Assembly (NCBI RefSeq): GCF_029962835.1
Contig: NC_080577.1
Coordinates: forward strand, 1,178,001-1,242,000
Length of the DNA: 64,000 nucleotides
Source: Magnolia sinica
Lineage: Eukaryota > Streptophyta > Magnoliopsida > Magnoliales > Magnoliaceae
Direction: 5' to 3'
Shown here: positions 1 through 64,000 of the stretch, in pieces
Position numbering within the stretch: position 1 is the first letter of the stretch
Layout of the letters: every line of letters begins with the position of its first letter
Program-made: the position numbers and the translations under genes
Notes under the pieces: model-generated
What the model was told of the DNA's origin: nothing
Databases searched by the model: none
What the model saw: only the letters and a program-made list of their open reading frames with translations

Positions 1-360
1 AAATAAAATGCAGGATTTTTGGTGCATGGGCCACATACATTAATGTGGACCATCATATCAATAGCTGGTATAAACCCAACCTTCCTATTTTGGTACTAAT
101 AATGGTACGTCTTGCTAACAGTCATTCTTACGTGTTACATGGTGTGTCACATTGACCAAAACACAATTATATGTCTTCAACCCAACTTTAAAGGTTTCAT
201 GGGAAAAATTAAGACCACGGAATTTAGTGGAACACAACCATGGGAACATGCAACTATTCTATTTTGCATACAAGAAATGCAACTCTCGATGCTTAAAAAG
301 ACGGGAAGGACATCATATCTTATCTATCAGATGGTGGATGAAATGACCAAACATTAAAAC
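1..360. other. Intergenic DNA, no gene seen
   Basis: No coding signal is visible on either strand. The first 60 bases carry a short 'gggccacat...gtggaccat' motif like the MITE arms seen elsewhere in the window, but too little remains to assign a family. The segment ends at the boundary of the copia element. Confidence 0.5.
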
Positions 361-1138
361 TGTTGGCAGCTTTGCACAAAACCTTAGGATCTAGCCTTCC
401 AGAATAAACTAGAATTATGGGATAATAAAGCAATGAAATAAATTACAGCACAAACCACACCACACAAGAGATTTTTATGTGGAAAACCCTCAAAGAGGTA
501 AAAACCACGGGACCTCGTCCAGATTAACAATCCACTATGAAGTAGAATGTTACAACCTTCTTCACTCACGCAGGAGTGGATAAACATTAAGAGAAACAAA
601 AAAAACGGAGAGATCTCACCGATTACGAGGACGTGAAAGCGCTGAGATATGGTAGATCACCTCTACGAGCATAACCTCCCTTCCACAAGCTTCCTCTCTC
701 TCTCATACCTTTGATAGCCATAAACCCTTTAGCAAACCCTTACAAAGCTTTAAGAAACCCTCTTACCTTACCTCTTGAATACCTTAGAAAACCCTAAGGA
801 CTTCCTATTTATAGTTTAGGAAACTCTCTTTCGTACCCTTTCGAAAGCCGCCTCAAAATTTCGAATCCTGCACAAAATCGGACTCAAATCTGCGTAACCA
901 GGACTGGTTGTGCAGGCTACAAGACTGGTCGAGCACTCGAGCATTGTTCACTCGACTGGTCGAGCACTGTTCACAGAACTCGCTGGACTTTAAGTCGAGA
1001 GACCCAGGATTGGTCGAACTTTGTTCACTCGACCGATCGAGCAGGCTGCAGGACTGGTCGAGCAGCACAGGAATTCCACTATTTGTGGCATCCGAACTGC
1101 ACCTCATCTCCTCTGACCTAAGGAGTAAAACCCCATCA
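361..1138 (-). repeat. Copia 3' LTR (left copy)
   Basis: Starts TGTTGG and ends CATCA at the same points as the right copy. A TATAAATAGG motif in minus-strand sense lies at about 803-813 and is the probable LTR core promoter. The LTR holds a repeated 'ctggtcgagcac' motif. It is longer than its partner (778 against 654 bp), the difference lying in that repeated section. Confidence 0.88.
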
Positions 1139-4100
1139 AATCTCCTCCTTTCGGACTCAGGAGGAATTCACCTTCTTCAAGTCAGTCAGGTTTCTACAAA
1201 CCTCAAACTTGCTCTTAAGCAAAGCCTTGGTCATTATGTCTGACTCATTATCGTTCGTGTGGACCTTCTCAAGCTGTAACACCTTCTGTTCCAAAGTATC
1301 TCTGATCCAGTGATACTGAATCTCTTTGTCCTTCGACTTGAAGTGCTAACTTAGGTTCTTGCTCAAGTATATAACACTTTGACTATCGCAATAGACCACG
1401 CGTTGTTTCTGCTTCAGGCTAAGTTCATGTAGGAACCTCTTCATTCAAAGTATCTCTTTACATGCATTTGTGACTGTAATGTACTCGACCTTTGTCGCCG
1501 ACAATGCTACGACCTTCTGTAGCTTGTTCTGCCAAGAAACTGCTCCCCCTGTAAATGTGAACATGAACCCTGATATAGACTTGATGAGGGTCGAATATTA
1601 CATATCAGACCCCAATTATTACCTAATCTGTGTAGCCCTCTAACACAGATTTTTTTCACCATAGCATAGGCTCAACCTGGATGAGCCTCTCTAGATACCA
1701 GTGTTCCATTTCACCTGCCGCCCATGCTTTTTGAGAGGATTGGCGATAATACGCTAACAACACCAACCGCATATGCTATGTGTGGGCGTGTACACACCAT
1801 AGCAGATATATCAAACTTCTTACATCGGCGCGTAGGGTATCTTCTGCATCTCTTCTTCACCTCTACCCTTCATCTTGGGACAACCTATCGCTCAATCGAG
1901 TGACCATCCGAATCGCCCCAGCGCGGCTTCGCTTTGCAGCATTCATTGAATCGCTCTCAGGACTTTATCTCATATATACCGCTCTTGTGATGACCCAAAG
2001 CTTCCGCGCTCCGCTGCTATCTATCACGGGTTATCTCCATTCCTAGATCTGTTTAGCCGGGCCCAAGTCTTTCATGGCAAATGACTTGCCACTCTTGTTT
2101 CAACTTATCAATCTTCTTGATGTCTTTCCCATGATGAGTATGTCATCGATGTATAATAGTAGAATTAAGAAATCACCATCTCGAACTTGCTCGTGAACAC
2201 TAATGATCCACTTTGTCTCTCATCATACCCATGCTTAACATAAACGCAGTCGAACCTCTTGTACCATTGCCGTGGAGCTTGTTTCAGCCCATGCAAGCTC
2301 TTCCTTAGCCTACACACTATATGTTCTTTGCCTTTGAACCCCTTTGGTTGGTGCATGTAAATCTCTTCTTCCTCAAGTCACCATGGAAAAAGACAGTTTT
2401 AACATCTAACTCGCTTCTATCTCAGGATCCATGCTTCGTCGCCATACGACAAGCACGACACAAGTGATAGATGTCATCTTCACTGGGTGAGAATAACTCC
2501 TCAAAATCTATGCCTTTCCTCTAACCAAACCCTTTCACCACAAGTTTGGCCTTGAACTTTGTCTGTGAATTCTTCTGCTCAACCTTCTTTTTGAACATCC
2601 ACTTGTTGCTCAAAGCTTTCTTGCCCTTAGAGAATTTTACCTCCTCTTGCAAAGCTTTTGACCACTCCCACTTATGCTCGTCAGTTAGGGCCTTAGAATA
2701 ATCATCTGGTTCTCCCCCATTAATGACCATACTGTACTCATGCGGCGAGTACCTCTTGAACAACTGTCTGTCTCTAGATGACCTCCTCACCTGTGGCTCA
2801 ACAGGTGGATCAAGTGGAGGCTGCTCTCCCGGTCCATCTCTGTAGGAACTCCCTCGTCCTCTGCACCTTGCTGTACTTTCCCATTATTAGGCACTACGGG
2901 AGGAATAACCGGATCCATGTCCTCTAGCTCACCTGAACTAGGCTGGTTCTTCTCTGGCTTACTAATGTTTTCTATACACTAATCTTTAAAGAAAACTACA
3001 TCTCTGCTCCTGACGAGCTTCTTCTCAGTCGGATCCTACAATCTGTAACCAAACTTTTCATCACCGTACCCCAAGAACATACACTGCCTGATCTTCTTAT
3101 CGAGCTTGGACCTCTCGTCCTTTGGTACGTGAATAGATGCCCTGTATCCAAATACCCTAAGATGACTATATGATGGATCCTATCTAGTCCACACCTTCTC
3201 GGGTACTTCTCTTCAACGGGATTGATGAAGACCTATTTATCAAATACACCGTGTGCATTGCTTTTCCCCAGAACGTCCTGGACAACTTCGCACGGGACAA
3301 CATATATTTGATTCTCTCTAAAATTGTGCAATTCATTCGCTCAACCACAACATTATGCTTAGGGGTCATGGGAACCGTCTGTTCATGTCGTATACAGGAC
3401 TTACAATACTCATGAAAGTTGTCAATGTATTCACCACTATTGTCGGTGTGGATGCACTTTAATGATCTACCGTCTCTCTCTCGACCATAACATGAAACAA
3501 TTTAAACACACCAAAGACCTCATCCTTAAATTTCAAAGCATAAACCCAAACCCTCCTAGATGCATCATCTATAAAATTGATAAAATATTTATCACCCAAA
3601 GTTTTTGTCCTTATAAGACCATAAACATCAGAATAAACCAAATCTAATGAATGTACTTTATTAACATGAGAAGCGGTTTTAACAAATGAAACTCTATGAT
3701 GTTTCCCGATAAACAATCAATACAAGTTTTGAGAGGTATATCTGTGTGGAAGGAGTCGCTTCCTTGCTAGTAAGTGAAGCCATTTTTCACTCATGTGACT
3801 AGACGCTTGTGCCACATATCAATAGTTGAATCTGTTGTATTCAACCCACCCTTGCACACACGACACTTGCCTTGTAAAGGGTGCAACACTTCTTTCCTCT
3901 AGCTATGATCAACGAACCCTTGTGAGCTTCCAACGCCACTAGCAAACCGGCTTTCATAGCCATCATCATCCAACCTTCCGTCTACATCAAGTTGAGGCGA
4001 AGGTCTGGGATATACCTCACATCTCTGAGAACTAATGTACAGCCCACATCGGTCTTCACACAAATATCACTGACCCCTATGATCTTCGATACGCAAGAAT

Positions 4101-5107
4101 TTTCCATCTTCACAGTCCCATAGTCACCGGACTTGTAGCTTGTGAAGAAATTCCTGCGTGGAGTCGCATGAAAAGAGGCTCCTGAGTTAATCACCCAATC
4201 GGTGTCCTGACTCGTAGCCGTGAAATATATATCGTGATCTATTGAAAGAATAACTACAACATCCCATCTGAAATGACCGTAGTGGAATCTGATTCATCTT
4301 CATTCTCTTTACCTTTTCCTTTCTTATAGTTCTTCTTACCACGACATTCATGCTTGTAATGGCCCTTCTTGCCACAATTTCAGCAATCAACATCCTTTCT
4401 GTTACTCAACTTGCCTCTTGATTTATCTCGGGCCTTCGTGCCATTCCTGTTCTTTCCTCTCCCCCATTCCTTTGTCATAAGGGCCTCTTGCTGAGTAGAC
4501 CCCTGAGACTTCGTCCTTGTCTCCTCATTGAAGAGACAACTGGTTACCTGTTCCATGGATATCTTTTCGTCTAGCGTGGAGTTACTTAGAGATATCACCA
4601 ATGTCTTCCAACTGTCAGGCAATAAACTAAGCAATAGTAAAGCCTGCAATTCATCATCCAGGACCATTTTCATAGCGGAGAGCTGTTTCACTATATTGCT
4701 GACCTCATTCATGTGGTCGGCCAAAGAACCACCATCCTTGAATTTGAGATTCACAAGTCGTCGTATCAAGAAAATCTTGTTACCAGCTGTCTTCCTCTCA
4801 TACAGCTCTTGTAATTTCAGCCATAGGCTAGCGGCTGAGGTTTCTGTAAACACATAGTGGAACACAGAATCATCCAGCCATTGTCTAATAAACTCTACCG
4901 CCTTCCTGTCCATCTTCTTCCAATCGTCATCAGACATATCCTTGGATTTTGCTGATATGCCTAAAATTGAAGAATATAAGTCATTGCAATAAAGCAAGTC
5001 CTCCATCTTAACCTTCTACATGTTCCAGGTAGAACCATTGAGGCTGATCATTCTTGACGAACTACCTTCCATAATTCAAAACCGATCCTACCCGTTCAAT
5101 GAACTTA

Positions 5108-5119
5108 GCTCTGATACCA
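5108..5119 (-). other. Copia primer-binding site (initiator Met tRNA type)
   Basis: In minus-strand sense this reads TGGTATCAGAGC, the standard plant copia site complementary to the 3' end of initiator methionine tRNA. It lies three bases inside the 5' LTR, which fixes the element's orientation. Confidence 0.9.
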
Positions 5120-5122
5120 CTT

Positions 5123-5776
5123 TGTTGGGGGCATTGCATAAAACCTTAGGATTTAGCCTCCCAGAACAAACCAGAATTATGTGATAATAAAGCAATGAAA
5201 TAAATCAAAGTACAAACCACACCACACAAGAGATTTTTATGTGGAAAACTCTCAAAGAGGTAAAAACCATGGGACCTCGTCCAGATCAACAATCTACTAT
5301 GAAGTAGAACGTTACAACCTTCTCCACTCACGCAGGAGTGGATAAACAATAAGAAAAACAAAGAAAATGGAGAGATCTCACCGATTACGAGGACGTGAAA
5401 GTGCTGAAATATGGTAGATCACCTCTATGAGCATAGCCTCCCTTTCATAAACTTCCTCTCTCTCTCACCTTTAATAGCCCTAAACCCTTTAACAAAACCT
5501 TGCAAAGCTTTAGAAAACCCTCTTGCCTTACCTCTTAAATACCCTAGAAAACCCTAAAGACCTCTTATTTATAGTTTAGGAAACTCTCTTTCCCTCCCTT
5601 GCGAAAGCCGCCTCAAAATTTCGAATCCCGCACAAAATCGGATTCAAATCTGCGTAACCAAGACTGGTCGTGCAGGCTACAAGACTGGTCGAGCACTGTT
5701 CACTCGACTGGTTGAGCACTGTTCACAGAGCTCACTGGACTTTGAGTCGAGAGAACTGAGGAAAAAAACCTCATCA
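5123..5776 (-). repeat. Copia 5' LTR (right copy)
   Basis: Direct repeat of 361-1138, starting TGTTGG and ending CATCA. It shares the TATA region and the 'ctggtcgagcac' repeats. Its inner edge abuts the primer-binding site. Confidence 0.88.
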
Positions 5777-6321
5777 AAAAGCTGAGTAGGTCATTCCAAA
5801 AAACGACTGCAGGCTATTTAAACGTTAAGAGAAAATCAAAACTTCAAACCTGGTTGATTCCAAAAGGATTTCTGACTATCTTGATATATTTTTTTATATT
5901 TCAAATTTAATGTAGGGAATGAGGTGATGAGGTCAATCACTGCCTCCTTCCATTAATAAACATTTTGAATTCACAAGATACGCTTGAATCCACGGGAGAA
6001 AATGTTCAAATCCATAATCAATGTGATACATTGCAAGATGTAATTTAAACTAAAGGTAAGAGTATTTATGTTAAAAGAGGGATCCATATGCTTTCCACCA
6101 AACAAATCCTCTTAAGAAATATGAAAACTCTCATACTCTGGCATATCTTGATGGTTGATACACAAACACGGAGATATGGTACTCATGGAAAGCAAGAAAC
6201 TCGAATTAGACAATTCAAAATCTGCAGTCCATTTTAAATGGATCATGAGCCAAATAACTACAATGATGAATCTATTTAATCAGTTTATGAACAAACACAC
6301 ACGTGTGTGTACATATAGAGA
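5777..6321. other. Intergenic DNA, no gene seen
   Basis: AT-rich sequence between the copia element and a MITE. Short ORFs here have no recognisable motif. I see no further repeat structure. Confidence 0.5.
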
Positions 6322-6676
6322 AAGGAATGCTCACCTGTGCATTAGTTTTTGCTAGAACTTGTGAGAACTTTTTGAAAACTCATCACCCGTTATATGAGCC
6401 CAAAATCTGAATTGTCCAAGGCATGGAGCACCCCATAAAACCCCCTAGTCTCAACTTTTACTGTGATGAAAAACTTTAGTAGGCCATGACAAAAGAGGGA
6501 GGCAAATCAGGAAATTAACTACCGAAGTTTTGAATCGGATAAAAGTTAGGCCCTAGGGGGTTTCGTGGGTTCTGCATCACATGGACAGTTCAGAAGCATA
6601 TAACGGGTGATGAATTCTCATAAAGTTTTCACAAGTTCCCACTAGAACTGGTGTGCAGGTGAGCATTGGCATTACT
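6322..6676. mobile_element. MITE with about 80-bp terminal inverted repeats
   Basis: The left arm (AATGCTCACCTGTGCA..., through ATCACCCGTTATATG) returns inverted at the right end. The arms are about 80 bp each in a roughly 350-bp element with no coding capacity. I could not settle the target duplication, so the superfamily is open. It resembles the shorter-armed element at 29050-29422, whose ends also read AATGCTCA. Confidence 0.75.
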
Positions 6677-9472
6677 CTCTCTCTCAGAGTATGCATAGAC
6701 GGTTGAGATGAAGACGTCCAAAGGTCCTAGTTGAACAAACAAATCAACCAATTTGATTTTGGGCTTGAGACCCATCTACAGTGGACCCTACCAATCGGAG
6801 GACATAATTAAAAGCCACTTCCCCTCCCCTCTCTCTCCTCGTCTTCTAAATTTTTTTTTTGCAATTTGTTGCACTTGTGTGAATAAGTTTTGTAGGTTAA
6901 ACTTAACCTACAGAAGTTGTAGAAGATCTGTCCTCAAATGAATTACCATATTAAATTACCAAGGTGACAAGACCATATTCCTCTATAATTATGGAAATTC
7001 TACGGCAAGATGAGCCAGGTGGGATGGAGATAATATGTACAGGCCTCAGTCAATACCATATTCAAGACCATGGCAGGTAGAATGCACCCAAGCTCAACTC
7101 ATGAGCTAAGACCAAAGTTCTAACCAAACGGACTTAACCTGATAAGAAACCCGGCCGTCTCAGGCTGACCTGGGCCTCCTGGAATACTACACAGACCATG
7201 TTTAAAAGACTCGGCAACTCAGACCAACTCTTCCACTCTCAAGTCGAGTCATGATTTGCTTGAACTGGCCTAACTCGGTAGTCTCAAGAGACTCGTCAGA
7301 GTCTTAAAACCATGACTCAGACCAACACTAATAAATGGATCTTTCGGTACACACGAGCTCGAGTCCAGCCCAGTCAGTTATCAGTTTTGAAGTTTGAACA
7401 TGCAAGCCTCCGGATGGAAGTATTGAATCAAACCAAAGTGGGCTGTGGAGTTGGGCCAGCCAAGCCAAGTCAAAACCATTTCTAAACTAGTTTTGGAAAT
7501 ACTCTGTATTTTCAGTTTTAGGGAGCAGATTCCCTTCATCTGGAGCCACGGCATTTTCTTGCATACTGCGGACCTCTGCAATTAATGGGCCCACACATAC
7601 AGTTTGGGCTTCCTTAATCATATAATAAATGGACCTTTCCTCCCTGAATGGAAGATATATACCGTTTACATTTGTATGATGCCAAATGAAAGGTTAGTAT
7701 GGTCCAAAATTTGAGATTTCTGGACCAAGGCCCATTCACTAATGAAAATATCAAATGAATGGTTTTGATCTCATCCACGTAAGTCACTTGTACAGAACTA
7801 ACAGGGTGGCAAACTGAATCTACTTCCCTTCGGTTTATATTATGAGGTGCTTCAAATTAATAAGGCTGAATTGAAAATGGGTTGCAAATACGTTCCTATT
7901 TGGGATTAGACCTGATCAGGTCCCTATCAAATCTCAATAGAACATTAGTAGAACCTAGCTTTAGGCGGACCCTGTTTATAAATCAATTTGTAATCATGCC
8001 CAGAAAGGACTGGGTCTGCAAGCCCACAGACCCGCTCCATTGCTAGCCGTAGAAAATCTCGTAGATTCTAATTACAGGCTGTCCATCTTCATGTGCCAAA
8101 AAATCAGCTCAACGCTAATGCAAACATGGCACATGTGTTGGTGATCTGACTCGTGCAATGACTGCTCTTCACGATGGGCCACACATCTGCAAAGAAATGG
8201 ACTGGCCTGATTTTGAAGATGGTCACGTGCAACGAAGGAAACCACCATATGAGCGTGTAGGTGATGTATTGTAACCGTGGCATGATGTCATGTATGGTTT
8301 GGTTGGACCCGGATCCGATTCGTTTACAGCCCCGGATTTGCATTATATATATTCTCCATTGTAATTTAGTTTGTACAGGTTGGCCCCTGGCCTGCCAGTA
8401 CCACTGATGTATAGGCCTGTCCAACCTCACGTGGGCACCAACATATGCTCAATGTTACACACAAGTGTGAAATCCAGTCCATCCATCCTAGGGTTCGACT
8501 ACTCCAAAAGTCAAGTGTACCTGCTCAAAAGTCGAGCAATAATGCTAGAAAGAAAACGACATTTCAAAAAAGGTAAGTTTTTAATTTTTTAATTATTTTC
8601 CTTGCTTGCAATTTTTATTTTTTTAATTGTGGACCACCTAATCTGTGAATGGACATGATTTTTTAGAGGTTAAAACTATACTATAGGGCACTTAGCCATG
8701 GAGTGCGAAGCTAGGGTCCGTTAGTTGTTGGCCTAGGTGACTGGTTTGGGCATTCGAAATTATCTGGACCGTATATATAGTGGGCCAAAATGTGTACAAT
8801 TTGGAATCTGGATGTTAGCTTGGTGGGTCGTTTATTGAGGATTTACGATCGTTCATGAGTCACGACTTGCGATGGGAGATATGATCAGCGTGGCCCTATA
8901 AATCTACATCCCCTGTCACCACACGTGGTACATGTCCACAATAAAAGCTTGAGTGCTCGATCGTGGAGCCATTTCTAGATTGTTTGTTCCAGAAATTAGG
9001 GCTGACTGATTATCAGATGAGCCACACCTTCTGTAAAAGAAATGAACGGTCAAGAGAAACTGATCGGAATTGAACAACATGAATACCATTTGGCTGACCT
9101 GAATAATTATATATATATGAGCCTGAGTTGGAGAAAACGCAGTCACATTCACACAGGGATGCCCATGACCACGACAGCCCCACACGGGTGAAGGAATTCC
9201 AAAAATTATATCTTTAGCTTGCATCACTAATTTTTAGAACAGTGTTTAAATATAAAAGCCTCTTTAAATCTCTCCCTATCAACATGGAATAAGCAATACT
9301 TCCAAAAAAAAAAAAAAAACGGAGTGGATATTACATATACAACATGGTGGGTTCCAGAGAGCTTGGGTGTTTTATACAACTGTTATTAAGAATTCTGGTC
9401 CTGACTGGACGACTGGCGTGACAATGAGGTTCACCAGTGCATCTGATTCTCATCAACCAAAAAAAGCCAAAG
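6677..9472. other. Intergenic DNA with decayed repeats
   Basis: No convincing gene. About 7140-7370 carries 'gactcg' style repeats. About 8100-8500 and 8890-9240 look like decayed MITEs with 'gggccacac' motifs. About 9318-9400 is the right half of the family of 55652-56186 (shared AGCTTGGGTGTTTTATAC-like end). Several ORFs of 60-110 codons lie here but none has domain-like sequence. Confidence 0.5.
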
Positions 9473-9959
9473 GGAACGGATTAGGTGCGCCCCAGCCAAA
9501 CCCAAGATGGTGCAGTCCTTACTGTGGGGCCCACCTTAATATGTCTGTCCATCCGTTTTAACATACCATTTCGGGGCATGAGCCCAAAAAATGAAACAGA
9601 TTCAATTCTCAGGTGAACATACTTACAGGAAATAGGGGTGATTGACCATTAGTGGGTCACAAATGTTTTGGATCAAGCTTTTGGATTTTTGTTTCCTTTC
9701 AGCCACCCTTATATAACATTATGAACAAGCTGAATAGCAAATAAACATTATGGAAATTATATTACGTGGGCCCTAGGAAGTTTTCAATGGTACGGCGTTC
9801 AATCACCACCACTTTTTCGGTCCATCTGAGATTTGGATCTTCTTCATTTTTCAGCTCTTACCGTAAAATGATATAGAAAAAATGAATGGACGGCGTGGAT
9901 ATAGAATACGTACATCGAGGTACGGTAAGTGAGGCTGGGCCGGCACCTAATCCGCTTCC
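9473..9959. mobile_element. Mutator-type MITE with 9-bp target duplication
   Basis: A 487-bp element ending in GGATTAGGTGC inverted repeats and carrying the window's most common internal theme: GGGGCCCACCTT, CCGTCCATCCG-like blocks, then their inverted forms. It is flanked by AAGCCAAAG and AAGCGAAGG, a 9-bp target duplication with two differences, which points to the Mutator superfamily. No coding capacity; an ORF across it is a repeat artefact. Confidence 0.8.
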
Positions 9960-10760
9960 AAGCGAAGGGCGAAGGGGGTGTCAAAAGGCCGGTTTGTTTT
10001 TCTTTTTTCCTTTTCTTTTTCTCTCCCATGACCTGCATCTTTTTGCTGTAGGCGTGGTGTGCCACGTTTTCAAAGGGCCATGGCTGAAAGAAGTTCACAC
10101 CCATTAAATATCGAAACCATGTGCATGCCCCGGTCCACCAACCAACTTAGTGATGATTGTCAATGCTACGACAGTGTGATGTATTGCGACTGCCCATCCA
10201 CGGTGGCCCACCGGATGGGTAACCCAGATTTCGTGCATTTAGTAAGGAAATAGCACAAATGGCCAAGTGCTCCTTACACGTCTCTGAACAAAATTGGGTC
10301 CACCCACTTTCCCTTCTTTCTCGTGAATAGTAACGTTTCGGCGTTTGTTGGAAAAGGGCACTGCTCCACTTCGGAAATGCTATGGACTAGAATCCTCTGT
10401 AACCATTGTTGTAGAGTGAATAATACCTGAGTTGTGTGGGGTCCACCGTGTCCCTCATCTTCTCCATGCATCTCCAAGATCAGCCTCATCCATGACTCAG
10501 GCAAGCCTTATCATAGGAACTTTTTATATAAAAGAAATAAATTTTTTTGAAAAAATTATTTTCCGTGTACTCAGCCAAATCACCCTGCACTCATCCCCAT
10601 CCACAGGCTGAAAAAGTCGATCCAAGTGGCTGTCTGAAAACCATGCCGTACGTGTTAAGGACCAGTTTGGATGCACTTCCACAAAAATGAGAATTTGAAG
10701 GAGGAGCTTTCAAGCACAGTTGTTTTAATGTGTTAGTTTACTTAGCAGGAAGCTCTCTTT
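9960..10760. other. Intergenic DNA, no gene seen
   Basis: Short ORFs on both strands lack recognisable motifs. About 10105-10500 holds weak MITE-like stretches ('ggcccaccgg', 'gtccaccgtg') without clear ends. Confidence 0.5.
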
Positions 10761-10867
10761 GACCGGTCGAGCAGATCCCTTGACTAAATGAGCAACGCAG
10801 TAAAAGACATCCGATTTACAGAAGGCTGCACTACGTCTCCTTTGAACGGAGGAGAAAAACCCCATCA
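10761..10867 (-). repeat. Remnant of a copia LTR end
   Basis: About 107 bases resemble the tail of the LTR at 361-1138: a GACCGGTCGAGCAG motif, then a purine-rich stretch and the closing AAAACCCCATCA. It looks like a small relic of a related copia family. No second LTR or internal region is visible nearby. Confidence 0.5.
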
Positions 10868-11149
10868 CACCCAAATGCAAAACATCAATTGCTATTTGAA
10901 TGAAAATGGTGTTTAGGCCTCAAATGCACCTTCTTGGCATGTATCCAAACTAAGAATTAAGAGGGATGTAAGTTACTTGTAAATACTCTCCTATAAACTT
11001 TGATGAAGTTGAATGAAAATGGCTGCATGAGTGTGTCAGACATGTGGTAAAGCACAGAATCTTCAATTCACAAGAGGGAATATCTAAAGTGAGTTTATGG
11101 GCCCCAGGTCTGACATGCATGTGCAACACGTTTTCATTGGGTCATATAA

Positions 11150-11612
11150 CTATAGGGAGCAGGCGGTCCTTACTGTGGGGTCACATTGAAACATGTATCA
11201 TATATTCCCATTATACATCCAGTTTTTCAGATCATAGCTTCAAAATGAAGTGGATCTAATTCTTAGGTGAATCATACCATAGAAATAAGTGGTGATTGAA
11301 CACCTTATCATTTAAATATTCTTAGGGCCCACCGTATTGTTTATTTGCCATCCAACCTATTGACAAGGTCACATAAACATGGGTGAAGGAGAAAAAATAA
11401 ATATAAGCTGGATCCAAAACTTGTGGACTATTAATGGTCAGCTACCACTGTTTCCTATGGTATGGTCCACCATCTGATTTATTTTTGGGCTCATACCCTA
11501 GAATAATCCAGCAAAACAGATTGACTGTATAGATATAGAATATATGCATCAAAGTGGGCCCCACAGTAAGGACTGCATCATCTTGGGGAGGGTGGGGCGG
11601 CACCTAATCCAT
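11150..11612. mobile_element. Mutator-type MITE, decayed copy
   Basis: Same family as 9473-9959: shared 'ccttactgtgggg' start and 'ggcggcacctaatcc' end, with the same central blocks between them. The left terminus is blurred, so boundaries are approximate. Confidence 0.65.
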
Positions 11613-11736
11613 GTCCCATAACCACAGGTCACTGGCAAGTCTGGACGGAGAGGCAAAAGCAAGTGAGCTGAAGGGGAGCTAAGAGAAATGGCTCCCATGA
11701 GTAAGCATTAATGTCCACACAAAATGTGATTACTTA

Positions 11737-12326
11737 GGGGGTGTTTGGCGCATGGCATTGGGAAGGGTTAAGTGGGATGGGATTTAAAAAACGTAATTAT
11801 TACGCATAGAAGAGATTGTCCCTGTTACCATGAGATAATGTTATGTTTGTAATACAAGGGTACATTGAATAGATATACCCACGATCATTTGGAACTATTA
11901 AGAATAACACGTATGTGTTATATCCAAACCGTTCATCTGTTTTGTAACCTCATTTTATGGCATGGGCCTAAAAATGAGGCAGATCCAAAACTTATGTGGC
12001 CTGAAAGAAGTTTTCAACGGTAGGTATTTAATCCCTGCTGCTTTCCATAGTGGGGTCCACTTGAGCTTTAGATCTACCTGATTTTTAGGCCCATGCTCTA
12101 AAATGATCTCAAAAAATGGGTGGACTATGTGGACATAGCCCACACATCATGGTGGGAACTACACAACTTGCTAACATTGAGTGGAATTAGCACGGGACCT
12201 AATGCAATTCCATCTAATCTAATTCCAAACTTTTCCATTCTCCCCGAACATTGAGTGGAATTGGCACGGACCTAATGCAATTCCATCTCACCTAATCCCA
12301 TCTAATACCATGCCCCAAACGCCTCC
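11737..12326. mobile_element. Tourist-like (PIF/Harbinger) MITE with a nested MITE
   Basis: Ends GGGGGTGTTTGGCGCATGG and its inverted partner CCATGCCCCAAACGCCTCC, flanked on both sides by TTA, the 3-bp target duplication typical of PIF/Harbinger. It is about 590 bp, and most of the middle (about 11900-12150) is a partial copy of the GGGGCCCACC Mutator-type MITE, so one element appears to have landed in the other. A GAGTGGAATT(A/G)GCACGG block near the right end is present twice (about 12178 and 12250). Confidence 0.75.
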
Positions 12327-14069
12327 TTAGGGTTACAATATGTGATGGGCCACACTCCTACATATGGGCCTCAACTTTCACAATCTGGTGCACACCTTTC
12401 TAATCCACAACTAAGATAAAATCTCCAAAATTCTCACATCTCTTATCATTTATTATTTACGTATATTTTTAGTTGGACTATAGAAAAATAGAAGTGAACA
12501 CATGGTTCACGTCACTTCCATATGAGATGTTCATCTTTTCTTTTAAAAAAAGAAAAGAAAAAAAAGTAGATGGTCCTCTTTCTCATCATAGCATTTTGAT
12601 AGGGTTGGAAGTTCATCATACAAGCCTTTCCACTTTCCAATCGTTAGAATTTGATGAGTACCCCCTACCCTTCTTTCTTCATTTCATCATTCCACATGAG
12701 GAGGTTTTGATAAAATTATGCGGGCCACCTTGTGACAGCTACCTTCCAGAGTCTGGTTACCACCGTAAGATGGTAGACGTGTTAGAGATCTAGTCCATTC
12801 ATCAGGTAGGTTGCTGTGAAGCTCTCTTAGACCAAAAGTATCGTGTTTGCTGATCAGTTAGATCACCTTTTATAAGTTAAATGGGCAAAATTTCAATTGT
12901 GCGCGTGGCTCACTTGATCAGTATACTACCCCAAATTTTGGTACATGGCACGTTTGCAGCGCATGCTACCTAATGAATGGTCTGGATCCCTGACATATGT
13001 GCCATCCAAAGTGGGAGCATGCCCCGACTGCTACAGGTATACTGCACCATTTCTTATAAGTGCTCACTCTTGCATGGTACATATGCCATTCCAGACCGTC
13101 CAAATGGCGATCCATGTTGTGTTGTCCTTAGAAGTATACGGATGATACCATCCTAACCATCCAGTTAATGCCCATCCAACCGATGATCAGTTAAATTTTT
13201 GGTGATCCAGATTCAATAGACAACATCAGATTGTTATTTTCATTGCGTACAGCTGGATTGATGTAAATTGATCTGGGACCGAAATTCCCATATCTGGATT
13301 GATGTAAATTGATGCCACATCGTAAAAAAGGTTTCTATCGTGTCAATGGGCCGGTCTCGGCTTGAAAAATCAGAATTTGATAGGGCCCGAGACGGCCCGG
13401 CCCGAACGGTTCAAAATCCGGCTTGATAACTACCTCAGGCCCGGCCCATTAACCAGTTGCTGAGTTACATTCATTTAGATAAAGGAGAAAAAAAACAAAA
13501 ACCTTGATACTCTGCTAGGGTGTCATGGATTATACACAAGCACTAAGAAATTATTTATAAATTACGAATCTGATCTTGGTCATGTAACTTCGCAACAGTG
13601 GGTTCCACAATTTAGTCAGTTTAACTTGAGATAATGTATGTGGCTAATGCAATTTCTGAGTGCCTGTGCATCAAGCATCCTTCGCAGCCTGAGTATCATA
13701 TTCCTCCTCTTTAAGAAATGTCATTGATTTCACATGTGAAGAAAAAGGCGCTATCGACCTGTCGTAGTGGTTGTACATCATTATCTTTCATTAATACGCA
13801 TAGGATTATATAGGATGCGTGCCTCAACATCCATCCTGCTGATCAGGCAAACCACACTCGTACAAGAAAAAGAAAGAAAGAGCGGTTAGGAAAAAAAGTG
13901 CATCTGTGGCTTTTTTGTTGAGTGCATTACTCTGATCTCCGGGATATTGCATGTTTACGAGGCATACCATCTAATAAATGGTCCAGATTGATCACTCGTT
14001 GGGGGTGTGTAGACTCAAAGACCGTTTGGGTCATTAGAAGTCATGTCAGCTTGACTGGATAAGGTACCT
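12327..14069. other. Intergenic DNA with decayed repeats
   Basis: No gene recognised. A 20-base block (CTGGATTGATGTAAATTGAT) occurs at about 13252 and 13293. About 13340-13450 carries a 'cccggcccgaac...ggcccggcccatta' repeat that returns near 21085-21195. About 13500-13740 is a decayed member of the TTGATACTCTG element family. Confidence 0.5.
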
Positions 14070-14666
14070 GTTGTGAGTAAAAATGGATTGACTTAATGCA
14101 ACCAAAAATAGCAACCATGGGAAGGTAACCCGGGTGATACAACCGCACGACCTCTCGTGAATGGCTTAACAACCTGACCACAAGCAGGGATCCTGTCGCC
14201 AGCGAACTCTCATTGATACGGCCAATGAGTTTCCGCCAAGTTACTGATTGACTCAATTTAGTCCCAGCCGAACACTTGACCCCAAAAAACCAACACCAGG
14301 GCTGCATAAGATCTTAGACCTGCAGCTCGGCCTCAACTGTTCAAGCTCGGCTATCTGTTACAGCCTTCATAGGTTCCAACCACTTAACCTTAATCGCTGT
14401 AAAGGATCTTGGAAGACAGCTGCGACTAACACTTGCCAAGTATGAAAATTTTCCATCAAAGGAGTACATCCCGGGGCTATAAATAAGAGTCCAAGCTACA
14501 AGAAAAAGGTACACACTATTACCCCACGTTCGACTAGACTCAATTGGCCTGCACTAACTTTGGCATCAGAGGGTGCCCTACCTTAGCAAAAGTCTCTATT
14601 GTTGTTTTACTTGCGCAGCAGGGACTCAAAGGTCCACTTAGGATGGCCAGAAAACTGCACCAACAG
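14070..14666 (+). repeat. Solo LTR of a Ty3/gypsy (Tat-type) element
   Basis: Begins TGTTG and ends CCAACA, like the LTR at 40835-41363. It has a TATAAATA box at 14478-14485, followed by an 'actttggcatcagagggt' block that the Tat-type LTR also has at about 41272. No internal domain lies on either side, so it is most likely a solo LTR left by LTR-LTR recombination. The possible flanks GTACC and GATAC match only partly. Confidence 0.6.
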
Positions 14667-15805
14667 ATACCTGTTTTCAGGTTAATTGGGTTCAGGCCTT
14701 GTTGCTCCTGAGTCTAGTTCTTGAAGACTTAGACTTTGATTCAATTAGGTTCAGTTACTCATTGGGTTTTTGATCCAGGTACCAAGTTGGTTGGGGGAAA
14801 ATGAGATCATTTATGTGGTTAGGCCAACTAGGTGGATGGAGTAGACTGCGCACACATGTATCACTTTGACATATGTATGGTATGAAACGAATTTTCTTAT
14901 ACATGTGTGGCTTAAAAACCTCATTTCTTTTGCTAGAATAACTAATATATAATGTTCCTATTAAATATAGGGGGCATAACTTGACTCTAACTAGGTCCAT
15001 AACATGGACCTTACCTGAACCTGACTAGATCTGATGTTTTGACCCCAATCTAGCTTAATTTCTTAACTTGGTCTGTCCATCCTTTACCTGCAGGTCTGGT
15101 ACCCACTCACAGCCTTATCTAATGTTTCTAGCGTACCCGAGTTTGCTAGGGAATCAGCTCTGAATCTCATCAGGTCAAGTTGACACAGTTGAGTTTTGAG
15201 TCGAATCAGCAAGTTTTAGAACCATGGTGACCTGCAACAAAGGAAACTAGGCCACTATTGGTAGCTTTGAGACAGGGTCACAATATTCTATCAAAATCTG
15301 ATCGTGAGATGTGCAGCCTCTCTTCTCGAAAGTAAAAAAAAAATAAAGGTTGAATCTATCAATAAGAGTGGGCGTAGATATCAGATTCCAAAAATAATTG
15401 ATTTTTTGGTGCCCGTGGGCCATGCAGTGTAATAATACATGCGACACAAAGGCTACTGGCCCCGTTCGGACCCACCAAGCCCCACTGCTTGTTTTGTCCA
15501 TTGTTTTTCGCTGTCCTAGAGATGATGCAACGTGGCCCGTACAAGATGTGAATTCAGTGGATGAGGGTAAGCATTTAATTCCTAACATAATGTGGTTAGA
15601 TTCAGCCATACCTAGTTTGATCTGTTAAGTAGATAGGGTGGCATGTGGCCCAATTAAATATTACCACATTGGGGCCACATCCATAAATTCGCGTTGACGC
15701 TAGGATTTACTTAGCTTTACGTCCTAGGTGCCACATGGCTAGGCAAGACAAGTGACAAGGACGCGGGCTAGCGGATTGGATACTACCTAGCCCATACCTA
15801 GCTAG
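14667..15805. other. Intergenic DNA, no gene seen
   Basis: The stretch 14700-15230 is rich in 'gagtc/gactc' and 'aggttcagtt' motifs, probably an old dispersed repeat. The ORFs around 15247-15628 overlap on both strands and show no family motif. Confidence 0.45.
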
Positions 15806-16250
15806 GAACCGACAGGGGCTCTGTGGGGCCACTGTAGCGTACGGGTTTTATCGGCACCATTTATCAATTTTGCCATATCATTTTACGACACAAGATTAAA
15901 AATAAGGTAGATCAAAGGCTCAAGTGAACTATGCATTAGAGATTGTACACCTATCATTGAAAACTTTTGGAGGCCTTAAAAGTTTTAGATCAAGTTGATA
16001 TTTGTGTTTTCCCTTTTCATACAAGTCTACGTGACCTTATGAATAGGTTACGTATCAACAAACTATCACAATGGCCCATGAAGGTTTCAACAGTGGATTC
16101 ATTATCATCACTGTCGCAATTCATGAGGTGTGCTCCACTATAGCCATGGATCTACTTATTTTTTAGCTTTAACTTAAAATGATATGAAAAAGTGGATGGA
16201 CGTTGTACATCATAGTCGGCCCTCAAAGACCATATCCGTTCCTAGCTTGT
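15806..16250. mobile_element. MITE, GGGCTCTGTGGGGCC subfamily
   Basis: A copy of the common MITE theme with the variant ends 'ggaaccgacaggggctctg' and 'ctcaaagaccatatccgttcc'. The copy at 27108-27560 shares this end type. No coding capacity; boundaries approximate. Confidence 0.6.
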
Positions 16251-16787
16251 GACCTGCCATGTGGGTGGGACCCTGACTATATGGTCCACCTTGATGTATG
16301 AATTTGTATGTCCATACTGTCCATTAGAGAGAGGTCAGGATCGTCTCATCAATCCAGTTTTTTTTTTTTTTAAATCCGCCCAATTTAAAGTCGATACCAT
16401 CATTCGGACGGTTCATTATTGAAGTACACGTGTGTCACATGTACAATTCCCACCCTCATGTGTATGGATCATCACGCTCTTAAACAAACAAACAAGTCAC
16501 CTTTTCTTTTTTCGCTGATACGATTGATTACAATAGATAAGTAGTTAATGTGAATGGGTCCCACACTTTAGCTACTTACTTGTGTTGAAATCACGCGACT
16601 TTAAATCGAGGAAAGAAACGTAACGAGAAATAAAATATATAAAACACAAACATACCTATACTCGAGTGTAACTAAGACGGATTACACCAACCTTAAAAAA
16701 AAAAAATAAAAAAAATTAAAAAAAAATTTAAAAAAAAAGGAGGAAAATGTAGTCATCATGGTGAAGATGATCGAAGAAGAAGAAAGT
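16251..16787. other. Region downstream of the first UGT gene
   Basis: Contains decayed repeat sequence and an A-rich low-complexity stretch at about 16690-16740. The 3' untranslated region of the UGT gene must lie here on the minus strand. I see no clear AATAAA signal for it. Confidence 0.45.
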
Positions 16788-18203
16788 TCAAGCGTCCTTG
16801 ATGCCCTTCCATTTGTGGGCCACCTCAAACATGGCCTTGTAGGATGACCCACCTTCAGCTAATGCCGTGGTACTTGCATACTTGAGCTCCACCATCCTTC
16901 TCCGCAGTCTCTTCCCTTCTTCTCCTTCCATCAGCCCTTTCACGACTCGAGCGATCTCCGCCCTCCCAACGATGCCACTTTCCCCATCGGTGGGCCTTAA
17001 GGCCACCTTCAGATCTTCCACCATCATCACAGCGTTCATCTTCTGCTCGGCGTAGAGAGGCCATGCTATCATGGGCACGCCGTGCACAATACTCTCGAGT
17101 GTAGAGTTCCACCCGCAGTGAGTGAGGAACCCTCCTGTAGACTCATGGCTCAGCACTTGTATCTGTGGGGCCCACGAAGGGATCACATGGCCCACCCCTT
17201 TGGTCCTTGATAAGAACCCTTTAGGCAAGAAAGCCAAAGGATCTTGATTGCTTTCCACACCGAAAAACGTTGCATTGGCCTTCTTTTCACTGGGGCTGCG
17301 TGCAACCCACAAGAATCTCTGCTCACTCATCTCCAATCCCAACGCCAGCTCATTCACTTGTTCAAGCGAGAGGGTCCCACCACTCCCAAAACAGACGAAC
17401 AGCACAGAACCACGTGGCTGCTCATCCAACCACCTCAAGCACTCTGACCCATCACCTCCACCAATCGCAACGGTCTGTATGAGCGGTCCAACCGGGTAGA
17501 CAGCCGGGATACCCGGTTCCTTCTCCTTGAGAGCCTTTATCGGGCCCGGTTCCAACTCCACGAAGCTATTTACCAAAATACCCTTGGCTTCATTGTAACG
17601 TTTGAACTTTCGTAATACATGTCCGTAAACCTCGTGCTTGCGGTCTTGAATCGGGTCCAGGAAGTCTTTCCCGTGAAGAGGCACACAACCGGGCAATTTC
17701 AGCGGTTCGGGGATATCTCTATACTCGCACGCGTACTGTTCGTCGAGTGTGGGTAAATGAAGGCAAAAAGATAACGCCATTGCTGATGGTGGGAAGAAAA
17801 TGTAAGGTGGGATGCCGAATTCTCTTGCTACGTCGAAGGCGTCCATCCCAAAGAGATCAACGACGAGCGCGACGAGCCGGCTCGTCGAGACTAAGCTCTT
17901 AAGGACGTCGCGGATCCCAGGGAGGGACCGTGCGACACTGGATATGATGTGCGTTTCGATCTTGCTGTCGGCAGGAAGGTCGTTGAGCGTAATTGGAGGA
18001 AGTTGGATGGAATTCACATTCTTCGGGAGGGCGTCGACAACGGATTGTTGAGGATTGGAAGAGGAATCGGTGGAGATGGAGAGGAAGGTGACTGAGAAGT
18101 TGTGGTGGAGTACTAGTCGTCTGGCGAACTCAGCGAGTGGGATGAAGTGACCCATGCCCGGACTCGGCAGAATCGCTATGTGGGGAGTTCTGCTGTCTTC
18201 CAT
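16788..18203 (-). CDS. UGT72-family glucosyltransferase, hydroquinone glucosyltransferase (arbutin synthase)-like
   Basis: A full-length, single-exon family 1 glycosyltransferase of 471 residues, the usual UGT72 length and structure. The N-terminal motif PSPGMGH holds the catalytic His19 and VVDLFG holds its partner Asp116. The plant secondary product glycosyltransferase (PSPG) box runs from Trp344 to Gln387 and contains HCGWNS and ends in AEQ. Blocks such as VNSF.ELEPG and CFGSGGTLS are typical of arbutin synthases and UGT72B enzymes. It should transfer glucose from UDP-glucose to phenolic hydroxyls in the cytosol; the exact acceptor (hydroquinone, monolignol, flavonoid) cannot be told from sequence. 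The ATG is the first Met before MEDS, where the family begins. A TATA-like box lies about 70 bp upstream. It is the first of three same-strand paralogues. Confidence 0.95.
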   Translation of the reverse strand: MEDSRTPHIAILPSPGMGHFIPLAEFARRLVLHHNFSVTFLSISTDSSSNPQQSVVDALPKNVNSIQLPPITLNDLPADSKIETHIISSVARSLPGIRDVLKSLVSTSRLVALVVDLFGMDAFDVAREFGIPPYIFFPPSAMALSFCLHLPTLDEQYACEYRDIPEPLKLPGCVPLHGKDFLDPIQDRKHEVYGHVLRKFKRYNEAKGILVNSFVELEPGPIKALKEKEPGIPAVYPVGPLIQTVAIGGGDGSECLRWLDEQPRGSVLFVCFGSGGTLSLEQVNELALGLEMSEQRFLWVARSPSEKKANATFFGVESNQDPLAFLPKGFLSRTKGVGHVIPSWAPQIQVLSHESTGGFLTHCGWNSTLESIVHGVPMIAWPLYAEQKMNAVMMVEDLKVALRPTDGESGIVGRAEIARVVKGLMEGEEGKRLRRRMVELKYASTTALAEGGSSYKAMFEVAHKWKGIKDA

Positions 18204-18272
18204 AGCTGCTCTTCTCTACTCTATTTGTTTTTTTTTTTTTTGCTTGTGGTGTCTGTGAGTGGAGAGATTTGG

Positions 18273-18279
18273 ATTTATA
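18273..18279 (-). promoter_or_regulatory. Candidate TATA box of the first UGT gene
   Basis: In minus-strand sense this reads TATAAAT, 70-76 bp upstream of the ATG. A start site about 30 bp downstream would give a leader of about 40 bases. Position and sequence fit a core promoter, but this is inferred. Confidence 0.5.
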
Positions 18280-18599
18280 AAATGCGCGGACGGGAGATTC
18301 CACAGATTCTTCCAAGTGGGTTGTTGTCGTTGTTGTTTTTTCCTGTGATTTTTCCCTATGGCCACTCACCTTTTCGGCTATGAACCAAAAACCTACTGCC
18401 TTTCAACTATTTCTGAAAACCCACCTATAGACTATAATTATCACTATTAGACATTTAAACGCCTGCTGTTATGTACATGTACCAATTGGTTTTCTTATTT
18501 TGGTATTGACCCAACTACCCTCACTTTAATGCACCTGTCAATCTCCCTCATTATGCTTGAAACCACCGACGCGTGCCACTGCTACCTAACCTTCAATAG

Positions 18600-18960
18600 T
18601 ACATGGGGCCCACCTTGTTGTTTGTGAGAAATCCATCCCTTCCATCTGCTTTTCCCACTCATTTTAAGGTACGCGTCCTAAAATGAAGTGGATCCAAAGT
18701 TAAGAGCAAGCCCACAATGGCTCCAAGAAGTTTCATCAGTGAGGGTTCAATCCCCAATGTTTCTAGTCCTTTCGTCCGTTGAAGCTTGGCATCGGCCTCT
18801 ACTATTAAATGATCACGAGAAACAGACGTATGGCCTGGATCGTCCCAAACATCTTATAGCCCCACGAACAGCGACCGACCGTGTACTCCCCCTGTTTGGC
18901 TTACTTAAGCTTTTGGTTGGAGGACCCATGACCTAAAATAACGAGGTAAAACACATGGAC
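18600..18960. mobile_element. Decayed MITE copy upstream of the first UGT gene
   Basis: Carries 'atggggcccaccttgttg', 'ctcattttaaggt' and 'atgaagtggatccaaa' blocks of the common family, then drifts. The right end is unclear. It lies about 400 bp upstream of the UGT start. Confidence 0.5.
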
Positions 18961-18988
18961 TGAGAGGATTTGTCACCAACATCATGTT

Positions 18989-19526
18989 GGACGCGGATTT
19001 CCTGCGAAAGCCTTTCGCAGGAAGTTCCTGCGCAAGATTCTGTGTGGGGCCCACTACGATGTTTTTGAGAAAGCCACTCCGTCCATCCGTTTTAAGAGTT
19101 CATTTCAGGACATTTGACCAAAAATGAGGATGATCAAAAACTCAAGTGAGCCACGCGAGAGGAAATAGTGGGGATTTAGTGACCACCGTTGAAACATTTA
19201 TATAGCTACAAAAGTTTTGTATCCGATTAATTTCTTGGGTTTTTCACTTAATCTCAGTGAAAATGACCTTATAAACGGTTTGGATGGAATATAAACATCA
19301 AGGTGGATCCTGGGAAGGTTTCAACGGTAGGAATTCCTTTCCCCACTGTTTCATCTAGTATGGCCCCCTTGAGTTTTGGATCCTAATCATTTTCGGTCTC
19401 ATGTCCTAAACTGAGTTCATAAAACGGATGGACGGGTTAGATTTCTAATAAACATCACAATGGGCCCCATCTAGAATCCTTGCGCAGGAACTTCCTGCGA
19501 AAGGCTTTCGCAGGAAATCCGCGTCC
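18989..19526. mobile_element. MITE with about 64-bp inverted repeats, each holding a perfect hairpin
   Basis: The two ends (GGACGCGGATTTCC...) match as inverted repeats with only a few differences over about 64 bp, so this is a fairly young copy. Each arm holds a perfect palindrome, TTCCTGCGAAAG then one base then CTTTCGCAGGAA, at 18999-19023 and 19492-19516. The interior is the common GGGGCCCAC theme. Flanking bases do not give a clear target duplication. A partial relative lies at 34476-34970. Confidence 0.82.
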
Positions 19527-20054
19527 TGGACCTCACCTAAATCGGGCAACGCTCGCCTTCTGTACTTAAATGTTCATCAAACCTGTAACTGGGGCATTAA
19601 TTGATGTTATTTGCCATGCTATTCTAACCTAGATCCTATATGATCCACTTTAATGATTTTCAGAAATCCACAACGTTCATCTGTTTTTTCAGATCATTTT
19701 ATAGCATAGTCATAAAAATAAAAATGAGGCAGATCCACGATCATAGATGGGATACATCCCATTCTTTTCTGTCATGTGGCCCACTAGAGCATAGTAGCAG
19801 CCTCATTCCAGGGCCCTTGCAAAAAATGATAGGGCAAAACAGATGGTCAGAGTGGATTTATCGCACACATCATGCAGCCACACGAATGTGTCAATGGTTA
19901 ACGTTCAATTCCCACAGTTTTATGCTCGTTTCACCCTCTTGAATTCCAAAAGGTAGTCTATATTATTACCAGTTGGACTGCGTGATAAAAAACAATTTAC
20001 ATCTGTTGATATATAGCAGAATATAAGTCTGATCCGTTAATAAGCTGATGTGAT

Positions 20055-20055
<1 letters not shown>
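19527..20055. other. Spacer with decayed MITE sequence
   Basis: About 19640-19900 contains 'gatccactttaatgatt', 'gaggcagatcc' and 'catgtggcccact' blocks of the common MITE theme in decayed form. No gene. Confidence 0.45.

Positions 20056-20104
<49 letters not shown>
20056..20104. repeat. (AT)n microsatellite
   Basis: A run of alternating T and A of about 48 bases, flanked by CTTTAT and ATAAAG so that the whole is palindromic. The ORF through it is an artefact. Confidence 0.95.
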
Positions 20105-20106
<2 letters not shown>

Positions 20107-21220
20107 ATTATGATAATAATGATCATGTGAATCTATTGGACGGGTAGGATTTTTCACCCATTTGAAAGGTTGGAAATTACCGCTGGGTGGATTGTAATTT
20201 GTAGTCAACCGGTTGGTCTGGAGACCATCTCTTTTCTATTTTGTTTTTTACGAGAAAAACTTGGTTACCCTACAGAACGTTGTGGTTGATACGCAGTCAC
20301 TTACAAACAATACACAACATCGAATATAAGTAGTTTTAATTAGAATGTCCAAAACATGAGCTTTAATTAGAACAGATATTACACAGATTAGGCTTTTTTA
20401 CTACATGATTGGTGAATATTCAATGGACGGCTGTTGTGAGAATTAGTTAGCAGTTCGAATTTGACAAAAAGCTCTACGTTTGTTCATTGTTTAATATTAG
20501 TTCATTCCGTCTGAATTTGTTGTGGAGATCTATCCATGGTAGTTCAAACAAATCTGACGGTTTGATTTGAGTTAATATGTGCGTGTATAATTTATGAGTG
20601 ACCACGCTAGGATCCTCTCCTGGAGTATGAAATACTTTCCTTTACGATTAAACTCCTGTGTTTGTTTTGTACCATTTAAAAATGGTGATGACTCTGCAAC
20701 TGTACACACTGCGTAGTTGAATCGAAGATCAGACGGTCCATAACACTGATCCAACTGTAGATGGAGCATAGTTGAAAATTTACACAGATAAAATAATATT
20801 TAACCATTTGATTGTTCCTTTGAAGTTTGGACCACTAATTATTCTACTTTGTACAATCCTTTGATAGCCATTAATTGGATGGTTAGGTTGCTTGATTAGC
20901 ATGGATTTAGAGATATGCTCCAGAAATAGCAGACCGTTGGACTGGATATCTGGACTTCTGTATCGCACGTTAGATGGATCAGCCACCACCATTTTCCAAA
21001 TCCTGAAAAACTAACGTAGGTGTTTAATGTATCTTGAGAGAAAGGGACAGGAGGCATTGTGGCCTTGCGGGCTGGATTCCTGTAGGGGCGTCAATGGGCT
21101 GGGCGCGAGCCTAAAATCAGAATTCTGATCGAATAAGTTGCCCGAATAAGTTCAAAATCCGGCCGGTGACTTACTCCAGGCCCGGCCCGTTAACAACCTA
21201 TTCCTGAAAAGGGGAGTAAA
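20105..21220. other. Spacer with members of the TTGATACTCTG element family
   Basis: About 20285-20560 and 20570-20990 carry blocks such as 'ttgatacgcagtcactta', 'ttaattagaa', 'ccgttggactggatat' and 'ttaatttggatggttagg' that recur in the elements at 21221-21600, 56364-56698 and 57393-57783. Ends are not clear. About 21085-21195 repeats the 'aggcccggcccgtta' block of 13340-13450. No gene recognised. Confidence 0.45.
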
Positions 21221-21600
21221 TTGATGCTCTGTCAGCGTATGACGCTTAATAGTCAGGCACCCATAAATTGTTCACGTGTCATGCATTATCTTATACTAAA
21301 TAAAACATTATAGAACCCACTGCTTGCATATCAAAACCCAACATTTATATTATATAAAGAATTACAACCATTGATTTCGTAGACATTTGTTTGTTAAAAT
21401 AATACCATTGGATATTTTCATCTTAACCGTCCAATCAATGTCCATCAATCTGATAGTCAGATAATCAAATAAACCTAAAATTTAGTTCAAGATACATCTA
21501 AAACTGGTACCCATGGATTAGACAGTTCAATTTTACGCAACATATAAAAAGTTGAAGTAATTTCGCAGTACCTGCTCATCACACTCTGCCAGTACCAAAG
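21221..21600. mobile_element. TTGATACTCTG-family inverted-repeat element
   Basis: Starts 'ttgatgctctgtcagcgta' and ends with the inverted equivalent 'cacactctgccagtaccaa'. Size is about 380 bp with no coding capacity. Best seen as a MITE; the superfamily is not determined. Confidence 0.6.
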
Positions 21601-24353
21601 TTTTCCTCCACTGAAATGGAGTGAGGTCAGATCTAACGTAAGCCTTATGCACTACAAAACTGATGTAAGCATTGTGCAATCCATATGAAAGCAATCTATT
21701 TTTCTCATCTTATTTAAATGTTTCCTTTTTGCGGTTACTATGGAATAAAGTTCCACTTACCTACTTTTGGTTCATGGAAGCTTGTTTTTTGTTGGGGGGT
21801 TTATTTATTGGGTTGAAATGTTGCTGGAGACAATTGGAACCGATCTCTCTAGATGTGTCAATGTGATGAAAGTGGTAGAGACGTATGGGCATGTCTGTGA
21901 CCTTAAAGTCTCATAATCTGGTGGGCCACACTTTTATGAAAGAATAGGACGGTTTTAAAAATATATATTGATTTGCAGTCCACATACAATGGGAGGAGTC
22001 ATTTTTAAGAAATAAAAATACAAAAGACAAGATCCGCCTGATATTTTTAGCTGTGGCACGTGTCACACGCTCGTGACACATTGTGGGCGATGTCGTGGAT
22101 GGCCGACAATAGGATCACACCCGTGAGTGACATTCGGGCTTTTAAGTAAAAGTTAAAAAAATAAAAATAAAAGAAATGAATGTCTACGTTGAAAAGGGTA
22201 AAGAGGATGTAACCGGATGACTAGGACTACGTAATCATTCAAAGGTTTTGTACGGTGGACTATACACGGTAGGGCCCACCAGTGACTTCTCTAGATTCAA
22301 TCGATGAATCCACATCAAAACCTACTGGTGGGACCTACCGCGTGTTGTGGGCTTGACATCTGCTCCGTCCATCAGGTGGGCCTTTTCATGTTCACCATAC
22401 ATCCTTATGATCAAGACGATAAAGGCTCAAGTAGGCCACAGCATAGTTAAAATTAAACTCGTATCTAAAACCGTCTGGATCACACATTGTGGGCTGCTTG
22501 AGTTTTGGTTGGAGCTGATTTTGAATTGTCCGTTCATCCTGATGAACTGGTCGGACGGAAAATATTCACCCACACAAATTACCTATGGTTAGCATACCCT
22601 CCCATCTCTCACTATCCTCTGTGGCATGGCCCACCAAGTGTGGAATCGACTGATTTTTGGCCCTACGTCCTATATAGCAACGAGGGGCACATCCGATGGA
22701 CGGTGTACGTCACACAAAAGACACGTATGCCACGGAGCTTGAATGTTTTACCCGTTGAGATAAGACTTTTGGAGTAATTTGGCATTTTTTTTTTCTTTTA
22801 TTAATCAATGAAACTAATCCAAAGTACATGCACATATGGGTTGGCGATGGGAAGGATTGGATCAATCGGCCTGATTCACTTTTGAGGCTGGATCAGGCCA
22901 AGCTAAAACGGGTAGTGGCTGGGGGTTTTGGTATAGAAAATGTGACTTTTGTATATAAATGGGTTGGGATTGGGTTAAACTTTCCCCAACTCACTCTCAA
23001 CATTAGGCTACGTTAAATGACCTTAATCAATACGTTAAATGACCTTAATCAAATCAGGCTCAAGCGTGAAGCTGGAGTAAGAATTATTTGTTGGAATTAT
23101 GAGCCACATATAATATATTTTCATCTGGCAATGCAATGCTTGGTTTGAATCAATTACATAACCATTAGACTGGGCCTACGTTATATTTGAGTGTATAAAG
23201 TTTTATAAGATATGAAGTATCACTTGGAATTCTGAATAGAGTTGTATAAAGTGTTTTACTCTTCTTTTCCAGTAGTAGGGAAGCATGAGTAATGAGAAAG
23301 TCCTGAAATTGATAGTTTCTTCCCATTGCCACTCTATTGTAAGGACTATTCAGTCTCCAACTCTATACATTATTTACTTGCTGTTCCGTCTGTATTTGAG
23401 TGTATAAAGTGTAGTAGGGATGGAAGATCAGATATACAAGATCTGAGTTATGCTCTAAGCCCTCACTTGTAAACATTCTCTCATTCATAAACTTTGAGCA
23501 TATCCCGTGGACTTAGGTAAAATTGCAGTGAGGATGTGAAGTAAATAGCATTTTTTTTATTATTATTATTATTTTTTTTTGTGGAATTCACTGTCCATGA
23601 ATAGCTGCATTTCCCCTCTCTCTCTTTTTCAAGAGATTTTATTTAAAATTTTAGACAGCAGCGTCCAAATGGGAGGTCATGTCCATGGATAACGACGCAT
23701 TCAAACAGTCCATGGATGTTAGCAGATCCAAACACAATAATGGTCTCTTAGAAATGGATCCAATCCAAAGTGGAGCCCATTATCCATTGACAACTGATTC
23801 GTACATTATTTGCTCATCCTGGCAATGCAAATCCAACGAAGAACAGATTGGATGAAATATTGAAAACACTCCGTGGGCCCCACACGTGAAACTGTGGTCC
23901 GTCTTCCCATTGTTCCCTGTATTGTGGATCAAGTTAAGTTTTTGCAAGAGGAACTAACACAAAAGGGCTCACTTGATGGATGGCGTGGATTTCACACAAA
24001 CAACACGGTGGGCACCTTGGAGAATCGGGGTTATGTTTTTCTGGATTTCTATCTCGTTGTGCGAGGCTTCTGATTGAATACAATCCCCTGTATCAAGTCC
24101 CACATGGGGGCCGAGTTTCCACCTTGGGATTGCATCTTTGCTGATGATCATCTGAACCGTTCAAGCTCAAGATTCTATTGTACGCATATCATTTAAAAAA
24201 AATAAAAATAAAAAATAAAAAACATTTGTTTAATGGATGCTTACACATAAAAATGAAAAAATTCAATCCAAGAGTCAAAGGTGAAGATGAATAAGCATAA
24301 TTATAAGATCATAGCTTGTCTAAGGTATAATCTAGGGATGGAAATACATATTT
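21601..24353. other. Intergenic DNA, no gene recognised
   Basis: Contains an inverted repeat at 22265-22344 with arms like CACGGTAGGGCCCACCAG around a loop of about 40 bases. Decayed MITE-like sequence follows to about 22740, then AT-rich spacer. A phrase 'atttgagtgtataaagt' occurs near 23187 and 23393, and 23552-23580 is a T-rich run. No ORF here shows a family motif. Confidence 0.45.
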
Positions 24354-25166
24354 GAAGGGGTGTACATCGAGTCGAACCGAATCGAGCTGGCCTCAACTCA
24401 ACTCGGCTCGAACACTAGCTGACCTTAGCTCGAACTTGGGTCAGCTCAGTCCTCGAGCCCGACTGGCCAGCTCGGCTCAGTTCAGTTAGCAGCTCAGGTC
24501 GAGTTTGAGCCAAGATCGAGGCATTTCCACAAACACCTGAACTGCAGCGTCAAAACCCCACTATTCATTTAGATACCATTACTTCTGCTTGGAAATGCAA
24601 GTATATGTTCCTTTTATGTTATAGTTTTCGATCTTCTCTCTCCTCCATTGATCAAATCTAGACCGTTGAAAGAAAATGCCAGGAGACAAAAAGATAGGTG
24701 TAGCCGTTGATTTCTCGAAGAGCAGCAAGCTTGCTCTCAAATGGGCCATCGACAACCTGCTCGACAAGGGTGACACGCTGATCGTCCTTCATGTCAAGCA
24801 CGGGAAGGTTGATGAGACCAAAAACTAGCTCTTGCTGAAAACCGGATCACCTAAGTTGCTATTCCTCCACTTGATCTCATCCATTCATTGAAAAATAGGA
24901 ATGGGTCTCTTCTCTTTTATCCTCAGTTGTTGGATTATGCGTTTGTAGCTCTGATTCCATTGACGGAGTTCGGAGAGCCGGAGGTGTTGAAGCAGTACGA
25001 TATTGAAATCAGTTCGCCGAGTTTGATTCGATCCAAGTTGAGTCGAGCTGGGGCCTGCTTGAATTCGGCTCGAACTCATTTTCGAGCTTAAAAAATCAAC
25101 TCAACTCGGCTCAAACTCAGCTTCGAACCAAGTCGAATCGAGCTAGCTCGGTTTGTGTACACCCCT
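24354..25166. mobile_element. Gene-capturing inverted-repeat transposon (Pack-TIR element)
   Basis: An 813-bp non-autonomous DNA element. Both ends read AGGGGTGTACA inward, followed by arms rich in 'gctcg/gagtcgag' motifs. It is flanked on both sides by ACATATTT (24346-24353 and 25167-25174), a perfect 8-bp target duplication; a ninth base, G, also matches if the left end is taken one base later. Eight bases suggests hAT, nine suggests Mutator. The middle, about 24520-25010, is not transposon sequence but a piece of a universal stress protein gene with its leader and an apparent intron. That makes it a transduplicated, DNA-level gene capture. Confidence 0.8.
24676..25010 (+). pseudogene. Captured 5' fragment of a universal stress protein (USP) gene
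   Basis: An ATG at 24676 opens 50 codons starting [20 protein letters not shown] and running to [11 protein letters not shown], the N-terminal half of a plant UspA-type protein. A stop falls at codon 51 (24826-24828), but similarity continues in frame to KTGSP (24852). After about 98 bases it resumes at 24951 as LIPLTEFGEPEVLKQYDIE. The gap fits a decayed intron: AAGTT follows the break where GTAAGT would be expected. The fragment ends at 25010, where transposon arm sequence takes over, so the ATP-binding C-terminal half is missing. A CT-rich leader precedes the ATG. It cannot make a working USP. USPs are small alpha/beta proteins that often bind ATP and respond to stress. Confidence 0.8.
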
Positions 25167-25170
25167 ACAT

Positions 25171-25264
25171 ATTTGTATGATATTGGAATATTAGGACACT
25201 ATATCCTAATTAAACACATTTGTATGATATTGGAATATTAGGACACTATATCCTATCTAAACAC
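25171..25264. repeat. Tandem duplication, about 47-bp unit, two copies
   Basis: The block starting ATTTGTATGATATTGGAATA is present twice in a row with one or two differences. It lies directly next to the gene-capturing transposon, and its first copy overlaps the right target duplication. Confidence 0.85.
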
Positions 25265-25511
25265 ATGACAGATAAGAGATGATATACGAGAGAATTATAA
25301 GAAATATAATATGTTAAAACCACCTCTTAAAGGAATATACAAAGTAGGGTGATGTTCAAATCAAGTCTGCCCATATGCTTGTCCTTAATTAGCACGAGTG
25401 GCTTATTGCATCTTACAAACTGATGAGACAATCCTATCCATCACTTTTTCTATAGTTTACCCCCCATTCCATACCTTTTACCATTAATTATTTTTATTTT
25501 ATATCATTGAT
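25265..25511. other. Short AT-rich spacer
   Basis: AT-rich, with no recognisable gene or repeat. Confidence 0.4.
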
Positions 25512-26789
25512 TGCTTGCCTCCAAGTGCAGAGGTTCGTAAGTAATATCCTGTGGGTCGATCTCACAGGGAGATGAATTGCGAGAAGGAGAAAATCAAATA
25601 CAAAACCAATTAAGTAATAAAAACTAAACTGATGATTTGATTTTGAGATTTTTGAATGGATGTAATTCAACTGAATTAAAATAACATCTAAGCTTCAAAG
25701 TTTCACACATAGGTTAATGTTCCAAAATCATGATGACTTGATTAATACAACTAGGATCAGAGCCTATGATCAGCCTAATCGGAAAATAAAAAATAAAACA
25801 ATTTAAATATTTTAATAAATGATATAAAAAATTAGAAAATCATGAATTCGCATCACTGATATATACTCTCAAGCGCCAGAGATTTTAAAAATTCAATATC
25901 AATAAGATAATGAAAATCAAAGAAATATAACAGGTTGAGAACCTTTCCTATATAGGAAATCTGATTGATCTAAGGTAAGCCTATTCATCAATAAGGATCT
26001 CATATGATGGAAACATATGGATCTGACAAGAGAATAAAAAACAAAACCTAAATAATAGATAACATGAATATACTATTCTTCTCATCATTAAAACGATCAA
26101 TCAACATAACTTAAAAAATTATTAAACCCATGTGCTTCCCTTCTAGCTTGAGGTAGAAAGAACTTAGAAAAACATATCTAAAATAGGAAAAAAAAGTAAT
26201 AAGAAAGAAATAAATGCAAATAGAAAAGATCTAAGAGGAAAATAAAATAACTTATAAAATTGAAAACCCTTTAAAACCCTAAATATTGCTCTTGAATGCT
26301 TTTAATGAAACATAGGAAAGCCCTAGGAAGCCCTATTTATAAGTAGGAAACTCCAATTTTCATACAAAGTTGGAAAACTCTATAAACTGCCTCAAATATA
26401 CGCAGTTTCTCAAAATAGACTTCTCACTACATAGTTTATTTAAAATCGATTTTCTGCTGCAAAGTTTTTCAAAATAACCCTGAGTTTCAGATTATGCTTT
26501 TTAAGGACAATTTCAAGATTCTTCACTTCAAATCTTCGATTCTTTTCATTCCTCACTTGGTTTTCTTGGATCTTTGACATGTAAATTCTTCAATATTGAT
26601 CTCCTACGATCCATCCCTTGCCTTGGTGATTCTTAAGCATCAAATCCATGCTTTTTAATACCCTTTTCAATCCAAGTTCTTAAATTCACCTTGCAACACA
26701 TACATGGGTAAAATAGAATATTAAACTAATTTATGTTCATAAAATTGAGATAGAAATGGAGAAAATTATGCATTATTTGAATCTCAACA
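25512..26789 (-). repeat. Possible LTR or LTR-like remnant, unclassified
   Basis: In minus-strand sense it begins TGTTGAGATTCAAATAATGC. Near its other end it has a 'gatcgacccacaggat'-like block that resembles phrases at LTR edges of some plant Ty3 elements. A TATAAATAGGG motif in minus sense lies at about 26332-26342. The sequence is AT-rich and non-coding. I found no matching partner LTR and no convincing target duplication, so this is tentative. Confidence 0.3.
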
Positions 26790-27107
26790 ACTATCACCAA
26801 GATGGCCTCAAATCAAATTGATAGAATGGCTTAATAGGAGCGATTTTTGAAACATAGACCATCCTTGCTCGGGCTTATTGACTATGGGTCATCCTGCCGT
26901 ATGTCCTATGGAAGGATAGCTTTACCATGTTACGGTTCTTCCTGCTCTACCGTATATGTCATCTCACTCATAAAAAAAACTAACAAAAAAAAAAGAGATG
27001 ATTGTTAATTCCACAATTGTAGAGCCTCACACATCTATGCAGGGGTACACATGTAAAAGACACATATGTGAGACCTGAGTTTTTGTATGAAGTAGGGCCG
27101 GACACGG
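26790..27107. other. Spacer, no gene seen
   Basis: Mixed sequence with an A-rich run near 26966-26995. Nothing recognisable. Confidence 0.4.
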
Positions 27108-27560
27108 CGTCCGAGCAGGGCTATGTGGGGCCCAATGTGATGTAAGTGTTTTATCTAAGCTGTTCATCGTTTTCCTCAGATCATTTTAAGGTATGATCCA
27201 AAAAATGAGGCAGGTCCAGGGATTAAGTGGACCACAAGGTGGGGATTGAACGTCCACCATTAAAAACTTCTTGGGAGCTGGAGAAGTTTCGGATCAAGCT
27301 GATATTTGTTTTTTCACTTCATCCACGTCTACATGACCTTATGAATAGGTTGGATGGTAAAAAAAAACATCACGGTGGCCCTTAGAAAGGTTTCAATGAT
27401 GGGTGTCATTATCACCGCAGCTTCCTTTGGTGTGTTCCACTGGAGCTATGGACCTGCTTTCTTTTTTGGGTCATACCTTAAAATGATATGTGAAAAGCAA
27501 TGAACGGTGTGGATAAAACACTTACATCATGGTGTGCGCCTCAAAGCCCTATTCCGACAG
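27108..27560. mobile_element. MITE, GGGCTATGTGGGGCC subfamily
   Basis: Ends 'tccgagcagggctatg' and, inverted, 'caaagccctattccga', with a full set of the common internal blocks, including 'ttgggagctggagaagtttcgg' and 'gaaaggtttcaatgatggg'. Sister copy of 15806-16250. Confidence 0.7.
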
Positions 27561-28084
27561 ATGATTTTACCGTCCCGATGGGGGTAGGATGCAATCCGCG
27601 CTGGAAGTAGGAAACTTAGATCCTCTATCTAAAAATCATTTGATTTAACTGATCTTGAAGTGGGCCACACTGTACATAGTATGTTGGTAGCTAAATTATT
27701 TTCCTATCCATTCAACTCAACAATCTAGCTCACCTAATGGAAAGATCAAATCTTCTAGAAGCAATCACGTCGTGAGATATGGACGTGGGTGTGGATGTAT
27801 ACAGCTCCGTATACATGTAGAATTGGCAAACCTTGATAAACAAAATACAAGCGCAGTATTAATGAAAAGCCTATTTTAGTCAATTAACTCATTATCTTTT
27901 GTTGACTTTTTTACAAAGTGTATGAAATTTAGTATATAATTTTTTATGCCTTAACTATAATTAGATGATTAAAGGTTGTATAAATGTGATTGTATTATAA
28001 TTAAAGTGCTCCAAAGTCACTTTTCCAAAAATAATACTTTAAATTTTAAAATTTTAATAAATTGACCATGCTCGAGTGCTCCAA
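27561..28084. other. AT-rich spacer, no gene seen
   Basis: No coding signal or clear repeat ends. Confidence 0.4.
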
Positions 28085-28556
28085 ATCTAAAGTGTTCTGA
28101 GAGCACCGTAAGTTATGGTGCTGCTAGTTTCATTGGTTCATTTGTGCAATTCAATTGATCAATGAACTGTCCATTACATTTAGAATGCATTTCATAGTTT
28201 ATGGACCTTATTTTCTACAGCCATCCGTACTCAAAGCTATGATGGGATGGCTATAATTGACTAAAATAAGTGATACTTTAGGATCATAACCACTCCATGA
28301 TGGTCCCTAACATGTAGATGGATCAAATTATTGATTAGATGCATTTTTGTGTCATTGATGTTAACTATCCGTATTAAATACCATTGATCAAATGGTTTAT
28401 TTGCCAGATTGGTGTGATGTTTGCATGGCAGGAAATTTGAGCTGAACCTGGCGAACAATCTAGGTCAAAAATATTGGATTGTTCAGGTGTCCCAATGCAA
28501 CTACAAGTGCTCTAATTTATATTGCTGTAAGAACATGCAATAGAGCATCTCTCTAA
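28085..28556. mobile_element. MITE-like element with GTGCTCTCAGAGCAC-type ends
   Basis: Begins 'agtgttctgagagcacc' and closes near 'acaagtgctctaattta'. Shared blocks ('ttgatccatct...aattgttaa', 'ccatttgatcaatggt') recur at 53800-54125 and 54395-54900. No coding capacity; the ends are approximate. Confidence 0.5.
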
Positions 28557-29049
28557 TAAATTATATAGGGAAAGTACGACCTAGGCCTCTCTCGATCTGG
28601 ACTTCCACGCACTACGGCCACCAAAACAGGTATAAGGCTCAATGCTAGTATCTACTTTTTATCTTAAACTTAAAGGCGCCTTAAGGGGAGAGGGGTGCAA
28701 AAGGGTTGGGTCAGGTGGAGGAAGTTCCAAACTTAACCCACTTAATAATATATTTGAAATTTGACATCAGTTGTTACCAGTTAAAATTTTAATAAAGTTT
28801 GCATTGGTCCAAATCAAAATAAGCTAATCCATTTATTTAATGGACTTACTGACATGCCCTAGATTATGTCCGGTCACACACCATGGCTCAAATGGGACTA
28901 AACTGGTTGCTGAAAGACTAAAAAGGCACCCAAGCTCAGTTTGCGTGCAAATGGTGCAAACTTATGACGATTCGAACCAAGAACCCATGGAACAAAATCA
29001 TCCCTCATCATTAATCAAGATCATGATCTTTTGGAATAATATATATAAG
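28557..29049. other. Spacer, no gene recognised
   Basis: The ORF beginning near 28840 runs into the next MITE and has no family motif, so I do not call it. Confidence 0.45.
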
Positions 29050-29422
29050 AGAAATGCTCATATACAACTAGTTGTACACACAACTTGTTGGCGTGTGGGC
29101 CCACAATGGGGTTCGTATGACATCTCACTCAACCATAGTGAACAAACGCCAGAAAAACCCCACAGTCACATCAGTTACATCTGGCTAGATTTAACCTTTT
29201 TCAAGGGCATCCCATTTGCATAGTGGGACAACCTCTCTTTTTTTTTTTTGTTAGCTTGTTAGTACACCCCACTGTCAGTTCACACTTCACTGTTAGCCAC
29301 CCCACTAGGGATCGATACCAAGCCCTCAGTGGCATGGTGGGACAACCTTGTTAGACGGGCAAGATATGATATAAACATCATGGTGGAACCTACACGTCTA
29401 CTAGTTGTGTATGAGCATTTCC
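29050..29422. mobile_element. MITE with AAATGCTCATA ends, interrupted by a SINE-like insertion
   Basis: Left end GAAATGCTCATATACAACTA and its inverted partner at the right end mark a small inverted-repeat element. Its middle is interrupted by a roughly 100-bp insertion at 29235-29336. The flanking target duplication is unclear. Confidence 0.7.
29235..29336 (-). mobile_element. Truncated tRNA-type SINE
   Basis: Flanked by an exact 12-bp duplication, GTGGGACAACCT, at 29223-29234 and 29337-29348. In minus-strand sense it has GGTATCGATCCC, a good match to the tRNA B box, and ends in an A-rich tail (the T run at about 29238-29249). About 100 bp, shorter than complete plant SINEs. Confidence 0.7.
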
Positions 29423-29662
29423 CTATATGTTATGAATAGTTGTTTGTTAACATAAGAAATTTTATAAAATTAACTCTTTTTGAAGAAAAAAAAAAACACA
29501 ACAGTTAGGAAAGCATCTATGAGTTCCAAAGATTACTATATTTAAAATGGAGGTGACAATACATTATAGATGATTAGGATTCACTTACCAAAATACAAGA
29601 GAATTCACTCTCAAAAGGGAGCATTAAATAAGGAGGTGGCCATTGGGATCCCTTCTCCTAAC
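29423..29662. other. Region just downstream of the second UGT gene
   Basis: Holds the presumed 3' untranslated region on the minus strand. No repeat recognised. Confidence 0.4.
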
Positions 29663-31069
29663 CTACATCAACCCCCATTCGTAGGCTACCTCAGACAATG
29701 CCTTCTTCGAAGACCCATCTTTGGCCAACGCCTTGGCACTTGCATCTTTAAGATCTTCCATCTTTGTTCGCAATCTCTTCCCTTCATCTCCTGCCATCAG
29801 ATCCTCAACAACACGAGCGATCTCCTCTTTCTCAACTATTCCATCCACCTTGGCAGTGGGCCTCAAAGCCACCTTTAGGTCCTCCACCAGCAATACAGCA
29901 TTCATCTTTTGCTCAGCATACAGTGGCCATGCTATCATGGGCACACCGTGCACGATACTCTCAAGTGTAGAGTTCCATCCACAGTGAGACAAGAAACCTC
30001 CTGTAGACCCATGGCCCAGCACTTGGATCTGTGGGGCCCATGAAGGGACTACAAATCCCACGCCCTTGGTCCTTGACAGGAACCCTTTTGGTAAAAAGCC
30101 CAAAGGTTCTTGATTGCTTTGGACACTGAAAAACGTTGCACTTGCATTCTTTTCATGTGGGCCTCTTGCAACCCATAAGAACCGTTGCCCACTCATCTCC
30201 AATCCCAAGGCCAGTTCATTCAGCTGCTCCATCGAGAGGGTCCCACCACTCCCAAAACAGACATAAAGCACCGAGCCACGTGGCTGCTCATCCAACCATC
30301 TCAAACAGTCGAGCCCATCTCCCCCACCTGCCGAACTGGACTGTACAACCGGTCCAATCGGGTAGAGTGGAGGAACTCCCGGTTCTCTCCTCAAAGCATT
30401 TACGGTTTCCGGTTCCAAGTCCACAAAACTGTTCACTAAAATACCCTTGGCCTTTTTATGACTTCTGCATACCTTAAGGAGCCACGTGTAAGCGTCGTTG
30501 GACCGGTCTAATGCCGGTTCAAAAACGTTCTCTCCATGAAACGGTACGCAACCGGGCAGTTTCACCGGTTCAGCTAGATCGCTGTACGCGCACGAGTATG
30601 TGGCGTCCAACGTTGGTAGATGGAGTGTGAAAGATAACGCCATGCACGTCGAGGTATAAAAGATGTATGTTGGGACTCCAACCTCCGCGGCAACATCCAG
30701 TGCGTCCATTCCAAATAGATCGACGATGATCGCAACGAGTCTCGTCGTCGACGCTAGGTTCTTCAAAACATTACGTATGGATTGGATGGAACGATTAAAG
30801 TTAGCACAGATTCGGGTTTCCACCTTGGCATCTTCGGGGATGTTCTCTACGGAAGGTGGAGGGTCGATGACTATGGATTTTACGGTTTTGGGAAGGGTAT
30901 CCAAGATGGAGTTCTGGGTTTTAGATGTGGCCCCTATAGTGAGAGTGATGAACGTTAGGGAGAAGTTGTAGTGGTGAGCAAGGCGCTTAGCCAACTCAGC
31001 GAGTGGGATGAGGTGACCCATTCCTGGACTCGGTAGAATGGCTACATGGGGAATTTCAGAATCTTCCAT
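29663..31069 (-). CDS. UGT72-family glucosyltransferase, hydroquinone glucosyltransferase (arbutin synthase)-like
   Basis: Second intact paralogue: 468 residues in one exon, again starting MEDS. His19 lies in PSPGMGH, Asp117 in IVDLFG, and the PSPG box runs from Trp344 to Gln387 with HCGWNS and the closing AEQ. It is colinear with the first copy through almost its whole length; the acceptor-side region (about residues 40-105 and 155-205) differs most, as expected if substrate choice has shifted. It should be a cytosolic UDP-glucose-dependent phenol glucosyltransferase. The C-terminus is a little shorter than in its neighbour (ends EWGLM). The gene lies about 11.5 kb upstream, in the sense of transcription, of the first copy. 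No convincing TATA box is visible; a weak CTATATGTAT lies about 55 bp before the ATG. Confidence 0.95.
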   Translation of the reverse strand: MEDSEIPHVAILPSPGMGHLIPLAELAKRLAHHYNFSLTFITLTIGATSKTQNSILDTLPKTVKSIVIDPPPSVENIPEDAKVETRICANFNRSIQSIRNVLKNLASTTRLVAIIVDLFGMDALDVAAEVGVPTYIFYTSTCMALSFTLHLPTLDATYSCAYSDLAEPVKLPGCVPFHGENVFEPALDRSNDAYTWLLKVCRSHKKAKGILVNSFVDLEPETVNALRREPGVPPLYPIGPVVQSSSAGGGDGLDCLRWLDEQPRGSVLYVCFGSGGTLSMEQLNELALGLEMSGQRFLWVARGPHEKNASATFFSVQSNQEPLGFLPKGFLSRTKGVGFVVPSWAPQIQVLGHGSTGGFLSHCGWNSTLESIVHGVPMIAWPLYAEQKMNAVLLVEDLKVALRPTAKVDGIVEKEEIARVVEDLMAGDEGKRLRTKMEDLKDASAKALAKDGSSKKALSEVAYEWGLM

Positions 31070-31489
31070 GACTAAGTGTGGTGTCTTTTTTCCTCCGATT
31101 CAAAGATGGGCAGATACATCATACATATAGCGTGGGTTGTCCAGTTTCACTTAAACATTTTTTATTGCCACTAATCCCACGTCACCAACAATCTAATTGG
31201 ATGGTATCATTACGTACCGTCATTGCTGACCGACATGGACCAATGATGATACAGGAAAGCAGAGATGATCGGGGACTCGATAGATAGACACGAGAAATCA
31301 CCAATCAGATGGATGCCACATGCAAAGAGAAACAAAGACGAGGAACAAAGATAGATGCGCGGGGATTGTTTATGCCGATTCAGCTGACGTGGGCCGATAA
31401 TAATTGAAGAATATTAATCGTACGCTGCCTATGTTTTGGACTATCCTAAAAAACAGCTTGCTTTTTAAATGTTTTTTTTAAAAGAGAAA
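31070..31489. other. Upstream region of the second UGT gene
   Basis: Contains the presumed promoter of the UGT gene on the minus strand. A weak CTATATGTAT in minus sense lies at 31121-31130. I see no firm regulatory motif. Confidence 0.35.
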
Positions 31490-31805
31490 AATTCATGTGG
31501 GGACCACCTTGATGATTTGATGTATATCCATACCGTCCATCCGTTTTTCCAGCTCATTTTAGTATGTGGTCCCAAACATTAAGTAGATCAGAATATAAGG
31601 CGATCTGCATCACAAGAAACGGTTGTAATTGAGTGTCAAGAAGTTTTCAACAGCAGGCTTTCAATTCCTACCATTTCATATAGTGTGGCCAACTTGAGAC
31701 TTAGATTTGCCTTGCTTTTTGTTACATGATCTAAAATGTTATGGGAAAATGGATGGAAAGTATGGATGTTATACACACATCATGATGAGCCCCGTGTAAA
31801 TTTCC
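31490..31805. mobile_element. MITE fragment of the common GTGGGG family
   Basis: Has 'catgtggggaccaccttg', 'ccgtccatccgtttttcc' and 'cagctcattttagt' blocks, then the inverted set through 'tcatgatgagcccc'. It is shorter than full copies: the central part is missing. Confidence 0.6.
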
Positions 31806-34475
31806 CAGGTCAACACTTGAACGTTGGATGTACCTCGTTTTTGGTCTCATGCTTGAGAAATATCAGGAATTTTGTTGGAGGGTGTGGATCTAACACAAAA
31901 TTTATGTGGGACCCAAAAAAGTTTCCCAGGTTAAAAGTTGTATCACTAAATTTATTTAGAGGGAGAATTGGAGGTAACTTGTGAGTTGAGTCATTGGAAA
32001 TGACATGTACCAATGAGAAGCAATGGCACTGGAATTTCGTGTGCCTTTAACACATATGACCGGCAGTACACACTCAAATAGTTTTTGAAAAACTGACTAA
32101 TATTTTAAAATACTTTTTTAAAACTCACTTATTTTAACTTTGACTAACGGCTAGCTATTATCTCCACAAGATTATTTTACGAATGCGGATCGCCAGATAC
32201 TTTTTAAAACTCACTTATTTTATACTTTTCAAAACTCACTTATTTGATCTTCGACTAACAGCTAGCTCCTATCTCCACAAAAGTTTTTTTTGTTTTAACG
32301 AGTGTGGATCATTCGTTGAAGACACAGGAAACTCCAAGGGCCGTCACTAATCATTGGTCAACGTCATTTTCAATGACTGCATCAAACAAGATAAGCCCGA
32401 TTTGTATCCGGATTTCTCTCCCAAATAGATTGCCAACCGTGAGGCTTACTTTTCACCTGACCTGTTCATGAGATCACACATACCTGTATGAAATTAAAAT
32501 ATATACAAATATCAACTTGATAAGAACCTGACGCAGGGGAGGACGTGAGGTCGAGCACCGTCTTCCTCAAGATTTCTGGTGGTGTGGTCCACTTTAGCTC
32601 TAGATCTTCCTTGTTTTCGGGTTTGTATCCTAGAATGATTAGAAAATGATGGACAGCGTGGATATAAGAAATATATAATCTTGGGCCCACCTAAATTTCA
32701 CACTTCAATAAATTCCGTGTGTGGTGCAGCACGATCTAGGTTGAGAGAAGAAAACAAGAAGAGTTGACATATGGAACTTCGGCAGGCCCATCATGACTTA
32801 TGCATGAGATCCACACAGTCCAACCTTTTTACATACCATTTTAGTGAATGAGATGAAAAACGAGGCAAATCTAAGGCTCAAGTGGGCCACACTACATAAA
32901 TAGTAAGATTTGGACACCTATTGCTGAAAAGTTTTTGAGCTAACAGAACACTCTTATTAATTTGATATGTCTGTTTTCCTTTCACTCAGGTCTGTGTGAC
33001 TTTACAAAGAGTTTAGATGGCAAATAAAACTGACTATGTGGGTGTTACCCTTACTATGCAGGCCTATATACCTTAATGAATGTATTGTATATGCACCTTG
33101 TTCATCTGTTTTCTAAACTAATTTCATGACTTCATGACAAAAATTAAGCAGATCCAAATCTTTGGTGGACCACACAATTGTAAAAAGTGGCAAATGACCA
33201 TTAGAATTTTTTTTTTTTTCCTTTTTTTTTTTTCAAGTCCCAGAAGTTTTATTTGAAGCTGATATTTGTATTTTCTCTTCATCCACTTGTGTGTCATTGT
33301 TGGCATGGGTTAGCAAGTTTGACGTGTCATTTGTTGGCTGTGGTTCAGTCCACATCACCAACCAACCAGATGCAGGCACACACAAAGGTCCTATTTGGAA
33401 TAGTAAATTAAGGCATCTTTACCAAGAACTAAGCAATGATTAATTAAAACATGTGTCTGTCAAACCTGTCTTATACATTCAATAATTATTGAGCTCTCAA
33501 AATCCCTTGAATTAATTAATCAAACGCCAGTCATCAGCCGGAGTAATCTCGTCTCAACACCCTTCCACCAGACGTGTGAAGGATCCATACAGTTGCAAAC
33601 GTGTTACAATTCCCCCTTCTATAATCTGTATGCAAACAGCTTAACTCTACCTACATCCCTGTGGTCAATTTCTGCTGACGTCAAGGTTGAAGTAAATCAT
33701 GTTGTAATCATTGCTTATTTACCATATAATTCTTGAAAAGAGAAAAAAGATAGAATGGTGGTTTCAACAGACTCATCCTACAATGGCTCACTCGACCAGT
33801 AGATCTGCATGCCTCAGTTTTGGATTGACGTCTTAACATGAGCTGAAATAGAAGATATCAAGGCAAGTGTCACAATGGGCTTAATAAATATCAAGCTTAT
33901 ATATCGGCTATAGGCAAAGAGAAGAAAAGTAGAAGCGAGCTATTTGAAAGGCTTGGATAGGTGTCCCACAACATCTACTGCTGATATTTACACGATCTGG
34001 GGAACACATGAAATCGTAGAAAGATGGCCCACATCAAATAATCTACTTTACTATTACAAGAGCAGAAAGTATAACCACCACTTTGATACTACAGAAAATG
34101 GCCACCAGACACGGAAAGTATAACCACCACTCTTATTGTTCTTCACTACTTCTTCCAATTTTATCTCATCTGGAGAATTTCATGCAGGAAATGCCTTTCT
34201 TTCTTTTCTTTATTTTATTTTATTATATTATTATTTTTTAAAGGAAGGTGAGAGAGAATCGATTGGAATATCCTTTTATGGGGGAATGCTTTAATGGGTT
34301 GGTGTGTTTAATGCATGATTCCATGACTATATAAGCCACCAAACACAATGCCGCCAGGTGAGCTGTTTTACATCAAGGAAAGAAAAAAGCAAATTGATAA
34401 ACTCTTTCTAGCGTGCCATCTAACAGTGCATATGAACGATGAAAGATTGTATACGTGGCAAATACGTACCAAATT
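31806..34475. other. Spacer with MITE fragments
   Basis: About 32090-32300 has a repeated 'aaaactcacttatttta...gactaacRgctagct...tatctccacaa' block, two copies. About 32560-32700 and 32780-33320 are partial copies of the common MITE. From 33320 to 34475 I see no repeat; AT-rich runs lie near 34200-34245. No gene recognised. Confidence 0.45.
34327..34335 (+). promoter_or_regulatory. Possible orphan TATA box
   Basis: CTATATAAG sits in non-repeat sequence. About 30 bp downstream, an ACAATGCC context is followed by CAGGTGAGC, which would do as a 5' splice donor. The MITE starting at 34476 then interrupts the sequence. It might be the stump of a lost gene's promoter, or chance. Confidence 0.2.
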
Positions 34476-34970
34476 TCAAGGAAGTTCCTGCACAAGGATG
34501 CTGGGTGGGGCCCACTGAGATGTTTGTGAGAAATCTACCCCCTCAATCCGTTTTTCGAGTTCATACTAGGCATGTGACAAAAATGAGGTGGATCCAAAAC
34601 TCAAGTGGGCCATATGAGAGGAAACCGTGGGGATTCAATGAGCACCGTTGAAACATTTTTATGGCCATAAAAGTTTTGTATCAGTCTAAATTTTTTGTGT
34701 TTTCACTTCATGCCAGTGGGAATGACCTTATAAACGGTTTGGATGGCATATAAACATAAAGGTGCTGGCTAGGAAGGTTTCAACGTTAGCATTTCTTTCC
34801 CAATTTCCCCTCTCATGCGGCCCACTGTAGTTTTGGATCCACGTCTTTTTTTGTCGCAGGTCTAAATCTAAAAATGAGCTCACAAAAAAAAAAAAACGGA
34901 TGAAGGGGATGGATTTCTAACAAACATCTCGGTGGCCCCACCCATCATCCGGAAATCGGCGTCCGGTCCG
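34476..34970. mobile_element. MITE related to 18989-19526
   Basis: Shares the 'ggaagttcctgc(a/g)caagga' arm and the interior blocks, including 'gaccttataaacggtttgg'. The outer hairpin section is mostly absent at both ends, so it is a shorter or end-trimmed relative. Confidence 0.65.
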
Positions 34971-35408
34971 CTGTCATCTAATGTACGGCCTTCTATACAT
35001 CTACGGAACTATTCACATAATATATTTACTTTATCATGAATGGGAATGGCTTTTGTGTGTGCGTAGCTTGTGTTTCTTTGGCAGAGACCATACAGTAGCT
35101 TGTGTTTCTTTGGCGGAGATCATACAGCAACATATATAATGGCCACATAGAACCTAATCATTCCGACTACGGCCTCATATATGATACGTGGCATCCATAC
35201 CGTGTGTACAACCATGTGTAAAGCACACTCAGCTGACATAATTAATGGCTAAAACCTTTGATACCAATGGGTCAGGTCAGACTTCTGACTAGACCCTGGT
35301 TTAATCCTTAATTGCATTATAACATAAATGAATCTGAACCAAATACTACAAAGTTTAGGCTCCTTTTTCTATCGCAAAAATGATTCTTCTCACCATTAAT
35401 TTATATAG

Positions 35409-35411
<3 letters not shown>
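34971..35411. other. Spacer holding a short tandem repeat
   Basis: No gene. The block TAGCTTGTGTTTCTTTGGC plus 13 more bases, 32 bp in all, occurs twice in a row at 35064-35095 and 35096-35127 with two differences. Confidence 0.55.

Positions 35412-35505
<94 letters not shown>
35412..35505. repeat. (AT)n microsatellite, about 94 bp
   Basis: Uninterrupted alternating T and A. It is the longest of the three AT repeats in the window; an ORF across it is an artefact. Confidence 0.95.
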
Positions 35506-35507
<2 letters not shown>

Positions 35508-36487
35508 TATGCAGTATAGTTATTTATTTTCAAAAAGTAAAATATTTATTTTTCTTATAAAAATGTAACACTACCCATCACAAAGATAAAGTTGATCAAT
35601 TAAGTGTTGTACACTGTAGAAAACCCATAAGATACAAGAACAAATAGTCTGGTAAATGGGTATTCACACATTTCAGTTTTAGGCATTTTAGATGCGTACC
35701 GACATGCAATCATGACACATGTGGTGGCCTGTAAATGGTTTCCCTTATACAGGCGAACAAGTTTCAAAGCTCAATACACGAATGAAAAATGTAGCCACCA
35801 TTCAGTGATCTTGTACGAAGGTACAGATATCTGGACCATTCATCAGGTAGGAGTCAGTACTATGAAAATCACATACACCAAAAATAAGGTTAGTACATTC
35901 GTCAAGCCATAGGTCTGCAACTTGCGTATGGGTTAACCCAACTTGATTGACCCAACGGAAGTTGGGGTCAGGTTGGTGGGTTTTTGAGGTCTTCACACTG
36001 GGTTTGGGTTGAAAAATACCAACCGATTTCAATACAGCTTGGGTTTGTTTAGAGTTAATTTGGATTGGGAATACTCACATGTATTTGGGTGATTAGAAGT
36101 TGGGTTGGGCTTGGTTGACCCTCAACCAGAGCCAACTTGCCCGAATTGCAACCCGATCATCAAGGGCCCAGACATGTCTGTTGAATTTGGGCCCAGCCTA
36201 GCCCTATTAGTAAAGGAGCTTGAGTCTGAGGCTCTAGCCCAGACCATGGGCCTGTACGACAACTTGAGCCCATCCCATTGGGCCGGAAACAATAGCCCGA
36301 CGGACAGCCCGGCCGATTGACAGAAGTATTTGGGCACACGTGTATCTACTTCCCTGTGAAAGGACACGAACAAGGCAGCGTTTGATTCAAGGAACTGAGA
36401 AGATGCCCACTATTATTACTTTTTTCTTTTCCATCTAGGCAATTGACCGCCGGACCAAGATTTTAAGTACAACACCGTGAAATAAGA
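35506..36487. other. Spacer, no gene recognised
   Basis: About 35920-36320 carries 'tgggttgggcttggttgaccc' and 'cccgaattgcaacccgat' blocks, like decayed dispersed repeats rich in TTGGG/CCCAA. No family motif in any ORF. Confidence 0.45.
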
Positions 36488-36865
36488 GCTGTGGGGCCCA
36501 CCGTGATGTTCAAGTGACATCTACTGTGTAGATGAAATTCATCATCTCATATTTTGACATGAGCCCAAAATGAAGCGGATCCAAAATTTCAGTGGCGTTG
36601 TAAATCCTACAACTGAAACCTGCTTGGGCCACGGCAATGTTTATTTTCCATCCAACCCGTTTATACTGTTGTCCCGACCGTGATGAAGGGAAAACTCAAA
36701 TATCAGCCTGATACAGAATTTGTGTAGGCACAAGAAGACTTAAAATGTGGGGCCCAACCGTCACTATTTCCGGTGGTGTGGCCCAATTGAGTTTTGAATC
36801 TGGCCGATATGAGCTGACGCAACGGAGCGGCTGTCACAGAGATCACGGTGGGCCCCACAGATTTT
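36488..36865. mobile_element. MITE of the common GTGGGGCCCACC family
   Basis: Begins 'gctgtggggcccaccgtga' and ends, inverted, 'tcacggtgggccccacag'. Central blocks are shortened. The termini match closely, but no target duplication was identified. Confidence 0.7.
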
Positions 36866-37056
36866 CTGTGGTCGAGACGACAGATAATACGCCAATCCTG
36901 TCTAATCGAGTCCCTCTATCCATCCAGTCAGTGACTTCTTCCATTGAATTTACACGCCGCCTTCCGAGACTGTCTCACGCATGTGTGAGTTCAGGGCAGC
37001 TCGTTAACCGGGCCCACCTTGTAGGTGCCCGCCTAAAAGTTCAGGCTAGTGGCAAC

Positions 37057-37529
37057 GGGAGCGGCTTCGGTGGATCCCTGAATGTGGGGCCCACTGTGAT
37101 GTATTTACCTATATACACGACGTCCATCCGTTTTGACAGCTCATTTTATGGCTTGATCCCAAAAATGAAGCAGATCCAAATCTTAGGTGGAACCCTCCAC
37201 ATGAAACAGTGGGACTGAATATCCACCATTAAAATGTTCTTTGGGGCCTTTGTAATGTTTATTTTCCATCCAACCTGTTGATAAGGTAAAGAAAATGTGG
37301 ATGAAGGGATCACACAAATCTTAGCTTGATCCAAAACATTTGTGGCCTACAAGAAGTTTTTAATGGTCATTCACCTCTGTTTCCTGTTGTGTGGTCCACG
37401 TAAGATTTGGATATGCTTCATTTTTTTGGATCATGCACTAAAATGAGCTGTCAAAACGGATGGACGACGTGGATGTAAGGCAAACAATCACAGTGGGCCC
37501 ACAGTCGGGAATCCACCGAAGCCGCGCCC
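37057..37529. mobile_element. Mutator-type MITE with 9-bp target duplication
   Basis: 473 bp, ending GGGAGCGGCTTCGGTGGAT and, inverted, GGGCGCGGCTTCGGTGGAT. It is flanked by AGTGGCAAC and AGTGGCGGC, a 9-bp duplication with two differences. The interior is the common theme. With 9473-9959 this supports a Mutator origin for the family. Confidence 0.85.
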
Positions 37530-38433
37530 AGTGGCGGCCAATTTATCCTACTTGTACATAGAAAACCAGACCACTAGAGGAACCACAAAAAAAAGAAAAA
37601 AAAAAAAAGAAAAAGGAGAGAATAGTCTACACCATGTGAGGGTGGGCCCGACAAAATGAACCTCTTGGACGAGTTGGATGCATGGTTAAATCACTCTGGG
37701 ACTCAGACCAAGTCATTCTGTCTCGAATTGATTCAGAATCAACCCACATCAACTCGTTTGGCCGGGTCGCAACTTGCTGGAGTTAGGTATCAATTGGACT
37801 GATTCACCCGAGTCACCCGACTAGCTGGAGTTAGGTATCAGTTGGACTGACTCGGGTGACTCCGGGGGTGGTGGCTCTCAAAATGTTGAACCGGATTGGG
37901 TTTCACCCGATGAGTGCCATGGGAGTCTGAAAACCATAGTGGGATATCATGCAGACACCCATGTGAGCTGAGCATTAGCTTTATGCCAGCAGCTTATGTA
38001 TGGCCATCATGTGTGCCTGCAGCATGGTTCATAGCTTTGAGATCCAATCCATCCATCATCGTTTCCACAATGTAAATGCCCTGACCCAAGAATCAGATAG
38101 GTCCACTAGTGATTTGGGGCAAGAGTTCAAAACTCAAGAACTCAACTGAAGTGGATGTCTAGCTGATTTCGATCAACTTGAAGACTTGACAGTGTCTTTG
38201 ATGGACTTGACTCTAATTAAAATTTAAAGTATCAAAGTGATGAGAAGATCTTAAATATTGTTTTTCAAAAGCGTACAAGGCATTAAAATAACCAAAAGAA
38301 AATGAACCTTGTGACAGTGCTGTGTGGCAGCAAAACTGACGTTCTCCAGTGCAGGTAATACTCCACCGAGTCAAGATCGCTTGAATTGAAGTTGGGACAG
38401 GCCGAGTCTTAAATCCATATGGATACCTTCACA
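37530..38433. other. Region downstream of the third UGT gene
   Basis: An A-rich run lies at 37587-37612. A block GCTGGAGTTAGGTATCA occurs twice, near 37785 and 37829. The UGT 3' untranslated region must lie near the right end. No other gene. Confidence 0.45.
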
Positions 38434-39831
38434 TCAGAGGTTCTTCCATTCCCGGGCCACCTCAGACAGAGCCATGAAAGAAGATCCATCTTCAGCTAAA
38501 GCCCTAGCACTAGCATCTTTCAGTTCTTGCATCCTTTTCTTCATCCTCTCTCCTTCTTCACCCTCCATTAGATCCTTCACGATTCTAGCAATCTCTTCCC
38601 TCCCCACCAAACCATTCTCACCAGCAGTGGGCCTCAGTGCTACTTTTAGACCGTCCACCAACAGTACAGCATTCATCTTCTGCTCTGCATAGAGTGGCCA
38701 TGCTATCATGCGCACACCGTGCACAATACTCTCGAGTGACGAGTTCCATCCACAGTGAGATAAGAACCCTCCTGTAGACATGTGGCTCAGCACTTGGATC
38801 TGTGGGGCCCATGAAGGAACCACAAGCCCTACCGCTTTTGTTCTAGCAACAAACCCTTTCGGTAGATAGTCGGAAGGATCACTAGAAAACATTGCAGTAC
38901 TGGAATCTTTTCCATGTGGGCAACGCACAACCCACAAGAACCTTTGGCCACTCAGCTCTAATCCCAAGGCCAGCTCGTTCATCTGATCAGAAGAGAGGGT
39001 CCCACCACTCCCAAAACACACGAACAGTACAGAGCCACGTGGCTGCTGGGCCAACCATCTCAAACACTCGTGCGTATCCCCTTCACGGACCGAATCAGTT
39101 CGTACAACCGGTCCAACAGGGTAAACAGACGGTCCACCGAGTCGCCCTTCCTTCAAAGCATGGATAGCTTCCGGTTCCAATCCAGTGAAGCTATTTACCA
39201 AAATACCCTTCGCTTCTTTGTACCGTTTCGTGTGACGTAGGATCCATAGATAAGCTTCATCCGACCGTTGAGAAATTCCGTCTGGCAGATCACTTCCTTG
39301 GATTGGAACACAGCCAGGCAGCTTCAGTGGCTCTGGCATGTATTCATAATCGCCGGAGAAGGTTGTGTCGAGTGTTGGAAGGTAGAGGCAGAACGACAAG
39401 GCCATGGACGATATGGGGCAGATGATGTAGGGTGTGATCCGCAGCTCTTGAGCCACGTCAAGTGCATCTGTCCCGAAGAGATCCACTAGGAGAGAGACGA
39501 GTTGAGTGGTGGATGCTAAGGCCTTGAGAGCGTCACGGAAGGATGGCATGGATCGGTTCATGGCGATGCAGAGCTGGGTCTCCACGCGGGTGGTGTTGGG
39601 GACGTCGTGCAAGGGAGGTGGAGGGAGAAAAATGGAATTTATGGACTTCGGGAGGGCATTTAAGATTTCATGTTGAGCTGGTTGGGGGGTGGAATCCATG
39701 CAAGGGATGATGAATGTTACAGAGAAGTTGTGGTAGAGGACGAGTCGGCGAGCCAACTCAGTGAGTGGGATGAGGTGACCCATGCCTGGACACGGTAGAA
39801 TCGCTACGCGTGGGGATTGCTCCTCATCCAT
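38434..39831 (-). CDS. UGT72-family glucosyltransferase, diverged third copy
   Basis: A 465-residue single-exon UGT. I start it at the ATG of MDEEQSP, at 39831, because the family begins there; the open frame runs 67 codons further upstream, but that part is a translated (GA)n repeat and unlike any UGT. His19 (PCPGMGH), Asp117 (LVDLFG) and the PSPG box (Trp341-Gln384, HCGWNS, AEQ) are kept, so it should be an active fold. Two conserved spots are changed: the PSPG box has HGVR where paralogues and the family have HGVP (Arg374), and the linker motif reads RWLAQQP instead of RWLDEQP. The first helix reads PCPG instead of PSPG. It may have altered donor or acceptor use, or be on the way to decay. 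It lies about 7.4 kb from the second copy, same strand. Confidence 0.92.
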   Translation of the reverse strand: MDEEQSPRVAILPCPGMGHLIPLTELARRLVLYHNFSVTFIIPCMDSTPQPAQHEILNALPKSINSIFLPPPPLHDVPNTTRVETQLCIAMNRSMPSFRDALKALASTTQLVSLLVDLFGTDALDVAQELRITPYIICPISSMALSFCLYLPTLDTTFSGDYEYMPEPLKLPGCVPIQGSDLPDGISQRSDEAYLWILRHTKRYKEAKGILVNSFTGLEPEAIHALKEGRLGGPSVYPVGPVVRTDSVREGDTHECLRWLAQQPRGSVLFVCFGSGGTLSSDQMNELALGLELSGQRFLWVVRCPHGKDSSTAMFSSDPSDYLPKGFVARTKAVGLVVPSWAPQIQVLSHMSTGGFLSHCGWNSSLESIVHGVRMIAWPLYAEQKMNAVLLVDGLKVALRPTAGENGLVGREEIARIVKDLMEGEEGERMKKRMQELKDASARALAEDGSSFMALSEVAREWKNL

Positions 39832-39832
39832 G

Positions 39833-39885
39833 CTCTCTCTCTCTCTCTCTCTCTCGCTCTCTCTCTCTCTCTCATATATATATAC
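39833..39885 (-). promoter_or_regulatory. (GA)n leader with adjacent TATATATA, third UGT gene
   Basis: A CT run (GA in the sense of the gene), nearly perfect, fills 39833-39873 directly before the ATG. It is followed upstream by TATATATATA at about 39874-39884. GA-rich leaders are common in plants. The TATA-like run is only about 45-55 bp from the ATG, so either the leader is very short or the true promoter is further up. Confidence 0.45.
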
Positions 39886-40617
39886 AAAGAGGAGGGGAAT
39901 TGTACGCCCAGTACGCCCACACGCGCCTATTGACGCAGCACACATGCCGCACACGCATCCATTCATGCAGCACGCATGCCAAAGGGTGGCTTCAACTACG
40001 ATGTGCATGGCCCACACAGCCCACAGGTGCACACTGAAAGTGGATATACTATCCTTTATTTAGACATATGGTGGCTGGAACTGTTTTTTTTTTTTTTTAC
40101 CTCGTTTTTGAAAAACTTTGTTAAATTAAACCATCCAAATTATGATATCCAGTGTAGATGTATTATGAACCAAAACTAAGATTATTATTTTTTCCTATCA
40201 TCTGACTATCGGATTGGTGGAGATGTATAAAAACTATCCACGGATCTTGTTTCTATAAATAAATAAGTATGCACGAATAAGAGATTAGGTTTACTCAGCC
40301 GACCTGATCTTCGGATTATGAATTGGAGACGGTGGGATGCGCAATATTCACTTAATACATGCTACATGGATAATTTCTGAGTGCCTGTGTATGAAACATC
40401 CGCAGCCTGAGTATCTTGCTTTTTTGTTTATTACATAATGTCATCTTCTAGAAGGATTTATTGTTCTTTTCCTCTTCTTCTTCTTCTCTTTTTTTTTAAA
40501 AAATTATATATTATCATCTTCTAGATGGGCTTGCTGTTCTTTTCCTTTTTCATGTTTTTGTTTTTTACGTAATGTTATCTTCTGGATGGCGGCCAACACT
40601 GCTATGCGGGTCCCATA
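39886..40617. other. Upstream region of the third UGT gene
   Basis: No gene. A T-rich run lies at 40083-40099. About 40360-40420 carries decayed TTGATACTCTG-family sequence. A 'tgttcttttcctyttt' block occurs twice, near 40461 and 40533. Confidence 0.4.
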
Positions 40618-40819
40618 CAAGGGTGCCAATAACTTTAGAGAAAAATATACTCTGCAGAGTATGACAGATAGTGCACATGTATCTTTAAGTTACTTAGAGA
40701 TTGCATATGTGGAATATGTGAGTAATTTAGATTAAACGGTCTAACTTATGTATGAGTCTAGATGCACTGTAAACCAAAAATTACACATTTGATTAACATA
40801 CAATCAGAATGGTGGCCAT
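40618..40819. repeat. Left copy of a 202-bp duplicated flank
   Basis: By eye identical over 202 bases to 50136-50337. It is the left arm and body of a TTGATACTCTG-type MITE into which the gypsy element is inserted at 40835. Only the right copy continues into the rest of that MITE. Confidence 0.92.
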
Positions 40820-40834
40820 ATATTGAAATCATAC

Positions 40835-41363
40835 TGTTGGGGGCAAAAATACAAGTCCGAAGATTCGGACTTAATGCCTCGGGACTCGGACTTAATACCT
40901 CGGGTCACCGAAGGATGTGTCAAATCCGAGGCATGGTTCGCTAAACCGAGACAATGGTTGAGTCGGTTCGGACGACTTATCAGCGTTCCAGGCATGTGTC
41001 GGGCGGACCACCTTGCAAGACCGACCGTCGCTAGGTCAGATCTCATCCCGGATATCTTGGGATAAGATCTCCGACCCCGAAGCTCACGGGATCGGATGAC
41101 GGCTCAAGACGGGCACGATCCTATCTCCGTGATACCAGGAGAAGATCCCGCGCTCAATATCAGGAGGACCCCAGCAGCTATAAAAGGAGGACCCCTGTCA
41201 CCTTGAGAGGTACGAAACAAATTCCCTCTAAAAACCTTTCAATACTTTGAGACCCCGAGTCCAGGCCTGACTTTGGCATCAGAGGGTCCAGGGTCTCCTT
41301 TGTCCTCTTCCTGTGCAGGCATACAAGGGTTCAGGAGGACGAACCAGACACATTGCATCAACA
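40835..41363 (+). repeat. Gypsy 5' LTR, complete
   Basis: 529 bp, from TGTTGGGGGC to GCATCAACA. TATAAAAGG at 41179-41187 is the likely core promoter. Confidence 0.9.
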
Positions 41364-41366
41364 GTT

Positions 41367-41384
41367 TGGCGCCGTCTGTGGGAA
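41367..41384 (+). other. Gypsy primer-binding site
   Basis: TGGCGCCGTCTGTGGGAA, three bases after the LTR. It starts TGG as expected for a site pairing with a tRNA 3' CCA end; TGGCGCC starts are common in plant Ty3 elements. I do not name the tRNA. Confidence 0.75.
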
Positions 41385-41399
41385 CCGTGCAAGAAAGCC

Positions 41400-42900
41400 A
41401 TCTCGTATCACTATATTGATTCCAATGGTGATGACTAGAAGGACGGTCCCAGAGGAAGATTTAAATGGGATTGAAGGACCGGTGGGTCCAGTCGCGGACC
41501 CCGCGGCCCAGAACCCACCTAACAACCGCCAACGAGGAGCGACCCGGACAAGCAACAATCAGCGGGATCGCGACGATGGGCGGTTGGATAAGGAGGTTCA
41601 AGAAATTCGGTCTGATATGAATATGATGAAGCAGATGCTGGAACGAATGTATCAGCAACAAATGCAGCCGCTCCCTCATCCTCAAGGGGAGACGGCACGG
41701 GCTCCAGCTACGGCTACGGCGGTTGATCCTCAACCTCCCGCGCCGCAGTCTGTCCGCCCAAGCCAACCCCAAGGCGGAGCGCAGTCAGCCAACGCTTCCC
41801 TGCCCCCGACTGATCTTCGGCACGAAATAGAGCGAAGAAGGCGCAATCGCCCTTCCATGGAAGGCACGGCAGAAAGCAGCGAACCTTGGAAGGCCGACAT
41901 TCAAAATTTTAAAAAAGAAGTGCGGGAAGAGATGGCAAAAGAGATGGCGGACATAAAGCACGGCCGGAATGTATATTCAACCGGGTCCGAAGCGAAGGCA
42001 TCCCCCTTTGTGGACTCGGTACTGAAGGCCCGATTGCCCGAGAGGTTTCGATTACCTCAAATCACTCCTTTCACCGGCAAGACCGACCCGACGGAGCATA
42101 TCGAATGCTTCAGAACCTATATGGAGCTCCACGATGCCTCGGATGCAGAATGTGTCGGGCCTTTTCTCTTACATTGACCGATGTAGCTCGACTGTGGTTC
42201 AAACAGTTGAAACCAAAGTCCATCAGTTCATTCGTTGAGTTGAGCGACGCCTTCCTCACCAACTTCATCGGCGGAAAGAAGAAATTGAAGCCCCCGGCAC
42301 ATCTGAACAAGTAGTTCAGAAGCAGGAGAGCTATTGAAAGATTACATCAAGCGTTTTAATTTCGAATCCCTTCAAGTTCGAAAACATTCGGAAGAAACGG
42401 CCCTCAATGCGCTCATGCAAGGAGTTAGGGATAAGCCATTCCTGGCATCTCTAGACAAAACTCCGCCCGATACTCTGGCAGAGTTTATGGCACGATCCGA
42501 TAAATATGCCAACGCCGAGGAAGCGCGAATCCTGCGTGAAACTAAAACCTCGGCCAAAGAGTCGGCCAAAAAAGAAGCCGACTCGGCCGGAGGGAGGAAA
42601 CGCAAAGAGGATCAAGCGCGTGACGAGCGAAGGTCAGGAAAACGGCCGGATCGAAGATTTTCCACATATACTCCCCTGAATAAGACTCGGGAAGAGGTAC
42701 TGATGGAAATAAAAAACGAAGGCTTTGTTAGCTGGCCCAGTAAGCTCAGGAGTAATCCTAATCGGCGGGACAAGGATAAGTACTGCCATTATCACCGCGA
42801 TCACGGGCATAACACAAGTGATTGCCGTCACTTAAAAGAAGAGATCGAACGACTCATAAAAGACGGCCGACTCAGAGAACATATGGTCAAAGCTGGGGCA
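41400..42900 (+). mobile_element. Gypsy gag region
   Basis: Proline/glutamine-rich N-terminal part, then the retrotransposon gag core with the FTGKTDPTEHI and WFKQL motifs. A knuckle-like CHYHRDHGHNTSDC lies at about 42780-42830. The frame is interrupted. Confidence 0.85.
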
Positions 42901-44361
42901 GCTGAGGCGCGCCCGACCGAGAGTCAGCCTATGGAAGAAATCCGGACGATTATCGGCGGTCCACAATGTGGGGGCGACTCAAACAACGCGCGAAGGAATC
43001 ATGCACGAAAACTTAGTCAGCCTCAGTCCGAGCTCATGATTATAGATCGGCCATCAAAGGAAAAGAAAAGAGAAAAATATTGCATATCGTTCACTGAGGA
43101 AGACGCCCGAGGTATCCATCACCCCCACGATGATGCGTTGATCGTCTCCTTGGCGATCGCTAACCGAAAAGTGTTCCGAATACTCGTCGATACAGGATCA
43201 TCTGCAGACGTATTATTTACTGGGGCGTTCGACAAAATGGGGATCGAACGATCCGCGTTACGCCCGGTTCGGACTCCATTGATCGGTTTTTCCGGAGGAC
43301 AAGTACTGCCCGAGGGGACTGTCTCATTACCACTCACTGCTGGCAATGCCCCACATCAGACGACGATGATGGTTGACTTCCTGGTCGTCGATCAACCCTC
43401 GGTATACAACGCGATACTCGGCCGACCTTCATTGAGTCTCCTCCAGGCCGTGGTATCCACATACCATCGTACAATAAAATTCCTGACCGAGTCAGGAGTC
43501 GGAATTGTCAAAGGAGACCCACAAGACGCGAGGCGATGTTACATGATAGCTGTAAAAGGAGCCGCCGACAAGAATCCGACCAACATATTAACAATCGAAT
43601 CATTGGACCCTCGGGGCGAGAATTATGAACGAGGACAGCCGGTCGAAGATCTTGTCTCAATCCCCTTAGTCGAAACAGATAGATCCAAGACAGTGCGAAT
43701 TGGCTCATCTCTGCAGTCCCCTTTGAGAGAAAAGCTGATCGCCCTGCTCCGAAGGCACGCCGACGTATTTGCTTGGAGTCATGAAGATATGCAAGGGATC
43801 GACCCCTCCGTGGTGACTCACCGACTTAACGTCGATCCGTCATATCGACCGATCCGACAGAAGCGACGACCGCTCGGCCCCGAACGATACGCCATCATTG
43901 AGAAAGAAGTCAACAAACTACTCCAGGCTAATTTCATAGAAGAAATACACTATCCAGAGTGGGTCGCGAATGTCGTGCTTGTAAAGAAGTCCAACGGGAA
44001 GTGGCGAGTCTGTATTGACTATACCGACTTAAATAAAGCCTGCCCCAAAGATAGCTTTCCACTTCCGAGGATAGACCAGCTAGTAGATAGTACAGCCGGA
44101 CATGAGCTCCTTAGCTTCATGGATGCATATTCGGGATATAATCAAATTGTAATGCATCAAACAGATAAATCAAAAACTACCTTTGTCACCGACAAAGGCC
44201 TTTATTGTTACCGAGTGATGCCGTTTGGTCTGAAGAATGCCGGCGCAACTTATCAAAGGTTAGTTAACAAAATCTTTGCTCGGCTTATAGGCCGAACCAT
44301 GGAAGTATACATCGACGACATGCTCGTCCAAAAGCATACACGCGGCAGATCATGTGAATGA
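42900..44361 (+). mobile_element. Gypsy protease and reverse transcriptase region
   Basis: Protease active-site motif VDTGSSAD lies near 43177-43215. RT motifs follow: WRVCIDYTDLNKACPKD near 44000-44050 and the catalytic YIDDML near 44308-44325. This is the longest open part of the element. The C-terminal RT portion beyond it is degraded. Confidence 0.9.
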
Positions 44362-45129
44362 TTTGGAAGAAATGTTTCTAATCCTGCGGAAGTTAGGATG
44401 AAGCTAAATCCAAGTAAATGTGCTTTTGGAGTAGGCTCAGAAAAATTCCTCGGTTTCTTGGTCGACCAACAAGGAATCGAAGCAAACCACGAAAAAATCA
44501 AAGGCTCTGATTGATATGGAATCCCCAAAACCATTAAGGACGTCCAAAGGTTGGCCGGACGAGTCGCAGCACTTAATCATTCCTGTCCAGAGCAACGGAT
44601 AAATGTCTTCCTTTCTTCAAACAATTTGAAAGGAAGACAAGCGATGGGTTGGACGGAAGAGTGTGAAGCAACATTCCAAAGCAATTAAAATCATATCTCG
44701 GTTATGCACCACTCTTATCAAAACCCGAACCGGAGTCGTTGCTCCTCTACCTAGCCGTGTCCAAGGCAGTGGTTAGCTCGGCTTTGATACGAGAATCGGA
44801 AGGAAAGCAACTGCCGGTTTAACGTCAGCAAAGCGTTATTGCCAGCATAAACGAGATACCCAAGCTTGGAAAAAGTGGCCTTGGCTTTAATAACTTCCTC
44901 TCGGCGACTTAGGCCGTATTTCCATGCCCACACCATCATTGTAATGACCGACCTTCCGCTTCGCCAGTGCTCGAGAAACCAGAAGCTTCCGGACGACTCA
45001 CCAAATGGGCTATCGAGCTGAGTAAGTTTGATATTCAATACCGACCAAAGGCAAGAATCAAAGGGCAAGCCGTAGCTGATTTTATCGCCGAGGAACGTCT
45101 TCAACCGAACTTTCGGTAAATGATACACC

Positions 45130-46893
45130 AAGGACGGTGCAGTTCCGACCTCAACCGTTCCCCCTTGCCCTATTCCGTGGAATCGTATGTCGACGGTTCT
45201 TCCAACTCGAAGGCCGGTGGGGCTGGGGTTGTGCTGGAAAACCCCGATCATACCTATATACGATGCCTTACGACTTGGATTCCAAGCGTCGAACAATACG
45301 GCGGAATACGAAGCGTTGTTACTCGGCCTCCGACTCGCCGCTAGCATGGAAGTCACGCACCTAAGTGTTTTCAGCGACTCTCAGTTGGTTGTTAACCAAG
45401 TTACCGGTGTATACCAGACACGGAAAGACCGGCTAAGGGCTTACATGGAGAAAGCGAAAGAACTTATCAACGGATTTCAATTCTGTCGTGTGACTCGGAT
45501 CCCTCGCACGGAAAACAGCAAAGCCGATTTACTAGCGAAGCTCGCCTCGGACAAAGAAGATGAAATACCCAGGTCCGTCCCTGTCGAATACGTTGACAAG
45601 CCAAGCATAGATGAGCTGATTAGCGAGGCCGTCAATACAATCGACTAGGAACCTTCCTGGATTGATCCAATCCGCCAATACCTTGACGAAGGAAAATTGC
45701 CCGATGATCGTGCCGAGGCTCGACGAATTAAGATTCGAGCCTCCCGTTATACCATATTCAACGGAACCCTCTACAAGAAAGGTTACTACGCCCCGTTGCT
45801 GCGGTGCCTCAAACCCAGCGAGGCAAACTATGTGTTGCGGGAAATTCATGAAGGAATCTGCGGAAACCACTCTGGAGGGCGATCCCTCGCCTACAAGGTC
45901 CTACGACAGGGATACTACTGGCCCACTATCCAACACGACGCTCGCGAGCTCGTTCAAAAATGCGACAGATGCCAACGGTTCGCGGCAATTTCGAGGCAAG
46001 CACCGAAGCACTAACGCCGATGACCGGTCCCGGGCCTTTCGCACAGGTGGGCGTCGACATCATAGGACCGATCCCTATGGGAAAAGGTCAGACCAAATTT
46101 GTTGTGGTAGCGGTGGACTATTTCACGAAGTGGGTCGAGGCGTACCATTAGCTAAAATAACCGAGCGTAGAAGATCACCGAATTTGTATGGAAAAACATT
46201 ATCTGCCGATTCGGTACCCCGTACCATTGTTACAGACAACGGAAGGCAATTTGATAACGAAGCTTTCGCGGGATGTGCGACAACCTCGGAATCGGAAACA
46301 CGTTTACTCTTCGCCTCATCATCCTCAAACCAATGGACAAGTTGAAGCGGTTAATAAGATTATCAAGCAACATCTTCGGACCAAGCTTGGCCGAGCCAAA
46401 GGAGCGTGGGCCGAAGAGCTCCCGAAAATTCTTTGGGCCTACCGAACCACCGCTCGAACAGCCACAGGGGAGACTCCATTTTCACTAGCCTATGGCTCGG
46501 AAGCCGTCACTCCCGTTGAAATCGGATTACCTTCGGCTCGGATCACCACATTCAATGCAGAAGCAAACGAAGAACTCCTTGCACTCGGACTTGACCTTCT
46601 GGACGAACAAAGAGAAGTGGCACGGCTGCGCACGGAGGCGCGGCAACGACAAGTGGCTCGGTTCTACAATACCCGAGTTAGGATTAGAAGATTTTCGAAT
46701 GGGGGATATGGTTCTTCGAAAAGTGTTTTCTAACACCAAGGAATTTGGTTCGGGTACACTGGGACCCAACTGGGAAGGACCCTACATCGTCTCGGGCACC
46801 ATTAGACCGGGAACGTATCAGCTAGAAGACCTAAACGGACAACCGTTGCCCCACCCTTGGAACGCTGAACACCTCAAAGTCTACTATCCCTAG
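45130..46893 (+). mobile_element. Gypsy RNase H and integrase region
   Basis: RNase H motif [11 protein letters not shown] lies near 45368-45400. Integrase follows with an HHCC-type zinc finger (CDRCQRF, about 45820-45985), the core start VGVDIIGPIP (about 46045-46080) and SSPHHPQTNGQVEA, then the C-terminal WEGPYIV...HLKVYYP segment that ends at 46893. The frame is interrupted. Confidence 0.85.
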
Positions 46894-47063
46894 TTCTGTC
46901 TTCAACGATTAAAGACTCTGAACTAAGAAAGGATAAAGCCAAGTCGAATAAGTAAAGATAGGCATTTCTCTTTCATTCATCAAAACATATGTAAGTACAA
47001 AGCAAGCGATTACATCAAAGCAAAAATAAATAAATATATGTCCAAGGGCCCCGATAACGGTCC

Positions 47064-47960
47064 TCATGCACCGGCCTCGTCCCCAGCAGTATCTTCAGGG
47101 TTCTCGGATCCCGAGGCTGCTCCACCCTCGATTTCTGAAAGGTCAAGGTCCGGGAAGGATTTCTTTATGTCCTTGACGCATTCCAGATATCCGCTTTGGA
47201 ACAAGCGGTCCCTTTCATCCTCGAACTCCGCCGACTCAAGGAATGCTTGGACGGCTTGGTCCCTAGCCTTCTCAGCCTCCCGAGTCTTCTCGACGGCCTG
47301 CTGAATGTGCTCCGCCGCCTCAAGCTTAGCCCGAGCTAAGTCATCCGCACACGAAGCATGGACTGCTAGAACTCGCTGATTCTCCTCTTCAGCTTTGGAG
47401 AGTCGAGCCAGTGCCTGAGCGACCTCTGCCTTCGCTTCGTCCAGGGCTCTTCTGGAGGAAGCCGCCTCTGCCCTCGCGTCTTCGGCAGCTTTCCGGGCAA
47501 GGGACGCCTCGCCTGTCAGGACGCCGACCCGGATCTCGGCCTCCTCGCGTCGACCTTCGGCCTCAGACAGAAGAGCCTGCAGCCGATGAGTTGAGGATAG
47601 CTCCTTGCTGGCCTTGATTAAGCAAGGAGCAAGTTCAAAAAGCATCCGGGCAGCGTGGCTGACGGTCTGCGACGACGGGGCGTTGTAGAGTTTCACGAAC
47701 TCTCTTTCACACCCGTGGGCCAGGGCCCAAGGAACCATCCCCGACACCACTTGCTGCAGGATTGACGGCCCCTCCTGGTCCGTCTCCTCCCCTCGGGAGG
47801 ACGCGGTCCTCGTCTCTCCCTCCCCTCTGGAGGACGCGGCCCCGGCCTCTTCTTCCCGACTCGGCACAGCCGTCTCAACGCGTGCCGAGTCAGGTGCCGC
47901 CTGAGGCTCCGAAGCAGCAATCGCCGTCTCTTCCGCCCTTTCGTCCGGGTCGGGAATCAC
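47064..47960 (-). mobile_element. Antisense extra ORF of the gypsy element, coiled coil
   Basis: An open frame of 298 codons opposite to the gag-pol strand. The first 90 residues are Glu/Ala/Ser-rich with repeats of SSRGE. Residues about 135-265 are Ala/Glu/Arg-rich heptads, a strong coiled coil, followed by an acidic tail (FPDLDLSEIE). Its 3' end lies only about 170 bp from the end of integrase, so the two strands converge. Tat-type elements are known to carry antisense ORFs here; their role is unclear. Confidence 0.7.
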
Positions 47961-48594
47961 GACGACCGGAGGGGCAAGAGCTCACTGGCTCTTTCTCCTT
48001 CCGCAGCACCCTTTGCCTCTTCGGCGGCCGAGGTTCCGAAAGAAGAACCGACCGCGGAGGAGCCTTCAACTTCGTGACCGGCCTAAGGGCGGGACGAGCT
48101 CCAGTCATCTCGGTTCGGGGACAATCCTAAGGTTGGGACGAGCTTGGCAGATCTGTAAAAAAAAAAAAAAAAAAAAAAGAATAAGTTATGGCGAAGTAAG
48201 TCGGGGGAAATTCGAAAATCCGGAAGATTCATTCTCAATTACCTGTAACTTCCGAGTCTAGACTGCAAGATGAAGGCGCTCCTTTGTAGAAGCACCTTCC
48301 AAGACTGTCCCTCGGATCCAACGACCTCAACTCTTTGATCCGAGCCGAGGCAGTGGTGCGAGCTTCGGCCGCTTCTTTGGAATATCTGCCAAACACAACA
48401 TTGTACTAATATTACAAAAAAAAAAAAAAAAAAAAAGAAAAAAAGGGGGCGAGAGGGAGAGAAGACCCAAGTCACTGCTCTTTGGAACGCCCGAGGAACA
48501 CGAGCCTCGTAAGACCCGGACTCATCCGTCTCCCACGACCACATGCCCAAAACCAACGCTCTCTCCAGGTGTTTGTTGGAAGTGGGAGGGTCGG

Positions 48595-49362
48595 TTATCG
48601 TGAACCGCCTCCGCCTCGCCAAGCAGCGAAGAGGTAGAAGCCGGGATAGTTCGGATTTACTCGCACTTGATACAGGTGGAGAAATTCGTCGACTGTAAGC
48701 GGTGGTTGTTCCATCTCAGCCCACAACACCGCACATCCGAGTAAGTTCCTCCACCCATTCGGGACTATCTGCCCCCGGGCAATCTTTATGCGAGACAAAA
48801 CTCCCCGGACGATGGTCTGAAGGGGTAGACGCAAGCCGCATTGCATCGACACCTGGTAAATCGCGACTGCCCCGGCAGGAGGGTGATCCGGTAAGTCATT
48901 CGGACGGGGAAGATAGGTAATGACCGACTCGGGAATATGGTACCCGACTCGGATTCTGTCCAAATCCGTCTCAGTCATGACTGAGGGAACCGGACCGCTT
49001 AAATCTTCCCCCGATCCTTCTTCTTCAGACTCGGCCTGCGCCGATTCACCAACGGGAGCAAGATCAGGGGTTCCTTCGGCGATTAAAATTTCATCTTCTT
49101 CCTCCTCATCCTCCTCCATGTCCCTTGGCAAGTTAGGCCTTCCCGGGCGGGTTAATAGAGACGACCCGCCCCGAGAAGGAACGACGGAAGCTGGGCGCTC
49201 CGCTAGAGCTTCTGTGACTCTCTCAGATAGAAACGCAGCGTTGGCATCCACTGCTATCTCCGTCAGTAAGGAAGGCGATTCCGCAACGTTCCAAAAACGT
49301 TGCGCTTCGCCTTCGTCTCCAGAAGCTCCTCCCTGAGGACTTTGAGAACTCCTATCCGCCAT
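48595..49362 (-). mobile_element. Antisense extra ORF of the gypsy element, Transposase_28-like
   Basis: An open frame of 255 codons starting MADRSS. After an acidic stretch (DEEEEDE) comes a region of about 100 residues, from RVGYHIPESV through GLRLPLQTIV to PNGWRNLLGCAVLW. It resembles the plant 'putative gypsy type transposon' domain (Pfam Transposase_28, from memory). Together with 47064-47960 it may belong to one antisense gene with introns, as known for the Tat group; I do not join them. Poly-A runs lie in the gap at 48157-48178 and 48415-48438. Confidence 0.65.
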
Positions 49363-49547
49363 TATTACCTAATAAAGAGGAAGGAGAAACTCACCGGAGG
49401 GAGAAAGGAAAACGAAAATGGCGGAAAGAGGCACCGACGGTTAAGAGAAAGGAAAGGAAGGAGATGAAAGGCTATGCGAACCCCAAAGAAAATGCGGAGC
49501 GGGAATGGCAAGAGCAGTAAAAGTTTAAAGTGCGGGGCCCCTGACGT

Positions 49548-49556
49548 TATATAAGG
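49548..49556 (-). promoter_or_regulatory. Candidate TATA box for the antisense ORFs
   Basis: TTATATAAG, nearly palindromic, lies about 190 bp upstream of the antisense start at 49362 and inside the element. It could drive antisense transcription independently of the LTRs. Confidence 0.35.
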
Positions 49557-49859
49557 TCGCCATACGGCGGAGACAATTAATGGGGAAATGATTCGACGCC
49601 TGCATCGATTCCCTCACTCGACACGTGGCGCACGTCGACTGGCGACAATAATACCTTTGCTACGTGTCCAATCTTCGTTGGCGGGATGTGTGATTTGACG
49701 GCTGACGGCGCATGCGATGTCAGAAGCTGAACCGTCCCCCATCAAAGGCCTCACGGAATGCATTTAATGACCACGACTCATCTCGGACTAAGTTACGAAC
49801 CGACTCCAAACTCGCTACTCCTCAGTGTCATATGAAGCACACATAGCTCAAATGACTCT

Positions 49860-50135
49860 TGTTGGGGGCAAAAATACAAGTCCGAAGATTCGGACTTAAT
49901 GCCTCGGGACTCGGACTTAATACCTCGGGTCACCGAAGGATGTGTCAAATCCGAGGCATGGTTCGCTAAACCGAGACAATGGTTGAGTCGGTTCGGACGA
50001 CTTATCAGCGTTCAGGGCATGTGTCGGGCGGACCACCTTGCAAGACCGATCGTCGCTAGGTCAGATTCATTCCGGATATCTTGGGATAAGATCTCCGACC
50101 CCAAGCTCACGAGATCGGATGACGGCTCAAGACGG
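49860..50135 (+). repeat. Gypsy 3' LTR, 5' part only
   Basis: Matches the first 276-278 bases of the 5' LTR with about seven differences, then stops abruptly at a junction with the duplicated flank. The TATA box and everything after it are absent. Confidence 0.92.
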
Positions 50136-50337
50136 CAAGGGTGCCAATAACTTTAGAGAAAAATATACTCTGCAGAGTATGACAGATAGTGCACATGTAT
50201 CTTTAAGTTACTTAGAGATTGCATATGTGGAATATGTGAGTAATTTAGATTAAACGGTCTAACTTATGTATGAGTCTAGATGCACTGTAAACCAAAAATT
50301 ACACATTTGATTAACATACAATCAGAATGGTGGCCAT
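50136..50337. repeat. Right copy of the 202-bp duplicated flank
   Basis: Identical by eye to 40618-40819. It runs on without a break into the remainder of its MITE, as an unoccupied insertion site would. Confidence 0.92.
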
Positions 50338-50478
50338 TTATTGGAATGATGACGGTGAAAAGTAATAAACGGTCATATATCAACAAACAAGTATCAATGA
50401 ACCAAATATCAGGATTGTTCAAACAATCTGATTTGAAGATGTTAACTAATGGGAAATGAGTTTCAAACATAGTATCAA
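50161..50478. mobile_element. TTGATACTCTG-family MITE, uninterrupted copy
   Basis: Left end 'atatactctgcagagtatga' and right end 'catagtatcaaataactcc' resemble the ends of 56364-56698. The same element is present only as its left portion at 40640-40834, where the gypsy element interrupts it. Confidence 0.6.
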
Positions 50479-51504
50479 ATAACTCCCCATCTCGGTCTCT
50501 AATAACGGTAGGTCCCATCCCTAATAGCAGTAGGTCCCACGTTTAATATAATTGTTCTTAAGGGCAAGATACAACTTTGATATATGCCTAGCAGATCCTG
50601 GTCCACGCTTCATGGTCGCGTTGCATTTGTGATGGTTGGTGGCTTGTATTATTTTATTTTTATTTTTATCTCCAATTTTCATATCTAATCATTGCTGACT
50701 GCCTCTTCATCCATCAATGCATTTGTATTTATTTTTGTGTACATATAACGAAAATTACCTTATGGTGAAGCAGATTTGGACCCAAAAACCATACATTTTT
50801 ATTCATAGTAATTAGTTATTCCTTTCTTCTTCCTGCTCATATTCAAGTACATATAGCAAACATTCTCTCTTTTTAGTTTCCATAAAACCGCAATTTGTAA
50901 TTAGTGTCATTAATAGACTGGGCTTTGCCCAAGCAAAAAATCAAATTTTGAAGGGTCGTGGCCCACCAGGCCTGGGCCAAATCAACTCAGGCGGCCTTGC
51001 GTACAGCTCCCCACCTGCAGAAATTACCTTCGTCTAATTTCCTTAAAAAAGAGTATAATGGTCCATGCTATCTCAGGTGGTCCCTAGATTGGATGGTTCA
51101 CACTAGTGAATGAAAACCTGAGAACAATCCTAACCCTTACGTTGGCAAACCTTTAAATATATGGTACGAGGAAAAAAGAGTGCCAAGGATTCCATGTCAG
51201 GGTTGCAGAAGAAAATGAATCAGGCGGGCAGGAATGTTCACTTAGTGTTGTTCTGAAACAGGGGCCATTCTACAATGGGTCCCTCTTGACACCAGCTCAG
51301 TCACTGGCTTAGTCAAATGTTTTCAAAATAAATAAATATTTTAATCCCAAGGAAGAGATTCCAACCCTTGGATGTTGGTATGAGATTGAAGGAGACTCCA
51401 GCCCAGTCACTTTCTATTTAGTTTCTCAGTCCTTTCATGATCTAGTGGGGCTCGTCATGACATCCTCAAGCCTAGAATCAAGTCCGATCGACCACTCATA
51501 TGCG
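50479..51504. other. Spacer, no gene seen
   Basis: A 'aatarcggtaggtccca' block occurs near 50502 and 50527. The rest is AT-rich or mixed sequence without recognisable genes. Confidence 0.45.
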
Positions 51505-52010
51505 CTCCACCTCACGAGTCGGTCCCATGAGGTCGAGCTGTGTGGGCCCCACCGTGATGCGTTTCAAACATCTACCCCATCAGTCAGATGCACCATTCCA
51601 TCGTGGGCCTAGGTCTCCAAAATCAAGTCAATCCGTGACTTGTTGGGCCACACCACATACAGAAGTGGGGAGGGGCCGTGCACCATTAAAACATTCATAA
51701 TCATTTTTTGGGCCCACCGAGATGTGGTTTGCAAATCCAACCAATCCATCATGTGTGTCCTACTTGCATGAGGGTTCAGACCAAGTTTCAGCAGCATTCA
51801 AAACTTAGGTGGGCCCCACCAAGTGCTTTTATATGTTTTAACGGTGTCTTCACATGATTTTAGATGGTATGGCCCACCTGAGTACGGCTGATTTTTGGGA
51901 TGTCCCATAATTTAAAGGGGACCCATCAAATGCACGGTGCTGATGGTCGACACGCATCACGGTGGGGCCCACACAGCTCGACCTCATAGGAGCTTATCGT
52001 GAGGTCGAGT
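51505..52010. mobile_element. MITE with near-perfect GAGGTCGAGCTGTGTGGGCC ends
   Basis: The two ends agree over about 35 bases (ATGAGGTCGAGCTGTGTGGG onward, at 51527 and ending 51987). Similarity seems to extend outward to an ACCTCACGA block at both sides. The interior follows the common theme with its own variants. No clear target duplication. Confidence 0.78.
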
Positions 52011-52024
52011 GCATAGTACCTTTT

Positions 52025-52026
<2 letters not shown>

Positions 52027-52088
<62 letters not shown>
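52027..52088. repeat. (AT)n microsatellite, about 62 bp
   Basis: Uninterrupted alternating A and T, 16 bp beyond the MITE. ORFs through it on both strands are artefacts. Confidence 0.95.
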
Positions 52089-52092
<4 letters not shown>

Positions 52093-52214
52093 ACATGTAC
52101 ACAGAAAAAAGATAACCAACGTTCTATATTTGTCAAGTTGAGCTTTGCTAAGCCCACATGCATGCATGACTGTCCAAAGAACATTAACTACATGCTACCA
52201 CGTGTGCCAGCCAT

Positions 52215-52620
52215 CCATAATGTGGGCCCCACCTTGGAGATGAGCTATTCATCATTAGGGGCCTACCTTTGATGTGGACCATCTATTATGTGGGCCCACC
52301 TTCAATGTTATTTTCCATCATGTGAGGCTAATGTCCACTACCTCATGTGGAACCCACCTTTGATATAGACCATCCATTGTGTGGGCCCCACCTTCAATGT
52401 GGATTATTTATCAAGTGGGATTTGCTTTGGATGGGGCTATTCATCATTAGCGGGCGTATACCTTTGATGTGGACAATCCATTATATGGGCTCACCTTGAT
52501 GCAGGTCATCCATAATGTAGGGCCCACCTTTGATGTGGACCATCCATTGTGTGGGCCTCAACTTTGATGTTAACAGCCCATCATATGGAGCCTCCTTTGA
52601 CATGGACCATTCATTTGATG
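52215..52620. repeat. Diverged minisatellite, unit about 30-40 bp
   Basis: About a dozen loose copies of 'tgtgggcccacctttgatgt' plus 'ggaccatccat' in tandem. Units vary in length and sequence, so the array is old. The unit is made of the words found in the common MITE arms. Confidence 0.7.
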
Positions 52621-53799
52621 GAGAGAGGACGAAAAATAGAGATAAGTTGAAAAGTCAAAATTTGAAAAGCCTAAAATAAAAATCCAAGTAACTTTCATCA
52701 CATAAATTATGTCTACAACTGTGCTTGTCAAACTAAGTTTTTATTTTAAAATTTTTTTAAAAACGTAACTTATTAACTCAGGAAGTTTCTTATTAGGCTG
52801 TATCCATAACAACCTTTAAATATTAGACTCGTCCTATGAAGGGAGTTAGAGGTGAGTTTGACAATGAGTAGAACTTTGCTACTAAAAAAGGAATGCCTCC
52901 CAAATCTTTACTCGCGCGAGCCAACCTTAAATCCCATTGTTACCCGTGAGGAAAGGAAGGAAGACAACACTATCCAATGGATGCATGGATTTGGATCTTA
53001 TTGGGTAAGGTTGAGTGTGATTCTTGACTCATGACATAGACAACGAACCCTGCAATTTGGATGGTTTGGGTTGATACACTTGTACAGTGGCAGCGTGCTT
53101 TCTCATGCACCTGTCAATTTTTTTTTGCCAGCGCATTTCTGTTTTTGGTTTGTTGGGTAAGAAGTAGTAGCTGAGAATCATCCTCATCCTCTACAGTTAG
53201 AAAGTTATTTTTCTGCCCATGATTCACGTGATAACCTTTATGATCAACCAAGCGTTTAAAGATTCAATCTAAGAGATTTTGATTTTAGTGGAATGATGTC
53301 CGATACCCCACCTCATATTGATCCTACGGCTATGAGATTTTTCACATGTAGATGGTGGGCCACGCATACACCATCTGGTTAAGCATCTGGATTAGAATGA
53401 ATTAATTATGGGCCACGCGGGCCTCTATAAACATTACATGTGGATCCCCGTAACCCATGACTTCGATCTGATGGCGCCCACCATGGATTATTAATGTTGC
53501 CTATAAAAATCTCACGGGCGGCCTACAAGCTGGCCACTGATATTGAAGGGTTAGGTTCTTCCCATCGAGGATATTTTCCAGCCAACTCCTAGGGGGCAAT
53601 GGGTCACATGAGGTCAACGGTCTGGATTACCAAACCATGGCTCCAACGTTCAGGATTCTTGAGAATTTCAGTGACCTGAATTTTTCCTTGAAGCTGGAAC
53701 GGCTGTTTCGTTGCTCGGGAAAATGCTTAGTCTTGGCTGAGAATTTCCCAGCTTCGGCCAAAAGGGTGCTATTTGGTAGCAATTGGACATGAGAAACAT
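52621..53799. other. Spacer, no gene recognised
   Basis: Some 'gtgggccacgcatacacc' MITE-like phrases lie at about 53330-53520. No ORF has a family motif. Confidence 0.45.
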
Positions 53800-54125
53800 T
53801 CTCATAGTGCTCCTAAATCCGTCAACTTGGACAGTCTAATCAATTCATCATCTGAACTATATACATCGAGTTCAGAACAAATTTCATGATCTTATACCAT
53901 GGAAAATTACGCCCATGATCAGATGAACTAATCCATCTTTACTTTGGACTTCTTTTACTTAGCTATCCTTTTTCTAAGCCATGCACGGATGGGATGGCTA
54001 CGGTTCCCTAACAAAAGTGATTCTTTATAATTACATATAAGCAATTCATGATCCTCCTTAGCAAATAGATGGATCAAATTGTTAATTAGTCTTATTAATT
54101 TGCAATCCTGAAGTTTTTTGGATAT
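53800..54125. mobile_element. Partial copy of the GTGCTC element family
   Basis: Shares 'agatggatcaaattgttaat' and 'gggatggctacggtt' blocks with 28085-28556. Only one end is recognisable. Confidence 0.4.
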
Positions 54126-54394
54126 TTAACCCCCCGAATATGGGGATCATTTGCAATCCTGAAAGTCCTCGTAAAGGACGGCTAGGATCGCCCTATCAGC
54201 CTGATCAGTTCTCCAGTTGAGGCCAATTCACAGTGGGCCCATTCGACCCGTTTGGAGGTACCCGTACGCAGTTCAAATCCAGAAACGGCTCTTACATGGA
54301 CCACAAACAATGCCTTTGTTACGTGCTAGAAAATGCACTATTTGTACTATTCTACTACAAAAGTTGGAAAAATGGGCGCAATGCACCAGTGACC
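54126..54394. other. Spacer, no gene seen
   Basis: Contains a short 'tttgcaatcctgaa' duplication (about 54099 and 54150). No gene. Confidence 0.4.
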
Positions 54395-54900
54395 TCATAG
54401 CACTATTAAGTTATAATGCTCCTAGTAGCATTTGAACACTTAGAGGGTCCACACATTAATCTAGACTGCTCATTATGTCCAAAGGGCTACAATGAAAAAA
54501 TAAAAAATAAAAAATCCACCTATCTATGAAATAGGAACCATTTGATCAATGGTGTTTAACATGGATATGGTCGAAGTTCATTTACATAAAAATAGGTCCA
54601 ATTAACAATTTGATCCATCTAATTGTTAGGCTGCATCATGGATTGCTTATAATTCTAAATAATAATTTCTGTTAGATAACTATATATAATCATCCAACCC
54701 ATGGCTTCAGAAACGGTCAGCTGCTGAAAATAAGGCCAAATCAAAGATGGATTGAATCATTTGATTAGTGTGATAGCCAATGAAAATTGTGATCTGGATT
54801 CAATGGACAGTTCAGATCAATCAATTAAACTGTCCAAGTGAACCATGCAACTAGGATCATGATAGCGTAAAATGCTCTGAGAGCACTAGAGCGTTTCTCA
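54395..54900. mobile_element. GTGCTC-family inverted-repeat element
   Basis: Starts near 'catagcactatt' and ends 'atgctctgagagcactagag'. It shares central blocks with 28085-28556. It reaches to within about 170 bp of the end of the small gene at 55070, so it may form part of that gene's 3' region. Confidence 0.5.
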
Positions 54901-55069
54901 TCGGCTAATATCAGATTCCCATAAAAACATACCAATATTGAAATAGACAACCCGAGTCCAAAAATTCCAACCTCAAGGCGACAGAGTATGAAATACCAAA
55001 ACAAAAGAAGCCGGAATCTGACACCACATAAGCGGAATATTTCATTACAGAGCCGGAGAATCTTCGACG

Positions 55070-55510
55070 TCAAACTTGGGAGATACCGAAGGCGGTGCCC
55101 GTGTAGCGTTCGGATCCGGTTTTCCTGACAATGGAGTTGAATTCCGGCGACGTTCCGGCCGAGTCAACGCCCTTCTCCCAAACCTCGGGAATCGTCGGCA
55201 GAACTCCTCCCTGGTAAAACCCAAATTCCGAGCACCCGTCTACTTGGACAAACGTACCGGACGTGGGTTTCGCCCCGAACACGAGACGAAGGAGTTTTTG
55301 AAGTGAGCGAGAGATCATCGATGATTTTCGCGGGGATGACCGACGGGAGGGCACCGATAAGTGGGGCATGGAGACGGTTCTAGAAGCAATGGCGGAATCA
55401 ATCTTTTCGTTGAATGATTTGAGCTCGTGGGAATCGTAGAGGCCACTTTCACAATCCCAAACATTGGATTTGACTTCTTGGGTCGCTTGATTCTGGTTTT
55501 GCACTTGCAT
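55070..55510 (-). CDS. Small plant-specific protein of unknown function, 146 residues
   Basis: A single open frame starting MQVQNQNQ. It has a YDSHELKSFNEKIDSAI block (about residues 25-42), a Ser/Arg-rich basic middle (SVPSRRSSPRKSSMISRSLQ, about 52-71) and an FGAKP segment, then GFYQGGVLPTIPEVWEKG (about 96-113). The pattern 'YDS-ELKSF--ID-AI ... SMPHL ... R--KISRS--KLLR--F ... LPTIPEV' matches, from memory, a family of short uncharacterised plant proteins. No signal peptide or membrane segment. A (CT)n leader in gene sense lies just upstream at 55552-55590, with a TTTAAAA box at about 55611-55617, which supports a real gene. Function unknown; the basic serine-rich middle could be a phosphorylation target. 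Confidence 0.75.
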   Translation of the reverse strand: MQVQNQNQATQEVKSNVWDCESGLYDSHELKSFNEKIDSAIASRTVSMPHLSVPSRRSSPRKSSMISRSLQKLLRLVFGAKPTSGTFVQVDGCSEFGFYQGGVLPTIPEVWEKGVDSAGTSPEFNSIVRKTGSERYTGTAFGISQV

Positions 55511-55551
55511 TTTTCTCTTTCGCTAACTTGCACTCTTTCAAGAACTTCGAC

Positions 55552-55617
55552 TGAGAGAGAGAGAGAGAGAGAGAGGAGGGAGAGAGGGAGAGGTACGTGT
55601 ATGAAGGGATTTTAAAG
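55552..55617 (-). promoter_or_regulatory. (CT)n leader and TATA-like box of the small gene
   Basis: A GA run on the plus strand (CT in gene sense) lies 40-80 bp upstream of the ATG at 55510. TTTAAAA in gene sense follows at 55611-55617, about 100 bp upstream. CT-rich leaders are common in plant promoters. Confidence 0.4.
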
Positions 55618-55651
55618 AGAGATGCGAGAGCATCGACGAATAAAGTTATAC

Positions 55652-56186
55652 GGAATCCTCTACTACACCTGTTTTACACCCAGTGCGTAAAACACCCAAG
55701 CTTATGGGGCCCACACTTTTATACATATATGTAAAATCCACTCCGTCTATCATATTCTTTCCTAGATTATATCACGTGAGAAAAACAATTCATCGAGATC
55801 CACAACTCAGGTGGGTCACACGACAAGGAAAATTCGGGATGTGATACCAACCATAGGCTTGTATGTGGTTCATTATGGTTTTTATCTTTCATCAAATCCT
55901 TTAATCAGGTGTAACTCACTGGAATAAATTGAAAATATAAGAATCTGACTTGACCAAAAATCATGTGGCCCAAAATATCTGAATTTAGAGGTTTTAGGAG
56001 CAGTTTTACATTGTTTCTATCTTCGGCTCACATCAGAGACTTTTATCTAAATAAAAATTTGGATGTACGGTTAAATTAATGTTTCTCACCGTATGGACGG
56101 AGTAGATTTTCTTATCAAATGTGATGGACTCCAAAGAGCTAGGGTGTTTTATGCAGCTGTGTAAAACAAGTGTTGTGAACGATTCC
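55652..56186. mobile_element. MITE with GTTTTACAC...TAAAACACCC ends
   Basis: The ends (GGAATC...ACACCTGTTTTACAC and, inverted, GGAATC...ACACTTGTTTTACAC) match for about 60 bp with differences. Interior blocks relate to the common theme in decayed form. It lies at the promoter edge of the small gene. Relatives: 59155-59580, and a half copy at about 9318-9400. Confidence 0.72.
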
Positions 56187-56363
56187 AATCCTATAAAGCT
56201 CACGTACAAGCCATGATGACCACTAGAAACGGTCCACGTGTTACATTTCATATGGTAAATTAGTCTTTATTCCGGAATTAGTTACATGAATTTTGTGTGC
56301 TATCCATATCCGTTCGACTCTAATTTTGCATTTTGGAGAACCTTTATACTCTGGTGTACTTGG

Positions 56364-56698
56364 TTGATACTCCGTATACTTGTGTACGAGGCATGATACA
56401 ACTCGTATTTAACCATCCAAATTGTGGGGCCCTGTTTAGATAGATCATAAGCCAAAAAGGTACTGATTTGATCTTTCAACTGACCGATCTGTCGAACCGA
56501 GAACTAGTCAACGGCTTCAAGTTAACAAATGAAATTCGACGAGAAAGAGAATAGAATAGATCAATCAAACTGGTTTTGGGAGGATCGTCTATTTACAGTG
56601 GGTCGCTCAGTTTGAACGGTTTAATTTGAGTTATACATGCTATTTGTACGATTTCAAAGTGCGTGCGTATAAACCATCACAGTCTGGTAGAGTATCAA
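56364..56698. mobile_element. TTGATACTCTG-family inverted-repeat element
   Basis: Begins 'ttgatactccgtatacttg' and ends 'cagtctggtagagtatcaa', an inverted match. About 335 bp, non-coding. Confidence 0.65.
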
Positions 56699-57392
56699 AT
56701 AACTCACCTTCAATGCATCTTAGCCATAAGAGAGTGATGACCTGTCATTTTGATTTTGATTTTTTTTTGCTAAGTAGGCTTATCCAGAGAGGCTCGCTCA
56801 ATCTTCTCCCTACTTCTGTCCCACCAGGTAATGATCCAGACCGTTCATCTAGGAGCTACTGTAGTGAATCTTCAACAAGGGCTTGCTGATGGAAGACTGC
56901 TTTAGTGGACCCTTTTTCTCAAGTCACTATATTTATGGATGCAGAGATCTCGGATGGATGAGATTCATTACAAATGAACCATCTAAAGAGGGTTCTTTTA
57001 GATATTGAACGGCCGGATCATCATATGCTAGAGCCCGGAGACTTTTCTCAAGTCACTCTATTTATGGATGAGGAGATCTTAGTTAACCATCTGACATGTG
57101 TTTTAGTTGATTTTCCTCTTTCCTGATTTTTGGATTTTCTCTAGTTCTAATATCCGTGGCTGACTGCATGGGACGGCTCTCCCTTCCTCTCGGGTTTTAA
57201 ACAGGGGACTATGCCGGCCGATTACATCCTAAGTTTGATCTGAACCGCTTATGTTTTCATTACTAACATATTAATGATATGATCTGATAATCGATCTTCA
57301 TCATGAACCTGACTACTGAATCTTGGATTTGAGTGTGAGGCATTAAATATTTATCTTCGTACACAGTCACTCGTCGGACAGAGGAAAGTTAT
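56699..57392. other. Spacer, no gene recognised
   Basis: A block 'ttctcaagtcactatatttatggatgc' occurs near 56918, and a close version 'ttctcaagtcactctatttatggatga' near 57044; about 125 bp apart, they suggest a local duplication. No coding motif. Confidence 0.45.
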
Positions 57393-57783
57393 TTGATACT
57401 CTGACTGAGTGTGACGCTTGATACGCAGGCACTTAGAAATGGTTCAAGTGTCATGTACTAACTCAAATTAAACAGACTGAATTGTGGAATCATCTGTTGC
57501 TAAGTTAAGACTCCAAAATCCAGATTGGTGGGACAATCCCAACCTCTGATTCGCGGAAACCTTTTTATTTTTATTGAAATAAGACCGTTGGATATTTTGC
57601 ACATTGGACCTTCCAATAAATTCCCAGCAATAGTGGCCAGATAAGTCAACAAAAGTAGCTTTTAGTTAATGATGCTTATAATTTGGACCGTTTAGTTTGA
57701 ATTACTTGTATGCTACCTCTGTTGTTTTTCAGTAGTTTGAACTGCATGCTTATCATCCATCACAATCTGCCAGAGCATCCAAG
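57393..57783. mobile_element. TTGATACTCTG-family inverted-repeat element
   Basis: Left end 'ttgatactctgactgagtgt' is matched inverted by 'cacaatctgccagagcatcc' at the right. The body has 'gaccgttggatattttgc' and 'tggaccgtttagtttgaatt' blocks shared with other copies. Confidence 0.7.
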
Positions 57784-57989
57784 TATTTTCTCTTGGACAA
57801 GTGTTTCTTAATAACTCCAAACCACGAACGGCTCAGATTTAAAGTTGCGCTCGTTGGTGGAAACCAGGCCGCGTACCCGACTGCTCTTGTTTTTCCTTCC
57901 TTTCCATCACCTTAATAAATGCCATCCACCATGTACCCACCTATTTTTATCTATTTATGAGAGGGGAGGCGTATATAATAGCTGCGACC

Positions 57990-58465
57990 TCGGATTCAGC
58001 CAGGTGTGTGCAACCCTGACCCTGGGACCCACCTAGATGTATTCTTTGTATATCCACGCCGTTCATCCATTTTTTCAGACCATTTTAATGCTTGGTCCCA
58101 AAAATGAAGTAGATGCAAATCTCATGTGGATCACACCACAAGAAACAGTCGTCATTGGACGCCCACCATTAAAAACTTCCTAAGGTTCACCCTAATTTTC
58201 ATTTGTTACCCAAACTGTTGATAAGGTCACACAGACCTGGATGAAGGAAAACCACAAATAGCAAATAGATCCAAAACTTTTGTGGCCGCAGGAAGCTTTT
58301 AATGGTGGGAATGTAATCCCTACTGTGTGGTCTACCTGAGATTCGTATTAACCTCAATTTTTGAACCATGCCCCAAAATTATCTGGAAAAACGGATGGAC
58401 AGCGTGGATGTACAAAAAATACATCGAAGTACGTCCCACGGTGAGTATCGCACCCACGGGAACTC
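57990..58465. mobile_element. MITE of the common GGGACCCACC family
   Basis: Full set of blocks from 'gggacccacctagatgta' to 'acatcgaagtacgtccca', with the left edge near 'ggattcagccaggtgtgtg'. It ends right against the next small MITE. Confidence 0.65.
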
Positions 58466-58731
58466 CGACGCGGATTAGATACTGACGGGTTGAGTAGCGA
58501 GACTCGCTACTGAAGTGACGTCACCAAGTTTTGTGTGTCCCACCATGATGCATGTTTGCATCCACACCGTCCATCAAATCGGAGAGACCATTTTAAGGCA
58601 TGAGCCAAAGAATGAGTGAGATCCAAATCTGTAGTGGACCCCACCACATAAAATAGTGGAGAGAGTGATGCTCACCGTTGAAACCTTTATAAGGTTCAAT
58701 ATCAGCTTGATCGAGTATCTAATCCGCGTCC
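58466..58731. mobile_element. Short Mutator-type MITE with internal palindrome
   Basis: 266 bp, ending CGACGCGGATTAGATACT and, inverted, GGACGCGGATTAGATACT. It is flanked by CGGGAACTC and CGGGTATTC, a 9-bp duplication with two differences. A perfect palindrome, AGTAGCGAG A CTCGCTACT, lies at 58493-58511. It seems to be an internally deleted relative of the longer MITEs. Confidence 0.78.
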
Positions 58732-59154
58732 CGGGTATTCGAACACTTGATCAGGTGTCGAAACTCATGAGAATCCACCACCGGAGTAAGAGTAAGGACC
58801 AGGTGGCTGAGCTTCACCAAAGAGAGAAAACACCGATACTCCATCCAAACCATTCAAATCAATGTTGGGTGGACGATCCTAACCAACTATTGTTGAAAAC
58901 TGTCTAACCTGAACCACTCATTTTGACCGACCATTTTGCACCACAAATGGAAAAGTTAGGATCACCTGCTTAGTAAATTTCTGGTCGATAGAATATGCAC
59001 AATGGGGCCGACGACTTGAACGAGCAGTTGGATTGAGCTACATGCGTGACTGATCTTAAACAGTGATTACTCTGTCCGTGTAGTAATAGACTCCTCACAG
59101 CATGGACACCTTAACGAGGAGCATGATTCGTACACGTGGATGGTTTGTTGATTC
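58732..59154. other. Spacer, no gene seen
   Basis: No recognised coding sequence or clear repeat ends. Confidence 0.4.
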
Positions 59155-59580
59155 AGACACGATTAGTGTAAAATCACCAAGCTCTGTGGGTCCACCACGT
59201 TGTATACATAAAATCCACTCGTTCAATCAGGTGAGGATCATTATTTTTAACCGCACATACAGTAGATGAAACTGACTAAAAACTCACGTAGACCGCACAA
59301 ATAGGAATACCTGATTAACGGGTTGGATGAAAAATAAACACCATGGGTGCCAGACACAAAACCATTGTTTGGCATCCCATTCCCATTGTTCCATGTGGTG
59401 TGGCCCATATGAGTAATCAATCTAGCCGATTTATTTTTTTTTTTATCTTAAGGCCTAGCATCAATGATAAAACCAGATAAATGGATTGAAATTTACACAT
59501 ACAGCATGATGGGTCCTACAAAGTTTTATATTTTACGCACTGCATAATACAGGAGTTTTAGATGATTCTAGTCCGTTGAT
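59155..59580. mobile_element. MITE, relative of 55652-56186
   Basis: Ends near 'gattagtgtaaaatcaccaa' and 'ttttacgcactgcataatac', with the internal 'gtgggtccaccacgttgta' and 'gttggatgaaaaataaacacc' blocks. More decayed than its relative. Confidence 0.6.
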
Positions 59581-60589
59581 AGTTCAGGTGGTACAAAATG
59601 AGTCCCATGGTTCAGCGATCCAAGCCGGTCTTTACAGTAGATGGCCCAATCACCAAATCACAAAACATTGGCATTATCTATAGAATATTAGGCATTTCTT
59701 TCCATTGAATGTGGACCAGTATTATAATATAGTTCTTAACCATTTTTTGGTTGGTTACCTATTGAAGGGTCAGGATTTTTGAATCTGGGATATTTTTGCT
59801 GCATGGACCAGTACCACCCATGGTTGGTTCCATGATATCAATGAGATCTCTCAACCATACATCCCACTTGCACAAATGGAGAGGCCAAATGGAAGTGTAG
59901 AAACTTTTGACAAGGAAATTTGATACTAGAGCGGAGTGTGATGACCATACGCAGGCACTTTGTAAGTATAAATTGGCAAAAATGGAATGCAAATACATTT
60001 GGTTCCAATCTTAGATGTATCAAGAACAAAATATTAATACTACTTGACCTGTGACTTTTAATTGGGGATGATGATTGGACGGTTAAAAATGAAAAAGCAT
60101 CCAATGGCCCTGTTTCAACAAACAAAGATAAGCACACCGTCCACTTGCTGGCCAGGCTAATCCAAGTAGCGGGGAGACTAGCGCTAGCTCGAGACTACTA
60201 TAATACAAGAATGAGCTCATCTCGAGACTAGTATATGAGCTCGTGTCTTCTGTAGGAAGGGGCATTCTCCCTTATAAAATGTGGATTCTTTATCAGTTGC
60301 AGGTGTTCAGGCCACTCATCAACTGTAAACCGCCTAAAGGCAAATATTTCGTATTTGGATCTGTTCACCTGATTAGATCTGGATCATTTTGTAAAAATAT
60401 CAGTAATTTTCTTCTTGCTTTCTGACCTAAGCCTCTGTGCTGGGGCTTGGCTGCCGAACCATACTTGAGCTGCCTTAATGGCTCTTCCTAAGAACGTGTG
60501 AGTCTCTGTCCCCAGATTAGAGGTTAGAATTTTCAAGAAATTTAATTTGGGGCTATGAGTTCCACAGATTAGTTGGTTTGTTTTGAGTT
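59581..60589. other. Spacer, no gene recognised
   Basis: About 59900-60110 has TTGATACTCTG-family phrases ('gtgatgaccatacgcaggca'). About 60190-60245 has a 'gctcatctcgagactagtatatgagctc' style inverted repeat. No ORF has a family motif. Confidence 0.45.
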
Positions 60590-61180
60590 AATGATGTAGA
60601 CCAAATCGCAGACACTTTCATGGCAAAGATGGACCAAAGACGGCCCCATTGGAGGCGGAAATGATCTGAACTGTTAGAACATTACATCAATCATATCTCG
60701 TAGACCAGGATGACTTTTTCGATATATTATATATGATTTTGGAGTAGGACCTACTGAGCAAACCAACCCCGCTATGCCGGGTTGCCATGCCAGATTTGTG
60801 AGATTCCATTAGATCAATGGTCAAAATTCCTATTTAGTTTCATTGATACTAGAAACAGTAAGTTTTAGTTCGAGTATAACTTTTGATCATTTGAGTTGTA
60901 GAAGTCTTGCCCAATATGAAAAGGGTGAAAACATAAAGTCTAAGTAGAAATAGAGGTAGTCTATATATAGTAAGTTTACTATTTGTAGTAAGTTACATTT
61001 TTATGAGTTTGAGTTGGAGTGTCTAAAACTCCATACTAGGTTTGGTTTCCTTATTTAAAGAGTTGTAATTTTTATTTGTATTATTATTATTATTATTTTT
61101 TTATCATCAATCAAGATATTTTCGAATTTCTTAGGAATTCTACTTTTATCCTAGGAAGTTCCGTAACAGTGATCGACCTC
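60590..61180 (+). repeat. Possible solo LTR or LTR fragment
   Basis: The composition resembles an LTR. A 'ttccttatttaaagagttg' TATA-like block is followed by a T-rich stretch and ATCAATCAAGATATTTTCGA, a phrase like those near plant LTR ends. I could not fix the ends or a target duplication. Tentative. Confidence 0.3.
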
Positions 61181-61784
61181 ATCATGTCCCTGCCTGCACC
61201 AATTAACTAGTAAAATGCACATGGAGACTGTATCATCCATGTATGGTACACATGCATTGTAACATGAACTATCAGGACTTGAAGGGACGTGGGTGCACTC
61301 CTGCCAAGACGTGGTAGAATTTGATTGGATAGCAGGGGCATTACCCTACTTCTCCGGATGAAAGCTGGACTGTACCTCAGAGTGAAGGATGATCAAAGTC
61401 CTTCCAATAGCATTTGGTGGCATTGTATAAAAGATTCTTATGACTTAAAACTTACCTGCTGGGTCTCTTTGGTTTGTTAAGATGAACAATCTCTTCTTCC
61501 TCCCAATATTTTCCTACATTCTCCGTTTATCACTCCACCTTAATATATAATCAGCTTTAAATTTTAAACTATACAAGTTTTACTGGACAAATTCGCAGGA
61601 ACAGCCGATGTGAGAATCTCAAGCGCTTCCGTTCATGCATTTCCATCCTGGCTAATGTAAATAAGATTGTTTATCAGCCAGTCATTTTTCTTCACATGGT
61701 GTCTTTTCCCCAGCCCTTTTTGAAGATGTTCCATCTCGATCCAAGAATACATGAGATTTCTTTGAAATTAACAGCTGTGTTCAC
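61181..61784. other. Spacer, no gene seen
   Basis: Mixed unique-looking sequence. No coding motif recognised. Confidence 0.4.
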
Positions 61785-61920
61785 TTAGGTCCTTAATCAT
61801 GCCTCACTCGTAGACTCACAAGAGTTTCAACATGAGGTCATGGGTTGGGAGTACCCATTGTGGTGAAAAACTACTGTAGTGTGAGTGCGTGTGTATAAAA
61901 TAAACAAATAAATAAATAAA
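61785..61920 (+). mobile_element. tRNA-derived SINE-like element
   Basis: 'aggtcatgggttgggagtacc' fits a decayed tRNA B box, and the tail 'gtgagtgcgtgtgtataaaa' then AAATAAATAAAT is typical of plant SINEs. The A box region is weak. Boundaries approximate. Confidence 0.55.
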
Positions 61921-62018
61921 ACTGGTGTTTTAGGATTTTCCAGTTCCAGCAAATGGGAAATGGTATATTATCTTCTCTCTGAAATGTTTACCTCAACAGT
62001 TTACTCTCTGAAATCCTC

Positions 62019-62050
62019 TCTTCTTCTTCTTCTTCTTCTTCTTTTTTTTT
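62019..62050. repeat. (CTT)n microsatellite
   Basis: About eight CTT units followed by a T run. Confidence 0.9.
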
Positions 62051-63109
62051 TGGCTTTCTTTTACTTCTTTTAAATGCTGGGCGGATGGAAATGGTTTGGG
62101 TAGCTAGTCAACCAGATTGACCTGCTTAAAATCAATAGAGAGTTTATCTACCTGGACTCAGCTTGTCCTTGCAAACGTCTTCACAACAATGCAGTTCAAA
62201 CAGTTTGTTGTGAGCCCTCGTCGTGTGGTGATGGAATCCACTCCAACCATCAAACACGCCCTCTAACATTTGGTCAGGCATCCAAAAATTACGTCAATCA
62301 ATAACTTAGACAAGCCACAACAATGATAACAGTTTAGAGTTGATGTCCACCCTTGATTCTCATGGAAGGCCTACCATGGTTTATATATGCCATCCAATCC
62401 ATTGATATGAAACATCTACCCCAGATGATGGCACAGCTCAAAAATCAGGCCACTCTAACACTTGGGTAGGGCAGCGAGTATCAAGGGTAGGCTTCCCTCC
62501 CAACTGTTCCTAACGAGGGAAGGTGTACATGATGGTTAGAGTGGATGTCATCAACACATCACCGTGGTGAAAACTTAGGGGTTTTGCTAACGTTCCTCTC
62601 CCACCCCGATGAGGACATTAGCGATGTCCCCAAACCTTTTAAATGGTAGATTGGGTAACATATTGTCGATCTGAACCGTTCATTCAAGGAGCCAGCAATG
62701 GTGCAAAATTCATGCCAATTGGGGGATCCTAAGCTTCTGATCAAGAGCATGAAAATGGTCAGTCACAATTGACCAGAGAAACAAAATAAGTCCAATTATC
62801 ATTTTGAAACATCTAGTAGATAGATCCCACTTTTAATTTCTTATGGTTAAAGTAACACTTTGATTTGATGATTCTAACCATGTGATTTATGGCTCATAAA
62901 CAACAAATGTGACAAATTGGCCCCATTAAAAGGTCTAGGCTCGTCTGATCAGCGTGATTCTTGCACCATGGCTTTCTCCTAGTTGTATGAATGAATGAAC
63001 GGTTCAAATCAATGATACAACACATCGTGTGTGCCAGTTAAAAGGTATGGGGAAGTTGGTCACATCCCCACCCATGATTAAATAAATAAGCATTGCAAAA
63101 TAAGCCTGC
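62051..63109. other. Spacer with decayed MITE sequence
   Basis: About 62215-62570 carries 'ggaatccactccaaccatc', 'atggcacagctcaaaaatca' and 'gagtggatgtcatcaacaca' phrases of the common MITE theme, strongly decayed. No gene recognised. Confidence 0.4.
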
Positions 63110-63245
63110 ACCTGCTTTAGTGGTAGAGATAGTGTGGAACCTTGGAAAGGTATGGGTTTCAAGCCTCCAATAATCTGGTCAGACCCATGACCAAATTCTA
63201 GGTCCGTGTGTAAGCTTCTGATTAACCATTAAATTCCATAATGCC
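63110..63245 (+). mobile_element. Possible tRNA-derived SINE fragment
   Basis: 'tttagtggtagagatagtg' resembles a tRNA A box region, and 'gggtttcaagcctcc', about 40 bases on, resembles a B box. The spacing fits a tRNA-related head; there is no clear tail. Confidence 0.35.
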
Positions 63246-63832
63246 TGTCATGTTGGGGTCTACCTGATGAACGGATTCTGTTGCTCAGGAATTGTGCCAT
63301 GTTAATGGACATGCTGGAGAAGACGGAGCCTCCCTACCACTCTTAAGTACTCGTGCTCAGAGTGTCATTCCTTCTCGTCATCACAATGCATAAAATGTTC
63401 CAACTGCTGATAAGGAGTGTCCACAGATGAATCAGGAACATTTCAGTAAGCTGCAATCACTCTCTGAAATTAACACTCTTTGCCTAATCACTTCTTCGCT
63501 CTCTAAACAATTGACAACTCTCGGGAAAGGACAAGAGATGACAGACACATAGAATCCAGGCGAATTGAAACTCCACATTACATAAGTCTGGAATTCAAGA
63601 TGGAGATGAAGCTCATAGCTCCTGAATTGCAAGCTCAATTAAACTTCAGCTTCCAAATTGCAGGCTTCAGAAAGCAAACCATAGTCCGAAACGATGCATA
63701 CTATACACTGGCCCAATTCTAACTCCATCCAGCAATTCACTAAAACCCCTTTCCACTCCACAGAAATCCATTGGTTATAAACATGATAAAAGGGGGATTA
63801 GATTATAGAGATCTGTTGTTGAAAAAGAACAA
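63246..63832 (-). other. 3' flank of the TBL gene
   Basis: Downstream, in gene sense, of the stop at 63833; probably holds its 3' untranslated region. I see no clear AATAAA. The ORF at 63432-63638 has no family motif. Confidence 0.4.
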
Positions 63833-64000
63833 TCAACCATTTAGAGCTATTTCCATGACTAAGTCATTCCAACTATCTATTGGCCCTGGCATGCACCAAT
63901 GCAGACAGTCATTCTGAACTTTTGCATTTTTATCCTGAGCAAAGGGATGAAAATGCCTGTATGGACCTGGATGCCCGTCAGGCCTCAGCAAGGAAAGCTG
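63833..64000 (-). CDS. TRICHOME BIREFRINGENCE-LIKE protein, C-terminal end (partial)
   Basis: The last 55 codons and stop of a gene that continues past the right edge. In minus-strand sense it begins QLSLLRPDGHPGPYR, continues KVQNDCLHWCMPGPIDSW, and ends ALNG and a stop. DCLHWCMPGPIDSWND is the DxxH-type signature (Asp-x-x-His) that closes the PC-esterase domain of TBL/DUF231 proteins; RPDGHPGPYR also belongs to this family. TBL proteins are Golgi membrane enzymes; characterised members O-acetylate xylan, mannan, xyloglucan or pectin. Which one this is cannot be told from 55 residues. The frame is clean and key residues are intact, so it looks like a live gene. Confidence 0.9.
   Translation of the reverse strand, partial: QLSLLRPDGHPGPYRHFHPFAQDKNAKVQNDCLHWCMPGPIDSWNDLVMEIALNG

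Follow-up and report, generated by a model that had tools for sequence, protein, structure and literature searches.

Pack-MULEs and Helitrons are the best-known cases of systematic gene capture. Gene pieces carried by plant hAT elements have also been published, in maize Ds, in grapevine Hatvine-6 and as Pack-hATs. The maize fragments are described in 2 Ds2 and 9 Ds-l4 elements, by a study which calls hAT gene capture a rare feature (PMC3260210). In its account of Ac/Ds, the 11-bp ends are C/TAGGGATGAAA and TTTCATCCCTA, and the terminal 200 bp or so of Ac hold multiple copies of a hexamer (PMC3260210).

Here we describe an 813-bp element (24355..25167, forward strand) in a window of 64,000 nucleotides, by which we mean the whole stretch of DNA analysed (C5:1178001-1242000). 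The genome searched has 1,838,573,281 bases (1.84 Gb) in 127 contigs. Judging from sequence comparison, the element is very probably a non-autonomous Pack-TYPE element of the hAT superfamily, with a 438-bp piece of a universal stress protein (USP) gene on C4 that was copied from genomic DNA and has moved to at least three sites.

The element resembles Ds2 and Ds-l4, as the maize study presents them, in the form of its 11-bp ends (C/TAGGG...CCCTA), its 8-bp duplications and its subterminal repeats. It differs in the letters after the first GGG and in its subterminal motif, which is of the GCTCGA type and not AAACGG (PMC3260210). It is also like Ds-l4 in that element's modal length near 1 kb, filler between the ends and gene pieces with introns (PMC3260210). 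Like the Pack-hATs it is a non-autonomous TIR element that contains host coding DNA, exists in several copies and has a target site duplication; that survey of Pack-TYPE elements covers maize and rice, with Pack-hATs analysed in maize, which are other species than that of the window (PMC8903248). Hatvine-6 is likewise a hAT family whose members have common ends and an interior that varies and matches exons and introns of genes; as described, they share transposase coding sequence (PMC2528002), whereas the 813-bp element has no open frame of at least 150 aa.

What makes the present case valuable is that the donor is known, that three daughter copies exist and that the inserts of the relatives are many and varied. 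A literature search with the element's terminal letters returned no matching plant transposon among the matches listed, judged by title, which is weak evidence; the text matches included a Mycoplasma transposon construct and the Parhyale genome. For universal stress proteins together with gene capture, only bacterial KdpD carried the stress protein term among the matches listed, and the exon 2 peptide letters combined with that term gave no literature match.

Ends, arms and cargo of the element

The element opens with the 5′ terminal inverted repeat AAGGGGTGTACA (24355..24366, forward strand), whose first base is A where the two sister copies described below have T, and closes with the 3′ repeat TGTACACCCCTA (25156..25167, reverse strand). 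The matching inverted ends proposed in an earlier, sequence-only reading of this DNA, AGGGGTGTACA and TGTACACCCCT, are indeed present. That reading also proposed a perfect flanking duplication. The duplication is there, but the extent given to it, ACATATTT, leaves an orphan GA at the left; CATATTTG fits. The two flanks share 10 bp, TACATATTTG (24345-24354 and 25166-25175), and only the 8-bp reading CATATTTG (left copy 24347..24354, right copy 25168..25175, both on the forward strand) sets both ends in register, while 9 or 10 bp are off by one or two.

We scanned the window for exact 10-bp inverted repeats that have, no more than 2 bp away, an 8-bp direct repeat, likewise exact. Three of the four matches are registers of the element's own end pair. 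No element was recognised in the fourth, 25737-29019, which shows that real DNA can yield such matches; 30 Markov-1 random windows gave 0 matches overall under the same scan. The surroundings of a GGGGTGTACT at 29261-29270 were also inspected, and no element was recognised there. There is no second copy of the element arms within the window at E up to 0.1, and none of the window self-matches (E up to 1e-5) touches the element.

Inside the ends lie two subterminal arms. The 5′ arm (24367..24571, forward strand) carries repeats of the GCTCGA/AGCTCG type in both orientations, and its inner 46 bp (24520-24565) are found at at least 35 other places in the genome. The 3′ arm (25010..25155, forward strand) has deletions relative to the sisters, with 44 gapped columns over 25010-25167. 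The hexamer GCTCGA occurs in 8 copies across the two arms of the window copy, a count reached by 0 of 500 shuffles. Compared with each other (24367-24519 against 25011-25155), the arms of the window copy give local scores of 39.0 in direct and 35.0 in inverted orientation, against a shuffle mean of 16.5, and each score was reached by 0 of 500 shuffles. No long terminal inverted repeat of about 100-500 bp was found, the arms of the window copy being about equally alike in both orientations. Each arm alone folds into a hairpin whose stability was equalled by 0 of 200 shuffles, whereas for a stretch of the cargo 29 of 200 shuffles were as stable.

Aligned with its C4 parent, the cargo occupies about 24572-25009, a total of 438 bp on the forward strand. 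It consists of 104 bp of 5′ leader (24572..24675), the 175-bp exon 1 (24676..24850; 58 codons and one base, with a TAG stop at 24826-24828), the 98-bp intron 1 (24851..24948), whose donor is mutated to CTAAGT and whose acceptor TTGTAG is kept, and the first 61 bp of exon 2 (24949..25009). Roughly 490 bases had been assigned to the space between the arms. The USP cargo stands, but 24520-24565 belongs to the inner arm common to relatives, which leaves 438 bp.

That this cargo is USP coding sequence is borne out by a match of its first 50 codons (24676-24825) to PF00582 at E 6.1e-10 and by its USP gene structure. When the piece is spliced, the Pfam match stays confined to residues 5-53 with no gain over exon 1. 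Exon 2 lies outside this match, and its identity rests on the genes on C4 and C8. NCBIfam gave 0 families for the USP piece. A search of solved structures gave 0 matches at 0.001 and, at E up to 1, 29 sequences of designed repeat proteins and importins, which we take as noise. Relatives of exon 1 were found at 4 bacterial loci among the prokaryote contigs, which are uninformative on a plant intron, and numbered 0 in viral contigs and 0 in plasmids; a pattern scan of the viral contigs returned one locus, which was used in tblastn only.

The donor gene and two sister copies

The genome was queried with 24520-25010 of the window, and the best 40 of 460 first-look candidates were scored. Apart from the element itself, these 40 contain matches on C4 (92%, query 50-490), C19 (89%), C14 (88%) and C8 (68%), and 35 further short matches, all to the first 46-49 bases of the query.

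The C4 match is a USP gene that is 92.7% identical to the window cargo over 438 sites. It has exon 1 with a GTAAGT donor, and its exons 2 and 3 run on beyond the capture breakpoint. Exon 3 and its counterpart in the C8 gene agree at 80% of 40 residues. Downstream, at C4:112438737-112438820, there is a match to exon 4 of the C8 gene (50% of 28 residues, E 1.1e-9), an exon chosen by a motif that we take to be typical of USPs. With four exons matched, the C4 gene is apparently intact, in the sense that no defect was seen within the matched exons. The C8 match is a second USP gene, which has 72% of residues 1-58 in common with the C4 gene and the first intron at the same position. When the element region was compared by BLAST (E up to 1e-3) with the C4 locus, including 1.5 kb on both sides of the match, the cargo alone aligned and none of the arms did. 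The apparently intact parent anticipated by the sequence-only reading thus exists, and the flanking arms that would have spoken against capture were not found beside it. These comparisons identify the USP gene on C4 as the donor.

The same query, within the best 40 of 460, brought out the anticipated sisters as well. Those on C19 and C14 are complete 884-bp elements with perfect TAGGGGTGTACA...TGTACACCCCTA ends, flanked by target duplications GTGATGTG/ATGATGTG and GTTGAAAC/GCTGAAAC respectively; each duplication agrees at 7 of 8 bases, against 8 of 8 for the window copy. The three elements carry the same arms and cargo with identical breakpoints at three separate sites. The armless C4 gene and these shared breakpoints uphold the proposal that part of a USP gene was captured.

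The captured leader is genuine, its 104 bp aligning to the C4 parent, and so is the decayed intron. The donor of intron 1 is GTAAGT in the C4 parent and in C19, GTGAGT in C14 and CTAAGT in the window copy. An intron within the cargo shows that capture was from genomic DNA, as had been proposed, and its presence in all three elements and the parent rules out an mRNA origin.

Kimura distances to the parent over the cargo are 0.077 for the window copy, 0.078 for C14 and 0.102 for C19, and element-to-element K2P values are 0.118, 0.118 and 0.121. At 8 cargo sites all three elements agree against the parent. Four sites unite C19 and C14, 4 unite the window copy and C19, and 0 unite the window copy and C14, so that the phylogeny of the three elements appears close to a star. 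A single capture followed by early spread would explain the shared breakpoints and the 8 common sites.

Relatives with other inserts and the route of capture

As a sample of the wider family we took 35 relatives, chosen only by a match to the 46-bp inner-arm motif, together with their flanks. A relative counted as paired when each of its two ends was present with no more than two substitutions and its 8-bp duplication had no more than two mismatches. Where there were several end candidates near a match, the pair with the fewest mismatches was taken, which builds in some selection. Under this definition 28 of 35 relatives are paired, with 11 perfect duplications, 16 with one mismatch and 1 with two. 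The seven dropped relatives (L040, L055, L028, L031, L032, L034 and L045) lack an end or have more than two mismatches. Duplications with at most one mismatch thus occur in 27 of 28, and as a control, left and right flanks taken from different elements reach this level in 3 of 756 comparisons. The ninth base was examined in 8 perfect duplications. It matches in 4 of 8 or 2 of 8 depending on the register, so that 6 of 8 fit 9 bp with no common register.

In relatives without the USP cargo, similarity to the C14 element is limited to its positions 1 to roughly 237 and roughly 690 to 884. As a private insert we counted any segment of 100 bp or longer whose bases are each found in no more than two further elements among the 31 compared. 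Such inserts are present in 11 of the 28 paired relatives (L054, L020, L035, L042, L025, L026, L029, L037, L044, L048 and L049). Because L054 has the L020 insert and L035 the L042 insert, nine are distinct, or ten with the USP piece.

Three of the private inserts resemble known genes. L012 (= L054) carries a piece of the sterol reductase ERG4/ERG24 (Pfam E 6.8e-8, above the cut-off), L026 a piece of CHMP1 (solved-structure E 9.7e-7, with no Pfam match), and L035 and L042 an LRR piece, for which both Pfam matches (E 7e-6 and 2.4e-4) fall short of the family cut-offs. L025 has an open frame of 156 residues, which we take to be SPL-like and which found no match in solved structures. Chosen frames of L025, L029, L031, L037, L044, L048 and L049 gave no Pfam match at 0.01. 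For comparison, gene fragments are reported in 11 of 903 Ds elements (PMC3260210), whereas the 11 of 28 here counts inserts of which only some are shown to be genic and should not be read as a rate for the whole genome, the sample being the best-scoring part of a larger set and biased to a well-kept 46-bp motif.

We propose that in an ancestral element the 438-bp C4 piece (leader, exon 1, intron 1 and the start of exon 2) came to lie between the arms, where it would have replaced a core that is present in other family members. The piece may have been copied from the C4 gene by template switching during repair of an excision break. In the maize study, a repair origin of captured pieces is cited as a suggestion (PMC3260210, section Gene capture). 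The chimeric element then reached at least three sites, each with an 8-bp target duplication; a hAT transposase supplied in trans by another element presumably drove the movement. Since then the copies have diverged, and the window copy has lost its splice donor and gained a stop.

Capture might instead have come about when two nearby family members moved as one with the intervening DNA, and not through excision-break repair. Such joint movement has been proposed for Pack-TYPE elements (PMC8903248), and each arm alone hairpins better than shuffles, as two separate small elements might. However, no remnant of two elements was seen within 1.5 kb of the C4 match, and relatives without the USP cargo already have both arms. 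We consider this route the less probable one, though a serious contender to repair-based copying. With ten distinct private inserts, one known donor gene and three daughter copies whose divergence has been measured, this small hAT family lends itself to studying how cut-and-paste elements acquire DNA, and a comparison of breakpoints across these inserts could separate repair-based copying from joint movement.

State of the copies and superfamily placement

The three copies are in different states. The window copy has the TAG stop at 24826 and has lost its splice donor. The same codon is TAG in C19, which has another stop two codons later and hence two stops before the end of exon 1. In C14, as in the parent, it is CAG; C14 has neither the stop nor the donor loss, its intron has GT..AG ends, and its predicted spliced frame is 99 aa long (78 USP-derived and 21 arm-derived). 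Changes in exon 1 relative to the parent fall on codon positions 1:2:3 as 2:5:5 in the window copy, 9:5:7 in C19 and 3:4:7 in C14. This spread does not suggest constraint on a protein. Exact 21-mers in common with the parent number 69 in the window copy, 39 in C19 and 76 in C14.

It is possible, if doubtful, that the family represents a hAT lineage in which genes are captured unusually often, and that the chimeric frame of C14 could yield a new short protein or that C14 and its sisters could give rise to small RNAs directed at the stress gene. That the USP piece has been kept for a function, as a putative chimeric protein or as putative small RNAs against the C4 gene, we regard as improbable. 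The open frame of C14 with its GT..AG intron and the 69 exact 21-mers of the window copy would suit it, and a review describes captured sequences as siRNA reservoirs in maize Helitrons, Pack-MULEs and a Sirevirus (PMC13317346). It is opposed by the stop and altered donor of the window copy, the two exon 1 stops of C19 and the distribution of exon 1 changes, which is 14:14:19 over codon positions when the three elements are summed. The chimeric RNA or small RNAs suggested in the sequence-only reading are likewise hypothetical.

Placement in the hAT superfamily follows from an 8-bp duplication, short TIRs with Ac/Ds-like ends and repeated subterminal motifs; the hAT label thus rests on ends, duplication length and arm anatomy as compared with Ac/Ds in the structural account of the maize study (PMC3260210). 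Some points weigh against the label: the first base of the window copy is A, 6 of the 8 perfect duplications examined would fit 9 bp in one register or another, and the arms resemble each other in inverted orientation more than shuffles do (0 of 500). The Pack-TYPE designation reflects a host gene piece between TIRs, a parent elsewhere in the genome and more than one copy.

The sequence-only reading had suggested a Pack-MULE or similar element. A gene-carrying element it is, but not a MULE, and the nearest description is a hAT Pack-TYPE like Ds2 or Ds-l4. MULEs have duplications of 9-11 bp and terminal repeats of typically 100-500 bp (PMC3310237). That this is a Mutator-like element carrying part of a gene we consider very unlikely. 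Among TIR elements that capture genes, Pack-MULEs are the best known (PMC8903248, PMC3310237); they carry host gene pieces as here, and the window copy taken alone, with its 10 shared flanking bases, would allow 9 bp. The relatives stand at 8 bp, however, and the arms are no more alike inverted than direct. We rejected the filing on the 8-bp length of the duplications and on the shortness of the terminal repeat.

A decayed host USP gene in place, with the two arms of a small element on either side by chance, would account for leader, exon and intron in their natural order, but is hardly conceivable and was dismissed in view of two further loci where identical arms and cargo meet at the same breakpoints, each within an 8-bp duplication of its own, and of a C4 parent gene beside which no arms were found.

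No Rfam families or tRNA were found in the window. From its UDP-glycosyltransferase genes and retrotransposons we read it as plant DNA, and the element lies between two of these UDP-glycosyltransferase genes.

Private inserts in relatives of the element

Besides the universal stress protein (USP) fragment, we found nine private inserts (interior stretches of at least 100 bp in which each base is common to at most two others of the 31 elements compared), spread over the relatives at L020, L025, L026, L029, L035, L037, L042, L044, L048, L049 and L054. Among these nine, pieces of ERG4/ERG24, CHMP1 and LRR genes were recognised, all three in reverse orientation with respect to the arms.

The interiors of L012 (the L054 locus), L025, L029 and L035 have in common an inner 3′ stretch whose reverse strand reads approximately AID(V/I)A(H/D)Q(L/M)FDKMT, which we take to be PPR-like. 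A 28-residue query from this stretch, with two wrong residues in front, gave no match in Pfam. The family core may itself contain an older captured piece.

Fusion frame and right edge

In the sister element on contig C14 (L009:1310-2193), which carries the same USP cargo, the predicted spliced frame is open and 99 aa long, and would fuse the USP start to residues encoded by the arm.

At the right edge of the window element, a tandem duplication (25167-25266; 47-bp unit, 2.1 copies, 94% alike) starts on the target duplication itself.

Other repeats and genes in the window

Two direct repeats, one 215 bp long (98.6% alike) and the other 278 bp (97.5%), lie around reverse-transcriptase and gypsy-type frames, in the order A-B at 40618-41112 and B-A at 49860-50350; this arrangement looks like a permuted LTR element. 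Another direct repeat (361-1002 and 5123-5754, 90% alike), with a copia-type gag frame between them (4380-5006), is probably an LTR retrotransposon.

Finally, three UDP-glycosyltransferase frames lie on the minus strand (16788-18203, 29663-31069 and 38434-40032). Compared within the window, they are 69-73% alike at the DNA level, a divergence that marks them as an old cluster.
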